Positions 1 through 64,000 of a stretch of 64,000 bases of DNA are shown here, piece after piece. Within the stretch, counting starts at the first letter, position 1. Every line of letters begins with the position of its first letter. Position numbers and translations under genes: made by a program. The DNA lies in the NCBI GenBank assembly GCA_019285715.1, contig CP079108.1, forward strand, positions 1,503,001 through 1,567,000, in the 5' to 3' direction. A model generated the notes under the pieces. It ran no database searches, was not told where the DNA came from, and was given only the letters and a program-made list of their open reading frames with translations. Source of the stretch: Sphingosinicellaceae bacterium. Lineage in GTDB: Bacteria; Pseudomonadota; Alphaproteobacteria; Sphingomonadales; Sphingomonadaceae.

Positions 1-1639
1 GGGTCGGCGCGATCGTGCCGCGGCTCGCGCCGAGGATGGTGCCGACATGGAGCCGCCCCGCCAGCACGAACCGGTCGCCGATCGGCAAATAGGCGGAGCC
101 GTCGATCTGGGACTTCAGGTAGGCGAAGGCGTTCGACTGGTACGACAGTTCGGGCGAGACGCGGCCGGTCAGCCGGAAACCCCGCGTCGGGTCGAGCAAA
201 TTGTCCGAGCCGTCGTAGGTCAGCGACAGCGGTGCCGCCAGGATCAGGTAGGTGTCGAAGCCCGCGGTCGTGTTGCTGCCGTCGCGCTCCGACGAGCCGA
301 TCAACTGGACCCCGAGCGAGTAGGTCCACTTCTTCTGCCAGATGATGTTGGTCTCGCGCTCGATCGCAGCGCCGAGCGTCAGCGTCCGCGCGTCATAGGC
401 GTCCTGTTCCTCAGCGGCGGCTTCGGCGGTGAGCAACAGCGTCACGTCGCGCTTGCGCCAGTTGTGCCGCCTGAGCTCGGCGCCCAGCAACTGCTCGCGC
501 TCGGCCGCGACCAGCCGGAAGGTCACGCCACCTTCGGGTGGCAGCAGGTTACGGTGCTGCCAGCTGGTTTCGAGGCGCAGGCCCTGGCCCGTCGAATAGC
601 CGAACTGCGCCGCGATCGTGCGCAGCGGCGCGGTCTCGGTGGTGACGACGAGATCGACGCGCTGCAGGCCGTCTTCGGTGGTCTCGCCTGCCACCGGGCG
701 GATCGAGGCCGAACCGACCAGGCCGGTCTGGATCAGCGCGCGGCGCAGGTCCTCGAGGTCGGCACCGTTGTAATTGTCGCCGGCCTTGAGCCGCGCCAGT
801 CGCGCCAGGTGGGCATCGTCGAAGGGCTGTTTCTTGACCCCCTCGGCGAAGCGCACGCGGCCAAATACCGCGCGGCGGCCCGGGTCGATGCGCTGGGTCA
901 GCGTCGCGGTGCGGGAGCTGTGGTCGACCGCGATGTCCTGCGCGCCGACATCGGGGAAGGGGTAGCCCGCGTCGGCGAGCTTGAGCTTCAAGCCGTCTTC
1001 GGCCAGCCCGACGGCCGTCGCGTCGACGGGATCGCCGACCTTGATGCCGAGCGCGGCTTCGACGACCGGCTGCGGTGCCCCGGCGGGGACTTCGAGGTCG
1101 ACCGTCGCGAACGTGTAGACCGGGCCGGGTACGACCGTCAGCGTCACCTTGGTCGGCGTGCCGGGCTTGTCGGGCGGGGTGATCGCCACCGCGACATTGC
1201 CGCCGTAGCGGCCCTCGGCGCGGAGCAGCTGATCGATCAGGTCACTGTCCTCGGTCGCCCGGCGGTTGATCTGCGCCAGGTTCGCGGGCTGGTTCCGCCC
1301 CAGCCACAGCGACGAAAGCTCGTGGAAGCGCGGCAGCAGCCGGATCTCGGTCAGCCCGGCGACGACGACCTCGTAGCGCACGTCGCCGGCCTCCGCGGCG
1401 GCCGTCGCGTCGCCCGCGGTCGTCGACACCGCCGTCGGCCAGTCGACCCCGCCGGGTAGGGGAGCCATAGCGTCGAGCAGCGGATCGGGAGCGGCGACGG
1501 TCGGAGCAACCTGCGGCGCAACGGCCGGCTTCGTCGTCGGGGGCGTTGCCTGCGCTCCTGCCGCCGGAGTCTGGGCGTGGAGGGGCGCGGCGACGGCAAA
1601 CGCCCCGCTCAGCACCAACCCGACGATCCCTCGACCCAT
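1..1639 (-). CDS. tamA: TamA/BamA-family outer membrane assembly protein (partial)
   Basis: The minus strand is open from an ATG at 1639 to the left edge of the window (546 codons), so the C-terminal end of the barrel is missing. The protein starts with a signal peptide (about residues 1-23, ending near LHAQ), followed by a Pro/Ala/Thr-rich linker. POTRA-like repeats follow, with phrases such as IDPGRRAVFGRVRF and GDNYNGADLEDLRRALIQTG, and then Omp85 barrel strands (YDGSDNLLDPTRGFRLTG). The DPTRG phrase is typical of TamA/BamA surface proteins. TamA works with TamB in the outer membrane in autotransporter and barrel biogenesis. A tamB gene would be expected just beyond the left edge but cannot be checked. 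BamA is the main alternative; the three-POTRA-like architecture and this start favour TamA. The long + strand reading frame across it is a codon-bias shadow. Confidence 0.82.
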   Translation of the reverse strand, partial: MGRGIVGLVLSGAFAVAAPLHAQTPAAGAQATPPTTKPAVAPQVAPTVAAPDPLLDAMAPLPGGVDWPTAVSTTAGDATAAAEAGDVRYEVVVAGLTEIRLLPRFHELSSLWLGRNQPANLAQINRRATEDSDLIDQLLRAEGRYGGNVAVAITPPDKPGTPTKVTLTVVPGPVYTFATVDLEVPAGAPQPVVEAALGIKVGDPVDATAVGLAEDGLKLKLADAGYPFPDVGAQDIAVDHSSRTATLTQRIDPGRRAVFGRVRFAEGVKKQPFDDAHLARLARLKAGDNYNGADLEDLRRALIQTGLVGSASIRPVAGETTEDGLQRVDLVVTTETAPLRTIAAQFGYSTGQGLRLETSWQHRNLLPPEGGVTFRLVAAEREQLLGAELRRHNWRKRDVTLLLTAEAAAEEQDAYDARTLTLGAAIERETNIIWQKKWTYSLGVQLIGSSERDGSNTTAGFDTYLILAAPLSLTYDGSDNLLDPTRGFRLTGRVSPELSYQSNAFAYLKSQIDGSAYLPIGDRFVLAGRLHVGTILGASRGTIAPT

Positions 1640-1771
1640 TGCACGAGCGTCTAGCCGACCCCTGCCGCCGGGCATAGCCGAACCGAATCCACCCGTGTCG
1701 CCCCTGCGTCGTCCGGGCGCAGGGCGGGTTCCGGCTGGCGCTGCTGCGGAGCGCATGCGAGAGCAGCAACG

Positions 1772-1951
1772 ATGGAAGATCGTCCCCCTCGCGTCGCCGG
1801 CGGCTGCCTGCTCGCCGGCTTCACCCTCCTCGGCGCTGCGGTCGGCGTCGCGGTCAACCAGGCCAGTGCTGGACTCCTGAGCGGCTTTGCGGCCGGTGTC
1901 GTGCTGGCGATCGTGGTCGCGGTATGGGATTCCCGGCGCGGGTCACGCTAG
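1772..1951 (+). CDS. Small two-helix membrane protein (59 aa)
   Basis: A short ATG-to-TAG frame encoding 59 residues. It has a charged N-terminus (MEDRPPR), two hydrophobic stretches (about residues 10-27 and 34-53) separated by a short NQAS turn, and a basic tail (DSRRGSR). The positively charged tail and hairpin layout suggest an inner-membrane protein. It lies in the gap between the divergently placed tamA-like gene and the S24 repressor region. I do not recognise a family and assign no function. Support is the membrane-protein composition and the absence of any better gene here; the upstream ribosome-binding site is weak. Confidence 0.5.
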   Translation: MEDRPPRVAGGCLLAGFTLLGAAVGVAVNQASAGLLSGFAAGVVLAIVVAVWDSRRGSR

Positions 1952-2007
1952 GCAGCGGCCTGACACGCGCTGAGTTCGCCTGGACTTGTGTCGGTACCTG
2001 AACCCCC

Positions 2008-2098
2008 ATTGTCATCCCGGGCTTGACCCGGGACCCAGCTAACCCAGCGCTCGGACTCCGTGGTTAGCTGGGTCCCGGGTCAAGCCCGGGATGACAAT
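2008..2098. repeat. Perfect 37-bp inverted repeat (dispersed intergenic palindrome)
   Basis: Two perfectly complementary 37-nt arms (2008-2044 and 2062-2098) flank a 17-nt loop. The arms begin with ATTGTCATCCCGGGCTTGAC. Palindromes of this GTCATCCCGGGC...GCCCGGGATGAC type are common dispersed intergenic repeats in alphaproteobacteria. As RNA it would form a very stable hairpin and could act as a bidirectional terminator between the small + strand gene at 1772 and the minus-strand repressor ending at 2157. Confidence 0.85.
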
Positions 2099-2156
2099 GC
2101 AGTGCTGGTCGGTCCCCGTTCAATAGTCGACGGACCGATAGAGCGATCCAGCCGCC

Positions 2157-2840
2157 TCAAGCCAGCCGGCGTCCGACCCAGACGACGCGGCCGATGACCG
2201 CGACGGTCGCAGGGTCGCAGTCGTCCCAGCTCGGATAGGCGATGTTGTCGCTCTTGATCGACAGGCGGCGTGTCGCCGGGTTCACGCTCAGGCGCTTGAC
2301 CAGCAGCGCGTCGTCGGTGCGCAGCACGTAGATCCCGTCGCGGAGCCGCTCGCGGTCGTCGGTGTCGACCACGATCTGGTCGCCGTCGGCCAGCGTCGGC
2401 AGCATCGAATCCCCCTCGACGCGGATCACCGACAGCGCCTCCGGCCGCCCGCTGGCGATCGTCCGCACCCAGTTCGACTGGAAGGCGAGGGTGCTAATAG
2501 GGTTTTCACCATCGTTAAGCGATCCTCCACCCGCCGATGCGCCAATGTCGAGCGCCGGGATCAGCACATAGTCCGTCGAGCGGGCCGCCGCGTCGCCGCG
2601 CGCGGTCAGGCTGCGCACCGTCTCGCGCTCGTCGGGGCCGCCGAGCAGCCGTTCGGAAACGCCGAAATGCGCGGCGAGTTTACGGCGATCGTCCTCGCTG
2701 AGCCGCCGCGGGACACCCCGCTTGACGAACTGCTGGACGTAGGTCGGATTGCGCCCCAGCAACCGCGACAACGAGGCGTAGTCCTCGCCGCGCTGATTGA
2801 TCAGCTCATCCAACCGTTTCCGGATGGCAAGGTAATCCAT
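2157..2840 (-). CDS. XRE-type S24 peptidase-like transcriptional repressor
   Basis: A 227-residue protein with an N-terminal helix-turn-helix (about residues 5-65, with ASLSRLLGRNPTYVQQFVKRG as its core) and a C-terminal S24/LexA-type domain. The catalytic pair is visible: Ser145 in EGDSMLPTLADGD and Lys182 in LLVKRLSV. This is the lambda CI/LexA/C2 repressor fold. Whether it self-cleaves is unclear, because the usual Ala-Gly site is represented only by an ASAGGGS segment near residue 101. The ATG at 2840 is chosen over an upstream in-frame start because AAGGAGG lies about 9 nt before it and residues upstream are not part of the domain. It is divergent from two small + strand genes, and an operator-like palindrome lies between them. 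Confidence 0.85.
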   Translation of the reverse strand: MDYLAIRKRLDELINQRGEDYASLSRLLGRNPTYVQQFVKRGVPRRLSEDDRRKLAAHFGVSERLLGGPDERETVRSLTARGDAAARSTDYVLIPALDIGASAGGGSLNDGENPISTLAFQSNWVRTIASGRPEALSVIRVEGDSMLPTLADGDQIVVDTDDRERLRDGIYVLRTDDALLVKRLSVNPATRRLSIKSDNIAYPSWDDCDPATVAVIGRVVWVGRRLA

Positions 2841-2886
2841 ACACGCGGAGCCTCCTTCTCCAAGCCCCACCCGTTTCACTATAGCA

Positions 2887-2900
2887 TAGGTTATTACCTA
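2887..2900. promoter_or_regulatory. Candidate operator of the S24 repressor
   Basis: TAGGT-TATT-ACCTA is a perfect 5+5 inverted repeat lying in the 121-bp intergenic region between the divergent repressor (start 2840) and the small gene at 2962. A further CCTA...TAGG pair (2897-2910) overlaps it. The position fits an autoregulatory operator. This is inference from position and symmetry only. Confidence 0.4.
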
Positions 2901-2961
2901 GACAAGTAGGAAATGGCCGGGAATATAGCCTATACCGATTCGGGTCGGGGGAGAAACTAAG

Positions 2962-3171
2962 ATGACACCATTATTGACGAAGATTGAACGTTACCTTCGG
3001 GCGACGGCAACGCCCCCGAGCCGGTTCGGTCGCGAAGCGGCACGTGACCCGCGATTCGTGTTCGATTTACGCAACGGACGCGAGCCCCGCGACACGACGG
3101 TCACCCGGGTTCTCGCCTTCATCGATACGGTCGGTTCGGCCTCGATCCCCCACCAGAAGGCCGCACGATGA
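2962..3171 (+). CDS. Small conserved hypothetical protein (69 aa)
   Basis: Encodes 69 residues beginning MTPLLTKIERYLRATATPPS and containing the phrase RDPRFVFDLRNGREPR. It reads like a short HTH-type or phage-regulator-like protein (an IERYL..T.TPPSRFGR opening followed by a basic patch), but no clear domain can be assigned. Its stop overlaps the next ATG (ATGA), so the two small genes are probably translationally coupled. It is divergent from the S24 repressor and may be one of its targets. Function unknown. Confidence 0.6.
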   Translation: MTPLLTKIERYLRATATPPSRFGREAARDPRFVFDLRNGREPRDTTVTRVLAFIDTVGSASIPHQKAAR

Positions 3172-3542
3172 GCGACCGCCTGCTGCACCTGCCGCTCGCC
3201 GGCGTCCCGGGGCACCTGGTGCGCCGGCTCGCGGCGCTGATCGCCGGCACCGACGAGCCCGTGCCGATGTTCCCGATGCTGGTCCTCGAGGCGGTCACCA
3301 CCCGGCCGTGGTCGAGCGCGACCTTCGAGGGCCAGCGCCACCGGCTCGACCTGCGCCTCCACGGCGACGCCGCGTGCATCGGTGCGGCGCTCGACCGGCT
3401 GATCGAAGTGCTACCGGAGGCGGAGTTCGAGCTGCCCCGGCAGATCGTCGCCGAGGCCAGGTTGACCTCGCTCAGGGTCGATCCCGACCCGGCAGTGGCG
3501 GCGCTGGCGTTGACCATAGAAGTCTTGACGGTCACCGACTGA
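3168..3542 (+). CDS. Conserved hypothetical protein (124 aa)
   Basis: A 124-residue soluble protein with no signal peptide or transmembrane helix. It has a leucine/alanine-rich N-terminal helix, then a predicted beta-rich segment around WSSATFEGQRHRLDLRLHG, and ends with ALTIEVLTVTD. It overlaps the previous gene by 4 nt (ATGA) and precedes topoisomerase IB by about 80 nt. I do not recognise the family. The ligand-binding-like alternation of strands does not support a specific call. Confidence 0.6.
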   Translation: MSDRLLHLPLAGVPGHLVRRLAALIAGTDEPVPMFPMLVLEAVTTRPWSSATFEGQRHRLDLRLHGDAACIGAALDRLIEVLPEAEFELPRQIVAEARLTSLRVDPDPAVAALALTIEVLTVTD

Positions 3543-3624
3543 CGAAGTTGCGCCGACGACGTTGCGAATTGCCGCACTTGGCCCGCCGCCGGAACGAAGC
3601 GCGGCGGCGGGCCGTTTCGGCGCA

Positions 3625-4589
3625 ATGCTCACCTACGGCGATACGTCCGAGCCCGGGATTACGCGGCGCAAGCGCGGCAAGCACTGGCATTACTTCATGC
3701 CCGACTGCATCCGCATCACCGCGCCGGACGAAATCGCGCGGTTGAACAAGCTCGCGGTGCCGCCGGCCTACCAGCGGGTGTGGTATTCGCCCGACCCCGA
3801 CAGCCACTTGCAGGCAATCGGCTACGACGACCGCGGCCGCCGCCAGTACCGCTACCACCCCGATTTCCGTCGCGCGCAGGACGGGCAAAAATACGACCGC
3901 TGCGTCGAGTTCGGATCGTCACTGCCGCTGGTGCGCGCCCGCGTCGAGGCCGACATGAAGCTGTCCGGACTGCCCCGCGACAAGGTGCTGGCCGCGGTCG
4001 TCCGCCTGCTCGACCAGGGCCATGTCCGCGTCGGCAACGAAGCGTATGCGACCGAGAACAAGAGCTTCGGCGCGACGACGCTGCGCAACCGCCACGGCGC
4101 GGTCCGGGGCGACACGGTCAAGCTCGACTACCGCGGCAAGTCCGGCAAGCAGCAGCAGGTCAGCATCACCGACAAGGCGCTCGCGAAGATCGTCCGCCGC
4201 TGCCAGGACCTGCCGGGCCAAGCGCTATTCCAGTATGTCGCCGACGACGGCACTCCGCACCGGATCGGTTCCGCCGAGGTAAATTCCTACATCAAGGCTG
4301 CGATGGGCGACGACTTCTCCGCCAAGCACTTCCGCACCTGGGGGGCGAGCGTCATCGCCTTCGAGACGCTGATCCGCACCCGCGCGCCGCTAACGCTGAA
4401 GGCCGTGCTCGAGCCGGTGGCGGAGGCGCTCGGTAATACGCCTGCAATCAGCCGCAAGTCGTACGTCCACCCGAAGCTGCTCAAGCTGGTCACCGAGGGC
4501 CACGCGTTCGAACTGGCGGGCACGAAGCTGCCGCGGTCGACGCAGTGGCTGACGGGGGTGGAGCGCGGGCTGATCGGGTTGCTGGAGAC

Positions 4590-4593
<4 letters not shown>
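3625..4593 (+). CDS. DNA topoisomerase IB
   Basis: A 322-residue poxvirus-type topoisomerase IB, which relaxes supercoils by a 3'-phosphotyrosyl nick. Diagnostic stretches are the N-terminal [10 protein letters not shown] and [20 protein letters not shown], the central [20 protein letters not shown], the catalytic-domain Arg in KHFRTWGAS (about residue 234) and the active-site Tyr in [11 protein letters not shown] (about residue 279). The ATG at 3625 is preferred because homology begins a few residues later; an upstream TTG would add a non-conserved extension. It converges on valS with a 4-bp overlap of the two stop regions. Confidence 0.93.
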
Positions 4594-7417
<2,824 letters not shown>

Positions 7418-7421
<4 letters not shown>

Positions 7422-8083
7422 CCGCGGCTTTTTGCGGAAGCGCGCACCGGGGGCAAGTTTTCGATGCCTGCCGCGACGAATTCGGCGCGGAGCGGGCCGG
7501 GCGGCCGGTGGTGCCAGACGATCGTCCTGCCGAGCGCCTTGGTCGCCATTAGCTCAGGTTCTCTGGCCGAATTGTCGAACACCGCGAGCCGGTCGACATG
7601 CTCGGCGAACCACGCGAGCTGCTCGAACGAGCGGGTCCGGCGCGAGCGGATCTTGTCCTCGGGAACGTCGTGACCGCCGCCGCGAACCCGGATGCGGACC
7701 CGTTCGATCTGCATCGCGACGGTTTTTAACAGCACGAACAGCATCCGCGTTTCGAAGCCCTTGGACTGCGCGCGCAGCACCAGTTCGCGGTATTTCGGCG
7801 ATGACAGCACGGTCTCGACGCCGATGGTCTGGTACACGTCGAGCGACCCATTCAGCCAATGCTCGATACGTTGGACGGCTGCGAGATTCGCTGCGGTAAG
7901 GTCGAGTTGCTCCTGCTCGACGATGTGCGACGTAAGCAGGTCGGGGTTGATGATCCACACCGAACCGCCCCAGCCCTCGATGTCACTGCGATTGTAGAGG
8001 GAGCTTTTGCCGCTGCCGTTCGGCCCGGCGATGATCCAGAGAACCGGCCGCTCGGGTTTACGCGGCGTCTTCGACACGGGCAC
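7418..8083 (-). CDS. Zeta-toxin-like P-loop kinase
   Basis: A 221-residue protein opening with [20 protein letters not shown], a Walker A P-loop (GPNGSGKS) in the zeta-toxin/UDP-GlcNAc-kinase style. IINPDLL follows, at the position where zeta toxins carry the N-P-D motif, and then [30 protein letters not shown], the family's second strand with a helix. Zeta toxins phosphorylate UDP-activated sugars and block peptidoglycan synthesis; many chromosomal homologues are untested. The gene overlaps the 66-residue gene upstream by 26 nt and the valS start by 4 nt (ATGA). The tight overlaps suggest a toxin-antitoxin-like pair placed inside the valS operon. It could instead be a housekeeping ATPase of the same fold. 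Confidence 0.75.
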
Positions 8084-8258
8084 GCTTCCGCTGTTCGGCC
8101 CGGATGCGCCGGACGTTGGAGCGGAAAGCGGCGAGCAGATCGAGTTCGAGGGTCTTGCTGTCGGACTGGACGACCTTCATGCGGACGACGGTGCCGTCCG
8201 CGGCACGGACGATCTTGGTCGGCAGGTCGCGCGGGGTGATTTCGGCTTTGCCCGCCAT
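8058..8258 (-). CDS. Small protein paired with the zeta-like kinase (putative antitoxin)
   Basis: A 66-residue charged protein that begins MAGKAEITPRDLPTKIVRAA and ends in a strongly basic helix ([16 protein letters not shown]) before an acidic tail. GAGGAG lies about 8 nt before the ATG at 8258. Its 3' end overlaps the kinase start by 26 nt, which implies coordinated translation. Small, charged and upstream of a zeta-like kinase is the usual place of an epsilon-type or DNA-binding antitoxin. I cannot align it to a known epsilon antitoxin, so the antitoxin role is inference. Confidence 0.65.
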   Translation of the reverse strand: MAGKAEITPRDLPTKIVRAADGTVVRMKVVQSDSKTLELDLLAAFRSNVRRIRAEQRKRARVEDAA

Positions 8259-8335
8259 CGTCGTCTCCTCGGGGTCCGATATAGCAGCTAGCGGCAGTTC
8301 TTCAAACGACTGCAGCCATTTCGGACCCTTCCGCC

Positions 8336-8366
8336 AGCGCTCGATCTCAGCGCTCGATCTCAGCGC
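8336..8366. repeat. 13-nt tandem repeat at the end of the DUF2497 gene
   Basis: AGCGCTCGATCTC is repeated in tandem (about 2.4 copies). The repeat runs across the stop codon of the DUF2497/PopZ gene (8360-8362). It marks the edge of the segment holding the zeta-like pair and may be a slippage or insertion scar. Confidence 0.7.
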
Positions 8367-8674
8367 CCGGTCAGGCGTGCGATCTCCGCCTGCGCGGCGC
8401 GGTCGACGATTTCGGGGAGGTGGGCGTCGAGCCATTGCTTCAGGACCGGCTCAAGCGCCGAGCGGACAAGTGCCTCGAGGGTAACGTCGCGGGCAAGCGC
8501 TGCGGCGGCGGCGGGGGCAGCCGCGACGGCGGTCTCGGGTGCTGGGCCCGCGGCAGGCTCGGCACCCTCGGTCGCAACCGCCTGCCGGATCGAGGCAAGG
8601 ATGTCGTCCATCGACTCGCGCGTGTCGGGACCCTGCGCCTCGGACCCGTAGCCGGCGCGGCTGTCGTCGCTCAC
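8360..8674 (-). CDS. popZ: DUF2497 protein, PopZ-like
   Basis: A 104-residue protein with the three-part layout of PopZ. The N-terminal helix contains ESMDDILASIRQAV, an Ala/Pro/Glu-rich linker follows (about residues 37-58), and the C-terminal conserved helices carry LEALVRSALEPVLKQWLDAHLPEIVDRAAQAEI. PopZ self-assembles at the cell pole and anchors the ParB-parS centromere in alphaproteobacteria. This version has a much shorter linker than Caulobacter PopZ. Its ATG overlaps the tolC stop by 4 nt (ATGA), so it belongs to the pcm-tolC-popZ operon. Confidence 0.85.
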   Translation of the reverse strand: MSDDSRAGYGSEAQGPDTRESMDDILASIRQAVATEGAEPAAGPAPETAVAAAPAAAAALARDVTLEALVRSALEPVLKQWLDAHLPEIVDRAAQAEIARLTGR

Positions 8675-10176
8675 TGCTGCGGGCCAATGACTGCCGACCG
8701 CGTCGCGACACCGGGGTCGGGGAGCGGCAGCGCCGGCGGATTCTTCGGCGTATTCCAGTCGTTGATCAGGTGCCGGACGGCACGGGCGTTGACCTCGGGA
8801 TTGTAGTTCTGCACGGGCACCTCCAACGCTGCCGCCTCGGCCGCACCAACGGCCGCGAGCAGCGTATAGGCCCCGACATATTCGTCGCGGCGCGCGGTGA
8901 CCAGGTTGACCTTGGTGACCAGCAATTCCTGCTGGGCGTTGAGGACCTCGATGATCGTCCGGGTGCCGACCTGATTTTCCTGCGTGACGCCCTCCAGCGC
9001 GAGCGCGTTGGCATCGACCGCGACCTGGCTCGACTGGATGATCGCGCGCGCCGTGCCGATCTGGACGAAGGCGTTGGTGGCGCTCTCGGTGACCTGCCGG
9101 CTGGTCGAGCCGATCGCCTCCAGAAGCTCCGACCGCCGCTGCTGCGCCTGCCGGACCCGCGAGGCGACCGCCCCGGCCTGGTAGATCGGCACGGTCAGCG
9201 TCAGCCCGACGTTCTGGGTGAAGTAGCCGCCGCTGGTGCTGCCGGTCGGGATGACCGGAATAGTCCCGGTCCCGGTTCCCGTGGTGCCGCCGGTCGCGCC
9301 GATTGTGCTGCCGCTGCTGCCGCCGCTGTAGCGCTGGTAATCGGCCCCGGCACCGACCCCGAGTGCGGGCAGGCGCTCGCGCTCGATGGTGCTGACGTCG
9401 TAGCGTGCCGCCGACTCGTCGAAGCGCGCTGCGATCAATGCCGGGTTGTTGGCATTGGCGAGGTCGACCGACTGGCCCTGGGTGCCGGGCAGGGTCGGCT
9501 GCGCGGGCAGGGGCGCGAGATCGTCGGCGAAGTGTCCGACGACGCGGAGATACGAGGCGCGCGCCGCCGACAACTGCCCGCGCGCCGAAATCTCGTTGGA
9601 GCGTGCGTTGGCGAGGCGGGCGTCGGACTGGGCAACGTCGGTACGGGTCAGGTCGCCGACCTCGAAGCGGTCCTTGGAGGCCTGGAGTTCGCGCTCCAGC
9701 ACCTTGACCTGGTTGGCGTTGAGATCGACCACGGCGGCGTAGCGCAACACATCCGAATAGGCGGTCACGACGTCGAGGATGATCTGGTTCTCGACGGCGC
9801 GGAGCCGGGCGCGTGCCGCGAGGACCCGGCTGTCGGCGGCGTTGGTTGCGGTGCGGGTGCGGCCGCCGTTGTACAGCGACTGGTTGACACTGAGGCCGCC
9901 GAAGAAGGTGCGACCGCCGTCACCGAAGGAGTCGACGGCATTCTGCTGTGCGCTGACGGACACGCCGACGGTCGGACGACCGGCGCTGAGTGCCTGCGGG
10001 ACGAGCTCGTCGACCTGGCGGACGACGGCGCGCTGGGCGGCGAGGTCGGGGTTGGTCTCGTAGGCCGAGGCGATGGCCTGCGCCAGCGTCTCGGCGTGTG
10101 CCGGCGTAACGGCGATCGACCCGCAGAGCGCGACGCCGAGAGCCAGGAGCGAGGAGTTGCGGATCATGTGGCCCAC
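8671..10176 (-). CDS. tolC: TolC-family outer membrane efflux protein
   Basis: A 501-residue protein with a signal peptide (cleavage near AHAE, about residue 28) and two repeats of the outer-membrane-efflux domain made of long coiled-coil helices. Typical stretches are LAQAIASAYETNPDLAAQRA at the start, NQSLYNGGRTRTATNAADSR, LQASKDRFEVGDLTRTDVAQSDARLANA and, in the second half, VGTRTIIEVLNAQQELLVTKVNLVTARRDE. TolC trimers form the outer-membrane duct of type I secretion and tripartite efflux systems. It sits directly after pcm (5-nt gap) and overlaps popZ. Confidence 0.95.
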   Translation of the reverse strand: MGHMIRNSSLLALGVALCGSIAVTPAHAETLAQAIASAYETNPDLAAQRAVVRQVDELVPQALSAGRPTVGVSVSAQQNAVDSFGDGGRTFFGGLSVNQSLYNGGRTRTATNAADSRVLAARARLRAVENQIILDVVTAYSDVLRYAAVVDLNANQVKVLERELQASKDRFEVGDLTRTDVAQSDARLANARSNEISARGQLSAARASYLRVVGHFADDLAPLPAQPTLPGTQGQSVDLANANNPALIAARFDESAARYDVSTIERERLPALGVGAGADYQRYSGGSSGSTIGATGGTTGTGTGTIPVIPTGSTSGGYFTQNVGLTLTVPIYQAGAVASRVRQAQQRRSELLEAIGSTSRQVTESATNAFVQIGTARAIIQSSQVAVDANALALEGVTQENQVGTRTIIEVLNAQQELLVTKVNLVTARRDEYVGAYTLLAAVGAAEAAALEVPVQNYNPEVNARAVRHLINDWNTPKNPPALPLPDPGVATRSAVIGPQQ

Positions 10177-10181
10177 GGTGC

Positions 10182-10817
10182 TCAGAACACGAACTCCGGA
10201 GCGCGCGCAAAGCCGGGGAGCAGGGCCGCCGGCACCTCGATGAAGCCGTCGCCGACAAGGTGCTCGCCGACGATCCGCCCGACCGTGGCGCGGCCCGGGC
10301 TACCGGGCGCACGCACGACCGCCGCGGCGCGCCCGAGCGGTCCGAGCTGCGCCGCGAGGGAGGCGGGGATGCGCTCGATCGCGCCGTCGAAGTAGATCAG
10401 GTCGTAGGGCGCGCCGTCGGGAGCACCGTCGACCAGTGGACGCTGCTCGATCGTCACGCCGCAGGCCGTGGCGTGGGAGCACAGGCTCTCGTCCTCCTCG
10501 ACGGCGACGACGCTGTCGGTCAGGCGGGCGACGATCGCGGCGGCGTAGCCGGTGCCGGCCCCGACGATCAGGACGCGGTGATGCCGCTCGATACGAGCGT
10601 GGGTCAGCAGCAGCCCGGTGACTAGCGGCTCGGGCAGCCAGCGGCCATTGCCGAGCGGCACCGCGGCATCGGCGTAGGCGAGCGCCTCGCGGCCTGCGGG
10701 CACGAATTTCTCGCGCGGCACAGTGGCCATCGCCGCCACGACTTCGGGATCGTTGACCCCAACCGTGCGCAGCTGGCTCGCGACCATCGTCGCACGGAGA
10801 GTATTGTAATCGGTCAA
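10182..10817 (-). CDS. pcm: Protein-L-isoaspartate O-methyltransferase
   Basis: About 211 residues of the Pcm family, which methylates isoaspartyl residues in damaged proteins using S-adenosylmethionine. Hallmarks are ATMVASQLRTVGVNDPEVVAAM at the N-terminus, PREKFVP, PLGNGRWLPEPLVTGLLL and the SAM-binding motif VLIVGAGTGYAAAIVARL. The TTG at 10817 is chosen as start because homology begins at LTDYNTLRATM; the longer upstream frame is not conserved-looking. It is the first gene of the leftward pcm-tolC-popZ group. Confidence 0.88.
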   Translation of the reverse strand: MTDYNTLRATMVASQLRTVGVNDPEVVAAMATVPREKFVPAGREALAYADAAVPLGNGRWLPEPLVTGLLLTHARIERHHRVLIVGAGTGYAAAIVARLTDSVVAVEEDESLCSHATACGVTIEQRPLVDGAPDGAPYDLIYFDGAIERIPASLAAQLGPLGRAAAVVRAPGSPGRATVGRIVGEHLVGDGFIEVPAALLPGFARAPEFVF

Positions 10818-10978
10818 GTTGCTATCCGGTCGCTGCGGGTGTCGTAATCTGGTGCCGTCGATCAGGTGAGTTATACAGATAATACACGTGCCGCGCAACC
10901 GGTCGCGTGGCAAGTCTGTAGCGACCAAGGTTGCGGTCGCCAAGCGCGATTGCTATGCCCCGCCGCTCGCGCGGTCGA

Positions 10979-11052
10979 GGCCCGATGGCGGAGTGGTGAC
11001 GTAACGGACTGCAAATCCGTGCACCCGGGTTCGATTCCCGGTCGGGCCTCCA
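10979..11052 (+). tRNA. tRNA-Cys (GCA)
   Basis: A 74-nt cloverleaf. The acceptor arm GGCCCGA (10979-10985) pairs with TCGGGCC (11042-11048), followed by discriminator T and an encoded CCA. The anticodon loop reads CTGCAAA, with anticodon GCA. The T-loop GGTTCGATTCC is canonical. A truncated integrase follows on the opposite strand, suggesting this tRNA served as an attachment site. Confidence 0.95.
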
Positions 11053-11088
11053 GCGCGTAAGTTTTCTAAAACATTGATCTCTTCCGGC

Positions 11089-11960
11089 TTACGGTGCCGC
11101 GATCGGCATCTCGATGATTTGGGCTGTGTGTACTTCTGGTGTAATCGTGCCAGCCAAGCCGAAGCTGAGCAGCGACGCTGCCTTGTGAACGTGAGTGTCG
11201 AGGGCATGGAAATATCGCAGCACCATTGCCAGCGTCTTGTGGCCGCTGATGAGCTGGACAGTGGGCAAGTCGACACCGGCCATAATGAGTTTGGTGATCG
11301 CGGTGCGGCGCATGGTGTGGGGCGTTATCCGCTCTGGAGACAATCCCGCACGCACAACCGCTCGCGAGAATTGGCGGCCCATACGGGTGCGGTGGGCAGC
11401 CTTGGCTTGCTTCGCGTTGGCGGTCGGGAAGATCCAGCCATCGGTGTCACCCCCCATTTTTCGTTGCTTTTTAAGCATATCGGCGAGTTCGGGTGTGATC
11501 GGTTGGTTGCGGCTGCCTGCCTTCGCCAGCGGGACGAAGATACGTAGATTTCCGGCGTCGATTTGATAGAACCGCGCACGTAGTATCTCGCGGTGGCGCA
11601 TAGCGGTGTTCAGCCCGAAAGCCACGAACAGCCACGTGAGGCAGTCCTGATCGGCAACTGCTGCAGTCTTCAAGGCCTGCGCCTGGTCTTCGGTAAGGAC
11701 GATCATAGGAAGCTGATCCTCCTTGGTCTTGGTGATAGGTGGGATGTCATCAGCCTTGATCCATTTCCACCACTTAGCGGACGATAGCATGTGGGAGAGG
11801 GTCGCCAGCTCTCGGTTGACGAGCGCGTCAGAGGCGCCCTCGCCGCGACGGGCTTTCCGGTATGCCTTGATGCCGAAGTCGGTCAGCCGGTCGATTCGCT
11901 GCGCGCCGAAGTAGGGCTTTAACCGATCGCGCAGATGCTGATGGTCGACCTTGCCGATCG
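11089..11960 (-). pseudogene. Tyrosine recombinase (phage/island integrase), 5'-truncated
   Basis: The catalytic domain is intact, with the first Arg in GLNTAMRHREILRARF, the His-x-x-Arg box in ITPHTMRRTAITKL, a later His in SGHKTLAMVLRYFH and a candidate Tyr in the same stretch. Part of the SAM-like core-binding domain is present (ELATLSHMLSSAKWWKWIK). The N-terminus is lost: the frame stays open to 12057, but beyond about 11960 it runs antisense through an alpha/beta hydrolase coding sequence. A deletion or recombination therefore removed the start of the gene. It lies just after tRNA-Cys, the usual position for a tRNA-targeting integrase. No start codon with a good ribosome-binding site is visible. 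Confidence 0.75.
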
Positions 11961-12663
11961 CTTTCATCTCATTGCACCCGACTACATCGGCTTCGGGCAC
12001 TCCGACGCACCGTCTAACACCGAGTTCAAATACACGTTCGACAACCTGGCGGCCCACGTGACTGGGCTGATCGACGTCCTTGGGCTGAAGTCGTACATCC
12101 TATATATGCAGGACTATGGCGGCCCAGTCGGCTTCCGCATCTTCGCAGAGCGGCCCAGCGCGATCGCAGGCTTCGTCATCCAGAATACTAACGCTTATGT
12201 CGAGGGTTTCGGCGAACCTCCGAAGGCGGCGCTCGGCCCCTTATGGCAGGAACGGACCCCCAAGACGGAAGAGCCCGCGCGGGCGTTTGTGGGCCTAGAA
12301 AGCACGAAGCACCACTGGCTAGCGGGTGCTCGAGACGAGGCGAGCATCAACCCGGACAACTGGGTGCTCGATCAGGCCCTGCTAGACCGTCCTGGCGTGC
12401 AGGATGCTCAGGTCGATCTCCTCGAAGACTACAAGAACAACGTTGCAAAGTACGATGCGTGGCATTCGATGTTTCGTCAGGTCAAGCCCAAGACGCTGAT
12501 CGTTTGGGGCAAGCACGACACGTTCTTCATCGAAGCGGGCGCGCGCGCCTTTCTGACGGACCTCCCCGACGCGAAGCTTGTCTGGCTAGATGCTGGTCAC
12601 TTCGTGCTCGACGAAAACCACACGAAAGTTGCCGACGAAATCAAGGCGTTGTTTGTGGCCTGA
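11945..12663 (+). pseudogene. Alpha/beta hydrolase (dehalogenase/epoxide-hydrolase-like), 5'-truncated
   Basis: Homology starts abruptly at LADRFHLIAPDYIGFGHSD, which in relatives follows about 90 residues of N-terminus including the oxyanion HG motif; those are absent here. The remainder has the nucleophile Asp in YMQDYGGPVGFR, the acid in WGKHDTFFIEAG and the catalytic His in LDAGHFVLDEN. It resembles the full-length hydrolase at 30612-31610 but keeps the catalytic residues that one has lost. It meets the truncated integrase head-to-head at about 11945-11960. An ATG at 11935 could allow a short product, but without the oxyanion hole activity is unlikely. Confidence 0.72.
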
Positions 12664-12887
12664 TCCCGCCTCCAGCTGGGGTGCCGTGAAGACGGCATTC
12701 CGGCGGGGACGCCCCGCCCGAGGAGCCCGGTAATGCGGTCCGCGACTGCTCGTGCAGGTCGCGCATCGAAAGCATGCCCAGCGGGCATTTCACCGCGGCC
12801 CCGGCTGCGGCCATTGAGGTTGGCAGGGACCGGGGTCTTCCCCCCTTTGATCTCGGTCCCACCGTTCGCATTCCAGAGGAAGTCGCC

Positions 12888-13349
12888 GTGAACATCAGGT
12901 CCATCTTCGTCGCCGCCAGCCTCGCCGTCGGCGCGATTGCCATTCCGGGCGCAGTCATTGCCAAGACGGCGCCGGTCTATACCGGCACCTTCAGCAATAT
13001 CGCGCTGTCGGGCTATGACGCGGTCGCCTATTTCACCCAGGGCAAGCCGGTGAAAGGCACCGCCGAGTTCACCACCCGCTACGACGGTGCCGACTGGCAG
13101 TTCGCCAGCGCCGCCGACCTCGCCGCCTTCAAGACCAGCCCCGCGAAATACGCGCCGCAATACGGCGGCTATTGCGCCTGGGCGGTCAGCCAGGGCTACA
13201 CCGCCTCCGGCGACCCGATGATCTGGAAGATCGTCGATGGCAAATTGTATGTCAATTACAATGCCGCGGTCGGTGCCAAGTGGTCGAAGAACATCCCCGG
13301 TTTCATCACTGCAGCGAACACCAACTGGCCAAAGCTCACCGTAAAATAA
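12888..13349 (+). CDS. Secreted YHS-domain protein
   Basis: A 153-residue protein with a signal peptide (about residues 1-25, IAIPGAVIAKT) and a YHS-type domain: NIALSGYDAVAYFTQGKPVKG, then FASAADLAAFKTSPAKYAPQYGGYCAWAVSQGY. YHS domains are small metal-associated modules; the periplasmic forms have no settled function. The GTG at 12888 is chosen because AGAGGA lies 7 nt upstream and the signal peptide begins there. It is followed at 31 nt by a four-helix membrane protein, a pairing that suggests joint function. Confidence 0.85.
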   Translation: MNIRSIFVAASLAVGAIAIPGAVIAKTAPVYTGTFSNIALSGYDAVAYFTQGKPVKGTAEFTTRYDGADWQFASAADLAAFKTSPAKYAPQYGGYCAWAVSQGYTASGDPMIWKIVDGKLYVNYNAAVGAKWSKNIPGFITAANTNWPKLTVK

Positions 13350-13380
13350 TTATCAGTGGTTCGTTCAAGGAGTGACTGTG

Positions 13381-13854
13381 ATGAATACTGTCCGCAAATA
13401 CCAGTTCGTTTTCGTACTCTATATCGCTTTCGTGTTCATCCAGTCACTGTTCTTCAAATTCACGAATTCGCCGGAGACCCAATATATCTTCGGCACGCTC
13501 GATGCCTGGGCTGCCTCGCTGGGCTTCGCGGGTGTGTTTGCGCCCGGCGGGATTTTCTCGCAGTACGTCATCGGCAGCTTCGAGCTGATTGCCAGTACGG
13601 CGCTGCTCGCCAGCCTGCTGCCCGCACTGCGCGGTATTCGTCCTTACGCGGCGCTGCTCGCGCTGGGCGTCATCTCGGGCGCGATCTTCTTTCACCTGTT
13701 CACACCGCTCGGCGTGTCGGTGGTCAACGCCGACGGCAGTCGCGACGGCGGCGAGCTCTTCGCTCTCGCCTGCGGAGTCTGGGTCTCGGCCGCAATCCTC
13801 ATCCTCCTCAATCGCGACCGGCTGCCGTTCATCGGCGGCGCGGCGGCGGTCTGA
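13381..13854 (+). CDS. DoxX-like four-helix membrane protein
   Basis: A 157-residue polytopic protein with four hydrophobic segments (about residues 9-26, 55-77, 84-104 and 123-141) and a conserved-looking HLFTPLGVSVV...DGGELFALA loop, the layout of DoxX/DoxD-type proteins. AAGGAG ends 8 nt before the ATG at 13381; the GTG three codons earlier would overlap that site. It follows the YHS protein and precedes a DedA-type gene. A degraded copy of its 3' half is found at 52500-52733. The exact family assignment is uncertain. Confidence 0.7.
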   Translation: MNTVRKYQFVFVLYIAFVFIQSLFFKFTNSPETQYIFGTLDAWAASLGFAGVFAPGGIFSQYVIGSFELIASTALLASLLPALRGIRPYAALLALGVISGAIFFHLFTPLGVSVVNADGSRDGGELFALACGVWVSAAILILLNRDRLPFIGGAAAV

Positions 13855-13879
13855 ACCCTTCTCGACCGGAGCCCATGCG

Positions 13880-14461
13880 ATGCACAATTTCCTCGCCGAC
13901 CTGCTGACGATGCAGATGCTGACGCCGGTCGCGCTGGTCGCCGCGCTGATCGTCGCGACCTTCGTCCTGGAGGATGTCGCGACCGTCGCTGCCGGGCTGC
14001 TGGCCGGGCGTATGGCGATCGACCCGGCGATCGCAGTCGCAGCCGTCATCGTCGGGACGGTTGCCGGCGATCTCGCGCTCTACGCCGCCGGTCGCTGGCT
14101 TGGCGGCACCGCCCTCGCCGCACGCCTGCGTGCCCGTGGCTCGGGCACCGTCGAGGCGAGTCTACGCCGTCGCGGCCTGGCTGCGGTCGCTATTGCGCGC
14201 TTCCTACCCGGCACGCGGTTCCCGGTCTTCCTCGGCAGTGGCGTCGTGTCCTTGTCCTTCGCCGCGGTGACCGCGACCGTCGTCGCCACGACATTAGTCT
14301 GGACCCCGGCGCTGTTCTTTGTGAGCAGCCAGGCCGGAGCAACCGTCTTCGCCGCGCTGACACCCGCGACGGTCGCACTCGCGGCGGGCCTGCTTGCGCT
14401 GGTGTTGTGGGGTCCGCGTCTGCTCGCCCGCCACCGTGCCACGCGCACGATCGTGGCCTGA
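13880..14461 (+). CDS. DedA-family membrane protein
   Basis: A 193-residue integral membrane protein with DedA hallmarks: FVLEDVATVAAGLLAGRM near the N-terminus, GTVAGDLALYAAGRWLGG, and the re-entrant motif ARFLPGTRFPVFLGSGV. DedA proteins include undecaprenyl-phosphate and phospholipid flippases at the inner membrane. It follows the DoxX-like gene by 25 nt and precedes the TPR protein by 5 nt, so it may head the downstream operon. Confidence 0.85.
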   Translation: MHNFLADLLTMQMLTPVALVAALIVATFVLEDVATVAAGLLAGRMAIDPAIAVAAVIVGTVAGDLALYAAGRWLGGTALAARLRARGSGTVEASLRRRGLAAVAIARFLPGTRFPVFLGSGVVSLSFAAVTATVVATTLVWTPALFFVSSQAGATVFAALTPATVALAAGLLALVLWGPRLLARHRATRTIVA

Positions 14462-14466
14462 GTCCG

Positions 14467-15735
14467 ATGCTCGACCGTCACAACCAGCTCACGCTGACCA
14501 CCAGCGACACGGATGTCGTCGTTGCAGTCGACGGTCTCGAGGCAGCATTGCTGCGCTACGGCCGAGAGGTTGGCGACTATCTCAGCGGCCCCGGGCCGTC
14601 GAGCGATAGCGCCTATGCCCTCGCCAGCGCTGCCGCGATCCACTTGTTCGCGCTGACCGCACCGGGCCGGGTCCGCGCGCAGCCCTATGTTGCGGCGGCC
14701 GAGGAGTTCGCGGCTGCCGGGACATTGCACGAGCAGATGTTCGTTGCCGGCATCGCGACATGGGCGCGCGGCGATCTCGGCGAGGCCAAGGCCCGGCATC
14801 TCGTCATCGCTCAGCAGTGGCCACAGGACCTGCTGTCCGCCAAGATCCTGCAGTTCCACCAACTCAACACCGGCGACTTCAGCGGCATGCTCGCTGGCGT
14901 CGATCTGATCGTTCGCGCGCAACCGCAGAACGGCTTTGTCCACGGCATGCGCGCCTTTGCCCTCGAGCAATGCGGCGAGCTCGAAGCCGCCGAGCGCGCC
15001 GGGCGCAAGGCCATAGCGATGGGTCACGACCCATGGGCTCACCACGCCGTCGCACACGTCCTCGACACGCAGGGCAGGGCGCGCGAGGGACGGTCGTGGG
15101 CGCAGCGGTTCGGGCACGAATGGGCGGGCTGCTCGTCCTTTCTCTACACCCACAACTGGTGGCACGCCGCGCTGTTCGAGCTCAGCCTCGGTGATGAAGA
15201 CGCCGCGCTCGACCTGTTCGACACGCGGATCTGGGGTGTGCGCCGCGATAGCGTGCAGGACCAGATCAACGCCGTGTCGCTGCTCGCGCGCCTCGAGCTG
15301 GAGGGCGTCGATGCCGGCGACCGCTGGGCCGACATCGCACAGCACCTCGCGTCTCGCATCGACGACCGTGCCAACCCTTTCGTCGACCTGCACCTCGCCT
15401 ACGGGCTGGCACGCGCCGGTTGCGACGACGCTGTCGCGGACCTCCTCTGCGATCTTGACGCGCGCGCGCGCGACGGCGGTCGCATCGAGGTCGCCGCCGC
15501 GCGTGCTGCCACGGGCTTCGTCGCGCATGCCCGGCGCCAATACTCCACGGCCGCGAAACAGATCGGCAGCGCGCTCGGCGATGCGATCGGGTTCGGGGGT
15601 AGCCACACCCAGCGCCGTTTGCTCGACCTCCTCGCCGCCGACGCCGCCAGCAAGGCGAGCGATCGGAGCCGGTCCGTCGGCGGCTGGGCCAGGCCGGTCG
15701 GCTCGCGGCCCGAGATGCTGTCATGCGCAAGCTGA
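14467..15735 (+). CDS. Tetratricopeptide-repeat protein, TTC38-like
   Basis: A 422-residue soluble protein with helical repeats. Diagnostic phrases match the TTC38 family: FVHGMRAFALEQCGELEAAERAGRKAIAM, DPWAHHAVAHVLDTQGR, EGRSWAQR and FLYTHNWWHAALFELSLGDEDAALDLFD. No signal peptide is seen. TTC38-like proteins have no established bacterial role; the repeats point to a scaffold or adaptor. The ATG at 14467 is the first that matches the repeat start. Its end overlaps the next gene by 13 nt, making it the first gene of a four-gene translationally coupled set. Confidence 0.8.
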   Translation: MLDRHNQLTLTTSDTDVVVAVDGLEAALLRYGREVGDYLSGPGPSSDSAYALASAAAIHLFALTAPGRVRAQPYVAAAEEFAAAGTLHEQMFVAGIATWARGDLGEAKARHLVIAQQWPQDLLSAKILQFHQLNTGDFSGMLAGVDLIVRAQPQNGFVHGMRAFALEQCGELEAAERAGRKAIAMGHDPWAHHAVAHVLDTQGRAREGRSWAQRFGHEWAGCSSFLYTHNWWHAALFELSLGDEDAALDLFDTRIWGVRRDSVQDQINAVSLLARLELEGVDAGDRWADIAQHLASRIDDRANPFVDLHLAYGLARAGCDDAVADLLCDLDARARDGGRIEVAAARAATGFVAHARRQYSTAAKQIGSALGDAIGFGGSHTQRRLLDLLAADAASKASDRSRSVGGWARPVGSRPEMLSCAS

Positions 15736-16547
15736 GCATCCTCACCGCCGTCGCCCTGACCGGTTGCGCGATGCCGACGACGCCGAGCGCCAAGGACGCC
15801 GCCCGCGATCGGCTCGCACGGTCGAGCTACGCCGCCCCAGGAGGACTCCAGGTCAGCATGCTGTCGCGCGGCAACCCCGAGGACCGCCGCGTCATCTTCG
15901 TCCACGGCACGCCGGGCAGCGCGGTCGGGTGGGAACACTATGTCCGCTCGCCTGAGCCCGGCACCGAAGCAATCGCGATCGACCGGCCGGGTTTCGGCGC
16001 GACGCGCCCCGGTGAAGCGCTGGTATCGCTCAAGACGCAGGCGGCCGCGATCGCGCCCCTGCTTGTCGAACGCGGCGGCAGCTGGCCGATCCTCGTCGGC
16101 CATTCGCTCGGCGGCCCGATCATCGCGCAGGTCGCGGCGGACAATCCCGGCAAGGTCGGCGGCCTCCTGATCCTCGCCGGGGCGTTCGATCCCGGGCTCG
16201 AGAAGATCAACCCGATGCAGCCCATCGGAGAATGGCCGCTCGTGCGCGCGTTGCTGCCGGCGCGGTTTCGCAACGCCAACCGCGAACTCCTCGGCCTGAA
16301 GCCCCAACTCGTGGCGCTGGCACCGCGCCTCGCCAACTTACGCTGCCGCGTCACCATCATCCACGGAACCAAGGATGACCTCGTGCCCTACGCGAATGTC
16401 GCATTCCTGCGCTCCCACCTTACCGGGGTCGCGGCGCTCACTGTCGAGACGATCGAGGGCCAGAACCACTTCATCGTCTGGAACCAGGAGAGCCGCGTCG
16501 AGGCCGCCCTCGCGGGACTGCTCGCCGCACCGTCGCCGACATGCTGA
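15723..16547 (+). CDS. Lipoprotein alpha/beta hydrolase
   Basis: A 274-residue protein with a lipobox (ALTGC, Cys15), so probably a membrane-anchored periplasmic enzyme. It has an alpha/beta hydrolase fold: oxyanion motif HGTPGS at residues 61-66, nucleophile elbow GHSLGG with Ser128, a candidate acid in HGTKDDLVPY and catalytic His in EGQNHFIVW. The substrate is unknown. It overlaps the upstream TPR gene by 13 nt and the downstream ATP-grasp gene by 7 nt. Esterase, lipase and peptidase activities are all possible for the fold. Confidence 0.88.
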   Translation: MRKLSILTAVALTGCAMPTTPSAKDAARDRLARSSYAAPGGLQVSMLSRGNPEDRRVIFVHGTPGSAVGWEHYVRSPEPGTEAIAIDRPGFGATRPGEALVSLKTQAAAIAPLLVERGGSWPILVGHSLGGPIIAQVAADNPGKVGGLLILAGAFDPGLEKINPMQPIGEWPLVRALLPARFRNANRELLGLKPQLVALAPRLANLRCRVTIIHGTKDDLVPYANVAFLRSHLTGVAALTVETIEGQNHFIVWNQESRVEAALAGLLAAPSPTC

Positions 16548-17653
16548 GCGCGACGCCCTCGCCGGTGCCCCATCGCGGCATGCCGCCACTTGCCCCGGCG
16601 CCGGTGCTGTCGTTCTTCGAATTCTGGCCGGCGTGGCTGTTCTACCTGCCGGTCTGGCTATGGATCGGCTGGCTGTCGCTGCGCCACCGCGGCATCCGGC
16701 TGCCGCTGGTCGCCAACCCGCTGTTTCCGGCGGGCGGCCTGTTCGGCGAGGTCAAGTCGGACATCCTCGACCAGCTTGGCGGCGACGCCCAGCGCTGGGT
16801 CGCGCGCTACGTGACCGTGGCTCGCGGCACCGGCCCCGCCGCATCCGTCGCGGATGCGGCGATCGCCAGCGCTCGTGCTGCCGGGCTCGACTTTCCGCTC
16901 GTTGCCAAGCCCGAACTAGGGTGCCGCGGCGCAGGCGTCAGGCCGGTCAAGGACCTTGCCGAGCTCACGGTCTACGCGGCGGGGTTTCCACACGGCGAGG
17001 CATTCCTGCTACAGACGCTCGTCGACGTCGAAGGCGAGGCCGGGGTGTTCTACGTCCGCGAGCCGGGCCAGCCGCGCGGCGAGATCATCTCGCTGACGCT
17101 CAAGTACTTCCCCTACGTTACCGGCGACGGCAAGCGCACGCTCGAGCAGTTGATCCGCGACGATCCCCGCGCCGGGCGATTGAGCCATCTTTACCTGGGC
17201 CGTCATGCCCGGCGTCTCACCGAAATTTTCGCCGCCGGCGAGCCGTTCCGACTGGCGTTCGCGGGCAGCCATAGCCGCGGTGCGATCTTCCGCGACGGCA
17301 CGCCGATGATCACCGAGGCAATGCGCGCGCGCTTCGACGCAATTGCGGCGCAGGTGCCGGAGTTCTGGTTCGGACGATTCGACGTGCGCTTCGCCGACTT
17401 CTCGGCACTCCAGCGCGGCGAGGATTTCACCATCGTCGAGTGCAATGGCGCCGGGTCGGAGTCGACCCACATCTGGGATAGCCGGACCACGCTCCGCGCC
17501 GCCTACAGCGCGCTGTTCCGGCAATATGCGCTGCTGTGGCGGATCGGCGCTGCCAACCGCGCGCGCGGCTTCCGGCCGGAGGCCTGGTCGGTGTTCCTGG
17601 CCCGTCGGCGGCGCGAACTCGATGCCACCCCAGCTTATCCGGCGACAGCGTGA
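16541..17653 (+). CDS. Membrane-anchored ATP-grasp enzyme (D-Ala-D-Ala-ligase-related)
   Basis: A 370-residue protein that begins with a hydrophobic anchor (FFEFWPAWLFYLPVWLWIGWL, about residues 24-45). An ATP-grasp-like fold follows, containing LPLVAKPELGCRGAGVRPV (ATP-binding lysine and glycine-rich loop), VEGEAGVFYVREP and a C-terminal metal-binding region with FGRFDVRFADFSAL and TIVECNGAGSESTHIWD. ATP-grasp enzymes join a carboxylate to an amine or thiol. Neighbours are hydrolases that could act on the same amide or ester product. It overlaps the previous gene by 7 nt and the next by 1 nt (TGATG). Confidence 0.75.
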   Translation: MLSATPSPVPHRGMPPLAPAPVLSFFEFWPAWLFYLPVWLWIGWLSLRHRGIRLPLVANPLFPAGGLFGEVKSDILDQLGGDAQRWVARYVTVARGTGPAASVADAAIASARAAGLDFPLVAKPELGCRGAGVRPVKDLAELTVYAAGFPHGEAFLLQTLVDVEGEAGVFYVREPGQPRGEIISLTLKYFPYVTGDGKRTLEQLIRDDPRAGRLSHLYLGRHARRLTEIFAAGEPFRLAFAGSHSRGAIFRDGTPMITEAMRARFDAIAAQVPEFWFGRFDVRFADFSALQRGEDFTIVECNGAGSESTHIWDSRTTLRAAYSALFRQYALLWRIGAANRARGFRPEAWSVFLARRRRELDATPAYPATA

Positions 17654-18777
17654 TGGTGCCCGGCGCGCCAACCGGCATGACGGCCGCCAACTGGCGCGCG
17701 CACCCGTATGCGCCCTGGGCGTTCCGTAACGTCGCGGCGTTCTTGCCCACCGCGCCGATCCTCGGCGTCGCGCCGACCGACTTTCTCCCCGGCTCGCCGC
17801 TGTCCTCGCTCGTTCTTCCCTGTGACGACGGCATGCCCACCGACCTGCATGCCATGCTCGATGCGACCCACGCCGACGGCTTCATCGTCCTGCACCGCGG
17901 CAGGATCGTCTTCGAGCACTATGCCGAAGGGATGACCGCGGCGACGCAGCACCTGTGCTTCTCGGTGACCAAGTCGCTCGTCGGCCTGATCGCTGAACTC
18001 CTCATTGCGGACGGGACCATCGGCCCCGCCGCCGTGGCGGGGACGGTCGTGCCCGAACTCGCTGGCACAGGCTTTGCGCCGGCGTACCTGCGCGACCTGC
18101 TCGACATGACCGACGGGGTCGCCTTCGACGAGGACTATGCCGACTCGGCCGCCCAGATCCACGACTATTCGCGGCACTTCTGGGGCGACGGCGGCGGCGG
18201 CGTGCTCGCTGCACTCGCCCGCCTGCCGCAGCGCGCCTCGTGCTGCAAATCCTTCGCCTATCGGACGCCGGTCACCGATGTCGTCGGCCTGATGCTCGAG
18301 CGGCTGACCGGCGACCCGCTCGAACGCTTGCTGGTCGACCTGGTCTGGGGCCCGGCGGGGGCCGGACCGGCGACCTGGGTACGCGACACCGGCGGGCGTG
18401 TCATCGCGTCCGCCGGCCTGTCGTGCACGTTACGCGATCTTGCCCGCGTCGGGCGCTTGCTGGCCACTGCGGCAGATACCCCGTTCGCAGAAGCGCGCGA
18501 CGCCATCGCCACCGGCGGGGATCGCTCGCTGTTCGCTGCGGGAAAGCAGCCCACCCGGCCGGGCTTCAGCTACCGAAGCTTCTGGTGGATCGATCACCCG
18601 ACCGGCGCGATGAACGCCTTCGGGGTCTTCGGCCAGCGCCTGCACGTCGTGCCGCAGGACGATCTCGTCATCGCCCGCTTCGGCTCGCATCCCGTCGCCA
18701 GCAATGCGGCCACCGACCTCGGCAACGCCCGCGTCAACGCGGCAATTCGAACAGCGCTCGGCACCGCGGAGATATGA
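17653..18777 (+). CDS. Serine hydrolase, class C beta-lactamase/NylB-like
   Basis: A 374-residue protein of the beta-lactamase/DD-peptidase fold. The S-x-x-K motif is SVTK (Ser104, Lys107), and candidate catalytic tyrosines are Tyr162 (VAFDEDYAD) and Tyr203 (FAYRTPVTD). FSVTKSLVG and the FDEDYAD region look like 6-aminohexanoate-dimer hydrolase (NylB) relatives more than true beta-lactamases. No signal peptide is evident, so it may be cytoplasmic. The ATG at 17653 overlaps the upstream stop by one base (TGATG); a GTG one codon earlier is possible. It closes the four-gene overlapping operon. Confidence 0.85.
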   Translation: MVPGAPTGMTAANWRAHPYAPWAFRNVAAFLPTAPILGVAPTDFLPGSPLSSLVLPCDDGMPTDLHAMLDATHADGFIVLHRGRIVFEHYAEGMTAATQHLCFSVTKSLVGLIAELLIADGTIGPAAVAGTVVPELAGTGFAPAYLRDLLDMTDGVAFDEDYADSAAQIHDYSRHFWGDGGGGVLAALARLPQRASCCKSFAYRTPVTDVVGLMLERLTGDPLERLLVDLVWGPAGAGPATWVRDTGGRVIASAGLSCTLRDLARVGRLLATAADTPFAEARDAIATGGDRSLFAAGKQPTRPGFSYRSFWWIDHPTGAMNAFGVFGQRLHVVPQDDLVIARFGSHPVASNAATDLGNARVNAAIRTALGTAEI

Positions 18778-18857
18778 GTCTTCAACGCCGACGACGGTCG
18801 AGAACAAACGGGAGGATCCACGCCACGGGCTGGGCCTGAAACAGAAGGGAACGCCAC

Positions 18858-19796
18858 TTGGAAATGCAGCAGGTTCGATACTTTCTGGCGGTAGCGCGAA
18901 CGCTGAATTTCACGCGCGCGGCCAAGCTGTGCAACGTGTCCCAGCCCTCGCTGACCCGGGCCATCCAGGGCCTTGAAGCGGAACTGGGCGGTCCGCTTTT
19001 CCACCGCGAGCGAGGCAATACGCATCTCACCGAACTGGGGCGTATCATGGCGCCCTTCCTTGCGACCGCCGCCGAGCAGACGGCGACTGCAAAGCTCGCG
19101 GCCGCCGCCTATCGGCAGCTCGACTCCGTGCCGCTCAAGATCGGGGTGATGTGCACCGTCGGGCCGGCAATCATCTCCGACCTGATCAGCAAGTTCAGGC
19201 GCGACTATCCGACCGTAAAATTCGTCGTGCAGAACTGCACGGCGCAGTCGCTTGTCTGCATGCTCATCCGCGGCGATCTCGATCTGGCGCTTTCCGGCAT
19301 GCCGGAGCGCCTCGACGATCGCTTCCACGCCCTCGAGTTGTTCGACGAGCGCTTTGTGATCGTGCTTCCGCGGGATCATCCACTGACGAACGGGGTGGTT
19401 GTAACGGGCCGGGAGTTGCATGGCGAGAACTACGTCAATCGGGCGAACTGCGAGTATTTCGACATCGCCCGCACGCAATTCATCGCGATGGGAGTGAAGC
19501 TGGAACAGGTCTTCGCCAGCGAACGCGACGATTGGGTGCAGGGGATGATCAAGGCGGGGCTCGGCCTCGGCTTCTTCCCCGAGTTCAGCGTTACCGATCC
19601 AAACCTGTTGGTCCGGCCGCTTGTCGAGCCAAGCTTCCAGCGGCGCATCGAGCTGGTTACCGTGCGCGGGCGGCCGCATTCGCCCGCGGTGGGCGCCTTC
19701 GTCGCCGAGGCACGGGCATTCACGTGGCCACGGGGCGGGACATGGCGCTCATGCCCGACCAGTACGGCAGGTCCCGCTCTCGACCACGGGGCTTGA
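18858..19796 (+). CDS. LysR-family transcriptional regulator
   Basis: A 312-residue LTTR. The N-terminal winged helix reads QQVRYFLAVARTLNFTRAAK, followed by NVSQPSLTRAIQGLEAELGG; the C-terminal effector domain begins at about residue 92 (VPLKIGVMCTVGP). The TTG at 18858 is chosen because AGAAGGGA lies about 7 nt upstream and the paralogue at 50941 starts with the same ME-M pattern from an ATG; the ATG at 18864 is the alternative. It could regulate the upstream serine-hydrolase operon in the same direction or the converging barrel gene. Confidence 0.9.
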   Translation: MEMQQVRYFLAVARTLNFTRAAKLCNVSQPSLTRAIQGLEAELGGPLFHRERGNTHLTELGRIMAPFLATAAEQTATAKLAAAAYRQLDSVPLKIGVMCTVGPAIISDLISKFRRDYPTVKFVVQNCTAQSLVCMLIRGDLDLALSGMPERLDDRFHALELFDERFVIVLPRDHPLTNGVVVTGRELHGENYVNRANCEYFDIARTQFIAMGVKLEQVFASERDDWVQGMIKAGLGLGFFPEFSVTDPNLLVRPLVEPSFQRRIELVTVRGRPHSPAVGAFVAEARAFTWPRGGTWRSCPTSTAGPALDHGA

Positions 19797-19838
19797 TCTT
19801 TGAAGCGGTTGCCTGAACGCCACTTGCCCAGGCGACGG

Positions 19839-20717
19839 TCAAAAGCCCTGCACAAGCTGGACGATGTATTTTTCCCGGAACGAGTTGCGGGTATCCGTGA
19901 CGGGAAACTCGACGCCGGCAAGCAGGAACAGGTTGCCGCCGACGTGCGTGCGCATGCCCGGCGTGACGCTGACGAAGCTCGGATTGTTGCCGGTTGTCGG
20001 CTCCCGCCAGTTGCCCGCTACATATAAGGTAAGGTCGCCAAAGGGCGCGTCGCTGTGCGGCGTGAACGTACGACCGACCGCCGCATTGAGGACGAAGCTG
20101 TCCGGTCGGCCGGAGTCCGCGAGCTCGTACGCGACACGGCCACGAAGCGAAAAGCCGTAACCGACGTCGCTCCACAAGTTGATCTGCGGTTGCGCCGCGA
20201 ACACCGAATTCCCGAGGCGGCTCGACCCCGTCGGAATTCGCCAGCCGACCCCGGTGTTGATCGACAGGTTCTTGGTTTCCGCGAGCATAAGCTGTGTCGT
20301 CAGGGTGATGTCGCCGAAATCGCTCCGGCCTCCCGACTGCTGGTAAAACGGAACTTCGAGGCCGGCCCACAGGCGCCGCGAGATCGGGTAGTTGAAGCGC
20401 GCCAGAACCTCGTGCGCGCCCGGACCCTGGCGGTCGGTGTAATCGTAGGCGAGGTGGACTTCCCGGGTGAAGAAGCCGTCGGCCGTCGCGAGCCAGCCCT
20501 GCCGCGGTGCGCCGCTGTCGCCGTTTGGCACCGGTATCCATTTTTCGAGGAGTTCCGAGCCGAATGCGGCGGAGCTTAGTGGCGACCAGGCGGGGTCGGC
20601 CGCGGCTAGCAATGGAGTCTCCTGCGCCGCGGCGGCCACGGGGAGGACTGCGAGAGCGGCCAGGAACGCGACGCGGCAAGTAAGTGCCGGTTTCGGGATT
20701 TTCACCGACGGAATCAT
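19839..20717 (-). CDS. Outer membrane beta-barrel protein of unknown function
   Basis: A 292-residue protein with a signal peptide (cleavage near AAAAQ, about residue 31) and regularly spaced amphipathic strands, e.g. HEVLARFNYPISRRLWAGLEV, LSINTGVGWRIPTG and LFLLAGVEFPVTDT. It ends in a barrel-like segment with a terminal Phe (YIVQLVQGF), the classical C-terminal signature for outer membrane insertion. It resembles transporter/porin-like proteins of unknown substrate. It converges on the LysR gene at 18858. Confidence 0.75.
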   Translation of the reverse strand: MIPSVKIPKPALTCRVAFLAALAVLPVAAAAQETPLLAAADPAWSPLSSAAFGSELLEKWIPVPNGDSGAPRQGWLATADGFFTREVHLAYDYTDRQGPGAHEVLARFNYPISRRLWAGLEVPFYQQSGGRSDFGDITLTTQLMLAETKNLSINTGVGWRIPTGSSRLGNSVFAAQPQINLWSDVGYGFSLRGRVAYELADSGRPDSFVLNAAVGRTFTPHSDAPFGDLTLYVAGNWREPTTGNNPSFVSVTPGMRTHVGGNLFLLAGVEFPVTDTRNSFREKYIVQLVQGF

Positions 20718-20796
20718 GCTCGAGCCTTCAAGATTGCCGCCGGGTACGCCTCACTGCAGTTGGGCGGCGGACCGGGAACGGCGTGGGATGGCAATC

Positions 20797-20825
20797 AGGG
20801 CCGGGGGGAGGGGGAGCCCGGCCCT
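20797..20825 (-). terminator. Stem-loop downstream of the secreted-protein gene
   Basis: AGGGCCGGG (20797-20805) pairs perfectly with CCCGGCCCT (20817-20825) across an 11-nt purine-rich loop. It lies 9 nt beyond the stop of the minus-strand gene ending at 20835. There is no strong U-tract, so it may be a weak or factor-assisted terminator, or an mRNA-stabilising hairpin. Confidence 0.45.
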
Positions 20826-20834
20826 AAAGGCGAC

Positions 20835-22007
20835 TCAGCGGGAGGGAAGTTCGGGTTGCGCGATGACCGGGCAATTGATGATCGCGCCGGTCGGGCGGAG
20901 GCCGCCGACGAACGGGTTGCCCGGGGCTGGAGGGTTGATGAAGGCGCTCTCGACCAGGCCCGCGCCGATCAGATCCTTGAGATCGGTGAACGACACGATG
21001 CGCCGAACCTTACCGTCGCGGATTGCAGCGGCAGTCCACTGGCTGACGTGGGCATCCCACATCGGGCTGTAGTTGTTCGTCGCCGACCGGTTGTCGTTCT
21101 GCGGTCCGACCGGGAAGACGTTGATCGGATCGACGCCACCGTTCGCGAGCGACATCTCAAAGCCCTGCGACTGGTCCGAGCTCGCATCGCGCGGCCCGTT
21201 CAGCACCGGCGAGAACCCCAGCAGCGCCGAATTGTCATCGGGCGTGGATTGGCCGATCGTCGGCAATTTGCCCAGGCGCGGCGCGTACACGCCCTTCTCG
21301 AGGACCGACGGCACGGCCGCCGACACGTCGGTCACCAGATGGTAGAACCACTGCTTGCCGTCGTGCATGCCATCGAGGAGCGACATGGTGATCGTGCGCT
21401 TCTTGAGATCGACGGCGACCGCGCGGTCGTGCCGGCCGGTCGAGTTGGCGACGACCTGGATGTTGAGGACGACACCGCTCGGCAAGACGGCGAGCGAGGA
21501 GTAGTTCGCATCGCCGAGCGCGCCTGGCGTTGCGACGCTGGGCGGGAAAGGCTTGTCGCCGGCGCCGGGAGCAACCGCGTACACGGGCGTGAAGTCGACG
21601 TCGCCCGGCAGATGCACGACGCCCTTGACGATCGTGACGGGCATCGCGCCATCTGATTGCGCGCCCTTGGCGAGCTTGGGAGCGAAGTTGATCCCCATGG
21701 CCCGGGCCACGTCGAAGTCGGACGATTCAGTAATGATGAAGTAGGTCGGCTCGCCGCTGGGACCGATGCCGCGGTAGAGCGGCAGGGTGACGTTCGCCTT
21801 GCGGAACGTGAAGTCAATTGCAAGGGCGCTTTTCACGAAGACGTGATCGGTCGCCTTGAACTTGGTCCCGTGGCCGATGGAATAGGCGTGGCGACCCGAC
21901 TCCTTGGCGGCTTCCTGCTGGATCGACTGGATTTCGTCGGTCGTCGCGGCTTGGGCGACAACCGGTGCTAATACGGCAATAGCAATTGCCAGTGTCTTGA
22001 GTTTCAT
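20835..22007 (-). CDS. Secreted protein of unknown function
   Basis: A 390-residue protein with a signal peptide (MKLKTLAIAIAVLAPVVAQA, cleavage after Ala20). The mature part has short conserved-looking motifs (YSIGHGTKFKATDHVFVK, GMHDGKQWFYHLVTDVSA, NYSPMWDAHVSQWT) but no domain I can name and no Cys pairs or metal motif. Predicted periplasmic or extracellular. It is divergent from msrB and in line with the outer-membrane barrel gene downstream (117 nt), which may be a partner. Confidence 0.7.
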   Translation of the reverse strand: MKLKTLAIAIAVLAPVVAQAATTDEIQSIQQEAAKESGRHAYSIGHGTKFKATDHVFVKSALAIDFTFRKANVTLPLYRGIGPSGEPTYFIITESSDFDVARAMGINFAPKLAKGAQSDGAMPVTIVKGVVHLPGDVDFTPVYAVAPGAGDKPFPPSVATPGALGDANYSSLAVLPSGVVLNIQVVANSTGRHDRAVAVDLKKRTITMSLLDGMHDGKQWFYHLVTDVSAAVPSVLEKGVYAPRLGKLPTIGQSTPDDNSALLGFSPVLNGPRDASSDQSQGFEMSLANGGVDPINVFPVGPQNDNRSATNNYSPMWDAHVSQWTAAAIRDGKVRRIVSFTDLKDLIGAGLVESAFINPPAPGNPFVGGLRPTGAIINCPVIAQPELPSR

Positions 22008-22265
22008 TGCAGCGTTTCTCTCGGTTCAATGGTTTGAGGCTGCAGGGTAGTCGGGGCCGTTTGATCGGTAGAATGCCGAGATGCTATCGGTTCGATAGGG
22101 TGGCGCTATCATTCTCCAGCGAAGTCGGGATCTACGGCAGAACGACCGTGGCGCATGTGGTGCGGTTCCGGCGGACCGGGTCTATTCCGAGTACCAGACG
22201 GAAACCGCAGTCGCTTGGATTCACTGTTGCAACGCTTACCTGTCCTATCCAGTCAGGAGAACGAA

Positions 22266-22712
22266 ATGGCCGAATATCAAAAATCCGAAGCCGCGATCGC
22301 CAACCTGACGCCGGAGCAGTTCCGCGTCACGCAGCACAGCGGCACCGAGGCCCCCGGCAGCGGCGAGCATCTCGACAACCACGAGGCCGGTATCTACGTC
22401 GACATCGTCTCGGACGAGCCGCTGTTCGCGTCATCGGACAAGTACGAATCCGGCTGCGGCTGGCCGAGCTTCACCAAGCCGATCGAGCCTGCAAATGTCG
22501 ACGAGCTGCGCGACACGGCGCACGGCATGGTCCGTACCGAGGTCCGCTCGGTGAACGGTGACAGCCATCTCGGACACGTCTTTCCGGACGGCCCCGAGGA
22601 CCGCGGCGGGCTGCGTTACTGCATCAATTCGGCCTCGCTGCGGTTCGTCGCGCGCGAGGACATGGAAGCCGAGGGATACGGCGCTTATCTCAGCCAGGTG
22701 GAGGATATCTGA
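22266..22712 (+). CDS. msrB: Peptide-methionine (R)-S-oxide reductase MsrB
   Basis: A 148-residue enzyme that reduces methionine-R-sulfoxide in proteins. The catalytic Cys119 lies in [14 protein letters not shown] and a likely resolving Cys64 in SGCGWPSF. The two CxxC zinc motifs of the zinc form are absent ([10 protein letters not shown] and [12 protein letters not shown] sit in their places), so this is a zinc-free MsrB. AGGAG is 6 nt upstream of the ATG at 22266. It overlaps msrA by one base (TGATG). Confidence 0.95.
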
Positions 22713-23221
22713 TGACCATTGAACGCGCAGTTCTGGCCGGCGGCTGCTTCTGGGGGATGCAGGACCTCATCCGGCGCTTGCCCGGCGTGGTCTCGACCCG
22801 CGTCGGCTACACCGGCGGCGACGTGCCCAACGCCACCTATCGCAATCACGGTGACCACGCCGAGGCGATCGAGATCAATTACGATCCCGCCAAGACCGAT
22901 TATCGTTCGCTGCTCGAGTTCTTCTTCCAGATCCACGATCCGAGCACGCCGAACCGGCAGGGCAACGACCGCGGCGCGAGCTATCGCTCGGCGATCTTCT
23001 ACGTCGATGACGAGCAGCGCCGGGTTGCACTCGACACCATCGCCGACGTCGATGCGTCCGGCCTGTGGCCCGGGAAGACGGTGACGCAAGTCGTGCCGGT
23101 CAGCGACTTCTGGGAGGCCGAGCCCGAGCACCAGGATTATCTGGAGCGCATCCCGAACGGTTACACCTGCCATTTCGTGCGTCCGGCCTGGACGCTGCCA
23201 AGACGGGCCGATGCGGCATAG
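22712..23221 (+). CDS. msrA: Peptide-methionine (S)-S-oxide reductase MsrA
   Basis: A 169-residue MsrA with the active-site motif GGCFWG (Cys12) and family stretches [36 protein letters not shown] and [17 protein letters not shown]. It reduces methionine-S-sulfoxide, complementing the MsrB encoded immediately upstream and translated from the same message. No signal peptide is seen, so a cytoplasmic repair pair is likely. Confidence 0.97.
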
Positions 23222-23402
23222 CCGCAGATGCGTTGGCGATTTGCGGATCATGTGACCTTTACGCCAGCGGCAGCGGCAGCGGCTGACCGGATGCTGCGGG
23301 GGGAGCAGATAGAGCATCTTTCGAGCTGACAGACTCGTTGGGGATTCCCAAGCCGGCTTCGATCTGATTCAAGATGCATGCTGGCGAGGGAGGCTGGCGT
23401 GC

Positions 23403-24349
23403 ATGACCAAGGCGCTGTCGATCGATCTTCGTGAGCGTGTTGTTGCGGTGATCGACGGGGGTTTGTCACGACGCCAGGCGGCGGCTCGGTTCGGGGTCAG
23501 CGTGTCGAGCGCGATCCGTTGGCATGCGCTGGCGAGACAGACGGGTGCTGCCACGCCAAAGCGGCAGGGCGGCGACCGGCGCTCGGGACGGATCGAGGCC
23601 CATGCCGACATGATCCTCGGCGCCGTCGCCAGGCAGCCCGACATCACGCTTGCCGAGCTACGCGAGATGCTTACCGGGCACGGCGTCACCGTCGGCATCG
23701 CGACGCTGTGGCGGTTCTTCGCGCGTCGGAAGATCACGCTCAAAAAAAGTCCGGGCATGCAGCGGAGCAGGATCGTCCCGACGTCGTAGCTCGCCGCGAG
23801 GCGTGGTTCGAAGGTCAGCTCGACCTCGATCCGCATCGCCTCGTGTTCATCGACGAGACCGGGGCCAACACCAAGATGGCGCGCCTTCACGGGCGTGCCC
23901 CGTGCGGGCAGCGGCTGCGGATGAGCGTGCCGCACGGACATTGGAAAACCACGACGTTTACGGGCGCTCTGCGGTTGACGGGCATGACCGCGCCGATGGT
24001 GCTCGACGGCCCGATGACGGGCGAGTGGTTCCTCGCCTATGTCGAGCAGGTGCTGGGGCCGACGCTCAGCCCCGGCGACGTGATCATCATGGACAACCTG
24101 CCAGCCCACAAAGGCGCCGCCGTCCGTGAAGCCATTGAGGCGAGCGGCGCGACGCTGCTCTTCCTCCCGCCATACTCGCCCGACTTCAACCCGATCGAAA
24201 ACGCCTTCTCGAAGCTCAAGGCGCTGCTCCGAAAAGCCGCCGCCCGAACCGTCGACCAGCTCTGGACCGTCATCGGCAACAGCCTCGACGCATTCACACC
24301 CGACGAATGCGCCAACTACTTCAGGCACGCCGGCTATGATGCGTACTGA
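23403..24349 (+). CDS. IS630-family transposase, two frames joined by a -1 shift
   Basis: The first frame (23403-23789) encodes the HTH part ([19 protein letters not shown]). The DDE domain lies in the -1 frame and ends at 24349, with the first Asp in [12 protein letters not shown], the second in [12 protein letters not shown] and the Glu in [13 protein letters not shown]. The two frames meet at a run of seven A followed by G (23742-23749), where a -1 slip turns TLKKSPG into [15 protein letters not shown], the family's continuous sequence. Frameshifted expression is typical of several IS630 subgroups, so the gene may be functional. The element's right end is disrupted by IS110, which could block mobility. 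Confidence 0.85.
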
Positions 24350-24380
24350 TCGGAAAATGCTTGTCTTATGAAGACTCCGG

Positions 24381-24563
24381 CCTTTCTGCGAAGATAGGCC
24401 GCCGCCGACGAGCCGCAAACTCGCCGGTGGCGGGAAGGGACGGATCGTAAAAATGCTGGTCGTCATGGACCGAGCTAGAGTTTGATCGCCCTTCTCTTTT
24501 CCTGTGGCCTGAACGGATACGTGGGCTTGTGGGCCCGCATGACAAGCAGAGGACCTGGAAAAG
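24381..24563 (+). ncRNA. Predicted IS110 bridge RNA (copy 1)
   Basis: The left end contains a 5' stem-loop (14-nt arms 24399-24412 and 24420-24433, one mismatch), then two loops with guide pairs. Target loop: AAAATGCT (24450-24457), a GGTC/GACC hairpin, then CTAGAG (24475-24480); these equal the left target and the reverse complement of the right target flanking this insertion. Donor loop: AACGGATAC (24512-24520), a GTGGGC/GCCCGC hairpin, then GACAAG (24541-24546); these equal the element's right end (25516-25524) and the reverse complement of its left end CTTGTC (24360-24365). The order and structure match bridge RNAs described for IS621. The RNA ends are approximate. Confidence 0.82.
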
Positions 24564-25511
24564 ATGGAGACCAGTATAGCTCAGAATGTCGGCGTCGATA
24601 TCTGCAAAGCGACGCTCGACGTTCACTTGCACCCGGCGGGCACAGCCCGCCAGTTCACCAATGATGCCAAAGGCCTCAAGGCCTTGCTGGGCTGGCTTGC
24701 AGATCGTCGCATCGCCCGCGTCGTCTTCGAGCCGACCGGACGCTACCACCACAACTTCGAGCGCCGGCTCGGTAGTGCCGGCTTGCCGCTTGCCAAGGTC
24801 AACCCGCGCCAGGCCCGGCGCTTTGCCGAGGCAATCGGCTGCAACGCCAAGACCGATGCAGTCGACGCCGCGATGCTGGCACGCATGGGTGCCTTGCTCG
24901 AGCTGCCGTCGCGGCCAATCGTCAGCGAGATCCTCGACGATATGAAGGAGTTGCAGGTTGCCAGGCTCGGCCTGGTCAAGGACCGGACCGCTGCAAAGAA
25001 CCGCGAGCATGTTTGTCGCTCGCGGCTTTTGAAACGCCACGCCGCGCAGCGGCTTGCCCAGATCGACCGGCAGATCGCCGCGATCGACGCCGAGCTGAAA
25101 GCCAGCCTGTCCCGCGAGCCGGACCTTGCAACGCGCTTCGAGGTTCTCGTCTCCATTCCCGGTATCGGCGAGACTACGGCGATCGCCATGCTCATCGAAA
25201 TGCCCGAACTCGGAACGCTCGACAGCAAGCAGGTCGCGTCGCTGGCCGGCCTCGCACCAATCGCCCGCGACAGCGGGCAGCACCGCGGCAAGCGTCATAT
25301 CCGGGGCGGACGAGCCCAGCTGCGACACGCGCTTTACATGCCCGCGCTCGTCGCCACCCGGTTCAACGCCGACATGAAGGCTAAATATAAGGCTCTCGTT
25401 GCTGCCGGAAAACCGCCGAAAGTAGCCATCACAGCGGTCATGCGTAAGCTCGTCATCCTGGCAAACTCGCTGCTCAAAACAGGCAGAAACTGGACACCGA
25501 AATCCGCTTGA
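24564..25511 (+). CDS. IS110-family transposase (bridge-RNA-type recombinase)
   Basis: 315 residues. The N-terminal RuvC-like DEDD domain shows Asp12 (VGVDICK), Glu56 (VVFEPTGR), Asp98 and Asp101 (TDAVDAAML). The C-terminal transposase-20 domain has VSIPGIGETTAIAML and SLAGLAPIARDSGQHRG, with the likely catalytic Ser237 in RDSGQ. This family recombines a circular donor with a target guided by a bridge RNA. The ATG at 24564 directly follows the predicted bridge RNA. The product is identical to that of copy 2 at 33529-34476. The long antisense frame through it is not a gene. Confidence 0.96.
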   Translation: METSIAQNVGVDICKATLDVHLHPAGTARQFTNDAKGLKALLGWLADRRIARVVFEPTGRYHHNFERRLGSAGLPLAKVNPRQARRFAEAIGCNAKTDAVDAAMLARMGALLELPSRPIVSEILDDMKELQVARLGLVKDRTAAKNREHVCRSRLLKRHAAQRLAQIDRQIAAIDAELKASLSREPDLATRFEVLVSIPGIGETTAIAMLIEMPELGTLDSKQVASLAGLAPIARDSGQHRGKRHIRGGRAQLRHALYMPALVATRFNADMKAKYKALVAAGKPPKVAITAVMRKLVILANSLLKTGRNWTPKSA

Positions 25512-25528
25512 TCACAACGGATACTCTA

Positions 25529-26208
25529 GTGGTCGTTGGCGACTTTAAGTCTGAAAGCTGTAGCAGCGACAAATCACCGGAGGATGTTCCGCAGGCCGGA
25601 GAGTTCGGCGATTATCCTGGTGGCGAGACTGATCGGTGGTCCCATAAGTACACCCGAATAAGTCGCATGACCGACGCGGTCTCTGCGGTCGTCGAAAGCG
25701 TCGGAATGCCATTCCAGAGGATGAGTTTCGAGTGAACGATGAGCCTGGCGCTTCCGCCCGCGTTGGCTTTTCGGTAGACGTCTGCGTCGTCGAAGCTCGA
25801 GATCCGGTTGCCTAGTAACTCTCTAATGCCGCTCGGGAGCAGGCTTTGTCTCTGGACGACGGTGTCGTTGCAAATCGATTAGACCGTAATTTCTAGGTCT
25901 CCACGCCAAGTGTGGGCGGATTGACAGGTTGGCGCGTGGTTATTCCGTCCTGCTGGATGGCGTGAATGTTATACGGGCCGGAAAGCCGATCATTTGCTCA
26001 CGCTCAAGAATGCGGAATAATTTAGCCGGCAGGCGACACGTCACCGACCCACCGTTTGGAAGATCGGAATAGCGGGTTGGTCAATGTGATGCAGCGGCTC
26101 CGACGGAGAAGTCCCAGAAGACTCCGGGAGACGCCGATCCGCGGCGATCTTGACCGGACTGACCGTCCACAAATGGGGTCTTCCAGATTGTTGAACTGGG
26201 CCACTGCG
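25529..26208. other. 680 bp without a supportable gene
   Basis: Lies between the right end of the IS630/IS110 composite and the LysR gene. Base composition is more AT-rich and codon periodicity is weaker than in flanking DNA. Short frames exist (e.g. 25508-25735) but begin inside the IS end and show no motif. It looks like decayed or non-coding accessory DNA; I recognise nothing in it. Confidence 0.5.
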
Positions 26209-27105
26209 TCAGGCAAATTGCGCCTGCAGGTTGGTGAGCAACCACGTTCCCGCGCGGCCCAGCGGATGGTCGCGCATGTGCGCTGCATAGACCGTCAGCG
26301 AACCTTTCGGACCAGCCGGGTCGTCCTCGATGACGAGCGCCACGAGCCTGCCCGTGGCGATGTGCGGCGCCACGAGACGCTCGGGCATCCGGCACCATCC
26401 CATGCCCGCCAGCAGGAAGTCGAGGCGGCGGCCCAGCTCGACAAAGCGCCATTGCCGCGATCCGACCACGCCGTAGCTCGGCCCGTCGGGCGCGGATGGG
26501 TCGGACAGGACGAGCTGGACATGGTCGCTAAGGTCGCTGCGGGTCGCTGCCCGGTCGAGCCGTGCCAGTGGATGATCGGCCGATACCACCGGCACGAGTT
26601 CGATGCCGAGCAACGGCAGGGCGACGACATCCTCGGGCACGTTCGGCAGCAGGATGCACAGTGCCAGCGCTGCCTCGCCGCGCCGCAGCCGACGCTCGGC
26701 GCCGCCGAGCCCCTCCGTCGAGAAGCTGACCGACAGGCAGGGGAACTCAGCGCGCAGCGCATGCAGGCTGTCGATGAAGGTATCGGTCGGCACCAGCGGG
26801 TCGATCGCAATCGCCAGCTCAGGCTCGACGCCGCCGCGCGTCGCGGCAGCGATCGCCTCGAACCGGGCGGCGCCGGACAGCACCGTGCGCGCCTGGGCAA
26901 CGAGGACGCGCCCTGCCTCTGTCAATACCGGCCGAAAGCCCGAGCGGTCGAACATTGCGATACCTTGCGCATGCTCGAGCGTTGCGACCATCTGGCTGAT
27001 CGCCGATTGCGCGCGGCCGAGCCGACGTCCGGCCGCCGAAAAGCTGCCGACCTCGGCGATCGTGACCAAGACGCGGAGCTGGTCGAGCGTGAGGTTACCG
27101 ATCAT
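26209..27105 (-). CDS. LysR-family transcriptional regulator
   Basis: A 298-residue LTTR with N-terminal HTH (LTLDQLRVLVTIAEVGSFSAAGRRLGRAQSAISQMVATLE) and an effector domain starting near residue 95. It is divergent from the DODA-type dioxygenase and azoreductase genes (75-bp gap). Divergent placement is the usual arrangement for LTTR control of the neighbouring operon, so these two genes are its likely targets. Confidence 0.93.
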   Translation of the reverse strand: MIGNLTLDQLRVLVTIAEVGSFSAAGRRLGRAQSAISQMVATLEHAQGIAMFDRSGFRPVLTEAGRVLVAQARTVLSGAARFEAIAAATRGGVEPELAIAIDPLVPTDTFIDSLHALRAEFPCLSVSFSTEGLGGAERRLRRGEAALALCILLPNVPEDVVALPLLGIELVPVVSADHPLARLDRAATRSDLSDHVQLVLSDPSAPDGPSYGVVGSRQWRFVELGRRLDFLLAGMGWCRMPERLVAPHIATGRLVALVIEDDPAGPKGSLTVYAAHMRDHPLGRAGTWLLTNLQAQFA

Positions 27106-27180
27106 CCATCGGCAAGACTGATGGACATCATCACAACTTCATAGCTGTCGCTAGCCGCCTGCGGAACCCATATAACCGGC

Positions 27181-27972
27181 ATGCAACCGACATTCTTCAT
27201 CAATCACGGCGGCGGACCTTGCTTCTTCCTCGACCCCGGGCCGATGCGCGACACCTGGCGTGAGCTTGAAGACTATCTGCGCGGCTTCATGGCGACGCTC
27301 GACGAGCGACCGCGTGCGATCCTGATCGTCTCGGGCCACTGGGAAGCGGATGCGCCGACCGTTAACGCAGGCGCGCATCCGGCATTGATATACGATTACA
27401 GCGGCTTCCCGGCACACACCTACCGCCTGACTTTCCCGGCACGCGGCGCGCCCGATGTCGCGGCTAGAGTCAACGCGCTACTGTCTGCGGCGGGCATCGC
27501 CAGTGCCAGCGAGACGTCGCGCGGCTGGGATCATGGCGTGTTCGTGCCGCTCAAGGTCATGCTGCCGGGAGCGGACGTGCCTGCTGTCCAGCTCTCGCTC
27601 CAGCGCGGTCTCGATCCTGCCACCCACCTCGCGATCGGCCGAGCCTTGAAGCCGCTGCGCGACGACGGCGTGCTGATCCTCGGCAGCGGCCAGAGCTATC
27701 ACAACATGCGGGGCTTCTTTGCCGGCGGTGGGCCCGACCTCAAGGCCGAGGCCTTCGACGAATGGCTTCGCGCGGCGATGATCGATGGCCAGAACCGGGA
27801 CAGCGCCCTGCTGCGCTGGGAGGACGCCCCGGGTGCCCGCGACGCGCAGCCGCAAGAGGATCATTTCTTGCCGCTGATGGTCGCGGCCGGTGCCGCGTAC
27901 GGCGAACCCGGCACTGTCGACTTTCACGGCCATGCACTCGGCAAGCCGATCTCCGGCTTTCGTTTCGGCTGA
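27181..27972 (+). CDS. DODA-type extradiol aromatic ring-opening dioxygenase
   Basis: A 263-residue LigB-superfamily enzyme similar to 4,5-DOPA extradiol dioxygenase (YgiD). Metal-ligand histidines are visible: His9 (FFINHGGGP), His53 (VSGHWEA) and about His174 (GQSYHNMRG), with WDHGVFVPLKVM carrying the catalytic-loop His. It cleaves catechol rings using a divalent metal; the true substrate is unknown. It starts 75 bp from the divergent LysR gene and is followed at 24 nt by azoreductase, so the two probably form an operon for aromatic or quinone compounds. Confidence 0.9.
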   Translation: MQPTFFINHGGGPCFFLDPGPMRDTWRELEDYLRGFMATLDERPRAILIVSGHWEADAPTVNAGAHPALIYDYSGFPAHTYRLTFPARGAPDVAARVNALLSAAGIASASETSRGWDHGVFVPLKVMLPGADVPAVQLSLQRGLDPATHLAIGRALKPLRDDGVLILGSGQSYHNMRGFFAGGGPDLKAEAFDEWLRAAMIDGQNRDSALLRWEDAPGARDAQPQEDHFLPLMVAAGAAYGEPGTVDFHGHALGKPISGFRFG

Positions 27973-27996
27973 TCCATTCCCCTCAGGAGTATACCC

Positions 27997-28602
27997 ATGA
28001 CCAAGCTTCTCGTCGTTGAGACCAGCCCGCGAGGCGACCATTCGATCTCGCGCGGCCTTACCCGCCGCTTCGTCGCTGAATGGCAGGCGGCGCATCCCGA
28101 TGGCGAGGTCGTCATCCGCGACCTGATGGAGACCCACCTGAAGTTCATCGACGCGCCGTGGCTGCAGGCGTATTTCACGCCGGCCGAACAGCACTCGTCC
28201 GCGATGAAGGAGGAGCTGGCCCTGTCGGACGATCTCGTCGCCGAACTGCTCGCCTGCGACCACCTCGTCATCGCGACACCTGTCTACAACTACAATGTCC
28301 CCGCTGCGCTCAAGGCCTGGATCGACAGCATCGTCCGCAAGGGGATGACACTGGGCTTCGATGGAAGCGGCCTCGTCCTGGGCAAGAAGGCGACCATCCT
28401 GATGGCCTCGGGCGGCGTCTACACCGAAGGCTCGCCGATCCGCGACCGCGACATCGCCACGCAGTACCTGCGCCTGATCCTGAAGATCATTGGCATCACC
28501 GACGCCACCTTCATCGCCGCCAGCAATGCCAAGTCGGTCGACATGGGCGAGATCGACCGCGATGCCTTCCTCGACAAGTTCTCGAGCGAGATCACCGCTT
28601 AA
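27997..28602 (+). CDS. azoR: FMN-dependent NADH:quinone/azo reductase
   Basis: A 201-residue flavodoxin-like AzoR. The N-terminus [23 protein letters not shown] is the FMN-phosphate loop; the flavin-binding strand is [20 protein letters not shown], followed by [23 protein letters not shown]. The enzyme reduces quinones and azo dyes with NADH. It follows the dioxygenase in a probable two-gene operon, consistent with handling redox-active aromatics. AGGAG precedes the ATG. Full length. Confidence 0.94.
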
Positions 28603-28624
28603 GCCGCGTAACAGTAGGCAACTA

Positions 28625-29470
28625 GGCTCAGGACCCATTAAAGGGATTCCCATCGGATCGATGATCTGATTCATTGGTGGCGCTGAGGAGGCGTCGCGAT
28701 GAGTGATCTGATCTGGTTGTCGGCGGCACAGATGCGTCGGATCGAGCCGTATTTTCCACTGTCGCACGGCGTACCCAGGGTCGATGACCGGCGGGTGATC
28801 AGCGGGGTCATCTTCGTGATCAGGAACGGCTTGCGCTGGCGCGATGCACCCAAGGATTATGGTCCGCACAAGACGATCTACAACCGCTTCATCCGCTGGA
28901 GCCGGCTCGGCGTGTTCAACCGCATCTTCGCAGCGCTGGCGGCAAAGGGCGGCAAGCCTGACCAGTTGATGATCGATGCGACACACCTGAAGGCGCGCCG
29001 GAGCGCCGCCAGCCTGCTCAAAAAAGGGCTCTTCCCCGATGTATCGGACGCACCAAAGGCGGCCTGAACTCCAAGCTGCACGCGGTCTGCGACGGCCAGG
29101 GTCGGCCGCTGGTGATGCTGCTTACGGAGGGGCAGACGAGCGACTACAAGGGCGCAGCGCTGATGCTCGAGGCCCTGCCCAAAGCCAAGGCCATGCTCGG
29201 CGACCGGGGCTACGACGCCGACTGGTTCCGCGCCGCGCTGCTCGCCAAGGGCATCGCACCCTGCATCCCGTCGAAAGCCAACCGCAAGATACCCATCGAC
29301 CATGACCGCATACTCTACCGGCAACGTCACCGCATCGAGAACATGTTCGGCAAACTCAAAGACTGGCGGTGCATCCACACCCGCTATGACCGCTGCGCCC
29401 ACACCTTCTTCTCGGCTATCGCAATCGCCGCCACCGTCATCTTCTGGCTCTGATCAATGAGTCCTGAGCC
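28625..29470 (+). mobile_element. IS5-family (IS427-type) insertion sequence
   Basis: 846 bp bounded by imperfect inverted repeats: left GGCTCAGGACCCATTA (28625-28640) and right, read inward, GGCTCAGGACTCATTG. TA flanks both ends within CTAG (28622-28625 and 29470-29473), fitting the target duplication of the IS427 subgroup. It lies between the azoreductase gene and a decayed frame on the opposite strand. Confidence 0.88.
28699..29453 (+). CDS. IS5/IS427 transposase, two frames joined by a -1 shift
   Basis: The first frame (28699-29067) begins MSDLIWLSAAQMRRIEPYFP and carries the first catalytic Asp in LMIDATHLKA. The rest lies in the -1 frame to 29453, with GGLNSKLHAVCDGQGRP, the second Asp in AMLGDRGYDADWFR and the Glu in RHRIENMFGKLKDWR. 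The frames meet at a run of six A followed by GGG (29020-29028), where a -1 slip is expected. This is the usual programmed frameshift of IS427-type elements, so the gene is probably functional. Confidence 0.9.
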
Positions 29471-29483
29471 TAGAAAGGGCTCG

Positions 29484-29750
29484 TCACATCCAGTCCCGCT
29501 GCAGCCCTTTCAATGAAGTACCTAGGTAACCATAGCAGCTAAAATCAGCCGTATGAACCGCGGCGGTGTTGGAGATCGTGCGATAGTTGTAGTCGACGCA
29601 ATCGCGGAAGGTAGCCACGCCGAACTTGGTTTTCGAACGCTGAAGCATCCCCTTGGACATGCCATCCGAGAAGATTCCGGCGCGGTGAACGGTCTAGTCC
29701 AGATCGTTAGGCTCGGTGTTCAGATAAGCCATCACGGCCTCGTTATCTAG
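29484..29750 (-). pseudogene. Remnant of an unidentified coding sequence
   Basis: The minus strand reads as a plausible protein tail (GIFSDGMSKGMLQRSKTKFG, then CVDYNYRTISNTAAVHTADF) ending at a TGA just beside the IS5 right end. It has an in-frame TAG early in the segment and no start. Codon use looks protein-like. The IS5 insertion is adjacent to its 3' end. I do not recognise the family. Confidence 0.4.
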
Positions 29751-29835
29751 TTTCCTACAAGCCGATGAACGTAAATTCGGGTCCACTTGTCGGCAATGTG
29801 ATGATCGTGGATATCGAAACAGGAGGCACATCGTC

Positions 29836-30414
29836 ATGAAGTTTATTAATGCGGCGAGCTTGCTCGTTTTGATCGGCCTGAACGCTTGCGAGAACGCGGC
29901 TCAACAAACGGTCGCTTCGACCAGCGGCACAGATGGACCGGTCTTGGACACCGCTGGAAATCTGCGCGTGCCGAGGAACTACCTCACTACGTATGAGACG
30001 CTGGGGAGTTGGGCAGTCGCCGCCGACAGCCGTCAGGGATCAAAGGAAATGCATATCGTCTATGCCTCTCCTGGTACGATCAACGCTTACCGCAAGACCG
30101 GGCGCTGGCCTGATGGTGCAGTCCTCGTTAAGGAGGTTCGCTCGACCGTGACGGCGCCGATGACAACAGGCACTGTCAGCCACCCCGGAGCGCTGAAGGG
30201 TTGGTTTGTCATGGTGAAGGATGGCAAAAACAGCCATCCGCAAAACAAGCTTTGGGGCGATGGTTGGGGCTGGTCATGGTTTGATGCAGCCAAGCCTCTG
30301 CACACAACGTCGAGCGATTATAAAGTGAACTGTCGGAGTTGCCATATGCCGGCCCAAAAAACCGACTGGATCTACGCCCAAGGTTACCCGAAACTTACCG
30401 GATCCTTGCCATAG
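29836..30414 (+). CDS. Cytochrome P460-family lipoprotein
   Basis: A 192-residue protein with a lipoprotein-type signal (LIGLNAC, Cys18) and a cytochrome P460 domain: TYETLGSWAV, KEMHIVYASPGTINAYRKTG, DGAVLVKEV and GWFVMVKDG. The heme c motif CRSCH is near the C-terminus (Cys166, Cys169, His170). P460 proteins carry a heme c cross-linked to Lys and act on hydroxylamine or related N compounds, but many accessory members are uncharacterised. AGGAGG is 9 nt before the ATG. Predicted periplasmic, membrane-anchored. No obvious operon partner. Confidence 0.85.
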   Translation: MKFINAASLLVLIGLNACENAAQQTVASTSGTDGPVLDTAGNLRVPRNYLTTYETLGSWAVAADSRQGSKEMHIVYASPGTINAYRKTGRWPDGAVLVKEVRSTVTAPMTTGTVSHPGALKGWFVMVKDGKNSHPQNKLWGDGWGWSWFDAAKPLHTTSSDYKVNCRSCHMPAQKTDWIYAQGYPKLTGSLP

Positions 30415-30611
30415 TTGCTGAGAATATCACCATTCTAAGGCTCTGCAATCTTTGCTTAGCTGCAGCGACCGAAAACAATGATTACGACCTAGGGCCACGC
30501 CGCAATGTCACGTCTTTGGGCCCTCGCAAGTCCTTGGCCATCAGCATTACAAGGATCTTCGGGTTGGCAGCGTTCGGGGCTCCACTTACTGAAACCCCGG
30601 CGCCGCGTCCG

Positions 30612-31610
30612 CTACTTCTTCGGCTTCACATGTGCATCGTAAAAGCTGATGATATGGTTTGCGATGAAGGGTAGGTTGTCCTCGGTGGCAAAACGTCCGG
30701 CGTTGAGCCGGTAGAACTCGGCTTTGGGAAGGTCCTTCAGATACGATTCACCGCCTTCGGGCGTGAAGAACACGTCGTGCTGGCCCCAGAAGATCAGCGT
30801 CTTCGGCTGCTGGTCGCGCAGGAACTTCTGCCAGACCGGATAGAGCGCGACGTTGTTCCGGTAATCGTAGAACAGGTCGAGCTGGATGCGCAGGTTCTTG
30901 GGTCCGGCGACGGAGGCCGCATCGCTTTCATAGCTTTCCGGAGCGATCAGCTCGGGATGGCCGGCGCCACCGAGATAGACCGTGTTCTTGATCGCATCGA
31001 GCGTGTTGAACCCGGCGAGCGGGGCTTCGTTCGCCGCCGTGCGGTCGATCCACAGCGCCTTGCGGAAGCCGTCCCACGCCGGCGAGAAGCCATTTTCATA
31101 GGCGTTGCTGTTCTGGACGATCAGCCAGTCGAGCGCCTTGGGATTGCGGCCGACGATGCGGAAACCCACCGGGCCGCCGTAATTTTGCACGTACAGGCCG
31201 TAATGGTCGAAGCCCTTGGCGGCGAGAAATTTCTCGATCGTTACGGAGATCGCATCGAACGAATAATGGTACGTCGCCGGGTCGGGATGGTCGCTGTTGC
31301 CGAAGCCCTGGTAGTCGGGGGCGATGACGTGGAACCGGCCGGCGAGCGCCGGGATCAGGTTGCGATACTGGTGCGACGACGAAGGCCAGCCGTGGAGCAA
31401 CACCAGCTTGGGGTTCTTCGGGTCACCGGCCTCGCGATAGGCAATGGTCAGGCCGTCGACCTTGATGGTGCCGTAGTGAACCTGGGTCTCGGCAACCGGG
31501 GTGGTGATGACCGCCGCCGGCGCTGCGTAAGCGGCAACCGACATGACGAGGGTGGATGCGGTGACGACGGCGCTGAAGGCAGCCGCCAGCAGGCGATGTT
31601 TGCGGGTCAT
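30612..31610 (-). CDS. Secreted alpha/beta hydrolase-fold protein lacking catalytic residues
   Basis: A 332-residue protein with a signal peptide (about residues 1-30) and a clear dehalogenase/epoxide-hydrolase-type fold: LVLLHGWPSSSHQYRNLI (oxyanion loop) and FHVIAPDYQGFGNSD. The nucleophile Asp of relatives (QDYGG) is Asn143 here (YVQNYGGPVGF), and the catalytic His (AGHF) is Arg306 (NAGRFATE). The acid-region Asp in WGQHDVFF is kept. The gene is otherwise full-length and undamaged, so it may be a pseudoenzyme or binding protein. It follows the AhpD-like gene by 50 nt in the same direction. Confidence 0.85.
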   Translation of the reverse strand: MTRKHRLLAAAFSAVVTASTLVMSVAAYAAPAAVITTPVAETQVHYGTIKVDGLTIAYREAGDPKNPKLVLLHGWPSSSHQYRNLIPALAGRFHVIAPDYQGFGNSDHPDPATYHYSFDAISVTIEKFLAAKGFDHYGLYVQNYGGPVGFRIVGRNPKALDWLIVQNSNAYENGFSPAWDGFRKALWIDRTAANEAPLAGFNTLDAIKNTVYLGGAGHPELIAPESYESDAASVAGPKNLRIQLDLFYDYRNNVALYPVWQKFLRDQQPKTLIFWGQHDVFFTPEGGESYLKDLPKAEFYRLNAGRFATEDNLPFIANHIISFYDAHVKPKK

Positions 31611-31660
31611 GGCAATGGTCTTTCAATATGAGGGAAGGCGGCGATTGCCGGGCAGGGCGC

Positions 31661-32212
31661 TCAGGCGGCCTTGCGGGGCTCGACGACCGGAAAGTCGATC
31701 TCGGTGCCGAAAATCTCGTTGACGTAGAAAGTCCAGGTGTTGAGCACGACATGCTGGACGATCTCGAGCAGCTGGGCGTCGGTGTAACCGGCGAGTCGGA
31801 CCGCCGCGAGGTCGGCCTCGGCGATGCTGCCGCGCTGGCGAGCCACCTTGGCAGCGAAGCGGACGGCGGCATCGGCCATCGGGTCGTTCGACGCACCGCT
31901 GCGGTTGGCGGTCATTTCCGCATCGTCGAGATTGGCGATGTGCTTGCCCATGTAGGTGTGCGCGGACAGGCAATAGCCGCAGCCGTTCACCTCGGCGACG
32001 GCGAGCGCGATCCGCTCGCGGGTCGGGGCGGGCAGGTCGCCTTTGCCGAGCGCGACGAACATGCGGAGGTGCCCCTCGAGCGCGTGCGGGCTGTTCGATA
32101 TCAAGCGGTACATGTTCGGCACCAGGCCGAATTGGGCGTTGACGGCCTCGAGCAGCGGCTGCGACGCGGCGGGGGCTTCGGCGATCGTGGCGGGGGTCCG
32201 GATACGGGACAT
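31661..32212 (-). CDS. AhpD-like/carboxymuconolactone decarboxylase-family protein
   Basis: A 183-residue all-helical protein with the redox motif CGYC (Cys78, Cys81) in VAEVNGCGYCLSAHTYMGK, preceded by TRERIALAVAE. AhpD-like proteins are peroxidase partners or alkylhydroperoxidase-type reductases. The ATG at 32212 has AAGGA about 9 nt upstream. A LysR gene lies upstream in the same direction and the degenerate hydrolase lies downstream. A close paralogue next to another LysR gene is at 46853-47398. Confidence 0.9.
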   Translation of the reverse strand: MSRIRTPATIAEAPAASQPLLEAVNAQFGLVPNMYRLISNSPHALEGHLRMFVALGKGDLPAPTRERIALAVAEVNGCGYCLSAHTYMGKHIANLDDAEMTANRSGASNDPMADAAVRFAAKVARQRGSIAEADLAAVRLAGYTDAQLLEIVQHVVLNTWTFYVNEIFGTEIDFPVVEPRKAA

Positions 32213-32411
32213 CGGTGCATTCCTTTGGCGCTGGCGGGCTGCAGCGCCCGGTAAGCACAAACTAGGCGCTTCCGCTTTCTTGGAATATCTGGCAAGATCA
32301 GGAACCAGACTTCCGTTTTACGGAAGCCCGGTAAAGTACTGCATGGCGATATAGTTGCCGCGTCCGACGGCGGCAACCTCCGGCAAGTCACGCCAGTTCT
32401 GCGAACCGCGC

Positions 32412-33332
32412 CTAACCAGCGAAAGCTCTCTCGATCGCCGCCAGGCTCAACTGCAGTCGGGGGACGACGAAATCGAGAAAAGCCCGCAACTTCATCGGTT
32501 GCTGCTGATGCGGGGCGTGGACGAGCTGGACCGGTATCGGTGGCGGTGCCCAATCGGACAGGATCGGGATCAGACTGCCATCGCTCACGCTGTTCGCGGC
32601 CTGGTAGGACAGCACTCGGGCGATCCCGAGGCCTGCGCGAGCGCCGCCGGTGACCCCGTCAGCGGTGTTGACCGAAAATCGCGGGTTGATGGTCACCTGC
32701 TGCGCCTTGCCTCCCGCATCGACGAATGGCCATTCGCGGTAGCTCTGCAACCCCTCGAAGGCGATGCAGTCATGACCAGCGAGCTCGGCGGGTTTGCGGG
32801 GTTCGCCGCGGGTGCCGAGATAGTCCGGGCTCGCGCAGACCACCCAGCGGATCTCTCCCGCGCGCCGCGCGACCAGAGCGCTGTCGGGCAAACGCCCTAT
32901 CCTTACGGCCACGTCGACACGGTCCTCGAGTAGGTCGACGACATTATCGGACAGCACCAGACGTACCGTCACCTCTGGATAGGCGTATAGGAAGTCATGG
33001 ACGATAGGTGCCACGATTAGGTTGCGGAACAGGATCGGCGCGGTGACGAGCAATTCGCCGCGCGGCGCACGGTATTCGCCAGAGGCCGAGCGCTCGGCCT
33101 CCGCAAGCTCGTCGAGAACGCGCCGCGCCGAGGCGACATAGGCTGCACCCGATTCCGTGAGCAGCAGCTTGCGGCTGGTGCGGACCACGAGCTGTGACCC
33201 GAGCATCGCCTCGAGATCCGAAACGCGGCGACTGACGGTCGAGAGCGGGATATTCAGCGTGCGGGAGGCAGCGGACAGACTTCCTCCGTCGATCGCCGCA
33301 ACCAGCGTACGCATTGCCTCGAAACGATCCAT
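32412..33332 (-). CDS. LysR-family transcriptional regulator
   Basis: A 306-residue LTTR of the CrgA/DsdC-like subgroup. The HTH is DRFEAMRTLVAAIDGGSLSAASRTLNIPLSTVSRRVSDLE; the effector domain runs from PRGELLVTAPILFRNLIVAP to the C-terminus, with INPRFSVNTADGVTGGARAG. It lies 200 nt upstream of the AhpD-like gene on the same strand and probably controls it. It is paralogous in layout to the regulator at 47515. Confidence 0.92.
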   Translation of the reverse strand: MDRFEAMRTLVAAIDGGSLSAASRTLNIPLSTVSRRVSDLEAMLGSQLVVRTSRKLLLTESGAAYVASARRVLDELAEAERSASGEYRAPRGELLVTAPILFRNLIVAPIVHDFLYAYPEVTVRLVLSDNVVDLLEDRVDVAVRIGRLPDSALVARRAGEIRWVVCASPDYLGTRGEPRKPAELAGHDCIAFEGLQSYREWPFVDAGGKAQQVTINPRFSVNTADGVTGGARAGLGIARVLSYQAANSVSDGSLIPILSDWAPPPIPVQLVHAPHQQQPMKLRAFLDFVVPRLQLSLAAIERAFAG

Positions 33333-33528
33333 TGAGGCTCTCGGATAACGGAAGTGTAAGCATCAACGATACGGCCTGCCGAGGCTTTGTGGAAGGACGT
33401 ATCATGGAATTGCGATGCGTCCGTCCGAGCGCGTCTGGCCTGTCCGCGATAGGCTAGTGTCAGGTGTAGAACTCGCTGGCGATCTTCCACCGGCCGCCGA
33501 CCTTGAGCAGCTGGAGTATCCGTTGTGA

Positions 33529-34476
33529 TCAAGCGGATTTCGGTGTCCAGTTTCTGCCTGTTTTGAGCAGCGAGTTTGCCAGGATGACGAGCTTACGCAT
33601 GACCGCTGTGATGGCTACTTTCGGCGGTTTTCCGGCAGCAACGAGAGCCTTATATTTAGCCTTCATGTCGGCGTTGAACCGGGTGGCGACGAGCGCGGGC
33701 ATGTAAAGCGCGTGTCGCAGCTGGGCTCGTCCGCCCCGGATATGACGCTTGCCGCGGTGCTGCCCGCTGTCGCGGGCGATTGGTGCGAGGCCGGCCAGCG
33801 ACGCGACCTGCTTGCTGTCGAGCGTTCCGAGTTCGGGCATTTCGATGAGCATGGCGATCGCCGTAGTCTCGCCGATACCGGGAATGGAGACGAGAACCTC
33901 GAAGCGCGTTGCAAGGTCCGGCTCGCGGGACAGGCTGGCTTTCAGCTCGGCGTCGATCGCGGCGATCTGCCGGTCGATCTGGGCAAGCCGCTGCGCGGCG
34001 TGGCGTTTCAAAAGCCGCGAGCGACAAACATGCTCGCGGTTCTTTGCAGCGGTCCGGTCCTTGACCAGGCCGAGCCTGGCAACCTGCAACTCCTTCATAT
34101 CGTCGAGGATCTCGCTGACGATTGGCCGCGACGGCAGCTCGAGCAAGGCACCCATGCGTGCCAGCATCGCGGCGTCGACTGCATCGGTCTTGGCGTTGCA
34201 GCCGATTGCCTCGGCAAAGCGCCGGGCCTGGCGCGGGTTGACCTTGGCAAGCGGCAAGCCGGCACTACCGAGCCGGCGCTCGAAGTTGTGGTGGTAGCGT
34301 CCGGTCGGCTCGAAGACGACGCGGGCGATGCGACGATCTGCAAGCCAGCCCAGCAAGGCCTTGAGGCCTTTGGCATCATTGGTGAACTGGCGGGCTGTGC
34401 CCGCCGGGTGCAAGTGAACGTCGAGCGTCGCTTTGCAGATATCGACGCCGACATTCTGAGCTATACTGGTCTCCAT
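33529..34476 (-). CDS. IS110-family transposase, copy 2
   Basis: Encodes the same 315 residues as the gene at 24564-25511, including the DEDD residues and the C-terminal RDSGQ serine. Because the copies are identical, transposition was recent. The coding sequence is intact, so the element is probably active or was until recently. Confidence 0.96.
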   Translation of the reverse strand: METSIAQNVGVDICKATLDVHLHPAGTARQFTNDAKGLKALLGWLADRRIARVVFEPTGRYHHNFERRLGSAGLPLAKVNPRQARRFAEAIGCNAKTDAVDAAMLARMGALLELPSRPIVSEILDDMKELQVARLGLVKDRTAAKNREHVCRSRLLKRHAAQRLAQIDRQIAAIDAELKASLSREPDLATRFEVLVSIPGIGETTAIAMLIEMPELGTLDSKQVASLAGLAPIARDSGQHRGKRHIRGGRAQLRHALYMPALVATRFNADMKAKYKALVAAGKPPKVAITAVMRKLVILANSLLKTGRNWTPKSA

Positions 34477-34659
34477 CTTTTCCAGGTCCTCTGCTTGTCA
34501 TGCGGGCCCACAAGCCCACGTATCCGTTCAGGCCACAGGAAAAGAGAAGGGCGATCAAACTCTAGCTCGGTCCATGACGACCAGCATTTTTACGATCCGT
34601 CCCTTCCCGCCACCGGCGAGTTTGCGGCTCGTCGGCGGCGGCCTATCTTCGCAGAAAGG
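34477..34659 (-). ncRNA. Predicted IS110 bridge RNA (copy 2)
   Basis: Identical to the copy 1 left end. The guide AAAATGCT faces a target reading AAAACGCT here (one T-to-C change, still allowing a U-G pair with the opposite strand), and CTAGAG faces CTCCAG (one mismatch). The donor guides match the element's own ends perfectly. This copy therefore shows that the guide tolerates two changes out of about twelve target positions. Confidence 0.8.
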
Positions 34660-35164
34660 CCGGAGTCTTCATAAGACAAGCGTTTTCCAGCCCGATGAAC
34701 TTCCGGCCGCATCGGTGTTGACGAAAACCAGCGAGACCTGCGCCAGCGCGCCGTCCTGTTGAATGTTGATGTCCTTAAAGCTTTGGCGAAACGGCGCACC
34801 GTCGAACACGCCCTTCCGGAACGCCTCGTAGTTGTGCGTGCCGCCGGCGATCGAACCATGCTGGACCGCCGTTTCCGCATCGGAGAACGGAATCTCCTTG
34901 TTGAGCAGCAACGTCTCGAAAAAGGCCTCGTCCTTCGTGCTCACGGCAGTCGTATAGGTGTCGAGCAGCGCCTGGATCGCGCGTCGGTCGTCCCCGACGC
35001 TTTCGAAACTGCGAGCTGGGACCGTTTGCGCCGACAGCGACCCCGCCAGGAACATCACCCCGATCGCAGCCAACGCCAGCCGGCGAATGTTCTTCCAGCC
35101 ATCGATCATCGAAACATCCTGATAATTGCGCCAACAGCGCGGAACACAGTCCAGCGTCGTACCG

Positions 35165-36073
35165 TCACCCGACATCGCTGCTGATCAGCATGTCGATCAA
35201 CGCGCACAGTTCCTCGGGCGCGTCCTCCTGGAGGAAATGACCGGCACCCGCGATGATGCAGTGGGGCTGGCCGCGCGCGCCGGGGATGCGGTCGATGAAG
35301 ATCTTTTCGCCGCCGCGGGTCACTGCATCGTTTTCACCGAAGGCGGTCAGGACCGGCTTCTCGAAACGACTGAGCACCTCCCACGCGGCAAGGTTCTCGG
35401 CGACCGAGGCATGGTCGGCAGTGATCGGCACCAAAGTCGGAAATTGTCGCGCGCCCTCCTTGTAGCGCTCATCGGGAAATGGCGCGTCGTAGGCCGCGAT
35501 CTCCGCCGGGGTCAGGCTGCGCGTCACGCCGCCGTCGACGATCTTGCCGACCGCGAACTGCGGGGTGTTCTGGCTATACGCGAGCCAGGCGTTGAACCCG
35601 GCCGACGCTCCGGTGCCGACCGGGAGCCCGGTGTTGGCAATGAGCAGCCGGGCAAAGCGCTCGGGGAACGCTGCGACCAGCCGCAGCCCGATCAGGCCGC
35701 CCCAGTCCTGGCAAAACAATGTGGTGTCCTGCAGGTCGAGCGCCTCCAGCCAGATGGACATCCACGCGACATGGCGCTCGTACGTATAGTCGAGCCGCGC
35801 CGCCGGTTTGTCGGACTTGCCGAAGCCGATCAAATCCGGCGCAATCACCCGGTAGCCGCGGGCCGTCAGCAACGGCACGAACATGCGATAGAGGTAGGAC
35901 CAGCTCGGCTCGCCGTGCATCAGCAGGACGATCTTGCCGTCGCGCGGGCCTTCGTCGAGATAGTGGATGCGCAGCGAGTTGCCGTCGGCATCGACGATAG
36001 TCCGGTAGTGCGGTTCGAAAGCATAGTCGGCGAGGCCGCTGAAGCACTCGTCCGGTGTCCTGAGTATATCCAT
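35165..36073 (-). CDS. dhmA: Haloalkane dehalogenase, HLD-I type
   Basis: A 302-residue alpha/beta hydrolase that hydrolyses carbon-halogen bonds. It has the HLD-I oxyanion motif [11 protein letters not shown], the nucleophile Asp123 with adjacent halide-binding Trp124 ([11 protein letters not shown]), the acid Asp249 (FGENDAVT) and the catalytic His279 ([10 protein letters not shown]). All catalytic residues are present. The ATG at 36073 is chosen because GGAGG lies about 6 nt upstream; an in-frame ATG 15 nt earlier overlaps that site. No signal peptide. It is directly upstream of the NTF2-like gene. Epoxide hydrolase is less likely given the Trp and HGEP motifs. Confidence 0.9.
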
Positions 36074-36280
36074 TCGTACCTCCGTCATGCAGGCAGCTCG
36101 GGGTCGCAACCGTAAATTGCGTATGGTCGCAGAGGGGCAGCGGCGCAGCCTGTAGGCGATAGGCCTGCGCACTCAATGTAAGTCCGTGCCGTCAGTCGCG
36201 TTGGTTACAGGTCCCACCAAACGCCACCGATCGGATCGACCGTTGGTCACCCCACGCAGCCCGCCCGCTGCCGGCACCGG

Positions 36281-37042
36281 TCAGGGGCGTTGGAAGACAA
36301 AGACAAACTGGTCGGTGCGACCTCGAGTGGCCGGGTCGAACACCCTTGTGGTGTGCGGGTCGTCAGGATTGCGCAACAGGTCGCTGTGGCCGACGAACCG
36401 AAAGCCGGCCGCGGCCATGTCCGACTTGACGACCTCGGGATCGATGCGGTGCGTCGTGTTGGTCGCCTCGAGCTTCGACCCCGCCGGCGCGACATGGTCG
36501 ATGACGACGAAACGGCCACCCGGCTTCAGAGTATTGAAGACCGCCTTGTCGAACGCCGCGACGTCCGCTGGCCCCATGAACGGGTCATAGAGATCGTGGT
36601 AATTCAGCCGGATCCAGACGATGTCGGCCTTCGTCGGCAGGCTGAAGGCGTTGACGTGATTGACGACCGCGGAGACGTTGGCGTGGCCCGGTAGCGACAT
36701 CGCGCCAGCCGCCGGCGTGACGATCTTGTCGTCCGCGTCACCTTCGAGAAGATGGACAGCATAAACCTTGCCGGAGGGTCCGACGATATCGGCAAACAGT
36801 CGATCCCAGTAATCGCCGGGCCAGATATCGGCGATGGTGTCGCCCACGTGGATACCGAGGAGGGCGAGCAGTTCGGCAGGATGGCGCGCTGCATCCTTCA
36901 TCCGGTCGGCATCCGGCCGGGCGGGGTCGGCAATCGCCGCGGAAATCCTCGCACCGGTCGTGGTTGCGGCGCCGGCCGCCGTTCCGGATAGCAGGGCAAC
37001 CGCAGCGATAGCGCTCGTCAAACACCTCATTCTGGGTGTCAT
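36281..37042 (-). CDS. Secreted SAM-dependent methyltransferase-like protein
   Basis: A 253-residue protein with a signal peptide (cleavage near AAGAAT) followed by a class I methyltransferase-like domain. GIHVGDTIADIWPGDYWDRLFADIVGPSGKVYAVHL takes the place of the SAM-binding loop, with FNTLKPGGRFVVIDHVAPAG at motif post-II. The glycine-rich motif I is atypical (IWPGDYWD). It corresponds to the 'predicted methyltransferase' family often exported in proteobacteria. AAGGAG lies about 10 nt before the ATG at 37042, and the start overlaps the Anbu stop by 3 nt. Substrate unknown; SAM supply outside the cytoplasm makes activity questionable. Confidence 0.75.
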   Translation of the reverse strand: MTPRMRCLTSAIAAVALLSGTAAGAATTTGARISAAIADPARPDADRMKDAARHPAELLALLGIHVGDTIADIWPGDYWDRLFADIVGPSGKVYAVHLLEGDADDKIVTPAAGAMSLPGHANVSAVVNHVNAFSLPTKADIVWIRLNYHDLYDPFMGPADVAAFDKAVFNTLKPGGRFVVIDHVAPAGSKLEATNTTHRIDPEVVKSDMAAAGFRFVGHSDLLRNPDDPHTTRVFDPATRGRTDQFVFVFQRP

Positions 37043-37785
37043 CGCGCCGGCTCCTTTGTCGTGGCTCGCAGGGGCGCTGGCAGCGCGGCGACAAGCCGGG
37101 CAAGCCCTTCGCCGTAGTCCTGTCGCAGCTGCCGCCAATAGTCGTTGTTCTCTTCGAATGTCGCCAAATCCTCGCCTGAGAAGCTCCCGCTCTCATAGCG
37201 CAGCAGATCGATCGGTGGCCCGACGGACAGGTTACTCCTGATCGTCGCATCGAAGGACAGCAATGCGAGCTTGCCCGCTTCGTCGAGGGTGCTGCTCGCG
37301 GTCAAGGCTCGGTCCAGGATCGGCTTGCCGTACTTGGTCTCGCCGATCTGCAGGAACGGCGAGCGGTCCGACGCCTCCACGAAATTGCCTGCCGAGTAAA
37401 TTTGGAACAACCGCGGCGGCTCGCCCCTGATCTGGCCACCGACGATGAAGCTGCCCGTCGGATTGCCGTAGTCCTTCACGTATTTGGTGTCGCGGTCGAC
37501 GACCGTGCGCAAGGTATCGCCGACGATCTTGGCAACATCCAGCATCGTCCGGGCGGTATGCACATCTCCGGTCGCGTCCGACCCTGCCGCCTCCCGCAGG
37601 GTAGTCACGACCCATTGCGTCGTCGCCAGATTTCCGGCCGAGAGGATGGTGATGAGCCGGTCGGCGGACTTGGCGATGATCGTCATCTTGCGCACGGTCG
37701 CAATCTGATCGACACCCGCATTGGAGCGCGAGTCCGAGGCCAAGACCAGGCCGGCGGGCAGAAGGATTCCAAGGCAATAGGTCAA
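37039..37785 (-). CDS. Proteasome-type peptidase Anbu
   Basis: A 248-residue predicted proteasome-type protease. It opens [28 protein letters not shown]; after Met removal Thr2 becomes the N-terminal nucleophile. The [13 protein letters not shown] segment carries the Asp/Lys-region features and [26 protein letters not shown] is typical of Anbu (ancestral beta subunit). Anbu genes usually sit with a transglutaminase, an alpha-E protein and an ATP-grasp protein; none is present here. Instead it overlaps the secreted methyltransferase gene (ATGA) and is divergent from glutaminase with a 38-bp gap. Confidence 0.85.
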
Positions 37786-37823
37786 GGGGTGTGCTCCTCG
37801 GCAGGCAGGCAGGCGGATATCTC

Positions 37824-38759
37824 ATGCCCATGGCGGACGCACTGGATCTCGATGAGATCGTTACGCGCGTTCATGCGGACATGGCGACCCACCTCGGCCG
37901 CGGCAAAGTGGCGGATTATATCCCGGCCTTGGCGCGGATCGATCCGCGGCAATTCGGCATCGCGATCGCCTCGTGCGACGGCCGCACGGCGATGGCGGGC
38001 GACGCCGACACCGGCTTTTCGATCCAGAGCGTCTCGAAAGTCTTTACGCTTGCGCTGGCGCTGGAGAAGGTCGGGGCTAGGCTGTGGAAGCGGGTCGGCC
38101 GCGAGCCGTCGGGGTCGCGCTTCAACTCCATCGTCCAGCTCGAACATGAAAAGGGCATCCCGCGAAATCCGTTGATCAACGCCGGTGCCCTTGTCATCAC
38201 GGACACCCTGCTCGACGGTGATCCCGGCAAGGTAATCGAGCAGATCACGGCGTTTCTCCGCCGCTTGGCGGACGACGCCAGCGTGTCCATCGACGAGGAA
38301 GTCGCCGAGTCCGAGGCTGAAACGGGGTTTCGCAATGCCAGCCTGGCCAATTTCCTGCGCGCCAACGGCAATCTGCACGGGGCGGTCGCCGACGTATTGA
38401 GCGTCTATTTCCACCAGTGCGCCCTGCGCATGAGCTGTCGCCAACTGGCGAGGGCGGGCCTGTTCCTCGCCGATCATGGCGTGGATTCGCCGACCGGCGA
38501 GCGCGTCACCACTGCCACCCGGGCACGGCGCATCAATGCCCTGATGATGACCTGCGGCCACTACGACGCGTCGGGTGACTTCGCCTTCCGGGTCGGCCTG
38601 CCCGGAAAAAGCGGCGTCGGCGGCGGTATTCTCGCCATTGCCCCACGCCGCGCCTCGATCGCCGTCTGGTCGCCCGGACTGAACGCCGCGGGCAACTCCG
38701 AGGTCGGGGTGCTGGCGCTCGAGCGACTGGTGTCGCTGACGGGCTGGTCTATCTTCTGA
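37824..38759 (+). CDS. glsA: Glutaminase
   Basis: About 311 residues of the beta-lactamase-fold glutaminase family, which converts glutamine to glutamate and ammonia. The S-x-x-K motif is in [17 protein letters not shown]. Other family stretches are [48 protein letters not shown] and [16 protein letters not shown]. The ATG at 37824 follows a GGCGGA; an ATG two codons later is equally possible. It converges with a glutamate-synthase-like gene, so the two share glutamine/glutamate chemistry. Confidence 0.95.
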
Positions 38760-38770
38760 GGCCGCCAGCC

Positions 38771-40309
38771 TCACTGAGCCATCGACCGCGCCTTGGCAGC
38801 CACTGCGCGGGAGCCGGAATCGGCCGGATCGTCGGTCGGGTAGAGCTCATACAGCGGCCGCGAGATGGCGTCCGGGCAGACGATGCGGACGTGGAAGCGT
38901 CGGAGTTGGCGAGAGTTGGTTACGCCGCAGCTATGGGCGATGGTCTCTACATCGTGCCTGAGATTGGTGCAGTAATTAGTCACCCGCACCGCCTTGTCGG
39001 TCGGATCGAGACCCATCTGCAACCTTTTGTCGTGCGTGGTCACGCCCGTCGGACAGGTGTTCTTGTTGCACTTCAGCGACTGGATACATCCCAGCGCAAA
39101 CATGAAACCCCGCGCCGAATTGACGAACGTCGCGCCCGCGCAAAGCGCCCACGCCACTTCGGCGGGCGTCGTCAGCTTGCCCGACGCAATGATCGGAATG
39201 CGCTCGCTGAGCCCGTGTTTCTTGATGATGTCGCGGACCAGCGGCAGCGACTCCCTAATCGGCAGGCCGACATTGTCCATCAGCGCCATCGGCGCGGCAC
39301 CGGTACCGCCATCGCCGGAGTCGAGCGTGAAGAAATCCGGTCCAACGCCCCGTTCATCGATCATGACCATCAGGTCTTCGAGCCATCCATAGGCGCCAAT
39401 CACCGCCTTGATCCCGACCGGCTTCAGCGTGATCGCCTTGATCCGAGCGATGAAATCCAGAAGCTCCGCATTGCTGTTGATCTCGGGGTGGCGGTTAGGA
39501 CTGTTCGAGTCTTCCCCGGACGGTATGCCGCGAATGGCGGCGATCTCCGGAGTGACCTTCGCGCCCGGCAGGATGCCGCCTTTCCCTGGCTTCGCGCCCT
39601 GCGATAGCTTGACCTCGAACAACTTGATCTGCGGCATCGCGGCGAGTTCGCGAAGCCGTTCTTCGTCGAGCGTCCCGTCGGGGTGGCGGACCCCGTATTT
39701 GGCGGTGCCGATCTGGAAAACGATGTCGGCACCGCCCTCGAGGTGATAGCTCGACAGGCCGCCTTCGCCGGTGTTCAGCCAGCATTGGGCGGCTTTGGCC
39801 CCCCTGGACAAGGCGAGCACCGCCGGCGCTGACAACGCACCGAAGCTCATGCCCGAGATATTGAAGAATGATCTGGCGAGATAGGGATTGGGGCAATCCC
39901 GACCGATGATGAAGGGCGGCGTCGCTTCGATATGCTCTTCCAGGGTCGGATACGGACAGTTCACGAAGATCGCCGTCCCAGTTTCCCGTATGTATTTCGT
40001 CGACCCGAAGGCGACGGTCTGATCACTGTTCTTAGACGCGCTCTCGACCCAGGTTCGGTCGGCGCGGTTGAACGGCAATTCGTCACGGTCCATGGCGAAG
40101 AAATATTGGCGGAAGAATTCGCCTAATCCGCTCAATATGTGGCGCAAATGGCCGATGACCGGATAGTTGTGCAGGATCGCATCATGGTGTTGCCGCCGGT
40201 CGAGCGCAAAGACAACGACGATGGCGATAAAGACAACGCCGACACAGAATATGAAGAGGGTCGCCAGCGCCTCCATAGTGTTCGGCACGGAAGACGACAG
40301 AAATGTCAT
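38771..40309 (-). CDS. Membrane-anchored FMN-binding glutamate-synthase-like protein
   Basis: About 512 residues. An N-terminal transmembrane helix (ATLFIFCVGVVFIAIVVVFAL) precedes a glutamate synthase central/FMN domain: FFNISGMSFGALSAPAVLALS, NTGEGGLSSYHLEGG, EVKLSQGAKPGKGGILPG, DSGDGGTGAAP and the 3Fe-4S cysteine set in CIQSLKCNKNTCPTGV. It lacks the amidotransferase domain, so it belongs to the stand-alone FMN-binding family whose reaction is unproven. The ATG at 40309 is chosen; a GTG four codons upstream is possible. It converges with glutaminase (11-bp gap). Confidence 0.9.
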   Translation of the reverse strand: MTFLSSSVPNTMEALATLFIFCVGVVFIAIVVVFALDRRQHHDAILHNYPVIGHLRHILSGLGEFFRQYFFAMDRDELPFNRADRTWVESASKNSDQTVAFGSTKYIRETGTAIFVNCPYPTLEEHIEATPPFIIGRDCPNPYLARSFFNISGMSFGALSAPAVLALSRGAKAAQCWLNTGEGGLSSYHLEGGADIVFQIGTAKYGVRHPDGTLDEERLRELAAMPQIKLFEVKLSQGAKPGKGGILPGAKVTPEIAAIRGIPSGEDSNSPNRHPEINSNAELLDFIARIKAITLKPVGIKAVIGAYGWLEDLMVMIDERGVGPDFFTLDSGDGGTGAAPMALMDNVGLPIRESLPLVRDIIKKHGLSERIPIIASGKLTTPAEVAWALCAGATFVNSARGFMFALGCIQSLKCNKNTCPTGVTTHDKRLQMGLDPTDKAVRVTNYCTNLRHDVETIAHSCGVTNSRQLRRFHVRIVCPDAISRPLYELYPTDDPADSGSRAVAAKARSMAQ

Positions 40310-40337
40310 GTGAACATGCACCCCACAATCCGGCCAG

Positions 40338-41063
40338 TCAGATCGATGTCGTAAGATCGGTTAGCCAGGCCGGCGAGTTGGCCACGACGACACCTTCGAA
40401 CACCCGGTCGGTGCCGGTGATGATGAGCAGGGCAACGAGGACGACGACGCCGCCAAGGACACGCTTGCCGCTGCCGCCGGCCTGCATCAGCGTGCGCCGC
40501 CAGCGGCTCAGCAGGCCACGCGCCGCGAAGGCTAGAACCATCAGCACCGAGGCGATGCCTAGGCCAAACGCCAGCATGACGAGCGCCACCTCGCCGAGGT
40601 CGCGGCCCTGCGCGGCGAGGACGGTCGCGGTGCCCAGCGTCGGCCCGACGCACGGGCTCCAGACGAGCCCGAGCAGCACGCCGATCGCCGCTTGGCCCGC
40701 CAACCCGTAGCGTTCGAGACCTGACTGGCGCGCCGTCGCCCAGTTGGCGAGCGGGGCCAGCGCACGTTCGACCACCGCCTGCGCCGCCGGCACCAGCAGC
40801 GCAATGCCGACGAGCAGCAGGACCACCGCGCCGATCGACCGCACGACCTCGCTGTCAAGGCCTGTCGAGGCACCGAGCGTCGCCACCGCAAAGCCGATCA
40901 AGGTGAACGAGGTGACAAGCCCGACACCCAGCGCGAGCGGCCCGAGCCGGCTGCGCTGCGCGGCGCTGCCGAGCACGATCGGCACCAAGGGCAGGACGCA
41001 CGGCGACAGGATCGTCAGCGCGCCGGCTGCGAAGGACAGAAGCGGGTTGAGACCGGAAGCCAA
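40338..41063 (-). CDS. ccdA: CcdA-family thiol-disulfide transmembrane protein
   Basis: About 241 residues with six hydrophobic segments and the two CcdA half-repeats carrying active cysteines: LSPCVLPLVPI (Cys22) and WSPCVGPTLGT (Cys138). CcdA moves electrons from cytoplasmic thioredoxin to periplasmic partners. A TTG at 41063 lies 2 nt from the stop of the thioredoxin gene and homology begins just after it, so this start is preferred. The periplasmic thioredoxin upstream is the likely partner. Confidence 0.88.
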   Translation of the reverse strand: MASGLNPLLSFAAGALTILSPCVLPLVPIVLGSAAQRSRLGPLALGVGLVTSFTLIGFAVATLGASTGLDSEVVRSIGAVVLLLVGIALLVPAAQAVVERALAPLANWATARQSGLERYGLAGQAAIGVLLGLVWSPCVGPTLGTATVLAAQGRDLGEVALVMLAFGLGIASVLMVLAFAARGLLSRWRRTLMQAGGSGKRVLGGVVVLVALLIITGTDRVFEGVVVANSPAWLTDLTTSI

Positions 41064-41065
41064 GA

Positions 41066-41464
41066 TTAGCGGACCGTCGACTGCAGCAGGTTCGTGATCT
41101 GCGTTTTGTCTGTCTGGAACGCGATCCGTCCGATCTCGCGGTGTCCCTTGAAGGCGATCAAGGTACCCTGCTTGGCGACGCCGAAGCTTTTCCACTCGGC
41201 CTTCTGCTTGTCGTAATTGATCTTGAAGATTGTCAGGTGCGTGTACCGAGGGTCGCTGGTGGCCGCCTTTATTGTGTGTTCCTGCGAAGCGCAGACCGGA
41301 CACCACCAGGCGGCGACGTCGACGAGGATTGGTTGACCGGCGGCTTGCGCTGCGTCGAACGCCGTCCGGCTAAACGGCGCGTATTCAACCGCTTCCGCCG
41401 GCACGGCACTGGCGATTGTCGAGGCGATCGCCGCGGCGATCATGAGCGTATTCCTGCGAAGCAT
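41066..41464 (-). CDS. Periplasmic thioredoxin-like protein
   Basis: A 132-residue protein with a signal peptide (cleavage near AVPAEA) and a thioredoxin fold whose redox motif is WWCPVC (Cys55, Cys58), followed by KINYDKQKAEWKSFGVAKQGTLIAFK. The CPVC motif suggests a reductant role like DsbD-gamma/TlpA. TGGAGAA lies 6 nt before the ATG at 41464. The gene is coupled to ccdA downstream, which would keep it reduced. Confidence 0.9.
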   Translation of the reverse strand: MLRRNTLMIAAAIASTIASAVPAEAVEYAPFSRTAFDAAQAAGQPILVDVAAWWCPVCASQEHTIKAATSDPRYTHLTIFKINYDKQKAEWKSFGVAKQGTLIAFKGHREIGRIAFQTDKTQITNLLQSTVR

Positions 41465-41547
41465 GAAATTCTCCAGTCGGTCGGGCACAGCCGCGACACG
41501 TACCGGGCGATCCGTTCCGGCGCCGCGATCGGTTACAGCGTCGCGGC

Positions 41548-42651
41548 TCAGTCAAGCTTCGGGGCGGGGGTCGCGAGCGCCAACACGACGAGCACGACGG
41601 CAAACGCAGCGATCGGCACGCCTTGCGAGACCACCATGGCAAAGTCGTCGCCACGCAAGGCCGCGCCCCGCGCCGCCCGAATGAAATGCGTCAGCGGGAA
41701 AAGATTGCCGGCGACCCGCGCCCAGGCCGGCAGGGTTTCGAACGGATACAGGAACCCGGACAACAGCATCGCCGGCAGATAAAACGCGACCGCACCCTGC
41801 AGCGCCTCGAGCTGCGTCGCGGCGCGGGTCGCGATGGCATAGCCGAGGATCACATGAGCTGCGGCGAACACCGGCAGCAGCAGGAGCAGCGCAACGATGC
41901 TGCCCCGCATCGGCAGGTCGAACAGCCAATCGCCGATGCCCAGCACCAGCATGCCCTGCAGCGTCCCCGTGACAATGTACGGCAGGAGCTTGCCCGCCAT
42001 GATCTCGGCCTTCGTGATCGGCAACGCCAGCAGCGCCTCCCAGGTGCCGATCTCGCGTTCGCGCGCCAGGCTCAGGCTGCCCAGCATGATCGAGCTGATC
42101 ATGACGACGACGCCGATCAGCGCCGGCACGAAGCTCCAGTCGGCGCGCTGATGGGGATTGTAGAGCCGCACGATGCTGAGCGGCAGGCGTTCATCGGGCG
42201 ACGAGCGCTCGGCGACCGCGCGCCAGTACGTGGCCTGCAGTTGTGCCACGAGCCCCGAGACCAACGCCGGGTTGGTGTCGTCGATGAAGACTTGCAGCGG
42301 GGCCGGGCCAGCGAAGACGCTGGTCAGCGTCGCGAGCGGTGGCACTTCCACGCCGACCAGAATGGCACCGCGCTTGACCGCTGCTGCTGCCGTGCCCGCG
42401 GGCAATCGCGTCGTGATAACCTCCAGATCGGGACTGACGTGCAAGACCTCGGCGACCCGTCTGGCGCTCACGTCGCTATCGGCAGCAATCCCGACGATGA
42501 TCGAGGTGGCGACTGGCTGGATGGCATAGCCGAACAGGGCCACCTGCAGGGCCGGCACGACCAGCAACAGGGTAAACGTCGTGCGGGCTCGGAGCAGGCG
42601 GCGGAGCTCGATGTCCGCGACTGCAGCGATTCGCGCCAGGCGGCTCCTCAC
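41548..42651 (-). CDS. ABC-2-type transporter permease
   Basis: About 367 residues with the YhhJ/YbhS-type layout. One N-terminal transmembrane helix (TTFTLLLVVPALQVALFGYA) is followed by a large extracytoplasmic domain (SPDLEVITTRLPAG, VFIDDTNPALVSGLVAQLQ). Five C-terminal helices follow, beginning FVPALIGVVVMISSIMLGSL and containing EREIGTWEALLALPITK. It probably exports a drug or lipid-like substrate. The GTG at 42651 overlaps the ATPase stop (GTGA). It pairs with the ATPase upstream. Confidence 0.9.
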   Translation of the reverse strand: MRSRLARIAAVADIELRRLLRARTTFTLLLVVPALQVALFGYAIQPVATSIIVGIAADSDVSARRVAEVLHVSPDLEVITTRLPAGTAAAAVKRGAILVGVEVPPLATLTSVFAGPAPLQVFIDDTNPALVSGLVAQLQATYWRAVAERSSPDERLPLSIVRLYNPHQRADWSFVPALIGVVVMISSIMLGSLSLAREREIGTWEALLALPITKAEIMAGKLLPYIVTGTLQGMLVLGIGDWLFDLPMRGSIVALLLLLPVFAAAHVILGYAIATRAATQLEALQGAVAFYLPAMLLSGFLYPFETLPAWARVAGNLFPLTHFIRAARGAALRGDDFAMVVSQGVPIAAFAVVLVVLALATPAPKLD

Positions 42652-43385
42652 CGGGCGGCAACCGCGCGGGCGATCACCGCGGCTTCGAGCGACTTCGTTC
42701 CAGCCGCTGCGGTCAGTGCGGCAGGATCGATAGGGCCCTCGGCCCGGCCATCGGCATAGTGCAGGATCAGCGGGCAATTTTCCGCCTCGGCAAGGTCGTG
42801 GGTGCTGATAATGGTCGCGGTGCCTTCGGCGGCGAGTTCGCCCAGCCAGCGCCAGATGTCGCGCCGTGTCGCGACGTCGAGGCCGGCGGTCGGCTCATCG
42901 AGCAAAAGCAGTGCCGGTCGCCCAAGCAGTGTCGCGGCGAACTGCACGCGGCGCGCCCACCCACCCGACAATCGCCCGAAGCGGGTGCCGAGTTGCAACC
43001 CGAGGCCGAAACGCGCGACGAGCTCGGCGAGCGCTTCCGGCTCCAGCGACAAGAGTCGAGCTCGAAAGCGCAAATTTTCAGCGACCGTGAGGTCGGGATA
43101 GAGCGCGAGCCGCTGGCTCATATACCCGATTCCCCGACGTGCATCGGGCGCCCGGCGGATATCGTACCCGAGGACCTGACCTTCACCGGCATCTGGACGC
43201 AGCAGACCGGCAAGCATCCGCAGCGTCGTCGTCTTGCCGCCACCGTTCGCGCCGACCAGCCCGATCGTCTGGCCGGCGTGCAGCGTCATCGAAACGTTGC
43301 CGACGACCGTCTTTCCGGCAAAGGCCTTGCCGAGGCCGCGAACCTCGACGGTCGGATCAGGCGGTCTCAAGGACGAAGCCGCCAT
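42648..43385 (-). CDS. ABC transporter ATP-binding protein
   Basis: About 245 residues. Walker A is GLVGANGGGKTTTLRML, the signature is LSGGWARRVQFAATLL (W in place of Q) and Walker B is ALLLLDEPTAGLDV, with the H-loop in ISTHDLAEAE. It energises the ABC-2 permease whose start overlaps its stop. The ATG at 43385 lies 29 nt inside the end of the KAS III gene, implying cotranscription. No clear ribosome-binding site is seen before it, consistent with translational coupling. Confidence 0.93.
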   Translation of the reverse strand: MAASSLRPPDPTVEVRGLGKAFAGKTVVGNVSMTLHAGQTIGLVGANGGGKTTTLRMLAGLLRPDAGEGQVLGYDIRRAPDARRGIGYMSQRLALYPDLTVAENLRFRARLLSLEPEALAELVARFGLGLQLGTRFGRLSGGWARRVQFAATLLGRPALLLLDEPTAGLDVATRRDIWRWLGELAAEGTATIISTHDLAEAENCPLILHYADGRAEGPIDPAALTAAAGTKSLEAAVIARAVAAR

Positions 43386-44484
43386 GCATGAACTTGGTCG
43401 CTTCGGCACCGAGCACGACGGCCGTGTGTCCCGGCCACACGCCGGCCCCGCGCAATTCGTCCAGCGCGATCCAGATCGCGGCCGAGCCCGTATTGCCGAT
43501 GGTGTCGGCGTTGACGAAAATCTGGTCGATGGGCAGCCCGAGATGCTCGGCGACTTGCTGGCCGATGCGCCCGCTGACCTGATGGGGGATGACGGTGTCG
43601 GCATCGGCGATGTCGAAGCCGTGGGTTGCCGCTGTGGCTGCGCCGGCGTCGAACAGCGTCCGGCCAGTCGCGAGGATGGCACGAAAATCATGTGCGAACT
43701 GCAAGGGCCCCGGACCCGTCGCCGACGCCAGGGAGCTATCGCCCCGCAGTTCGATCCCGGGCGAGCGGTCCAGCCCCATCGCGCCGAACCACGCCGAGTG
43801 CAGTCGATCCCGGCCGGGCCGGTACGGCGCGAGCACCACGGCACCGGCCCCGTCGCCCATCTGGACGAGGTTGACGATCTGGCTTGGGTCGATGCTCAGT
43901 TGCTCGGGGTCCAGGAAGGCCGATCCGGTCTCCGAACCGACGATCACCACAGGTCGCGCGTCGTGCCGGGCCAAAAGGCCGAAAGCGATCATCAACGCGT
44001 TGGCGAAGCCGGTGCAAGCCTGGCGCAGTTCGATGTGCGGCCCCGAATAGCCGAGCAGGTCGGCGACGAAGGTGACGTTGCCGGGCAGCAACTGGACCGG
44101 CGTCGCGGTATGGCTGATCAGGTAGGCGACGTCTGCGATCGACACACCGGCCTCGGTCAGCGCGGCCCGGATCGCTTGCGCTGCAAGCTCAGGATTCGAC
44201 CGGCCGGGGTCAGGCGCTTCGATCCGCGAACGCCAAGACCGGCTGCAATGGCGCTTGGCGACACCGAGCTTGGCGGCAACCGCACGACCGCGCTCGCGCT
44301 CGCTCGGCCCCAGCCAGGGGCCGAGGCGGTCGAGCAGCGCCTCCGTGGCCAGCGGCGAGCCGGGGAGCGCCGATCCCGTACCAAGGACCGCGATCTCGCC
44401 CGCCGAAAGCCACGCCCGGCCGTCCGCCGCGGGGATGGCAGGGCTTGGAACTACAATTTCTGCGCGGGATCGAGCAATCATCAT
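43357..44484 (-). CDS. Beta-ketoacyl-ACP synthase III-like (KAS III/FabH-type) enzyme
   Basis: About 375 residues of the thiolase-fold KAS III group. The active Cys (about residue 157) is in LRQACTGFANAL. The His lies in VIPHQVSGRIGQQVAEHLG and the Asn in FVNADTIGNTGSAAIWIAL, so the full Cys-His-Asn triad is present. It starts fatty-acid or polyketide-type chains. Several ATGs are available (44490, 44484, 44481) and the choice is uncertain. It is the first gene of a KAS III - ABC ATPase - permease operon, suggesting an exported fatty-acid-derived product. It is not adjacent to other fab genes. Confidence 0.88.
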   Translation of the reverse strand: MMIARSRAEIVVPSPAIPAADGRAWLSAGEIAVLGTGSALPGSPLATEALLDRLGPWLGPSERERGRAVAAKLGVAKRHCSRSWRSRIEAPDPGRSNPELAAQAIRAALTEAGVSIADVAYLISHTATPVQLLPGNVTFVADLLGYSGPHIELRQACTGFANALMIAFGLLARHDARPVVIVGSETGSAFLDPEQLSIDPSQIVNLVQMGDGAGAVVLAPYRPGRDRLHSAWFGAMGLDRSPGIELRGDSSLASATGPGPLQFAHDFRAILATGRTLFDAGAATAATHGFDIADADTVIPHQVSGRIGQQVAEHLGLPIDQIFVNADTIGNTGSAAIWIALDELRGAGVWPGHTAVVLGAEATKFMHGGFVLETA

Positions 44485-44700
44485 GCCCATTCCGCTGGAC
44501 GTTCGAAGATCGTTACAGTGCATGCGCCGCCGACGCCGCGCCAGCCTCGGCCACGCGCTTCGCGGCGCTGCAGCGCTGTAACCATTCGCGAGCCTGCGCC
44601 GGAATTGGACAGAGCGGCTCACGTCGGGCCGTTGTCTCCCCGAAAAGGATCGGCCCGATGACCCAAATCGTCCCGCCACCTCATTCCTGACGAGCGACTG

Positions 44701-45660
44701 ATGGGGGGCTTGCTGCTTGCCGGCCTCGGAGCGCTGCTGGTCGGTTGGTCGGTCAATCATGGCGGCATCTGCACGGTTCGCGCGGTGCGCGAGCTGATCG
44801 AGCGGCGGAGCCCAAGGTTGACGATCGGCATCGCGTTTGCGGCCGGTACGGCCGGACTGGTGCTCCTGCCGGCCGCCTGGCTGTCGCACGGCGAGTTGCA
44901 TCTGGCCGGGAGTGTTGCGCTAGGCGGTTCGCTGGTCGTCGGCGCGTGCCTGCTCGGCCTCGGCGCGGTCGTGAACGACGCGTGCCTGCTCGGTTCGCTC
45001 GGGCGGCTGGGCAATGGCGAGTTGCGCTTTCTCGGCCTGCCCGTCGGCCTGGCGCTGGGCTCGGCGTTGACGCGTCTCGATCCACCGGCGCTCGCCACCC
45101 TGAAGACCCCACTGGCCAGCCCGACGCTGGCGGGCGGCGTCGTGCTGGTAATGTTCGCGGTGCTGTTCCTGAGCTCCGGTGCCATGCTGCTCGGAGACCG
45201 CGCCCATCGCGACAAGGGGCGCCGCCCACTCCTGCTGGTGATGTTGGTGCTCGGACTGTGCGGCGCGCTACTCTACGCGTCGCGGCCTGGCTGGGGCTAT
45301 GCCGATGCGGTGCAGCGCGGATTTGGTGGGGCCCCGATGGCAATGGTGGCGGGTGAAGGCACCGGACTAGCCCTGCTGACCGTCGCCGGATCGATCGGTG
45401 CGACGCTGTTGGCGGGGCGCTTCATTGCGAAATGGCCCAGCGTCGGCAACCTGGCCCGCTCGATCCTCGGCGGCACGCTGATGGCGTTTGGCGCCGCGCG
45501 AGTGCCCGGCGGCAACGATTCCCTGTTGCTCGCGGCAATACCCTCCGGCTCGATATCCGGCATGCTCGCTTACCTGGTCATGTCCGCGACCGTCTTCGTA
45601 TTGCTTCGGGCGAGACAAATGTTGCGCCCGCGGCTGCCGATACAGTCAACAAGCGGATAG
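44701..45660 (+). CDS. YeeE/YedE-family (thiosulfate-type) transporter
   Basis: A 319-residue polytopic membrane protein with the duplicated YeeE/YedE (TsuA) fold. Conserved Cys regions are HGGICTVRAVRELIERRSP and VVNDACLLGSLGRLGNGELRFLG, matched in the second half by GGNDSLLLAAIPSGS. The cysteines relay thiosulfate or other sulfur species in studied members. It is divergent from the KAS III operon and converges on the DUF1348 gene. No TusA/YeeD gene is adjacent. Confidence 0.87.
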   Translation: MGGLLLAGLGALLVGWSVNHGGICTVRAVRELIERRSPRLTIGIAFAAGTAGLVLLPAAWLSHGELHLAGSVALGGSLVVGACLLGLGAVVNDACLLGSLGRLGNGELRFLGLPVGLALGSALTRLDPPALATLKTPLASPTLAGGVVLVMFAVLFLSSGAMLLGDRAHRDKGRRPLLLVMLVLGLCGALLYASRPGWGYADAVQRGFGGAPMAMVAGEGTGLALLTVAGSIGATLLAGRFIAKWPSVGNLARSILGGTLMAFGAARVPGGNDSLLLAAIPSGSISGMLAYLVMSATVFVLLRARQMLRPRLPIQSTSG

Positions 45661-45677
45661 CCGCGTGGTGATCGCGG

Positions 45678-46157
45678 TCAGCCGCCGACTCCGGTCAGCC
45701 CCGGATGGTCGAGCGGCCGCGGTCCGGGCGCGGCCCACAGGAAACGCCGGTCGGCTTCGGCGATCGCCACATCGTTGATCGAGGCTTCGCGTCGGCGCAT
45801 CAGGCCGTTGTCGGCAAACTCCCATTGTTCGTTGCCGTAGCACCGGTACCACTGGCCCTCGGTCAGGCACTCGTACTGGAAGCGCACGGCGATCCGGTTT
45901 CCGGTCACCGCCCAGAGGTCCTTGATGAGCCGGTACTCGGTCTCACGAGCCCATTTTCGGGTGAGGAGGTCGACGATCGCCGCGCGTCCGGTAACGAAGC
46001 GGCCGCGATTCCGCCATTCGCTGTCGAGCGTATAGGCGAGCACGACGCGCTCGGGGTCACGGCTGTTCCAGGCATCTTCCGCCGCGCGCACTTTGAGCAG
46101 CGCGGTCTCCCGGGTGAACGGCGGCATCGGCGCGCGCGGGATCTCGGCTTCGGTCAT
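45678..46157 (-). CDS. DUF1348/NTF2-like protein
   Basis: A 159-residue cone-shaped NTF2-fold protein with DUF1348 hallmarks: [55 protein letters not shown] and [19 protein letters not shown]. No signal peptide. The function of DUF1348 is not known. Its ATG overlaps the PNPOx-like gene stop by 4 nt, so it is translated with it, likely under control of the nearby LysR gene. Confidence 0.9.
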
Positions 46158-46783
46158 GGTGCGGTCCTTTGTGCAAGCTCTGTGCGGAGTAATGCGTTTT
46201 CGGATTCGAGCTCTGCGAGGCGACCGATGAGCGGCGCCGAGGCCTCGGCAACCTCGACCTCGGTGAAGCGTGGGGTGATGTGCTGCGGACAGTTCCAGTC
46301 GAACGCCTCGACATGCAAGAGAAACGCACGCTCGGGAACGCCGCGATAGCCTGCCAGGTCGAGCGTCGCCGCGAGCGCCGGGTCGGCGTCAAGCTCGCGT
46401 GCTTCTAGCCGGGCATACAGCTTCAGGCGGCGGCGGTTCGGATAGTCCATCAGGAAGAGTGCGACGCGCTCGTTTGCCGCCGCATTGCCGAGGCTGATGT
46501 ACTGGCGGTTGCCGCGGAAATCCGGAAAGGCGAGGGTGGTCTCGTCGAGCATCTTGAGGAACCCCGGCGGCCCGCCTCGGTGCTGGACATAGGGCCAGCC
46601 GCTCTCGGACGCGCTCGCCATGTAGAAACTGTCGCGCGCGGCGATGAAAGCGGTTTCGGCGGGCCCGAACCGGTCGGACGGCCGGTTGCCGCCGACCTTG
46701 TCGTAGAGCCCGGCGCTGCCGTTCGCGACCTGCGCCGCAAGCACGCTAGGCGTCGTCGCGATGGTCAGGAAGGCGTTCGGCAT
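46154..46783 (-). CDS. Pyridoxamine-5'-phosphate-oxidase-like flavoprotein
   Basis: A 209-residue protein of the split-barrel FMN-binding fold: [49 protein letters not shown] and [19 protein letters not shown] short C-terminal coiled coil ([19 protein letters not shown]) may mediate dimerisation. Related proteins are often labelled pyridoxamine oxidase-like or F420/FMN reductases; the substrate is not known. It overlaps the DUF1348 gene and follows the AhpD-like gene by 69 nt, forming a three-gene leftward operon. Confidence 0.9.
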
Positions 46784-46852
46784 CGTGGTAACTCCTTGGC
46801 GGTGCAGGACGCCGTCGGCGGACCCGGGACAGGGACGCCGACGGCGTGACGT

Positions 46853-47398
46853 TCAGGCGGCCTCGGCGGCGAGGACGACCGGAAAGTCGATGTCGGTGCG
46901 GGCGACATTGTTGACGTAATTGGTCAGCACGTTGACGGCGACGGTGGCGACGATCTCGATGACCTGCGCTTCCGAGAAGCCGGCGACGCGAACGGCGGCG
47001 AGGTCGGCATCGCTGACCCGGCCGCGCGCTTCGAGCACCTTGCGGGCGAACACCACGGCCGCGTCGGCTTTGGCGTCGCCCGAGTGGCCGGCACGGTTCA
47101 GTGCGATCTCGACCTCGTCGATCTTGGCGAGGTTGAGCCCAAGATAGGTGTGGGCCGACAGGCAATAGTCGCAGCCATTCGCCTGCGCGACAGCCAGCGC
47201 TATCCGCTCACGGGTCTTGGCATCGAGGGCATGCCCGAGCGCGCTGTTGAGACCGAGATAGCCCTCGAGTGCGGCCGGGCTGGTGCCGATCAGGCGGAAC
47301 ATGTTGGGGACGACGCCGAGCTGCTTCTCGACCGCATCGAGCAGCGGCTGCGATTTGGCGGGGACATCAGCGCGGGCGGGAATGGTCAGGCGGGACAT
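46853..47398 (-). CDS. AhpD-like/carboxymuconolactone decarboxylase-family protein
   Basis: A 181-residue protein with the CDYC redox pair (Cys76, Cys79) in AQANGCDYCLSAHTYLGLN, after TRERIALAVAQ. It closely resembles the protein at 31661 across its length, including the FPVV near the C-terminus. It is the first gene of an operon with the PNPOx-like and DUF1348 genes, and divergent from a LysR gene (116-bp gap), so it is probably controlled by it. Confidence 0.92.
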   Translation of the reverse strand: MSRLTIPARADVPAKSQPLLDAVEKQLGVVPNMFRLIGTSPAALEGYLGLNSALGHALDAKTRERIALAVAQANGCDYCLSAHTYLGLNLAKIDEVEIALNRAGHSGDAKADAAVVFARKVLEARGRVSDADLAAVRVAGFSEAQVIEIVATVAVNVLTNYVNNVARTDIDFPVVLAAEAA

Positions 47399-47514
47399 GA
47401 GGTTTCTCCGGGGCAGTGTCGCCAGATGCGGCCTGCCCATTAGAAATGCGCCGTCGCGTGCTAGATGATAATCCAGTCTATAGGCACGTCACTCATGCGG
47501 ATATCGGGACAATC

Positions 47515-48417
47515 ATGGATCAGCTCGAGATGCTCCGGACCTTTGTCGCGGTTGCCGACAAGGCCAGCTTCAGCGAGGCGGCGCGGCGTCTTCGCATATC
47601 GGCGACGGCTGCCAGCCGAGGAATTTCAGCACTGGAGGAAAGCCTCGGGACGGCGCTTTTGAGCCGCACCACGCGGGCCGTCAGGCTGACTGAAGCCGGC
47701 GCGTTGTATCTGGAGCGCTGCCGCGCGGTCCTGCTCGATCTCGACGAGGCAGCGCTTGCCCTCCGCGGCGGGACCTCGACGCCGGGCGGGACCTTGGTGA
47801 TAACGGCGCCGGTGACCTTCGGGCGGCTGCATATCCTGCCGGTCGTGACGGCGCTGCTGCGCGAGCATCCGGCCCTCAGGGTCGAGCTGACGCTCATCGA
47901 CCGGACGGTGAGGCTGGTCGACGAGGGTATCGATGTCGCCGTCAGGATCGGCGACCTTTCCGATTCCGCGCTCCATGCGCTCAAGGTCGCCGACGTGCGC
48001 CGGATATTGGTGGCCAGCCCGGGCTACCTTGCCGCGCACGGCACGCCGGCCAGCGTGACCGCCCTCCACGATCATGCGCTGATCGCCTTTACCGAACTCG
48101 ACCGCGGACAGGAATGGCGGTTCGGGCCAGTCGGCAAGCCCGCCATCCGGATCGAGCCGCGGCTCAGCGTGAACACGGCGGATGCAGCGATCGCGGCCGC
48201 GATCGACAACGCCGGGATTGCGCGCGTGTTCTCCTACCAGGCTATGGCCGCCGTCGCCGCGGGCCGTCTGGTGCCGCTGCTCGACAGCGTCGCGCCGCCG
48301 GCAGTGCCGGTCCATCTCGTCTACCAGGCGAACCGCCGTGCCTCGGTCAATGTCCGGGCCTTTATTGATGCGGCACGAACGCGCCTCGCGCACGCCGGCG
48401 ACTACGGCGCGCCATGA
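47515..48417 (+). CDS. LysR-family transcriptional regulator
   Basis: A 300-residue LTTR of the CrgA-like subgroup: HTH MLRTFVAVADKASFSEAARRLRIS, linker LTEAGALYLERCRAVL, effector domain from GTLVITAPVTFGRLHILPVV. Divergent from the AhpD-PNPOx-DUF1348 operon, its likely target. The ATG at 47515 is the only start that places the HTH at the N-terminus. Its effector domain shares the NTADAAIAAAIDNAGIARV pattern with the regulator at 32412. Confidence 0.94.
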   Translation: MDQLEMLRTFVAVADKASFSEAARRLRISATAASRGISALEESLGTALLSRTTRAVRLTEAGALYLERCRAVLLDLDEAALALRGGTSTPGGTLVITAPVTFGRLHILPVVTALLREHPALRVELTLIDRTVRLVDEGIDVAVRIGDLSDSALHALKVADVRRILVASPGYLAAHGTPASVTALHDHALIAFTELDRGQEWRFGPVGKPAIRIEPRLSVNTADAAIAAAIDNAGIARVFSYQAMAAVAAGRLVPLLDSVAPPAVPVHLVYQANRRASVNVRAFIDAARTRLAHAGDYGAP

Positions 48418-48429
48418 CCGCGTCGGCGC

Positions 48430-49008
48430 TCAGGCGCGATCACTCTCGATCAGGACGCTGAGCTTGGCGAGGCCGCGGTGGATGTTGACCTTGACCAGCG
48501 ATGGCGATTGCCCGGTGTGATCGGAAGCCATCTTGATCGTCAGGCCCTGCAGCTTGACCAGCCGGATGACACACGACTGCGCGGGCTTCAGGTGGGAAAG
48601 GAGGTTGGCAAGCACGATCGCGCTGGTCACGGCTGACTCGTGGTCCGCGACCGCGCTGTTGTCGTCGTCGTCGAGGTCGGATGTGGCCGGATCGCGCGCC
48701 AGCGCCCGCAGTCGATCGATCCACTTGTAGCGCGCGATGCCGGCCATCCAGGCCCCGAAGGGTCGGCCGGGCTCATAGGTATGGCGGCGTTTGTGGATGG
48801 TCAGCAACGTCTCCTGCGCCGCGTCCTCCACCATCGAGAACGGCAGCCGGCGCGCATAGTAACGACGGAGCCAGCCATCCACTTCATTCAAGAGACGATT
48901 GTATGCCCCGGTGTTGCCGCGCTGCGCTGCTGCCATGAGGTCGCCCCAAGGGTCATTCGGGGCGGTCACTACCGCCACGGGCCACGAGCTTTGAATGGTC
49001 ACGGACAT
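48430..49008 (-). CDS. ECF-type sigma-70 factor
   Basis: A 192-residue sigma factor with region 2 (AYNRLLNEVDGWLRRYYARR, MVEDAAQETLLTIHKRRHTY, GAWMAGIARYKWIDRLR) and region 4 (LANLLSHLKPAQSCVIRLVK, SPSLVKVNIHRGLAKL). AAGGAAA lies about 8 nt before the ATG at 49008. It is divergent from the small protein and NDH-2 genes. No anti-sigma factor gene is adjacent, so control may be by other means. Confidence 0.92.
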   Translation of the reverse strand: MSVTIQSSWPVAVVTAPNDPWGDLMAAAQRGNTGAYNRLLNEVDGWLRRYYARRLPFSMVEDAAQETLLTIHKRRHTYEPGRPFGAWMAGIARYKWIDRLRALARDPATSDLDDDDNSAVADHESAVTSAIVLANLLSHLKPAQSCVIRLVKLQGLTIKMASDHTGQSPSLVKVNIHRGLAKLSVLIESDRA

Positions 49009-49287
49009 TCGATGTTTCCTTGCAGGGAGGCGATCGGCTCTCCGTCGACTGCAAAGGTCGCCTAAAACGTGGAGCGAATGAACGTCACTGGTGCGCATGA
49101 GTTCGATGCGCGGCGAGTATGCGGAGCATCTAGCCCGCACAACTCATTGGTCAGTAACAGTTTTCTGGAATCAGGCAGCGCGTCGTGGCGTCCGAACCCG
49201 AGCCGGCGCGGCGTAACCTCGGTTCGTTTTTGGCCGGATTGCCTCCTGTCACCGCAGTGTCGCTGGTGGCCTGCCCAGGAGGCCTCG

Positions 49288-49419
49288 ATGCCGATTTCCC
49301 AGACTCCCACCGCCGGAATGTTTCACGCGGTCTTGCCGTTGCTCGGCGCGTCGACTGCGTTCGTCGCGTTGCTCGGCGTCATGCTCGCCAACCAAGTGCC
49401 GATGATGCTGATGATGTGA
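49288..49419 (+). CDS. Small hydrophobic protein (43 aa)
   Basis: A 43-residue frame with AGGAGG 5 nt before its ATG, one predicted transmembrane helix (AVLPLLGASTAFVALLGVML) and a Met-rich tail (PMMLMM). It precedes the NDH-2 gene by 65 nt in the same direction. Strong ribosome-binding site plus membrane composition make it credible. Such short membrane peptides often accompany respiratory enzymes; any link to NDH-2 is inference. Confidence 0.6.
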   Translation: MPISQTPTAGMFHAVLPLLGASTAFVALLGVMLANQVPMMLMM

Positions 49420-49484
49420 CCTTGCCGCCCCCGACGGCGGGGCGGTGCGCGATTCAAATTTGCGACTCCAGAAAGAAATCCACC

Positions 49485-50768
49485 ATGTCGTCCGCACCCG
49501 CTCGTCCCGACAAACACCATATCGTGATCGTCGGTGCCGGCTTCGGAGGGCTCGCGGTCGCCCGTGGACTCGCGCGTGCCGACGTCACGATCACGCTGGT
49601 CGACCGCCAGAACCACCACGTCTTCCAGCCGCTGCTGTACCAGGTCGCGACAGCCGGCCTGTCGCCGGCCGACATCGCCGCGCCGATCCGCTCGATCGTC
49701 AAGAAGCACGAGAATACGCGCGTCCTGCTTGGCGAAGTGACCGGCGTCGACATCGGGCAACGCCGTGTCGTGCTGGCCGACGGCGCAACGCTCGATTATG
49801 ACGCGCTGGTGATCGCGACCGGTGCGCGACACAGCTATTTCGGGCGTGACGAGTGGGCGGAATTCGCGCCCGGCATCAAGACCATCGACGATGCGACGCG
49901 CGTCCGCCGCAACATCCTGCTGGCGATGGAGCGGGCCGAGACGATCCGCCAGGAAAGCCTTCCGGACCGCGAGGAATACCTTACCTTCGTCGTCGTCGGC
50001 GGCGGGCCGACCGGGGTCGAGATGGCCGGGGCTATCGCCGAGTTGACCCGTCATGCGGCCGATCTGGATTTCCGCTTCGTCACGCGCAATTGCCTGCGCG
50101 TCATCCTCGTCGAGGCCGGTAGCCGGTTACTCGCGACCTTTCCCCCGAAGCTTGGCGAGGCCGCGCGCAAGGCTCTCGAAGAGCTCGGCGTCGTCGTCAG
50201 GTTGAACGGGCAGGTAAAGGACATCGATGCTCACGGGGTTACCGTCGGCGACGAACGTATCGCGACGTCGACGGTGATCTGGGCGGCGGGCATCATAGCT
50301 TCCGATGCTGCGAAGTGGCTGGGCGTCGAGCCTGATCGCCGTGGGAGAGCGAGGGTTGATGCCAACCTGAACATCGCCGGCCATCCCGAAATCTTCGTGA
50401 TCGGCGATACGGCGGATATCGTCGATGCCAACGGCAAGCCCGTGCCCGGCGTCGCACCGGCCGCGAAGCAGCAGGGCCAGCATGTTGCGAGGGCACTACT
50501 GGCTTCGCTCACCGGGAGACCGGCACCCGCGCCGTTCCGCTATCGTAACTGGGGTAATCTCGCGACGGTTGGTCGCAAACACGCCGTGGTTCATATCGGC
50601 ACGCTCGAGATTGCGGGCCTGCTGGCCTGGCTGCTGTGGTCAACGACCCACATTTATTTTCTGGTCGGATTCCGCAATCGTATCGTCGTGGGTGCCAACT
50701 GGTTGTGGAATTACCTTACTTTCGAACGTGGCGCGCGGTTGATAACCGGGCTTCGAGTCGAAGTGTAA
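49485..50768 (+). CDS. ndh: Type II NADH dehydrogenase (NDH-2)
   Basis: A 427-residue FAD protein that passes electrons from NADH to quinone at the membrane without proton pumping. The FAD-binding motif is IVIVGAGFGGLAVARGL, the NADH-binding motif is FVVVGGGPTGVEMAGAIAEL, and HHVFQPLLYQVATAGLSP and FVIGDTADI are family hallmarks. The C-terminus has the membrane-associated helix region GLLAWLLWSTTHIYFLVGFRNR. It may be cotranscribed with the 43-residue membrane protein upstream. Confidence 0.95.
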   Translation: MSSAPARPDKHHIVIVGAGFGGLAVARGLARADVTITLVDRQNHHVFQPLLYQVATAGLSPADIAAPIRSIVKKHENTRVLLGEVTGVDIGQRRVVLADGATLDYDALVIATGARHSYFGRDEWAEFAPGIKTIDDATRVRRNILLAMERAETIRQESLPDREEYLTFVVVGGGPTGVEMAGAIAELTRHAADLDFRFVTRNCLRVILVEAGSRLLATFPPKLGEAARKALEELGVVVRLNGQVKDIDAHGVTVGDERIATSTVIWAAGIIASDAAKWLGVEPDRRGRARVDANLNIAGHPEIFVIGDTADIVDANGKPVPGVAPAAKQQGQHVARALLASLTGRPAPAPFRYRNWGNLATVGRKHAVVHIGTLEIAGLLAWLLWSTTHIYFLVGFRNRIVVGANWLWNYLTFERGARLITGLRVEV

Positions 50769-50940
50769 GTCGCGACCTTCGAGGCAAGCTGAACGTCGTC
50801 GTCGAAACCTGGGAGGGCCTCGCGCGAGGAAGAAGTCGAAAAGGAGCGGGCATCTCGGCCGATCGCGTTGTAACCGTATGGACAGCTCTGCCGAAGGTGG
50901 GGGCGTGCGTCGGAGAGTAAGGCGCGGAGATCCCACCAAT

Positions 50941-51810
50941 ATGGAAATGCACCAGATCCGCTATTTCCTGGCCGTCGCTCGCACCCTCAATTTCACCCGC
51001 GCTGCCGAAGAGTCGAACGTTACCCAGCCGTCGCTGACCCGCGCCATCCAGAAGCTTGAGGACGAATTCGGCGGGCTGCTGTTTCGGCGCGAGCGCTCGC
51101 TCACTCACCTGACCGACATGGGCCGCCAGATGCTGCCCCACCTGGAGCGCACCCTCGCGGCGGCGCACGCGGCGAAAAGCCTGGCGCGAGGGATCGGCAA
51201 GGCCGCCGTCGCGCCGCTCAACCTCGGCCTCGATTCCGCCCTTGCCCGGTCCGAGATCGGCGAGGCGCTGGCCGAGGTCGGCGCCGGACTGCCGGGTTTC
51301 CAACTCCGCATTGCCAGCGACGACAGCGAGGGCTTGCTGCAGGAGTTGCTCAAGGGCGACCTCGACATGGTCGTCGTCGTCGAGCCACGCGTCATGCACG
51401 ACCGGTTCGATACGATCGAGCTGTTCGCGCAGGCGTACGCGGTCGTCGCACCCGACACGCACGCGCTGGCTACGGCGGCAACGCTATCGCTCGCCGATCT
51501 GCACGACGTCGTATGGGTCCGCTCGTCGGGCGATCATCTCGACGAGTTTCGCGACATCTGCGCCGCTGCGGGCGTCGACCCCGACTATCGGCACGAGACG
51601 GCGACCGACGCCGACGCAGTACGGCTGGTCGCGGCGCGCCTTGGTTGCGCGATCGTCGCGGTCGGTGTGATGCCGCCGGGGGTCACGGTCGTCGTGATCG
51701 AGGGGTTGGCCTTGACGCGCCGCGTCGTGATCGCGACCGTGTCGGGGCGGCAGCGGCCGCCCGCCGGCGATGCGTTGCTGCGCGCCATGCGGGCGCGGGC
51801 CTGGAACTAG
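50941..51810 (+). CDS. LysR-family transcriptional regulator
   Basis: A 289-residue LTTR starting MEMHQIRYFLAVARTLNFTR, nearly the same as the regulator at 18858 over the HTH (then NVTQPSLTRAIQKLEDEFGG). The effector domain diverges. It converges on the peroxiredoxin-like gene with overlapping ends (51807-51810) and lies 172 bp after NDH-2. By analogy with OxyR-type neighbours it might sense redox state, but no paired sensor cysteines are obvious. Confidence 0.93.
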   Translation: MEMHQIRYFLAVARTLNFTRAAEESNVTQPSLTRAIQKLEDEFGGLLFRRERSLTHLTDMGRQMLPHLERTLAAAHAAKSLARGIGKAAVAPLNLGLDSALARSEIGEALAEVGAGLPGFQLRIASDDSEGLLQELLKGDLDMVVVVEPRVMHDRFDTIELFAQAYAVVAPDTHALATAATLSLADLHDVVWVRSSGDHLDEFRDICAAAGVDPDYRHETATDADAVRLVAARLGCAIVAVGVMPPGVTVVVIEGLALTRRVVIATVSGRQRPPAGDALLRAMRARAWN

Positions 51811-52427
51811 CGGAGGGCTTCGACGACCGCGATGACGACGGCAGGGTCGGCGCGGATCCGGAAATCTGGCTCGACGAAGGCGAAACGGACGATGCCGCTG
51901 GTATCGAGCACGAAGGTCGCGGGGATCGGCAGGATGCGCCCTGAATCGCCGTAGATTTCGGCAAGCGACAGGCCGTAGTCCAGGTAGCTCTGGTGCAGTG
52001 CCGGGCTAAGCGCGAACGACAGCCCCAGCGACGTGGCGAGGCCATGGTCGATGTCGCACAGCACCTCGGCCTCCGGTGCGAGCGCACAGCGTGTGGTCTC
52101 GGCGCGACCGCCAACTTCGCCGCTGATCGCAATGAAGCGCCCACCGACGGCCGCCAATCGCGGCGCGGCCGCTGCCCAAGCGTTCATTTCCGCCCGGCAA
52201 TAGGGGCACCAGCCCCCGCGCATGAAGCTGAGAACCACCGGTCCGTTTTCGAGCAACTCGTCGAGATCGACATGACGCCCAAGTGAATTGGGCAGGACGA
52301 ACGGCTCGAAGCGGTCGTTTAGACCGGGAGCGCTGTTGCCAACCCCATGCTTGCGGAGGCCGGCAACGAAGTCGTCGTAGAGCTGGGGCCAGTCGATGAT
52401 TGCGGGCGTCTCGGTGGGGATCGTCAT
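51807..52427 (-). CDS. Peroxiredoxin-like (AhpC/TSA) protein
   Basis: A 206-residue thioredoxin-fold protein with the redox motif CPYC (Cys74, Cys77) in VVLSFMRGGWCPYCRAEMNAW. It is followed by GRFIAISGEVGGRAETT and a C-terminal IPATFVLDTSGIVRFAFVEPD. It belongs to the bacterioferritin-comigratory/redoxin-like group that reduces peroxides or acts as a thiol reductase. No signal peptide. It overlaps the LysR gene tail-to-tail. Confidence 0.9.
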   Translation of the reverse strand: MTIPTETPAIIDWPQLYDDFVAGLRKHGVGNSAPGLNDRFEPFVLPNSLGRHVDLDELLENGPVVLSFMRGGWCPYCRAEMNAWAAAAPRLAAVGGRFIAISGEVGGRAETTRCALAPEAEVLCDIDHGLATSLGLSFALSPALHQSYLDYGLSLAEIYGDSGRILPIPATFVLDTSGIVRFAFVEPDFRIRADPAVVIAVVEALR

Positions 52428-52499
52428 CTCACCTCAATGACGCGGATGCTGCGATGTCGCCAGTGCCCGGCGCGCATGCATTCGATGCACGCCGCGAAA

Positions 52500-52733
52500 C
52501 GGCAGCTTCGAGCTGATTGCCAGCACGGCCCTGCTGCCAGCCTGCTGCCCGCACTGCGCGGCATTCGGCCTTACGCGGCACTGCTCGCGCTGGGCGTCAT
52601 CTCGGACGCGATCTTATTTCACCTGTTCACACCGCTCGGCGTGTCGGTGGTTAATACCGACGGCAGTCGCGACGGCGGCGAGCTGTTTGCCCTCGCCTGC
52701 GGGGTCTGGGCTTCTGCCGCGATCCTCATTATA
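52500..52733 (+). pseudogene. Fragment of the DoxX-like membrane protein gene
   Basis: The segment reads ALRGIRPYAALLALGVIS, FHLFTPLGVSVVN and DGSRDGGELFALACGVW, the 3' half of the gene at 13381-13854, at high nucleotide identity. Its beginning (CAGCTTCGAGCTGATTGCC) also matches but is out of frame by a small deletion. It lacks a start and has no proper end. It is a duplicated, decayed copy. Confidence 0.88.
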
Positions 52734-52849
52734 GGTGGTGCGCAAACCGTGGCGCGTCTGAGCGGCCTAAGCCGACGGTGTGAAGCAGATGTCGCCCGCT
52801 GCGCTCGGCATGGCGTTCATCCGGCCTCTGCCCCAAGCAGGACCGCAAA

Positions 52850-53092
52850 TTGATCCGGGTCCGGCAGGCCTTTGCCGAGCCGATTGCGGCCGCCGAGACG
52901 ATTGCGCGTTACATCGCCAAGCTAGTCGATATGTTGTGCACGGCACTCGCGGAACGCAGTCTCGGTGCCCGCAAGCTCGACCTGCTGCTCTACCGCGTCG
53001 ACAATGCGCTCCAGGCGGTGCGCGTCGGCCCCGCTAAGCCGATCCGCGACCGCAAGCGCATCACCCGGCTGCTGTGCGACCGCATCGAGACA
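52850..53092 (+). pseudogene. Fragment of ImuB-type DNA polymerase Y gene
   Basis: The frame reads [38 protein letters not shown] and [11 protein letters not shown], an internal piece of the ImuB/DNA polymerase Y family (SOS mutagenesis). It has no N-terminal palm or C-terminal domain. It joins in frame to a CcmE piece at about 53093, making a chimeric frame to 53410. Confidence 0.75.
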
Positions 53093-53266
53093 TGGCCGGT
53101 CACCTATATCGGCATCCTGCCCGACATATTCCGCGAAGGGCAGGGGGTAATCGCCGAAGGCAAGATCGATCCGGGATCGAGGATCTTTACCGCTGATACG
53201 ATCCTCGCCACGCATGACGAGAAGTATATGCCGCCGGAGGTGGCGGGGGCTATGCACAAGGCGACG
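53093..53266 (+). pseudogene. Fragment of CcmE heme chaperone gene
   Basis: The frame reads [20 protein letters not shown], then [20 protein letters not shown], the C-terminal part of CcmE including the heme-binding H-x-x-x-Y motif (HDEKY). The N-terminal membrane anchor and most of the OB domain are missing. It is fused in frame to the ImuB fragment and continues into non-homologous sequence. Confidence 0.78.
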
Positions 53267-53529
53267 GCAAGGTTTCCTAGGGTAACTCTTACAATCGCCG
53301 CCCTCGGATTCACACGGCACCCAGCCGCTCCGGCGATCTGCGATTGGCGGGCGTCCTTCCTACGCGACCGCAGATTCCAGAATCCTCGCGGCCGGATGTG
53401 TGCGCGCTAGCTCGGTCAAGCGCGTGGCATCATCCGTCGGCGAAGGCTCGGTTGTCATCCCAAGGTGAGGGAGTTTGTGAAGGCCTCTAGACGCGAAGCC
53501 GGGGTCTACGCTAGCCCCGTACACCCGCC

Positions 53530-55863
53530 TCATGCAAGAGAGGCACGGGCGTTCCGAGCGGCCTCGACCATATTGGCCAGCGCGGGTTTCACGTCCTCCC
53601 ATTTGCGCGTCTTCAGACCGCAGTCCGGGTTCACCCAGAGCTGGCGGACGGCGAGCCCGTGGCTCGCCTTGACCAGTAGGGCTGACATCTCGGCCACCGC
53701 GGGAATGCGCGGTGAGTGGATGTCGTAGACACCCGGACCGATGTCGTTGGGGTAGCGATAGCCTGTAAAGGCGTCGAGCAGTTCCATCTTCGACCGTGCC
53801 GTCTCGATCGAGATGACGTCGGCGTCCATGGCGCCGATCGCGGCGATGATGTCGTTGAACTCGGAATAACACATGTGGGTGTGAATCTGCGTCTGCGGTC
53901 GCACGCCCGAGGCCGAGATACGAAAGGCCTCGACCGCCCAGTCAAGGTAGTGCTGCCATCTGGTGCGGCGCAGCGGCAGGCCTTCGCGAAGTGCGGCCTC
54001 GTCGATCTGGATGATCTTTGCGCCGGCGCGTTCGAGGTCGACGACCTCGTCGCGGATTGCCAGCGCGATCTGGCGGCAGGTCTGCGATCGTGGCTGGTCG
54101 TCGCGGACGAACGACCATTGCAGGATCGTCACCGGGCCGGTCAGCATACCCTTCATCGGCTTGTCGGTCAGGCTTTGCGCGTAGCTCCACCAGTCGACCG
54201 TCATCGGTTGCGGGCGGGCAACGTCGCCATAGATGATCGGCGGGCGGACGCAGCGCGAGCCATAGCTTTGCACCCAGCCTGCATTGGTAAAGGCAAACCC
54301 CGACAGCTGCTCCCCGAAATATTGCACCATGTCGTTGCGCTCGAATTCGCCGTGTACGAGCACGTCGAGACCGATCTCATCCTGCCAGCGGACGGCGCGC
54401 GCGGTCTCGTCGCGGAGGAACTGATTGTAATCGGCATCATCTAGGCTGCCCTTGCCGTGCGCGGCGCGCGCCTGGCGGACCTCGGCGGTTTGCGGGAACG
54501 AGCCGATCGTTGTCGTCGGCAGCGGCGGCAGGTGCAGGAGCGACTTCTGTAGCTCTGTTCGCTCTGCAAAAGGAGTCACGCGCCGGGTCCAGTTGGCCGT
54601 CACGCCGGCGAGGCGCAACCGGACCGCCGCGTTGTTGGCCAGCGGCGAGGCCCGCCGGTCGGTGATCGCCGCCGCGTTCGCGTCGAGCTCGGCGACTATG
54701 CTGGCGCGGCCCTGGTTCAGGGCCTTGGCGAGGGTAGCGAGCTCGGCGATCTTCTGCACGGCGAAGGCCAACCAGGGCCGCACCGCCGGATCGAGCCTCG
54801 TTTCTAGGCCGAGGTCGATCGGGGTGTGGAGCAACGAACAGGACGGTGCCAGTTGCACCCGGCGGCCCGACGCTGCGAGCGGCCCGACACGCTCGAGCAC
54901 GGCGGCAAGGTCCGTCTTCCAAACGTTGCGACCATCGACGATACCCAGTGACAGCACCTGATCGGGCCGTGCCCCGGCGACGACTGCGTCGAGCTGCTCT
55001 GGCGCGCGGATCAGATCGACGTGCAGGCCGGCAACCGGCAACGCCAGAGCGGTCGCCAGATTGTCGTCGAGCGCGCCGAAGTAGGTTGTCAGCATCAGCT
55101 TGAGGCCGGGAAGCTGCCCGGAAAAATGCGTATAGGCAGTTGTAAACGCAGCTTGTTGGTCCGGGTTGAGATCGAGAACCAGTGCGGGTTCGTCGATCTG
55201 CACCCAGTCCGCGCCGGCCGCATGCAGCTTGCGCAACAGTGCGACATAGACAGGCAGCAACGATGGCAGCAGCGTCAGCGGATCGAAGCCTTCGCTCTTC
55301 GACTTGGCGAGCAGGAGGTAGGTGACCGGGCCGAGCACGACCGGCCGGGTATGATAGCCCAGCGCCCTGGCTTCGACAAACTCGTCGATCGCCTTCGACG
55401 AACCGAGCGCGAAGGCCTGGCCCGGCTCAACCTCGGGCACCATGTAGTGATAGTTGGTGTCGAACCACTTGGTCATCTCCTGAGCGGGAACATCGGATCC
55501 GACGGCGCTGCCATGACTATGGCCGCAGTTCGCATCGTCCGTCTCCGCCGTGCGGGTACCGCGCGCCATGGCGAAATACACGTCGAGCGAGCCCGCTACG
55601 CCGAGGCCACGATAGATTGCCGGAACCGCGCCGACCATGATGCTGGTGTCGAGCACGTGATCGTAGAACGAGAAGTCGTTGCTTGGCAGGACGTCGAGGC
55701 CGAGCGAATTCTGCCGGGCCCAGGTCGCGGCGCGCAGCCCCTTTGCCTGTTCGAGCAATTCGGCTTGATCCAGCCGTCCGGCCCAATAAGCCTCGACGGC
55801 GGTCTTGAGTTCGCGGCGCGGGCCGATGCGGGGAAAACCGAGGTTGGCGACGGTGACGGACAC
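53530..55863 (-). CDS. metE: Cobalamin-independent methionine synthase
   Basis: A 777-residue MetE, transferring a methyl group from methyltetrahydropteroyl-triglutamate to homocysteine. N-terminal TVANLGFPRIGPRRELKTAV; C-terminal zinc site in THMCYSEFNDI (His, Cys) and NPDCGLKTRKW (Cys). Stretches such as TTTIGSFPQTAEVRQARAAH mark the second barrel. The GTG start at 55863 has AAGGAG 8 nt upstream. A cobalamin riboswitch lies upstream on the same strand, as expected for shutting off the B12-independent enzyme when B12 is present. Confidence 0.97.
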   Translation of the reverse strand: MSVTVANLGFPRIGPRRELKTAVEAYWAGRLDQAELLEQAKGLRAATWARQNSLGLDVLPSNDFSFYDHVLDTSIMVGAVPAIYRGLGVAGSLDVYFAMARGTRTAETDDANCGHSHGSAVGSDVPAQEMTKWFDTNYHYMVPEVEPGQAFALGSSKAIDEFVEARALGYHTRPVVLGPVTYLLLAKSKSEGFDPLTLLPSLLPVYVALLRKLHAAGADWVQIDEPALVLDLNPDQQAAFTTAYTHFSGQLPGLKLMLTTYFGALDDNLATALALPVAGLHVDLIRAPEQLDAVVAGARPDQVLSLGIVDGRNVWKTDLAAVLERVGPLAASGRRVQLAPSCSLLHTPIDLGLETRLDPAVRPWLAFAVQKIAELATLAKALNQGRASIVAELDANAAAITDRRASPLANNAAVRLRLAGVTANWTRRVTPFAERTELQKSLLHLPPLPTTTIGSFPQTAEVRQARAAHGKGSLDDADYNQFLRDETARAVRWQDEIGLDVLVHGEFERNDMVQYFGEQLSGFAFTNAGWVQSYGSRCVRPPIIYGDVARPQPMTVDWWSYAQSLTDKPMKGMLTGPVTILQWSFVRDDQPRSQTCRQIALAIRDEVVDLERAGAKIIQIDEAALREGLPLRRTRWQHYLDWAVEAFRISASGVRPQTQIHTHMCYSEFNDIIAAIGAMDADVISIETARSKMELLDAFTGYRYPNDIGPGVYDIHSPRIPAVAEMSALLVKASHGLAVRQLWVNPDCGLKTRKWEDVKPALANMVEAARNARASLA

Positions 55864-56137
55864 AGTTATTCTCCTTCGGCGAGAGGGGCTCGCCGATCAT
55901 GGTCGTTCAGGATTGGAATCTGGATGCGCGCCCGGTCAGGACGACCGGACGCGCCTGGTCATTCGCCGCTTCAGGGAGGCGGAGAAAGATGAAATCGTTG
56001 GGGGCGGACTCGTCATGGGCCTTACCTCGTCATGTGGGAGGAGGCCCGAAAGAACGCGCAAACACAGGCCGCCAGGCTGAGACCGGGCGCGCTTTGCGCG
56101 ATCCATCGGAGGCACCCCGCCCGAGGAACGTTATCAC

Positions 56138-56295
56138 GACGAGGCAGGTCTCCTGGCTTACGGGTCGACACGATGGTCCTGGCCTTCCCGGCGGTCGCCC
56201 GCCAGTGACACATCTCTGGACCACCGCTCACCGCTTACAGTTGCGGGGGCAGCGCCGGAATCCACCCTTGCGGATGTCACCGTCTTCCCGTCTTG
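56138..56295 (-). promoter_or_regulatory. Cobalamin riboswitch controlling metE
   Basis: On the minus strand the segment contains GGGAAGACGGTG, then GCTGCCCCCGCAACTGTAAG and GCGGTGAGC, the B12-box-like GTCACTGGCG, GGGAAGG, and a closing GTAAGCCAGGAGACCTGCC. These are, in order, the conserved elements of the cobalamin riboswitch. It ends about 275 nt before the metE start, leaving room for an expression platform. Binding of a cobalamin is expected to lower metE expression. Confidence 0.93.
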
Positions 56296-56336
56296 GCTCC
56301 GCCGCCATTGCTGGAGCAGAGAACCTCGACGCTCGC

Positions 56337-56365
56337 TATTGACCGAACTTCGCCACGCCTGTCAA
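56337..56365 (-). promoter_or_regulatory. Candidate promoter for the riboswitch-metE transcript
   Basis: A perfect TTGACA -35 box (56360-56365 on the minus strand) with a poor -10 match (TCAATA at 56337-56342, 17-nt spacer) lies about 45 nt upstream of the riboswitch start. An adjacent 16-bp perfect palindrome ATAAAGAATTCTTTAT (56373-56388) could be a regulator site. Confidence 0.4.
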
Positions 56366-56388
56366 TGCGCATATAAAGAATTCTTTAT

Positions 56389-56818
56389 GTCATTCCTGGA
56401 ACGCCGGGTATGGTTCCGCGCTACACGCCAATTGCCAGGCAACTTATCTACATCGGACAGCAGCGGAACGATCTCGCGGCTACTGCACCTGTCTCGGCGA
56501 CTGGCGGGAGCCGACATTTGCCGGATGGTGACTCTGGTGGTGGGCGTATCGGCTGCTTTCGCATTCATTCTGGTGGAAAGCCGAATGGCGGCTTTCGGGC
56601 GGTCAGATGGCGTAAGGGGACGTTTGTTCAGGAAGTTGCGGTGGCAGCTACGCCCCGTTCGGTTCATCAATGGGATGTGAGCGCCGCCCTTTGATCATTC
56701 GCACGGTCCGTTTGGACGTATTTAGAATGGACAGCCGACCCCAGTTCTGTCTCAAGGCGTTCCTGCCATTGCGGGAGCGATCCGCCCCTCGGTCAGATAG
56801 CCAAAGGGCGGAGTTGGT
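56389..56818. other. 430 bp with no supportable gene
   Basis: Lies between the palindrome upstream of metE and the end of the TonB-dependent receptor gene. Short + strand frames (56339-56680 and 56410-56694) exist but overlap each other, have no clear ribosome-binding site and resemble no protein. Nothing else is recognised. Confidence 0.5.
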
Positions 56819-59251
56819 CTAGAAGTCGTAGCGGGCGCCGACCTGGAACAGCCGCGGCGGCTTGTATGACAACTCGTTGCAGCCGCAGAAGCTCGCGAGG
56901 TCGAAGCCCTGCACGCCGGCGCGAACGTCGGTGACGTTCTTGACGGCAAAGCTGAGTTGTAGGTCGCGTAACGTCCAGATCACGCTGGTGTTGACCATGA
57001 TCACGCGGTTGTAGCGGTCGGCGGTGAAGTTGCGGAGGTTGTAGTAGAATGCACCCGTGTACTCGGCATCGCCACCAATCGACAGGCGACCACCGAATGC
57101 GTCGAAGCCATAGCGCAAGATCGCCGTGCCCTGAAGCTGCGGTGCATAGACCGGCTTGACGTCACGGGAGATCGGGCCACCGACGCGCAGCGGCACGTTC
57201 TTTACCGTCGCATCAAACCACGACACCGATACACCCGCGTCGAGGCCGGGGATCGGCGAAGTGAACAACTCGGCCTCGCCGCCGTAAGTGGTGTCGTTGG
57301 CATTGATCACGACACCGGACACGCCGGTGAACAGGAACGCCTGGTAGTTCTTGTAATCATAGTAATAACCCGCGGCGTTGAAGCGGGTGCGGCCATCGGG
57401 GAAGGTGTATTTGAAGCCGCCCTCGTAGCTCGTCAGGACTTCGGCTTTGTACGGGATGGCAGTGATCGGCACTGGCAGGCCGCCAGCAAGCGCGGCGTTG
57501 TAGCTTCCCGCCTTCACGCCGCGATTGATGCCGACATAGAGCAGCAGGTCGCTGTCGGGACGGTATTCGAGCTGTGCCTTGCCGGCCCACAGGGTCTGGC
57601 CGCGCTTGTCGGCATAGGGCTTGCCGGCATCGGGTCCGATGATCGTCGGCGGGCCGTCCTGCGCATCGCGGGAGCCGGTCGTGGCGTAGATCGCCTGGAA
57701 GAAGTCGTACTTCTTCTGCTCCTGGATGATCCGGCCACCGAGAACCAGTGTCAGCTTGGGCGCGAACTGCCAGTCGAACTGGCCGAATGCGGAGTAGGAA
57801 TCGGTCTTCAGTTTCGCGTCAAGGCCGAGGTCGAACGGGGCCCCGGGGACGACGCTGCCGACCGGAAACTTGAGGCCGTTGATCGCGTGGTTGTCGATGT
57901 GGAGATAGTACAGCCCGGCGACCCAGTTGACGTTGTCGACTTTGCCGTTGAGCCGGAACTCCTGCGATACGGTGCTGGCATGGACGCCGGCATAGTTTGC
58001 CGCCTGGTTGCCCGGGCCACCGTCGACATCGACGAATAGCAGCTTGGAGAAGTGCTTGTAATCGGTCACCGAGGTCAGCGTGACGGCGTCCGACAGCTCG
58101 ACGTCGCCGGTCAGGTTGGCACCGATGGTCTTGACGTGGTCCTGCTTCTTGAAGGCAAAATCACTCGAGGTGCGGAAGTCGGGGCCGTCGGGATCCTTGT
58201 AGCCGAAGAAGTCGCCGCCGGGATTGGGGCGGCCGAACGAATCCCCGAAAACGCCGTTGTTATCGGTATCGGTGCCGGCGTCGGATCCATTGGCGGCGAT
58301 CGAGGCGCGGGTTTCACCCGCGGCGGTGTTGGTCACGTCAACCAGTTCGCCCGCTGCGTTGAAGTGAGCGATAGTCGACTTGGCCTGATAGGGCGCGGTC
58401 GCCATGCGGCTACGCGCGGCGTTGACCGACAGGGTGAATGACGATGTCTCGCTCGGCTTGAACAGCGTCGTGATGCGCCCGGCGAGCGTGTCGTCGTCGC
58501 CGAGGTTGGCACCGGCGCCCGCGCCGGGCGCGCCACCGACCGCGCCCACAGGGTATTCGTTGCGGAGCAGAGGGTCGCTCTTATTCCACATCATTGCGGC
58601 GCGGACCGCGAGCTTGGGCGACAGCGGCACGTTGAGCGCGGCCTCGCCGTGGAAGGTGCCGGGCGTGCCGACTGATTCGTACAGCCCGTACTTGAGGTCG
58701 ACGAAGCCCTCGACCTTGTCGAGGTCGGGTTTGACGGTGATGAAGTGGACGAGGCCGCCGGTCGCGTTGCGGCCGAACAGCGTGCCTTGCGGACCCTTCA
58801 GCACTTCGACGCGGTCGATGTCGAACAATGCGAAGGTCTGGCCCTGCGCAACGGCAATGTAGCCCTCGTCGAGATAGACCGCGTTAGGCGCCTCGACGAT
58901 GTCGGCGAAGTCGTTCTGCGTGACGCCGCGGATGGTATATTGCGTGTTCTGCCCGGCGATATTGCCGCCGGTGTGAACGCCTGGCGAGAACGACGCGAGC
59001 TCACGCGAGTCGGTGATGTTGAGGGCGCGGAGCTGCGCTCCCGAATACGCGGTGATGGCGATGCCGACGTCCTGCACTCGCTGCGAGCGCTTTTGGGCGG
59101 TGACGATGATCTCGCCGCCGAGGTCGGAGGCCGCTGCGCTGTCGATGGGCGTTGCCGGCGTGGCGACTGTCGCCTGCGCCGACGCGGCGCTCGGTGACAG
59201 GCTCAAGGTCGCAACCGCAAGTGCCGCGATGCAGGTCCCGAATTTAAGCAT
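56819..59251 (-). CDS. TonB-dependent receptor
   Basis: An 810-residue outer membrane receptor. It has a signal peptide (cleavage near ASAQA), a TonB-box-like GEIIVTAQKR, a plug domain (VQDVGIAITAYSGAQLRALN, TQYTIRGVTQNDF, RVEVLKGPQGTLFGRNATGG) and a 22-strand barrel ending in RLFQVGARYDF with a terminal Phe. It takes up an unknown ligand using TonB energy. It is downstream of the GMC oxidoreductase and its small subunit, 104 nt apart, in the same direction. The cluster suggests uptake and oxidation of one substrate. Confidence 0.95.
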   Translation of the reverse strand: MLKFGTCIAALAVATLSLSPSAASAQATVATPATPIDSAAASDLGGEIIVTAQKRSQRVQDVGIAITAYSGAQLRALNITDSRELASFSPGVHTGGNIAGQNTQYTIRGVTQNDFADIVEAPNAVYLDEGYIAVAQGQTFALFDIDRVEVLKGPQGTLFGRNATGGLVHFITVKPDLDKVEGFVDLKYGLYESVGTPGTFHGEAALNVPLSPKLAVRAAMMWNKSDPLLRNEYPVGAVGGAPGAGAGANLGDDDTLAGRITTLFKPSETSSFTLSVNAARSRMATAPYQAKSTIAHFNAAGELVDVTNTAAGETRASIAANGSDAGTDTDNNGVFGDSFGRPNPGGDFFGYKDPDGPDFRTSSDFAFKKQDHVKTIGANLTGDVELSDAVTLTSVTDYKHFSKLLFVDVDGGPGNQAANYAGVHASTVSQEFRLNGKVDNVNWVAGLYYLHIDNHAINGLKFPVGSVVPGAPFDLGLDAKLKTDSYSAFGQFDWQFAPKLTLVLGGRIIQEQKKYDFFQAIYATTGSRDAQDGPPTIIGPDAGKPYADKRGQTLWAGKAQLEYRPDSDLLLYVGINRGVKAGSYNAALAGGLPVPITAIPYKAEVLTSYEGGFKYTFPDGRTRFNAAGYYYDYKNYQAFLFTGVSGVVINANDTTYGGEAELFTSPIPGLDAGVSVSWFDATVKNVPLRVGGPISRDVKPVYAPQLQGTAILRYGFDAFGGRLSIGGDAEYTGAFYYNLRNFTADRYNRVIMVNTSVIWTLRDLQLSFAVKNVTDVRAGVQGFDLASFCGCNELSYKPPRLFQVGARYDF

Positions 59252-59355
59252 GCTAGTCCCCTTGTTGAGTGATGTCGGCGTTGCTTCGCTCCCTTGGGTC
59301 GATCGGGGTCTCGAGGCCCCGTTTCAGCGTGACGGTGGCGTTGTCGGGTCGTCCT

Positions 59356-60930
59356 TTATGAGCGGCTGAAAAGGTCGCCACGGTCGTCGGCGAAATGGTC
59401 GGCCGTGCGCAGGGCGAGCGCCTGCAGCGTGAAGGTCGGGTTGACGCTGCCCTCGGTCGGGAACAGGCCCGAGCCGGCGACGTAGAGATTGTCGAGCCCA
59501 TGGACCCGGCCGAAGCTGTCGGTAACCGACGACTTTGCGGCGCGCCCCATGATGGTGCCGCCGGCGAAATGCGCGGAGCCCATCGGGGTGTGCCAGGTCT
59601 CGGTCGCGCCGCCGGCCTTGAAGATCGCCGCCCCCTCGTCGCGCATCGCCGCCCACAGCCGCTTGGCATCGTCGGAGAAGCGGTGGACCAGCCGGGCCGG
59701 GCGGACACCCCAGGCGTTAGTGCCGTCGCCGAGTTCGACGCGGTTGTCGGGGTTTGGCTCCGCCTCGCACATGCCGATCATGTTGGCGGCGTGGCGCGCG
59801 GCGCGGTGCATAAAGTCGTCGAGTGCCGCGCCGTTTAGGTCCATCCGCGACGCCGCGAGCCCGGCGAGGTCGTTGGGCTTGATCGACGGCGCGATGAGCC
59901 ATTGCCGGCTGCCAAACGCGCCCGGCGTCGCGGTCTTGGCATAGTCGTCGTGACAGATCAGGTGCGCCCCGGTGACCCCGCGATGCGGCTCGGTCGCTTC
60001 CGGAAAGATGCCGAGGATCTGGATCAGCCCGTGCGTCATCAGGTTGCGACCGACGAGGCCAGCGGCATTGCCGACGCCGGTCGGGTGCACCGGGCTGGCG
60101 GAATTGAGCATCAGTGCCGGATTACCCACTACCGAGCCGGCGAGGATGACGAGGCGCGCCGGCTGGACCGCCAGCCGTCCGGCAGCGTCGCGGTACTGGA
60201 CCGCGTCGATGCGCTTGCCGGTCGAAGCCACCAGGTGCGTCACCGGCGTGTCGACCAGGATGCGCGCGCCGGCGGCCTCAGCGCGGGGCAGGTCCTTCGC
60301 CAGCGGGTTCGCCAGCGCCATGATCGGACAGCCGGCGTCGCACCAGCCGTCGTACTGGCACGGGGGCCGGCCTGCGTACTCGACCGAGTTGACCGCCATC
60401 GGGGCGGGCGCGGTGCGCTTGCCGACGGCGGCAAAGGCGCGGGCGAGCAGGCGGCCTTGCGCCAGAGGGTCGAGCGGCGGCATCGGATAGGGTGCGCCGG
60501 CCGGCCGCCAAATCTCGGCTGCAGCATCGCCCGAGATGCCGACCTCGGCCTGGATACGGTCGTAGAACGGGCGCAGTTCGTCATAGCCGATCGGCCAGTC
60601 GAGGCCGCGACCGTGGTCACGCCGCATGCTGAAGTCGGCGGCGTGCATCCGCGGCCACGTCGCATAATGGTGGAGCGCGGCCCCGCCGGTACCCCAGCCG
60701 GCGTTGAAGCCGAAGCCGACCGGGTCGGCCCCGGTGGTGGCGACCGGCGGACCACCCCAACGCAGGCGACGGCTCCAGATCTGCGAACTGACGAGGTCCT
60801 GCGCGTCACGTCGTGGGCCAGCCTCGAACATCACCACGGAGCGACCCGCCTCCGCCAGCCGCGCGCCGAGGACTGCGCCCACGGAGCCGGCCCCGACGAT
60901 GGCGACATCGATGGTTTGCTGCACGCTCAC
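59356..60930 (-). CDS. GMC-family oxidoreductase (dehydrogenase large subunit)
   Basis: A 524-residue FAD enzyme of the GMC family. The N-terminal ADP-binding motif is VAIVGAGSVGAVLGARLAEAG; mid-protein CQYDGWCDAGCPIMALANPL resembles the Cys-rich segment of gluconate/sorbitol dehydrogenase large subunits; the C-terminal active-site region is TWHTPMGSAHFAGGTIMGRA and GSGLFPTEGSVNPTFTLQAL. The GTG at 60930 overlaps the small-subunit stop (GTGA), so the two are produced together. The likely substrate is an alcohol or sugar acid; electrons would pass to a respiratory acceptor. Confidence 0.92.
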   Translation of the reverse strand: MSVQQTIDVAIVGAGSVGAVLGARLAEAGRSVVMFEAGPRRDAQDLVSSQIWSRRLRWGGPPVATTGADPVGFGFNAGWGTGGAALHHYATWPRMHAADFSMRRDHGRGLDWPIGYDELRPFYDRIQAEVGISGDAAAEIWRPAGAPYPMPPLDPLAQGRLLARAFAAVGKRTAPAPMAVNSVEYAGRPPCQYDGWCDAGCPIMALANPLAKDLPRAEAAGARILVDTPVTHLVASTGKRIDAVQYRDAAGRLAVQPARLVILAGSVVGNPALMLNSASPVHPTGVGNAAGLVGRNLMTHGLIQILGIFPEATEPHRGVTGAHLICHDDYAKTATPGAFGSRQWLIAPSIKPNDLAGLAASRMDLNGAALDDFMHRAARHAANMIGMCEAEPNPDNRVELGDGTNAWGVRPARLVHRFSDDAKRLWAAMRDEGAAIFKAGGATETWHTPMGSAHFAGGTIMGRAAKSSVTDSFGRVHGLDNLYVAGSGLFPTEGSVNPTFTLQALALRTADHFADDRGDLFSRS

Positions 60931-61481
60931 CAGTCGGTCTCCGGCTCGATGTGCGCGAGGTAGTCGATACCGAGGCGAGCAAAGCCGGCGCGTGTGCCGT
61001 AGGCAATGTCGACCGCATCGAGGCGCACCGCGAACAGGAACAGTGGCGGCGGCGGACCCTGCCAACCGGACGGCGCCGGGCCGTTCAGGGCGGCCAGGAC
61101 CGTGTTCCAGCGAGGATCACTCGTCGGCGGCGCGGCTCCGTGCAGACGCTGCAACGAGGCCAGTGCGGAGCGGTAGAAAGCGGCATAAGGCGGCGCCACG
61201 TCGAGGTAGCGAAGCGCAAGCAGGCTCTCGGCCGCCGGCAGTGCGAGATGGTGGTCGACATAGTGAACTAGCCCCGCAGCCCGCGACGGCGTGGCGATCG
61301 CCTCGCCGAGACCGGCCAGCCAGGCTGCCTCCACGGGGTCGAGTATCGCGAACCCGGCGCTCGCCGCGGTAGCCTCCGCCGACGACATCCATGCCGGTGT
61401 TCCCGCGACGCTCGCCAGTACCAGACCGATCGTGGAGTTCCGGATCACGTCGCGACGCGAAGGTGCCGGTTGGCCAGTCAT
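60927..61481 (-). CDS. Gluconate-2-dehydrogenase subunit 3-like small subunit (Tat-type)
   Basis: A 184-residue protein with a twin-arginine-like N-terminus (SRRDVIRNSTIGLVLASVAG) and the subunit 3 fold (DPVEAAWLAGLGEAIATPSR, HYVDHHLALPA). This small subunit often guides export of the GMC large subunit, which lacks its own signal. It overlaps that gene by 4 nt. It is divergent from the LLM monooxygenase (about 170-bp gap with no gene). Confidence 0.85.
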   Translation of the reverse strand: MTGQPAPSRRDVIRNSTIGLVLASVAGTPAWMSSAEATAASAGFAILDPVEAAWLAGLGEAIATPSRAAGLVHYVDHHLALPAAESLLALRYLDVAPPYAAFYRSALASLQRLHGAAPPTSDPRWNTVLAALNGPAPSGWQGPPPPLFLFAVRLDAVDIAYGTRAGFARLGIDYLAHIEPETDW

Positions 61482-61650
61482 GCCGGGCCGGCTTTATCGG
61501 ACACCACACGCACCGCTGGCCGGCATGTCTCCACGATCGCTGCAGCGCCTCCAAGTCGTTGATGAAAAAGCTATCAATGATTCGTAATCTCGACAATGCT
61601 TCAGACCTAAATTACTTTTTCGTCAGCAATAATCGATCGGGGTGTGTCTA

Positions 61651-62763
61651 ATGGACAGCAGGCGCGGCATGGCGCGAGCCGACCATTTCAAGCTCGGGAC
61701 GTTCGCCAGCAATTGCTCGGGCGGAATGTCGGTGACGACCGTGCCGGAACGCTGGTCAGGGAGTTGGGACGACAACCTGCGGCTGGCGCGCCTGCTCGAC
61801 GCGGCGGACATCGACTTCATGCTGCCGATCGCGCGCTGGATCGGCTACGGCGGTGCGACCAATTTTCACGGCAACGTGCTGGAAACGATGACCTGGGCAG
61901 CGGGGCTGCTGGCAGCGACGAGCCATATCGACATCTTCGCGACGATCCATACCGTCGCCAATCACCCGGTCATCGTGGCCAAGCAGATGGCGACCATCGA
62001 TGCCATCGGGCATGGCCGTGCCGGGCTGAACATCGTTGCGGGCTGGAACGAGCCCGAATATCGAGCCCTCGGCATGACGCTGCCGCAGGATCACGAAACG
62101 CGCTACGCCTACGCGCAGCAGTGGTTCGACGTGGTCGAGGCACTGTGGAGCCGCGACGGCGCCTTCGACTGGAACACCGAACACTTCAAGCTTGCGGGCG
62201 TCCACGGCGACCCCAAGCCGCTGTTCGGACGGCCGCCGATCATCAGCGCCGCCGGCTCCGAAATCGGCCGCGATTTCGCCATCCGCAACGCCGACTTCCT
62301 GTTTACCCCGACGATCGACATCGCCCGCACCACCGCCGAAGTCGTCGATCTGAAAGCGCGTGCACGCGACGCCGGGCGTGACATCGAAGTGCTGACCTTC
62401 GCCCATGTCGTCTGCCGCCCGACGGAGCGCGAGGCGCTGGATTATGTCGCGCGCTTCGCCGGTGACGCGATCGACATGCCCGCGCTCGACAACCTCGTAC
62501 GGCTGCAGTTTGCCCATGCCCAGTCGTTTCCGCACGACCTGCTGGCGCTGATCCGCGACCGAATGGGTATGGGACATGGCGGCTATCCGCTGATCGGCAC
62601 ACCGGAGCAGGTCGCCGAGGGATTGATCGCGCTCCACGCCGCCGGCCTTGGCGGGACGACGCTGTCATTCGTCGACTATGCGGAGGAGTTTCCCTATTTC
62701 CGCGACACCGTGCTGCCGATGCTCGAGGCCGCCGGCCTGCGCCAGCCGCGTGGCAGAAATTAA
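61651..62763 (+). CDS. LLM-class flavin-dependent monooxygenase
   Basis: A 370-residue bacterial luciferase-like enzyme. Hallmarks: HFKLGTFASNCSGGMSVTTVPERW, DFMLPIARWIGYGG, MATIDAIGHGRAGLNIVAGW, PLFGRPPIISAAGSEIGRDF and a C-terminal GTPEQVAEGLIALHAAGLGG. Relatives include dimethylsulfone and alkanesulfonate monooxygenases and the pyrimidine oxygenase RutA; the substrate here is not known. The ATG at 61651 is used; a GTG 9 nt earlier is possible. It is divergent from the small-subunit/GMC/TonB receptor operon and may act on the same compound. Confidence 0.92.
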   Translation: MDSRRGMARADHFKLGTFASNCSGGMSVTTVPERWSGSWDDNLRLARLLDAADIDFMLPIARWIGYGGATNFHGNVLETMTWAAGLLAATSHIDIFATIHTVANHPVIVAKQMATIDAIGHGRAGLNIVAGWNEPEYRALGMTLPQDHETRYAYAQQWFDVVEALWSRDGAFDWNTEHFKLAGVHGDPKPLFGRPPIISAAGSEIGRDFAIRNADFLFTPTIDIARTTAEVVDLKARARDAGRDIEVLTFAHVVCRPTEREALDYVARFAGDAIDMPALDNLVRLQFAHAQSFPHDLLALIRDRMGMGHGGYPLIGTPEQVAEGLIALHAAGLGGTTLSFVDYAEEFPYFRDTVLPMLEAAGLRQPRGRN

Positions 62764-63333
62764 AGCCCCCAATAGTTCGCCTTACGCATTCAGCGATTGG
62801 ATCGCCGGCGGGCGGCTACCCATGCCCCCTGCTCGGATGTCATGTTTTTGGGGTGCGCGCGGGCGCCCGTGCTTGGTCTCCTGTTCGCAGTTTGTCGCCG
62901 ATGGGTGCAGGAGCATCGCTAAATCGTCACACTTATCGCTTCGATCTAGGGTCACGAAGCGATGCCTGGAACTAACAGAGAGCTCCATTCGCCTACAAGC
63001 CGAAGGGAAGCTAACCGCCAACTTGGCCGTCCGTCGCCGCGGTCCGCGCGCTTACGCGACATGAATAGATGTCCACTTCTAGGAAGCAATGATCGGGCTG
63101 TGAGCGACCGACTCTGGGTCTGCCCGGACTCAACCTCGGTTTTCTCTGCGAGCTCCAGAGCATCCTCGACATCGACGCCGAGGTAGCGGGCGGTGATCTC
63201 AATCTGGCATTAGCGCCTATCTCCGTGGTGCGGTAGATGACATAGCTAGGGAACAGTTTCAGGGTAGGCTTCTAGTTTCTAGAGCACTGCGTTAACGTTA
63301 GAATATCTGTGTCGCAGCCGAGGACATGAGAAT
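62764..63333. other. 570 bp with no supportable gene
   Basis: Between the LLM monooxygenase and the DUF1843-like gene. Frames are short and lack ribosome-binding sites or motifs, and composition is less GC-biased than in genes on either side. It may hold the promoter of the peptide locus. Nothing else is recognised. Confidence 0.5.
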
Positions 63334-63528
63334 ATGGCCATCGAAAAGCCCGGTGCGCCGCGCGTAGGCCGGATGGTCTACCACTCGGCGATCCGGGAAA
63401 CGATCGAGCCGGGTGACCTCGACCGCATGCGCGCGGTGCTCGAGCGAGCCAAGGCGTTGGAAGCGGAATTTGGCGGCATGGAGGAAGCGATCGCCCGCCT
63501 CGAGACCGCGATCAAGGACGCGAGTTGA
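63334..63528 (+). CDS. DUF1843-like small protein, putative RiPP precursor
   Basis: A 64-residue protein with the DUF1843 pattern: RMVYHSAIRETIEPGDLDRM followed by a helix (RAVLERAKALEAEF) and a C-terminal Glu/Lys-rich helix (MEEAIARLETAIKDAS). The family is made of short proteins of unknown role. Here its stop is 3 nt before the ATG of a radical SAM gene, the usual position of a precursor peptide next to its maturase. There is no Cys; candidate modified residues would be Tyr, His or Asp/Gly positions. A modest GAGG lies upstream of the ATG. Confidence 0.72.
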   Translation: MAIEKPGAPRVGRMVYHSAIRETIEPGDLDRMRAVLERAKALEAEFGGMEEAIARLETAIKDAS

Positions 63529-63531
63529 GCG

Positions 63532-64000
63532 ATGTCGAAGGCGGCGACCCGACTTCCAAGACGCTTCTTCGAAGCGAGCGAGCAGGAGAGGCGGGTCCCG
63601 GTCAGTGTCGTCTGGGAACTGACCGCCGCCTGCGATCTCGGCTGCGCCCATTGCGGTTCGCGCGCGGGACGGCGGATGGCAGCGGAGCTGGACACCGCCG
63701 AGTGCCTGCAGCTGATTGACGAGATGGCGGCGCTCGGTGTCCGCGACGTGGGCCTGATCGGCGGCGAAGTATATCTGCGCAAGGACTGGCTCCAGATCAT
63801 CCGCGCCGTCCGCGCTGCAGGGATGGACTGCTCCTTGCAGACAGGCGGGCGCCACATGACCGCCGAACGGGCCGGTGCCGCTGTCGAGGCTGGCGTGCAG
63901 AGCATCGGAGTATCGGTCGACGGTCTTCGAGAGACGCACGACCAGCTTCGCGGCGTGCGCGGCAGTTTCGATCGGGCGATAGAGTTGCTGTCGACGCTGC
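63532..64000 (+). CDS. Radical SAM protein, putative peptide maturase (partial)
   Basis: The frame is open from ATG 63532 to the window end (156 codons), so the C-terminal part, where a SPASM domain would be, is unseen. The radical SAM cluster motif C-x3-C-x2-C is at Cys34, Cys38 and Cys41 (CDLGCAHC), followed by the GGE-type motif LIGGEVYLRKDW and GVSVDGLRETHDQLRG. This is the layout of PqqE/MoaA-like peptide-modifying enzymes. It starts 3 nt after the DUF1843-like gene, so the two are almost certainly cotranscribed. Confidence 0.85.
   Translation, partial: MSKAATRLPRRFFEASEQERRVPVSVVWELTAACDLGCAHCGSRAGRRMAAELDTAECLQLIDEMAALGVRDVGLIGGEVYLRKDWLQIIRAVRAAGMDCSLQTGGRHMTAERAGAAVEAGVQSIGVSVDGLRETHDQLRGVRGSFDRAIELLSTL

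Follow-up and report, generated by a model that had tools for sequence, protein, structure and literature searches.

The window analysed here, a stretch of 64,000 nucleotides (G000:C1:1503001-1567000), ends within what its sequence identifies as a GDL-motif cassette: a DUF1843-like substrate gene, the gene for a TIGR03913 radical SAM maturase and, just past the window's edge, a zinc-ribbon piece. Comparison of this cassette with its relatives leads us to propose, as the best explanation of the sequence data as a whole and one that we consider probable though by no means secure, that the enzymes of TIGR03913 mature DUF1843 domains by acting on their tyrosine, most likely through the excision of tyramine. 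The original prediction of a RiPP locus at this site missed the invariant tyrosine on which this proposal turns and the kinship of the enzyme with spliceases; an in-frame TAG codon lies beyond the window, out of reach of that prediction.

The proposed substrate is encoded on the plus strand by an ORF at 63334-63528 (ATG to TGA), which translates into 64 amino acids with no cysteine. It is separated by 3 nt (GCG) from the ATG of the radical SAM gene at 63532, so that the arrangement first described, a 64-residue DUF1843-like ORF followed after 3 nt by a gene with a CxxxCxxC motif, is borne out by coordinates and by Pfam. The peptide falls short of the Pfam DUF1843 cut-off (E 5.8e-4; 20.8 bits against 23.3), but the label is right because a relative from Sphingomonas ursincola KR-99 (L005/L055), 47% identical to it across 51 amino acids, passes with 36.6 bits. 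The peptides of loci L003 and L057 have no Pfam match. Codon 63379-63381 specifies Tyr16, an invariant alignment column and the proposed modification site, whilst 63412-63420 encodes the GDL motif (Gly27-Asp28-Leu29), both on the plus strand. In a structure model of the peptide this motif opens the confident helical part, made up of helices 29-46 and 50-63; the first 20 residues, Tyr16 included, are modelled with low pLDDT (50 and 59 by block), with Tyr16 placed in a low-confidence helix (11-24) and not in a loop. When this model served as the query of a fold search, nothing matched at E <= 0.001. We rejected a sactipeptide or ranthipeptide for lack of cysteine; thioether chemistry based on cysteine is unlikely for such a peptide, which supports the earlier reading on this point.

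The first 156 codons of the maturase gene (63532-64000, plus strand) lie in the window, to the end of which the frame is open, and the downstream DNA was followed in locus L001, where coordinates are those of the window minus 61000. There the frame continues to L001 3752 (window-equivalent 64752). The radical SAM motif CDLGCAHC (residues 34-41; 63631-63654, plus strand) falls under a Pfam Radical_SAM match of 70.7 bits, and a GGE motif, SAM-binding in the radical SAM superfamily, is present at residues 77-79 (63760-63768, plus strand) and invariant in our enzyme alignments. Extending the gene, as had been suggested, revealed a SPASM domain (Pfam SPASM, 27.7 bits). The cysteines that are invariant in 29 enzymes are, in the numbering of L055, C25, C29 and C32 together with C257, C275, C317, C320, C326, C330 and C347, and the window's enzyme has the CxxxCxxC motif and all seven SPASM cysteines. 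With the stop read as X, its best NCBIfam model is TIGR03913 (500.3 bits; residues 7-394, model positions 2-390), below the curated cut-off of 591.75 bits, and its second is TIGR04103 (431 bits). For the S. ursincola enzyme (L055), a structure model with a mean pLDDT of 84.3 finds its best solved folds with Foldseek in PqqE, SkfB, BlsE and SuiB; by sequence, the best solved-structure matches are BlsE, SkfB and PqqE. MoaA, named at the outset as the case that would overturn the prediction, is ruled out, with MoaA models at ~55-57 bits against 500 for TIGR03913 and with PqqE and the RiPP maturase SkfB as best folds for the S. ursincola relative; the TIGR03913 score and the fold matches likewise rule out other cofactor-synthesis enzymes.

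Overlapping the end of the enzyme gene is a third plus-strand ORF (L001 3749-3943, window-equivalent 64749-64943) for 64 amino acids with two CxxC pairs, which matches TIGR03913 model positions 418-477. The different frame of this zinc ribbon raised the suspicion that the enzyme gene is frameshifted at its 3' end, which we rejected because relatives have a separate ORF too; these include genomes G251 and G001, whose enzymes likewise miss the TIGR03913 cut-off. Across 80 related loci (see below), a ribbon with the CxxC...CxxC pattern is fused to the enzyme in 69, separate in nine and not seen at the enzyme in two, L104, which ends with its contig, and L131, which has the ribbon in its candidate substrate. 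The family models of Pfam and NCBIfam name no RRE in the third ORF, but a zinc ribbon instead.

Codon 176 of the window's enzyme is an in-frame TAG (L001 3057-3059, window-equivalent 64057-64059), and because the maturase is cut by it the cassette is probably inactive in this genome. Identity to L055 is 63.9% before the TAG and 64.9% after it, and near-invariant residues are kept at 52 of 58 positions before and 68 of 75 after. Since the sequence after the TAG is still so well conserved, inactivation of this copy was probably recent, unless the TAG is a base error. Seven of the eight genes of the window's clade have no interruption, the TAG being confined to the window's own copy, and from these sequences we read it as a lesion both recent and isolated, within a lineage whose system seems to be altered but otherwise still functional. 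It is possible, if doubtful, that the cassette of the window still works, its TAG being a sequencing error or a codon that is read through: the lack of visible decay downstream fits this, whilst the quality of the assembly, a single contig with 99.57% completeness, tells against an error but says little about a single base. Genes for transposases that by eye resemble those of IS3 and IS110 are found at L001 9438-12357, at least ~5.5 kb downstream of the cassette, and are a sign of genome turnover around the broken copy.

Whether this linkage extends to other genomes was examined at several levels. Within the window's phylum, TIGR03913 is found at E <= 1e-60 in three of 398 genomes, G000 among them, and all three have an adjacent DUF1843 or DUF1843-like gene. 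DUF1843 is found at E <= 0.001 in five of the 398: two, G001 and G424, also have TIGR03913, and the remaining three have a partial match in a 750-774-aa frame; the copy in G000 fell below threshold in this genome-wide search. A PF08898 profile search of G000 gave no match and neither did control genomes, making it uninformative on absence. In the family of G424 (198 genomes), TIGR03913 occurs in three genomes, each with three DUF1843 domains, and DUF1843 in five, the other two having a partial match in a 742-aa frame. Matches in the 742-774-aa frames, which are confined to model positions 13-50 or 14-50, were treated as unrelated. Within the window's own family, three of 298 genomes have TIGR03913 matches of 497-533 bits (G251, 533; G000, 500; G001, 497), and the next score is 84.

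Using a five-enzyme alignment as query, we scanned contigs of GTDB species and confirmed 387 relatives, of which we kept the 80 with enzymes most similar to that of S. ursincola (L055-L134), a sample that is uneven, with many Pseudomonas, and from which the window's own genome is perhaps absent. With a profile built up by iteration from an initial five peptides, a DUF1843-like domain was found in 77 of these 80 loci, always upstream and on the same strand, and the linkage is therefore not chance. An annotated Azospirillum record also has a GDL maturase beside DUF1843 genes. The RiPP-type pairing first proposed thus gains from the linkage and from the SPASM enzyme; it is no fresh candidate, however, because NCBIfam already names the enzyme after the GDL-motif peptide. 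Nor is DUF1843 always a small precursor, as had been supposed. It also forms the C-terminal tail of larger DUF1842 proteins, two of them in G424, the one genome for which the presence of DUF1842 in long forms was established, and about half of 200 DUF1843-like domains lie in long frames (more than 120 residues upstream of the tyrosine in the open frame, short forms having fewer), with short standalone frames about equally common. The first peptide of G424 is nearly that of Pseudomonas lini L098 in a 45-sequence alignment.

Neighbouring genes were grouped by BLAST, and for each of the 25 largest clusters one example was assessed by eye. A transporter or protease nearby had been suggested as a further check, and the result was mixed: MFS-like and MATE-like neighbours recur within Pseudomonas (nine loci) and Nitrospirillum (four loci), that is, within one genus each, and an amino-acid-permease-like gene recurs in six Pseudomonas loci, with one immediately before the DUF1843 genes of G424 (L051 3742-5307), but no protease recurs among the 25 clusters. 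One cluster spans five loci, four of Acidobacteriota and one of Nonomuraea, with some of its genes on the opposite strand. Its member at L063 matches TIGR03975, a RiPP radical SAM C-methyltransferase family, with 551 bits (cut-off 281.85); of the five loci, among which are also L064 and L105, the TIGR03975 scan covered L063, L060 and L078, and gave 77 bits at L060, where the gene is cut by the end of the locus, and a sub-cut-off 116 bits at L078. In the window itself, the cassette is preceded by a luciferase-like flavin monooxygenase gene (61642-62763, plus strand; translation only), and the cassette in L005 is followed by a monooxygenase of similar appearance (2964-4157), which may be chance. 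Further upstream, on the minus strand, are a likely GMC-type oxidoreductase gene (59356-61065) and a small twin-arginine-like gene (60927-61481) overlapping its start, a pair (59356-61481) that from the translations resembles gluconate 2-dehydrogenase pairs.

A single residue of the DUF1843-like domain does not vary. Tyrosine fills aligned column 7 in 200 of 200 domains (the window's own peptide being outside the 200), whilst the next best column among those filled in all 200 is a glycine present in 187. Tyrosine remains at 100% in 79, 33 and 19 representatives chosen at 80, 60 and 50% identity, and Tyr16 is the sole invariant column in a MAFFT alignment of 45 diverse peptides. The profile seeds contained the tyrosine, such that a subgroup without it could escape. 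A profile lacking the first 11 columns gave 202 matches, 200 of them with tyrosine at the expected place and the two exceptions being second partial matches at L074 and L078; as this profile was built from the same sequences, it is a control on the alignment and no independent sample.

The residue that follows the tyrosine is glycine in 97 of the 200 domains, alanine in 95, arginine in five, methionine in two and aspartate in one, compared with a baseline of 7.7% glycine and 10.2% alanine after 4205 tyrosines in open frames of at least 100 codons at the same loci. Long forms have mostly alanine (83, with glycine in 16 and arginine in two) and short forms mostly glycine (81, with alanine in 12, arginine in three, methionine in two and aspartate in one), and the commonest domain order, seen at 37 loci, is one short Tyr-Gly form and two long Tyr-Ala forms. 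Tyr-Gly is present in 68 of the 77 DUF1843 loci, Tyr-Ala only in three and neither in six (L055-L059 and L133), all of which belong to the window's clade. Counting the three loci without DUF1843, there are Tyr-Gly or Tyr-Ala candidates in 74 of the 80. Beyond the 80 loci, the three DUF1843 genes annotated in Aureibacter (Bacteroidota) encode Tyr-Ala, Tyr-Ala and Tyr-Gly sites, whilst the two of Azospirillum B510 encode Tyr-Gly and Tyr-Met. The site in the window's own peptide is Val-Tyr-His, which departs from the Xaa-Tyr-Gly of splicease substrates.

By sequence, the TIGR03913 maturase is closely akin to TIGR04103, the family taken to include PlpX. PlpX (WP_019503880.1) was characterised jointly with PlpY, an RRE, and IPR026482 is, we assume, the same family as TIGR04103, which would place PlpX within it. 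The assignment of PlpX to IPR026482 is made in a review (PMC10533398/PMC11002830). Together with PlpY, PlpX cuts tyramine out of Xaa-Tyr-Gly, with MYG and LYG as natural sites (PMC10533398, PMC11002830), at the cost of about 135 Da (C8H9NO; PMC10533398), and the FtsZ tags tried included GPIRPLYGLPI, which is tabulated as unmodified at that place (PMC10533398/PMC11002830). A plasmid of Nostoc sp. C057 (L135) carries an enzyme that matches both models (TIGR04103, 853 bits; TIGR03913, 414 bits) and is 45.6% identical to the window's enzyme; the gene order is a Nif11 precursor ending in ALYGLPPELF, the TIGR04103 enzyme and a 71-aa ORF. A 40-row tree places a group of Nostoc, L131 and Tropicibacter (95/91) inside the DUF1843-associated enzymes, and L118 and L132 outside them (92/97). 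Nesting of the Nostoc group among GDL enzymes is only tentative, given the long branches of Nostoc and Tropicibacter and the use of a distant outgroup.

Each of the three loci without recognised DUF1843 has an Xaa-Tyr-Gly protein just upstream of the enzyme, found by eye and with no statistic attached. In the two from Myxococcaceae the candidate substrate has two [LM]YG repeats and no Pfam DUF1843 match (L118 3387-3968, MYG twice; L132 3363-3905, LYG and MYG). The third, from Lujinxingia (L131 3544-3945), encodes, beside a TIGR03913-like enzyme, a protein that looks unrelated and has both a zinc ribbon (CPSC...CPFC) and an acidic tail containing VYGAPL, possibly a fusion of recognition module and substrate. 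Outside the 80, a plasmid of Tropicibacter oceani (L137) encodes a maturase relative with an N-terminal zinc ribbon, alongside, by annotation, two radical SAM genes, a trypsin-like peptidase and an M23 metallopeptidase; this locus has no recognised DUF1843 and no clear substrate, an FYGLPP in a phosphotransferase being probably chance.

How might such a maturase work? The helical GDL domain, lying C-terminal to the target, would be recognised by the enzyme as a follower rather than a leader, with the zinc ribbon possibly helping to bind it, and the 5'-deoxyadenosyl radical would then attack the invariant tyrosine. In Tyr-Gly and Tyr-Ala forms, tyramine would most likely be excised, leaving an alpha-keto-beta-amino residue as with PlpX. 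The loci lacking DUF1843, Aureibacter, the Nif11 precursor of Nostoc and the RiPP C-methyltransferase neighbour at L063 all count in favour of this explanation. Against it are the Tyr-Ala of 95 of the 200 domains, the Tyr-His, Tyr-Asp or Tyr-Arg of the window's own clade, the position of Tyr16 in a low-confidence helix and not a loop, the recognition of a zinc ribbon but no RRE such as PlpY, the sub-cut-off scores of the window's own peptide and enzyme, and the absence of a clear substrate at Tropicibacter L137. We know of no splicease site with Tyr-Ala.

Some of these points would suit a different radical reaction at the same tyrosine, such as a C-C or ether crosslink, beta-hydroxylation or desaturation, with the kinship to PlpX accounting for the choice of site but the product being another. 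Related SPASM enzymes do carry out differing chemistry, nearly half of the domains have Tyr-Ala, and the sphingomonad enzymes are set apart from all others. The window's enzyme forms one clade (100/99) with those of L055, L133, L057, L003, L056, L058 and L059, the peptides of which have aspartate, histidine or arginine after the tyrosine and never glycine. All eight of these enzymes lack 17 residues whose conservation among the remaining 77 reaches 90% or more, five of them (E63, Q186, G231, S277 and T280 in L055 numbering) being found in 77 of 77 elsewhere, and specificity or reaction may have changed in this clade along with the loss of glycine or alanine after the tyrosine. Telling against a different reaction is the occurrence of Xaa-Tyr-Gly in unlike scaffolds (Nif11, DUF1843 and the L131 protein) beside related enzymes, which is what a common reaction predicts, and we regard the alternative as rather unlikely. 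Still less likely is that the domain serves in recognition or assembly, its tyrosine and GDL kept for that role whilst the enzyme modifies the DUF1842 part or another protein: a DUF1842-DUF1843 protein was chosen as a possible self-assembly module on the ground that DUF1843 paralogues recur within operons, but is likely monomeric (PMC10994174), short standalone DUF1843 frames, about as common as long ones, offer little else to modify, and one fixed residue in an otherwise variable domain is what a reactive site would be expected to show.

Published work touches on these proteins from other sides. The structure of DUF1842 has been solved, with the DUF1843 part not resolved in the structure as described (PMC10994174). 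According to a study of Chromobacterium, a DUF1842/DUF1843 cluster is co-expressed with a GDL maturase gene and up-regulated with quorum sensing, and was assigned by its authors to a radical SAM/SPASM system, 'XYE' (PMC12114271). In B. thailandensis, DUF1842 and DUF1843 genes are listed as 'Up' in a table of an exponential-to-stationary transcriptome (PMC12322963). Our search, which covered mainly open papers, found no report linking DUF1843 or GDL to splicease chemistry or to any reaction, although a prior mention is possible. The invariant tyrosine and the kinship with spliceases turn a domain of 'unknown function' into a concrete prediction that can be tested by mass. Going further than the tyramine-excising reading itself, we would offer as a speculation that DUF1843 is a portable splicing tag, used alone or on DUF1842 proteins, whose tyrosine is excised or rearranged by a radical SAM enzyme by way of the follower domain, and that the sphingomonad branch has moved to Tyr-Asp, Tyr-His or Tyr-Arg whilst its enzymes changed to match, with a new reaction or specificity as the outcome. 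Should the main, tyramine-excising proposal be true, the editing of protein backbones at tyrosine would extend to proteins of ordinary size in Pseudomonas, Burkholderia, Chromobacterium and other bacteria, including the products of those genes reported as up-regulated in Chromobacterium and B. thailandensis.

Set against known systems, the window's cassette is closest to the TIGR03913 GDL system, sharing the match to model positions 2-390, the upstream substrate family and the zinc-ribbon homologue at 418-477. It differs in its sub-cut-off score, its ribbon on a separate, overlapping ORF, the absence of DUF1842, its Tyr-His site and the TAG. With PlpXY and TIGR04103 (nif11-class peptide radical SAM maturase 3), likeness lies in the Xaa-Tyr-Gly/Ala that most GDL substrates share with the Nif11 core; there, however, a Nif11 leader precedes a C-terminal core, whereas here the substrate is DUF1843 with the tyrosine N-terminal to the confident helices, the accompanying piece is a zinc ribbon rather than PlpY, and the window's own peptide has Tyr-His. 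PqqE, SkfB, SuiB and anSME, which are among the best Foldseek matches of the S. ursincola enzyme model, have the same combination of radical SAM and SPASM domains but only 13-22% identity, and act on other substrates with other chemistry.
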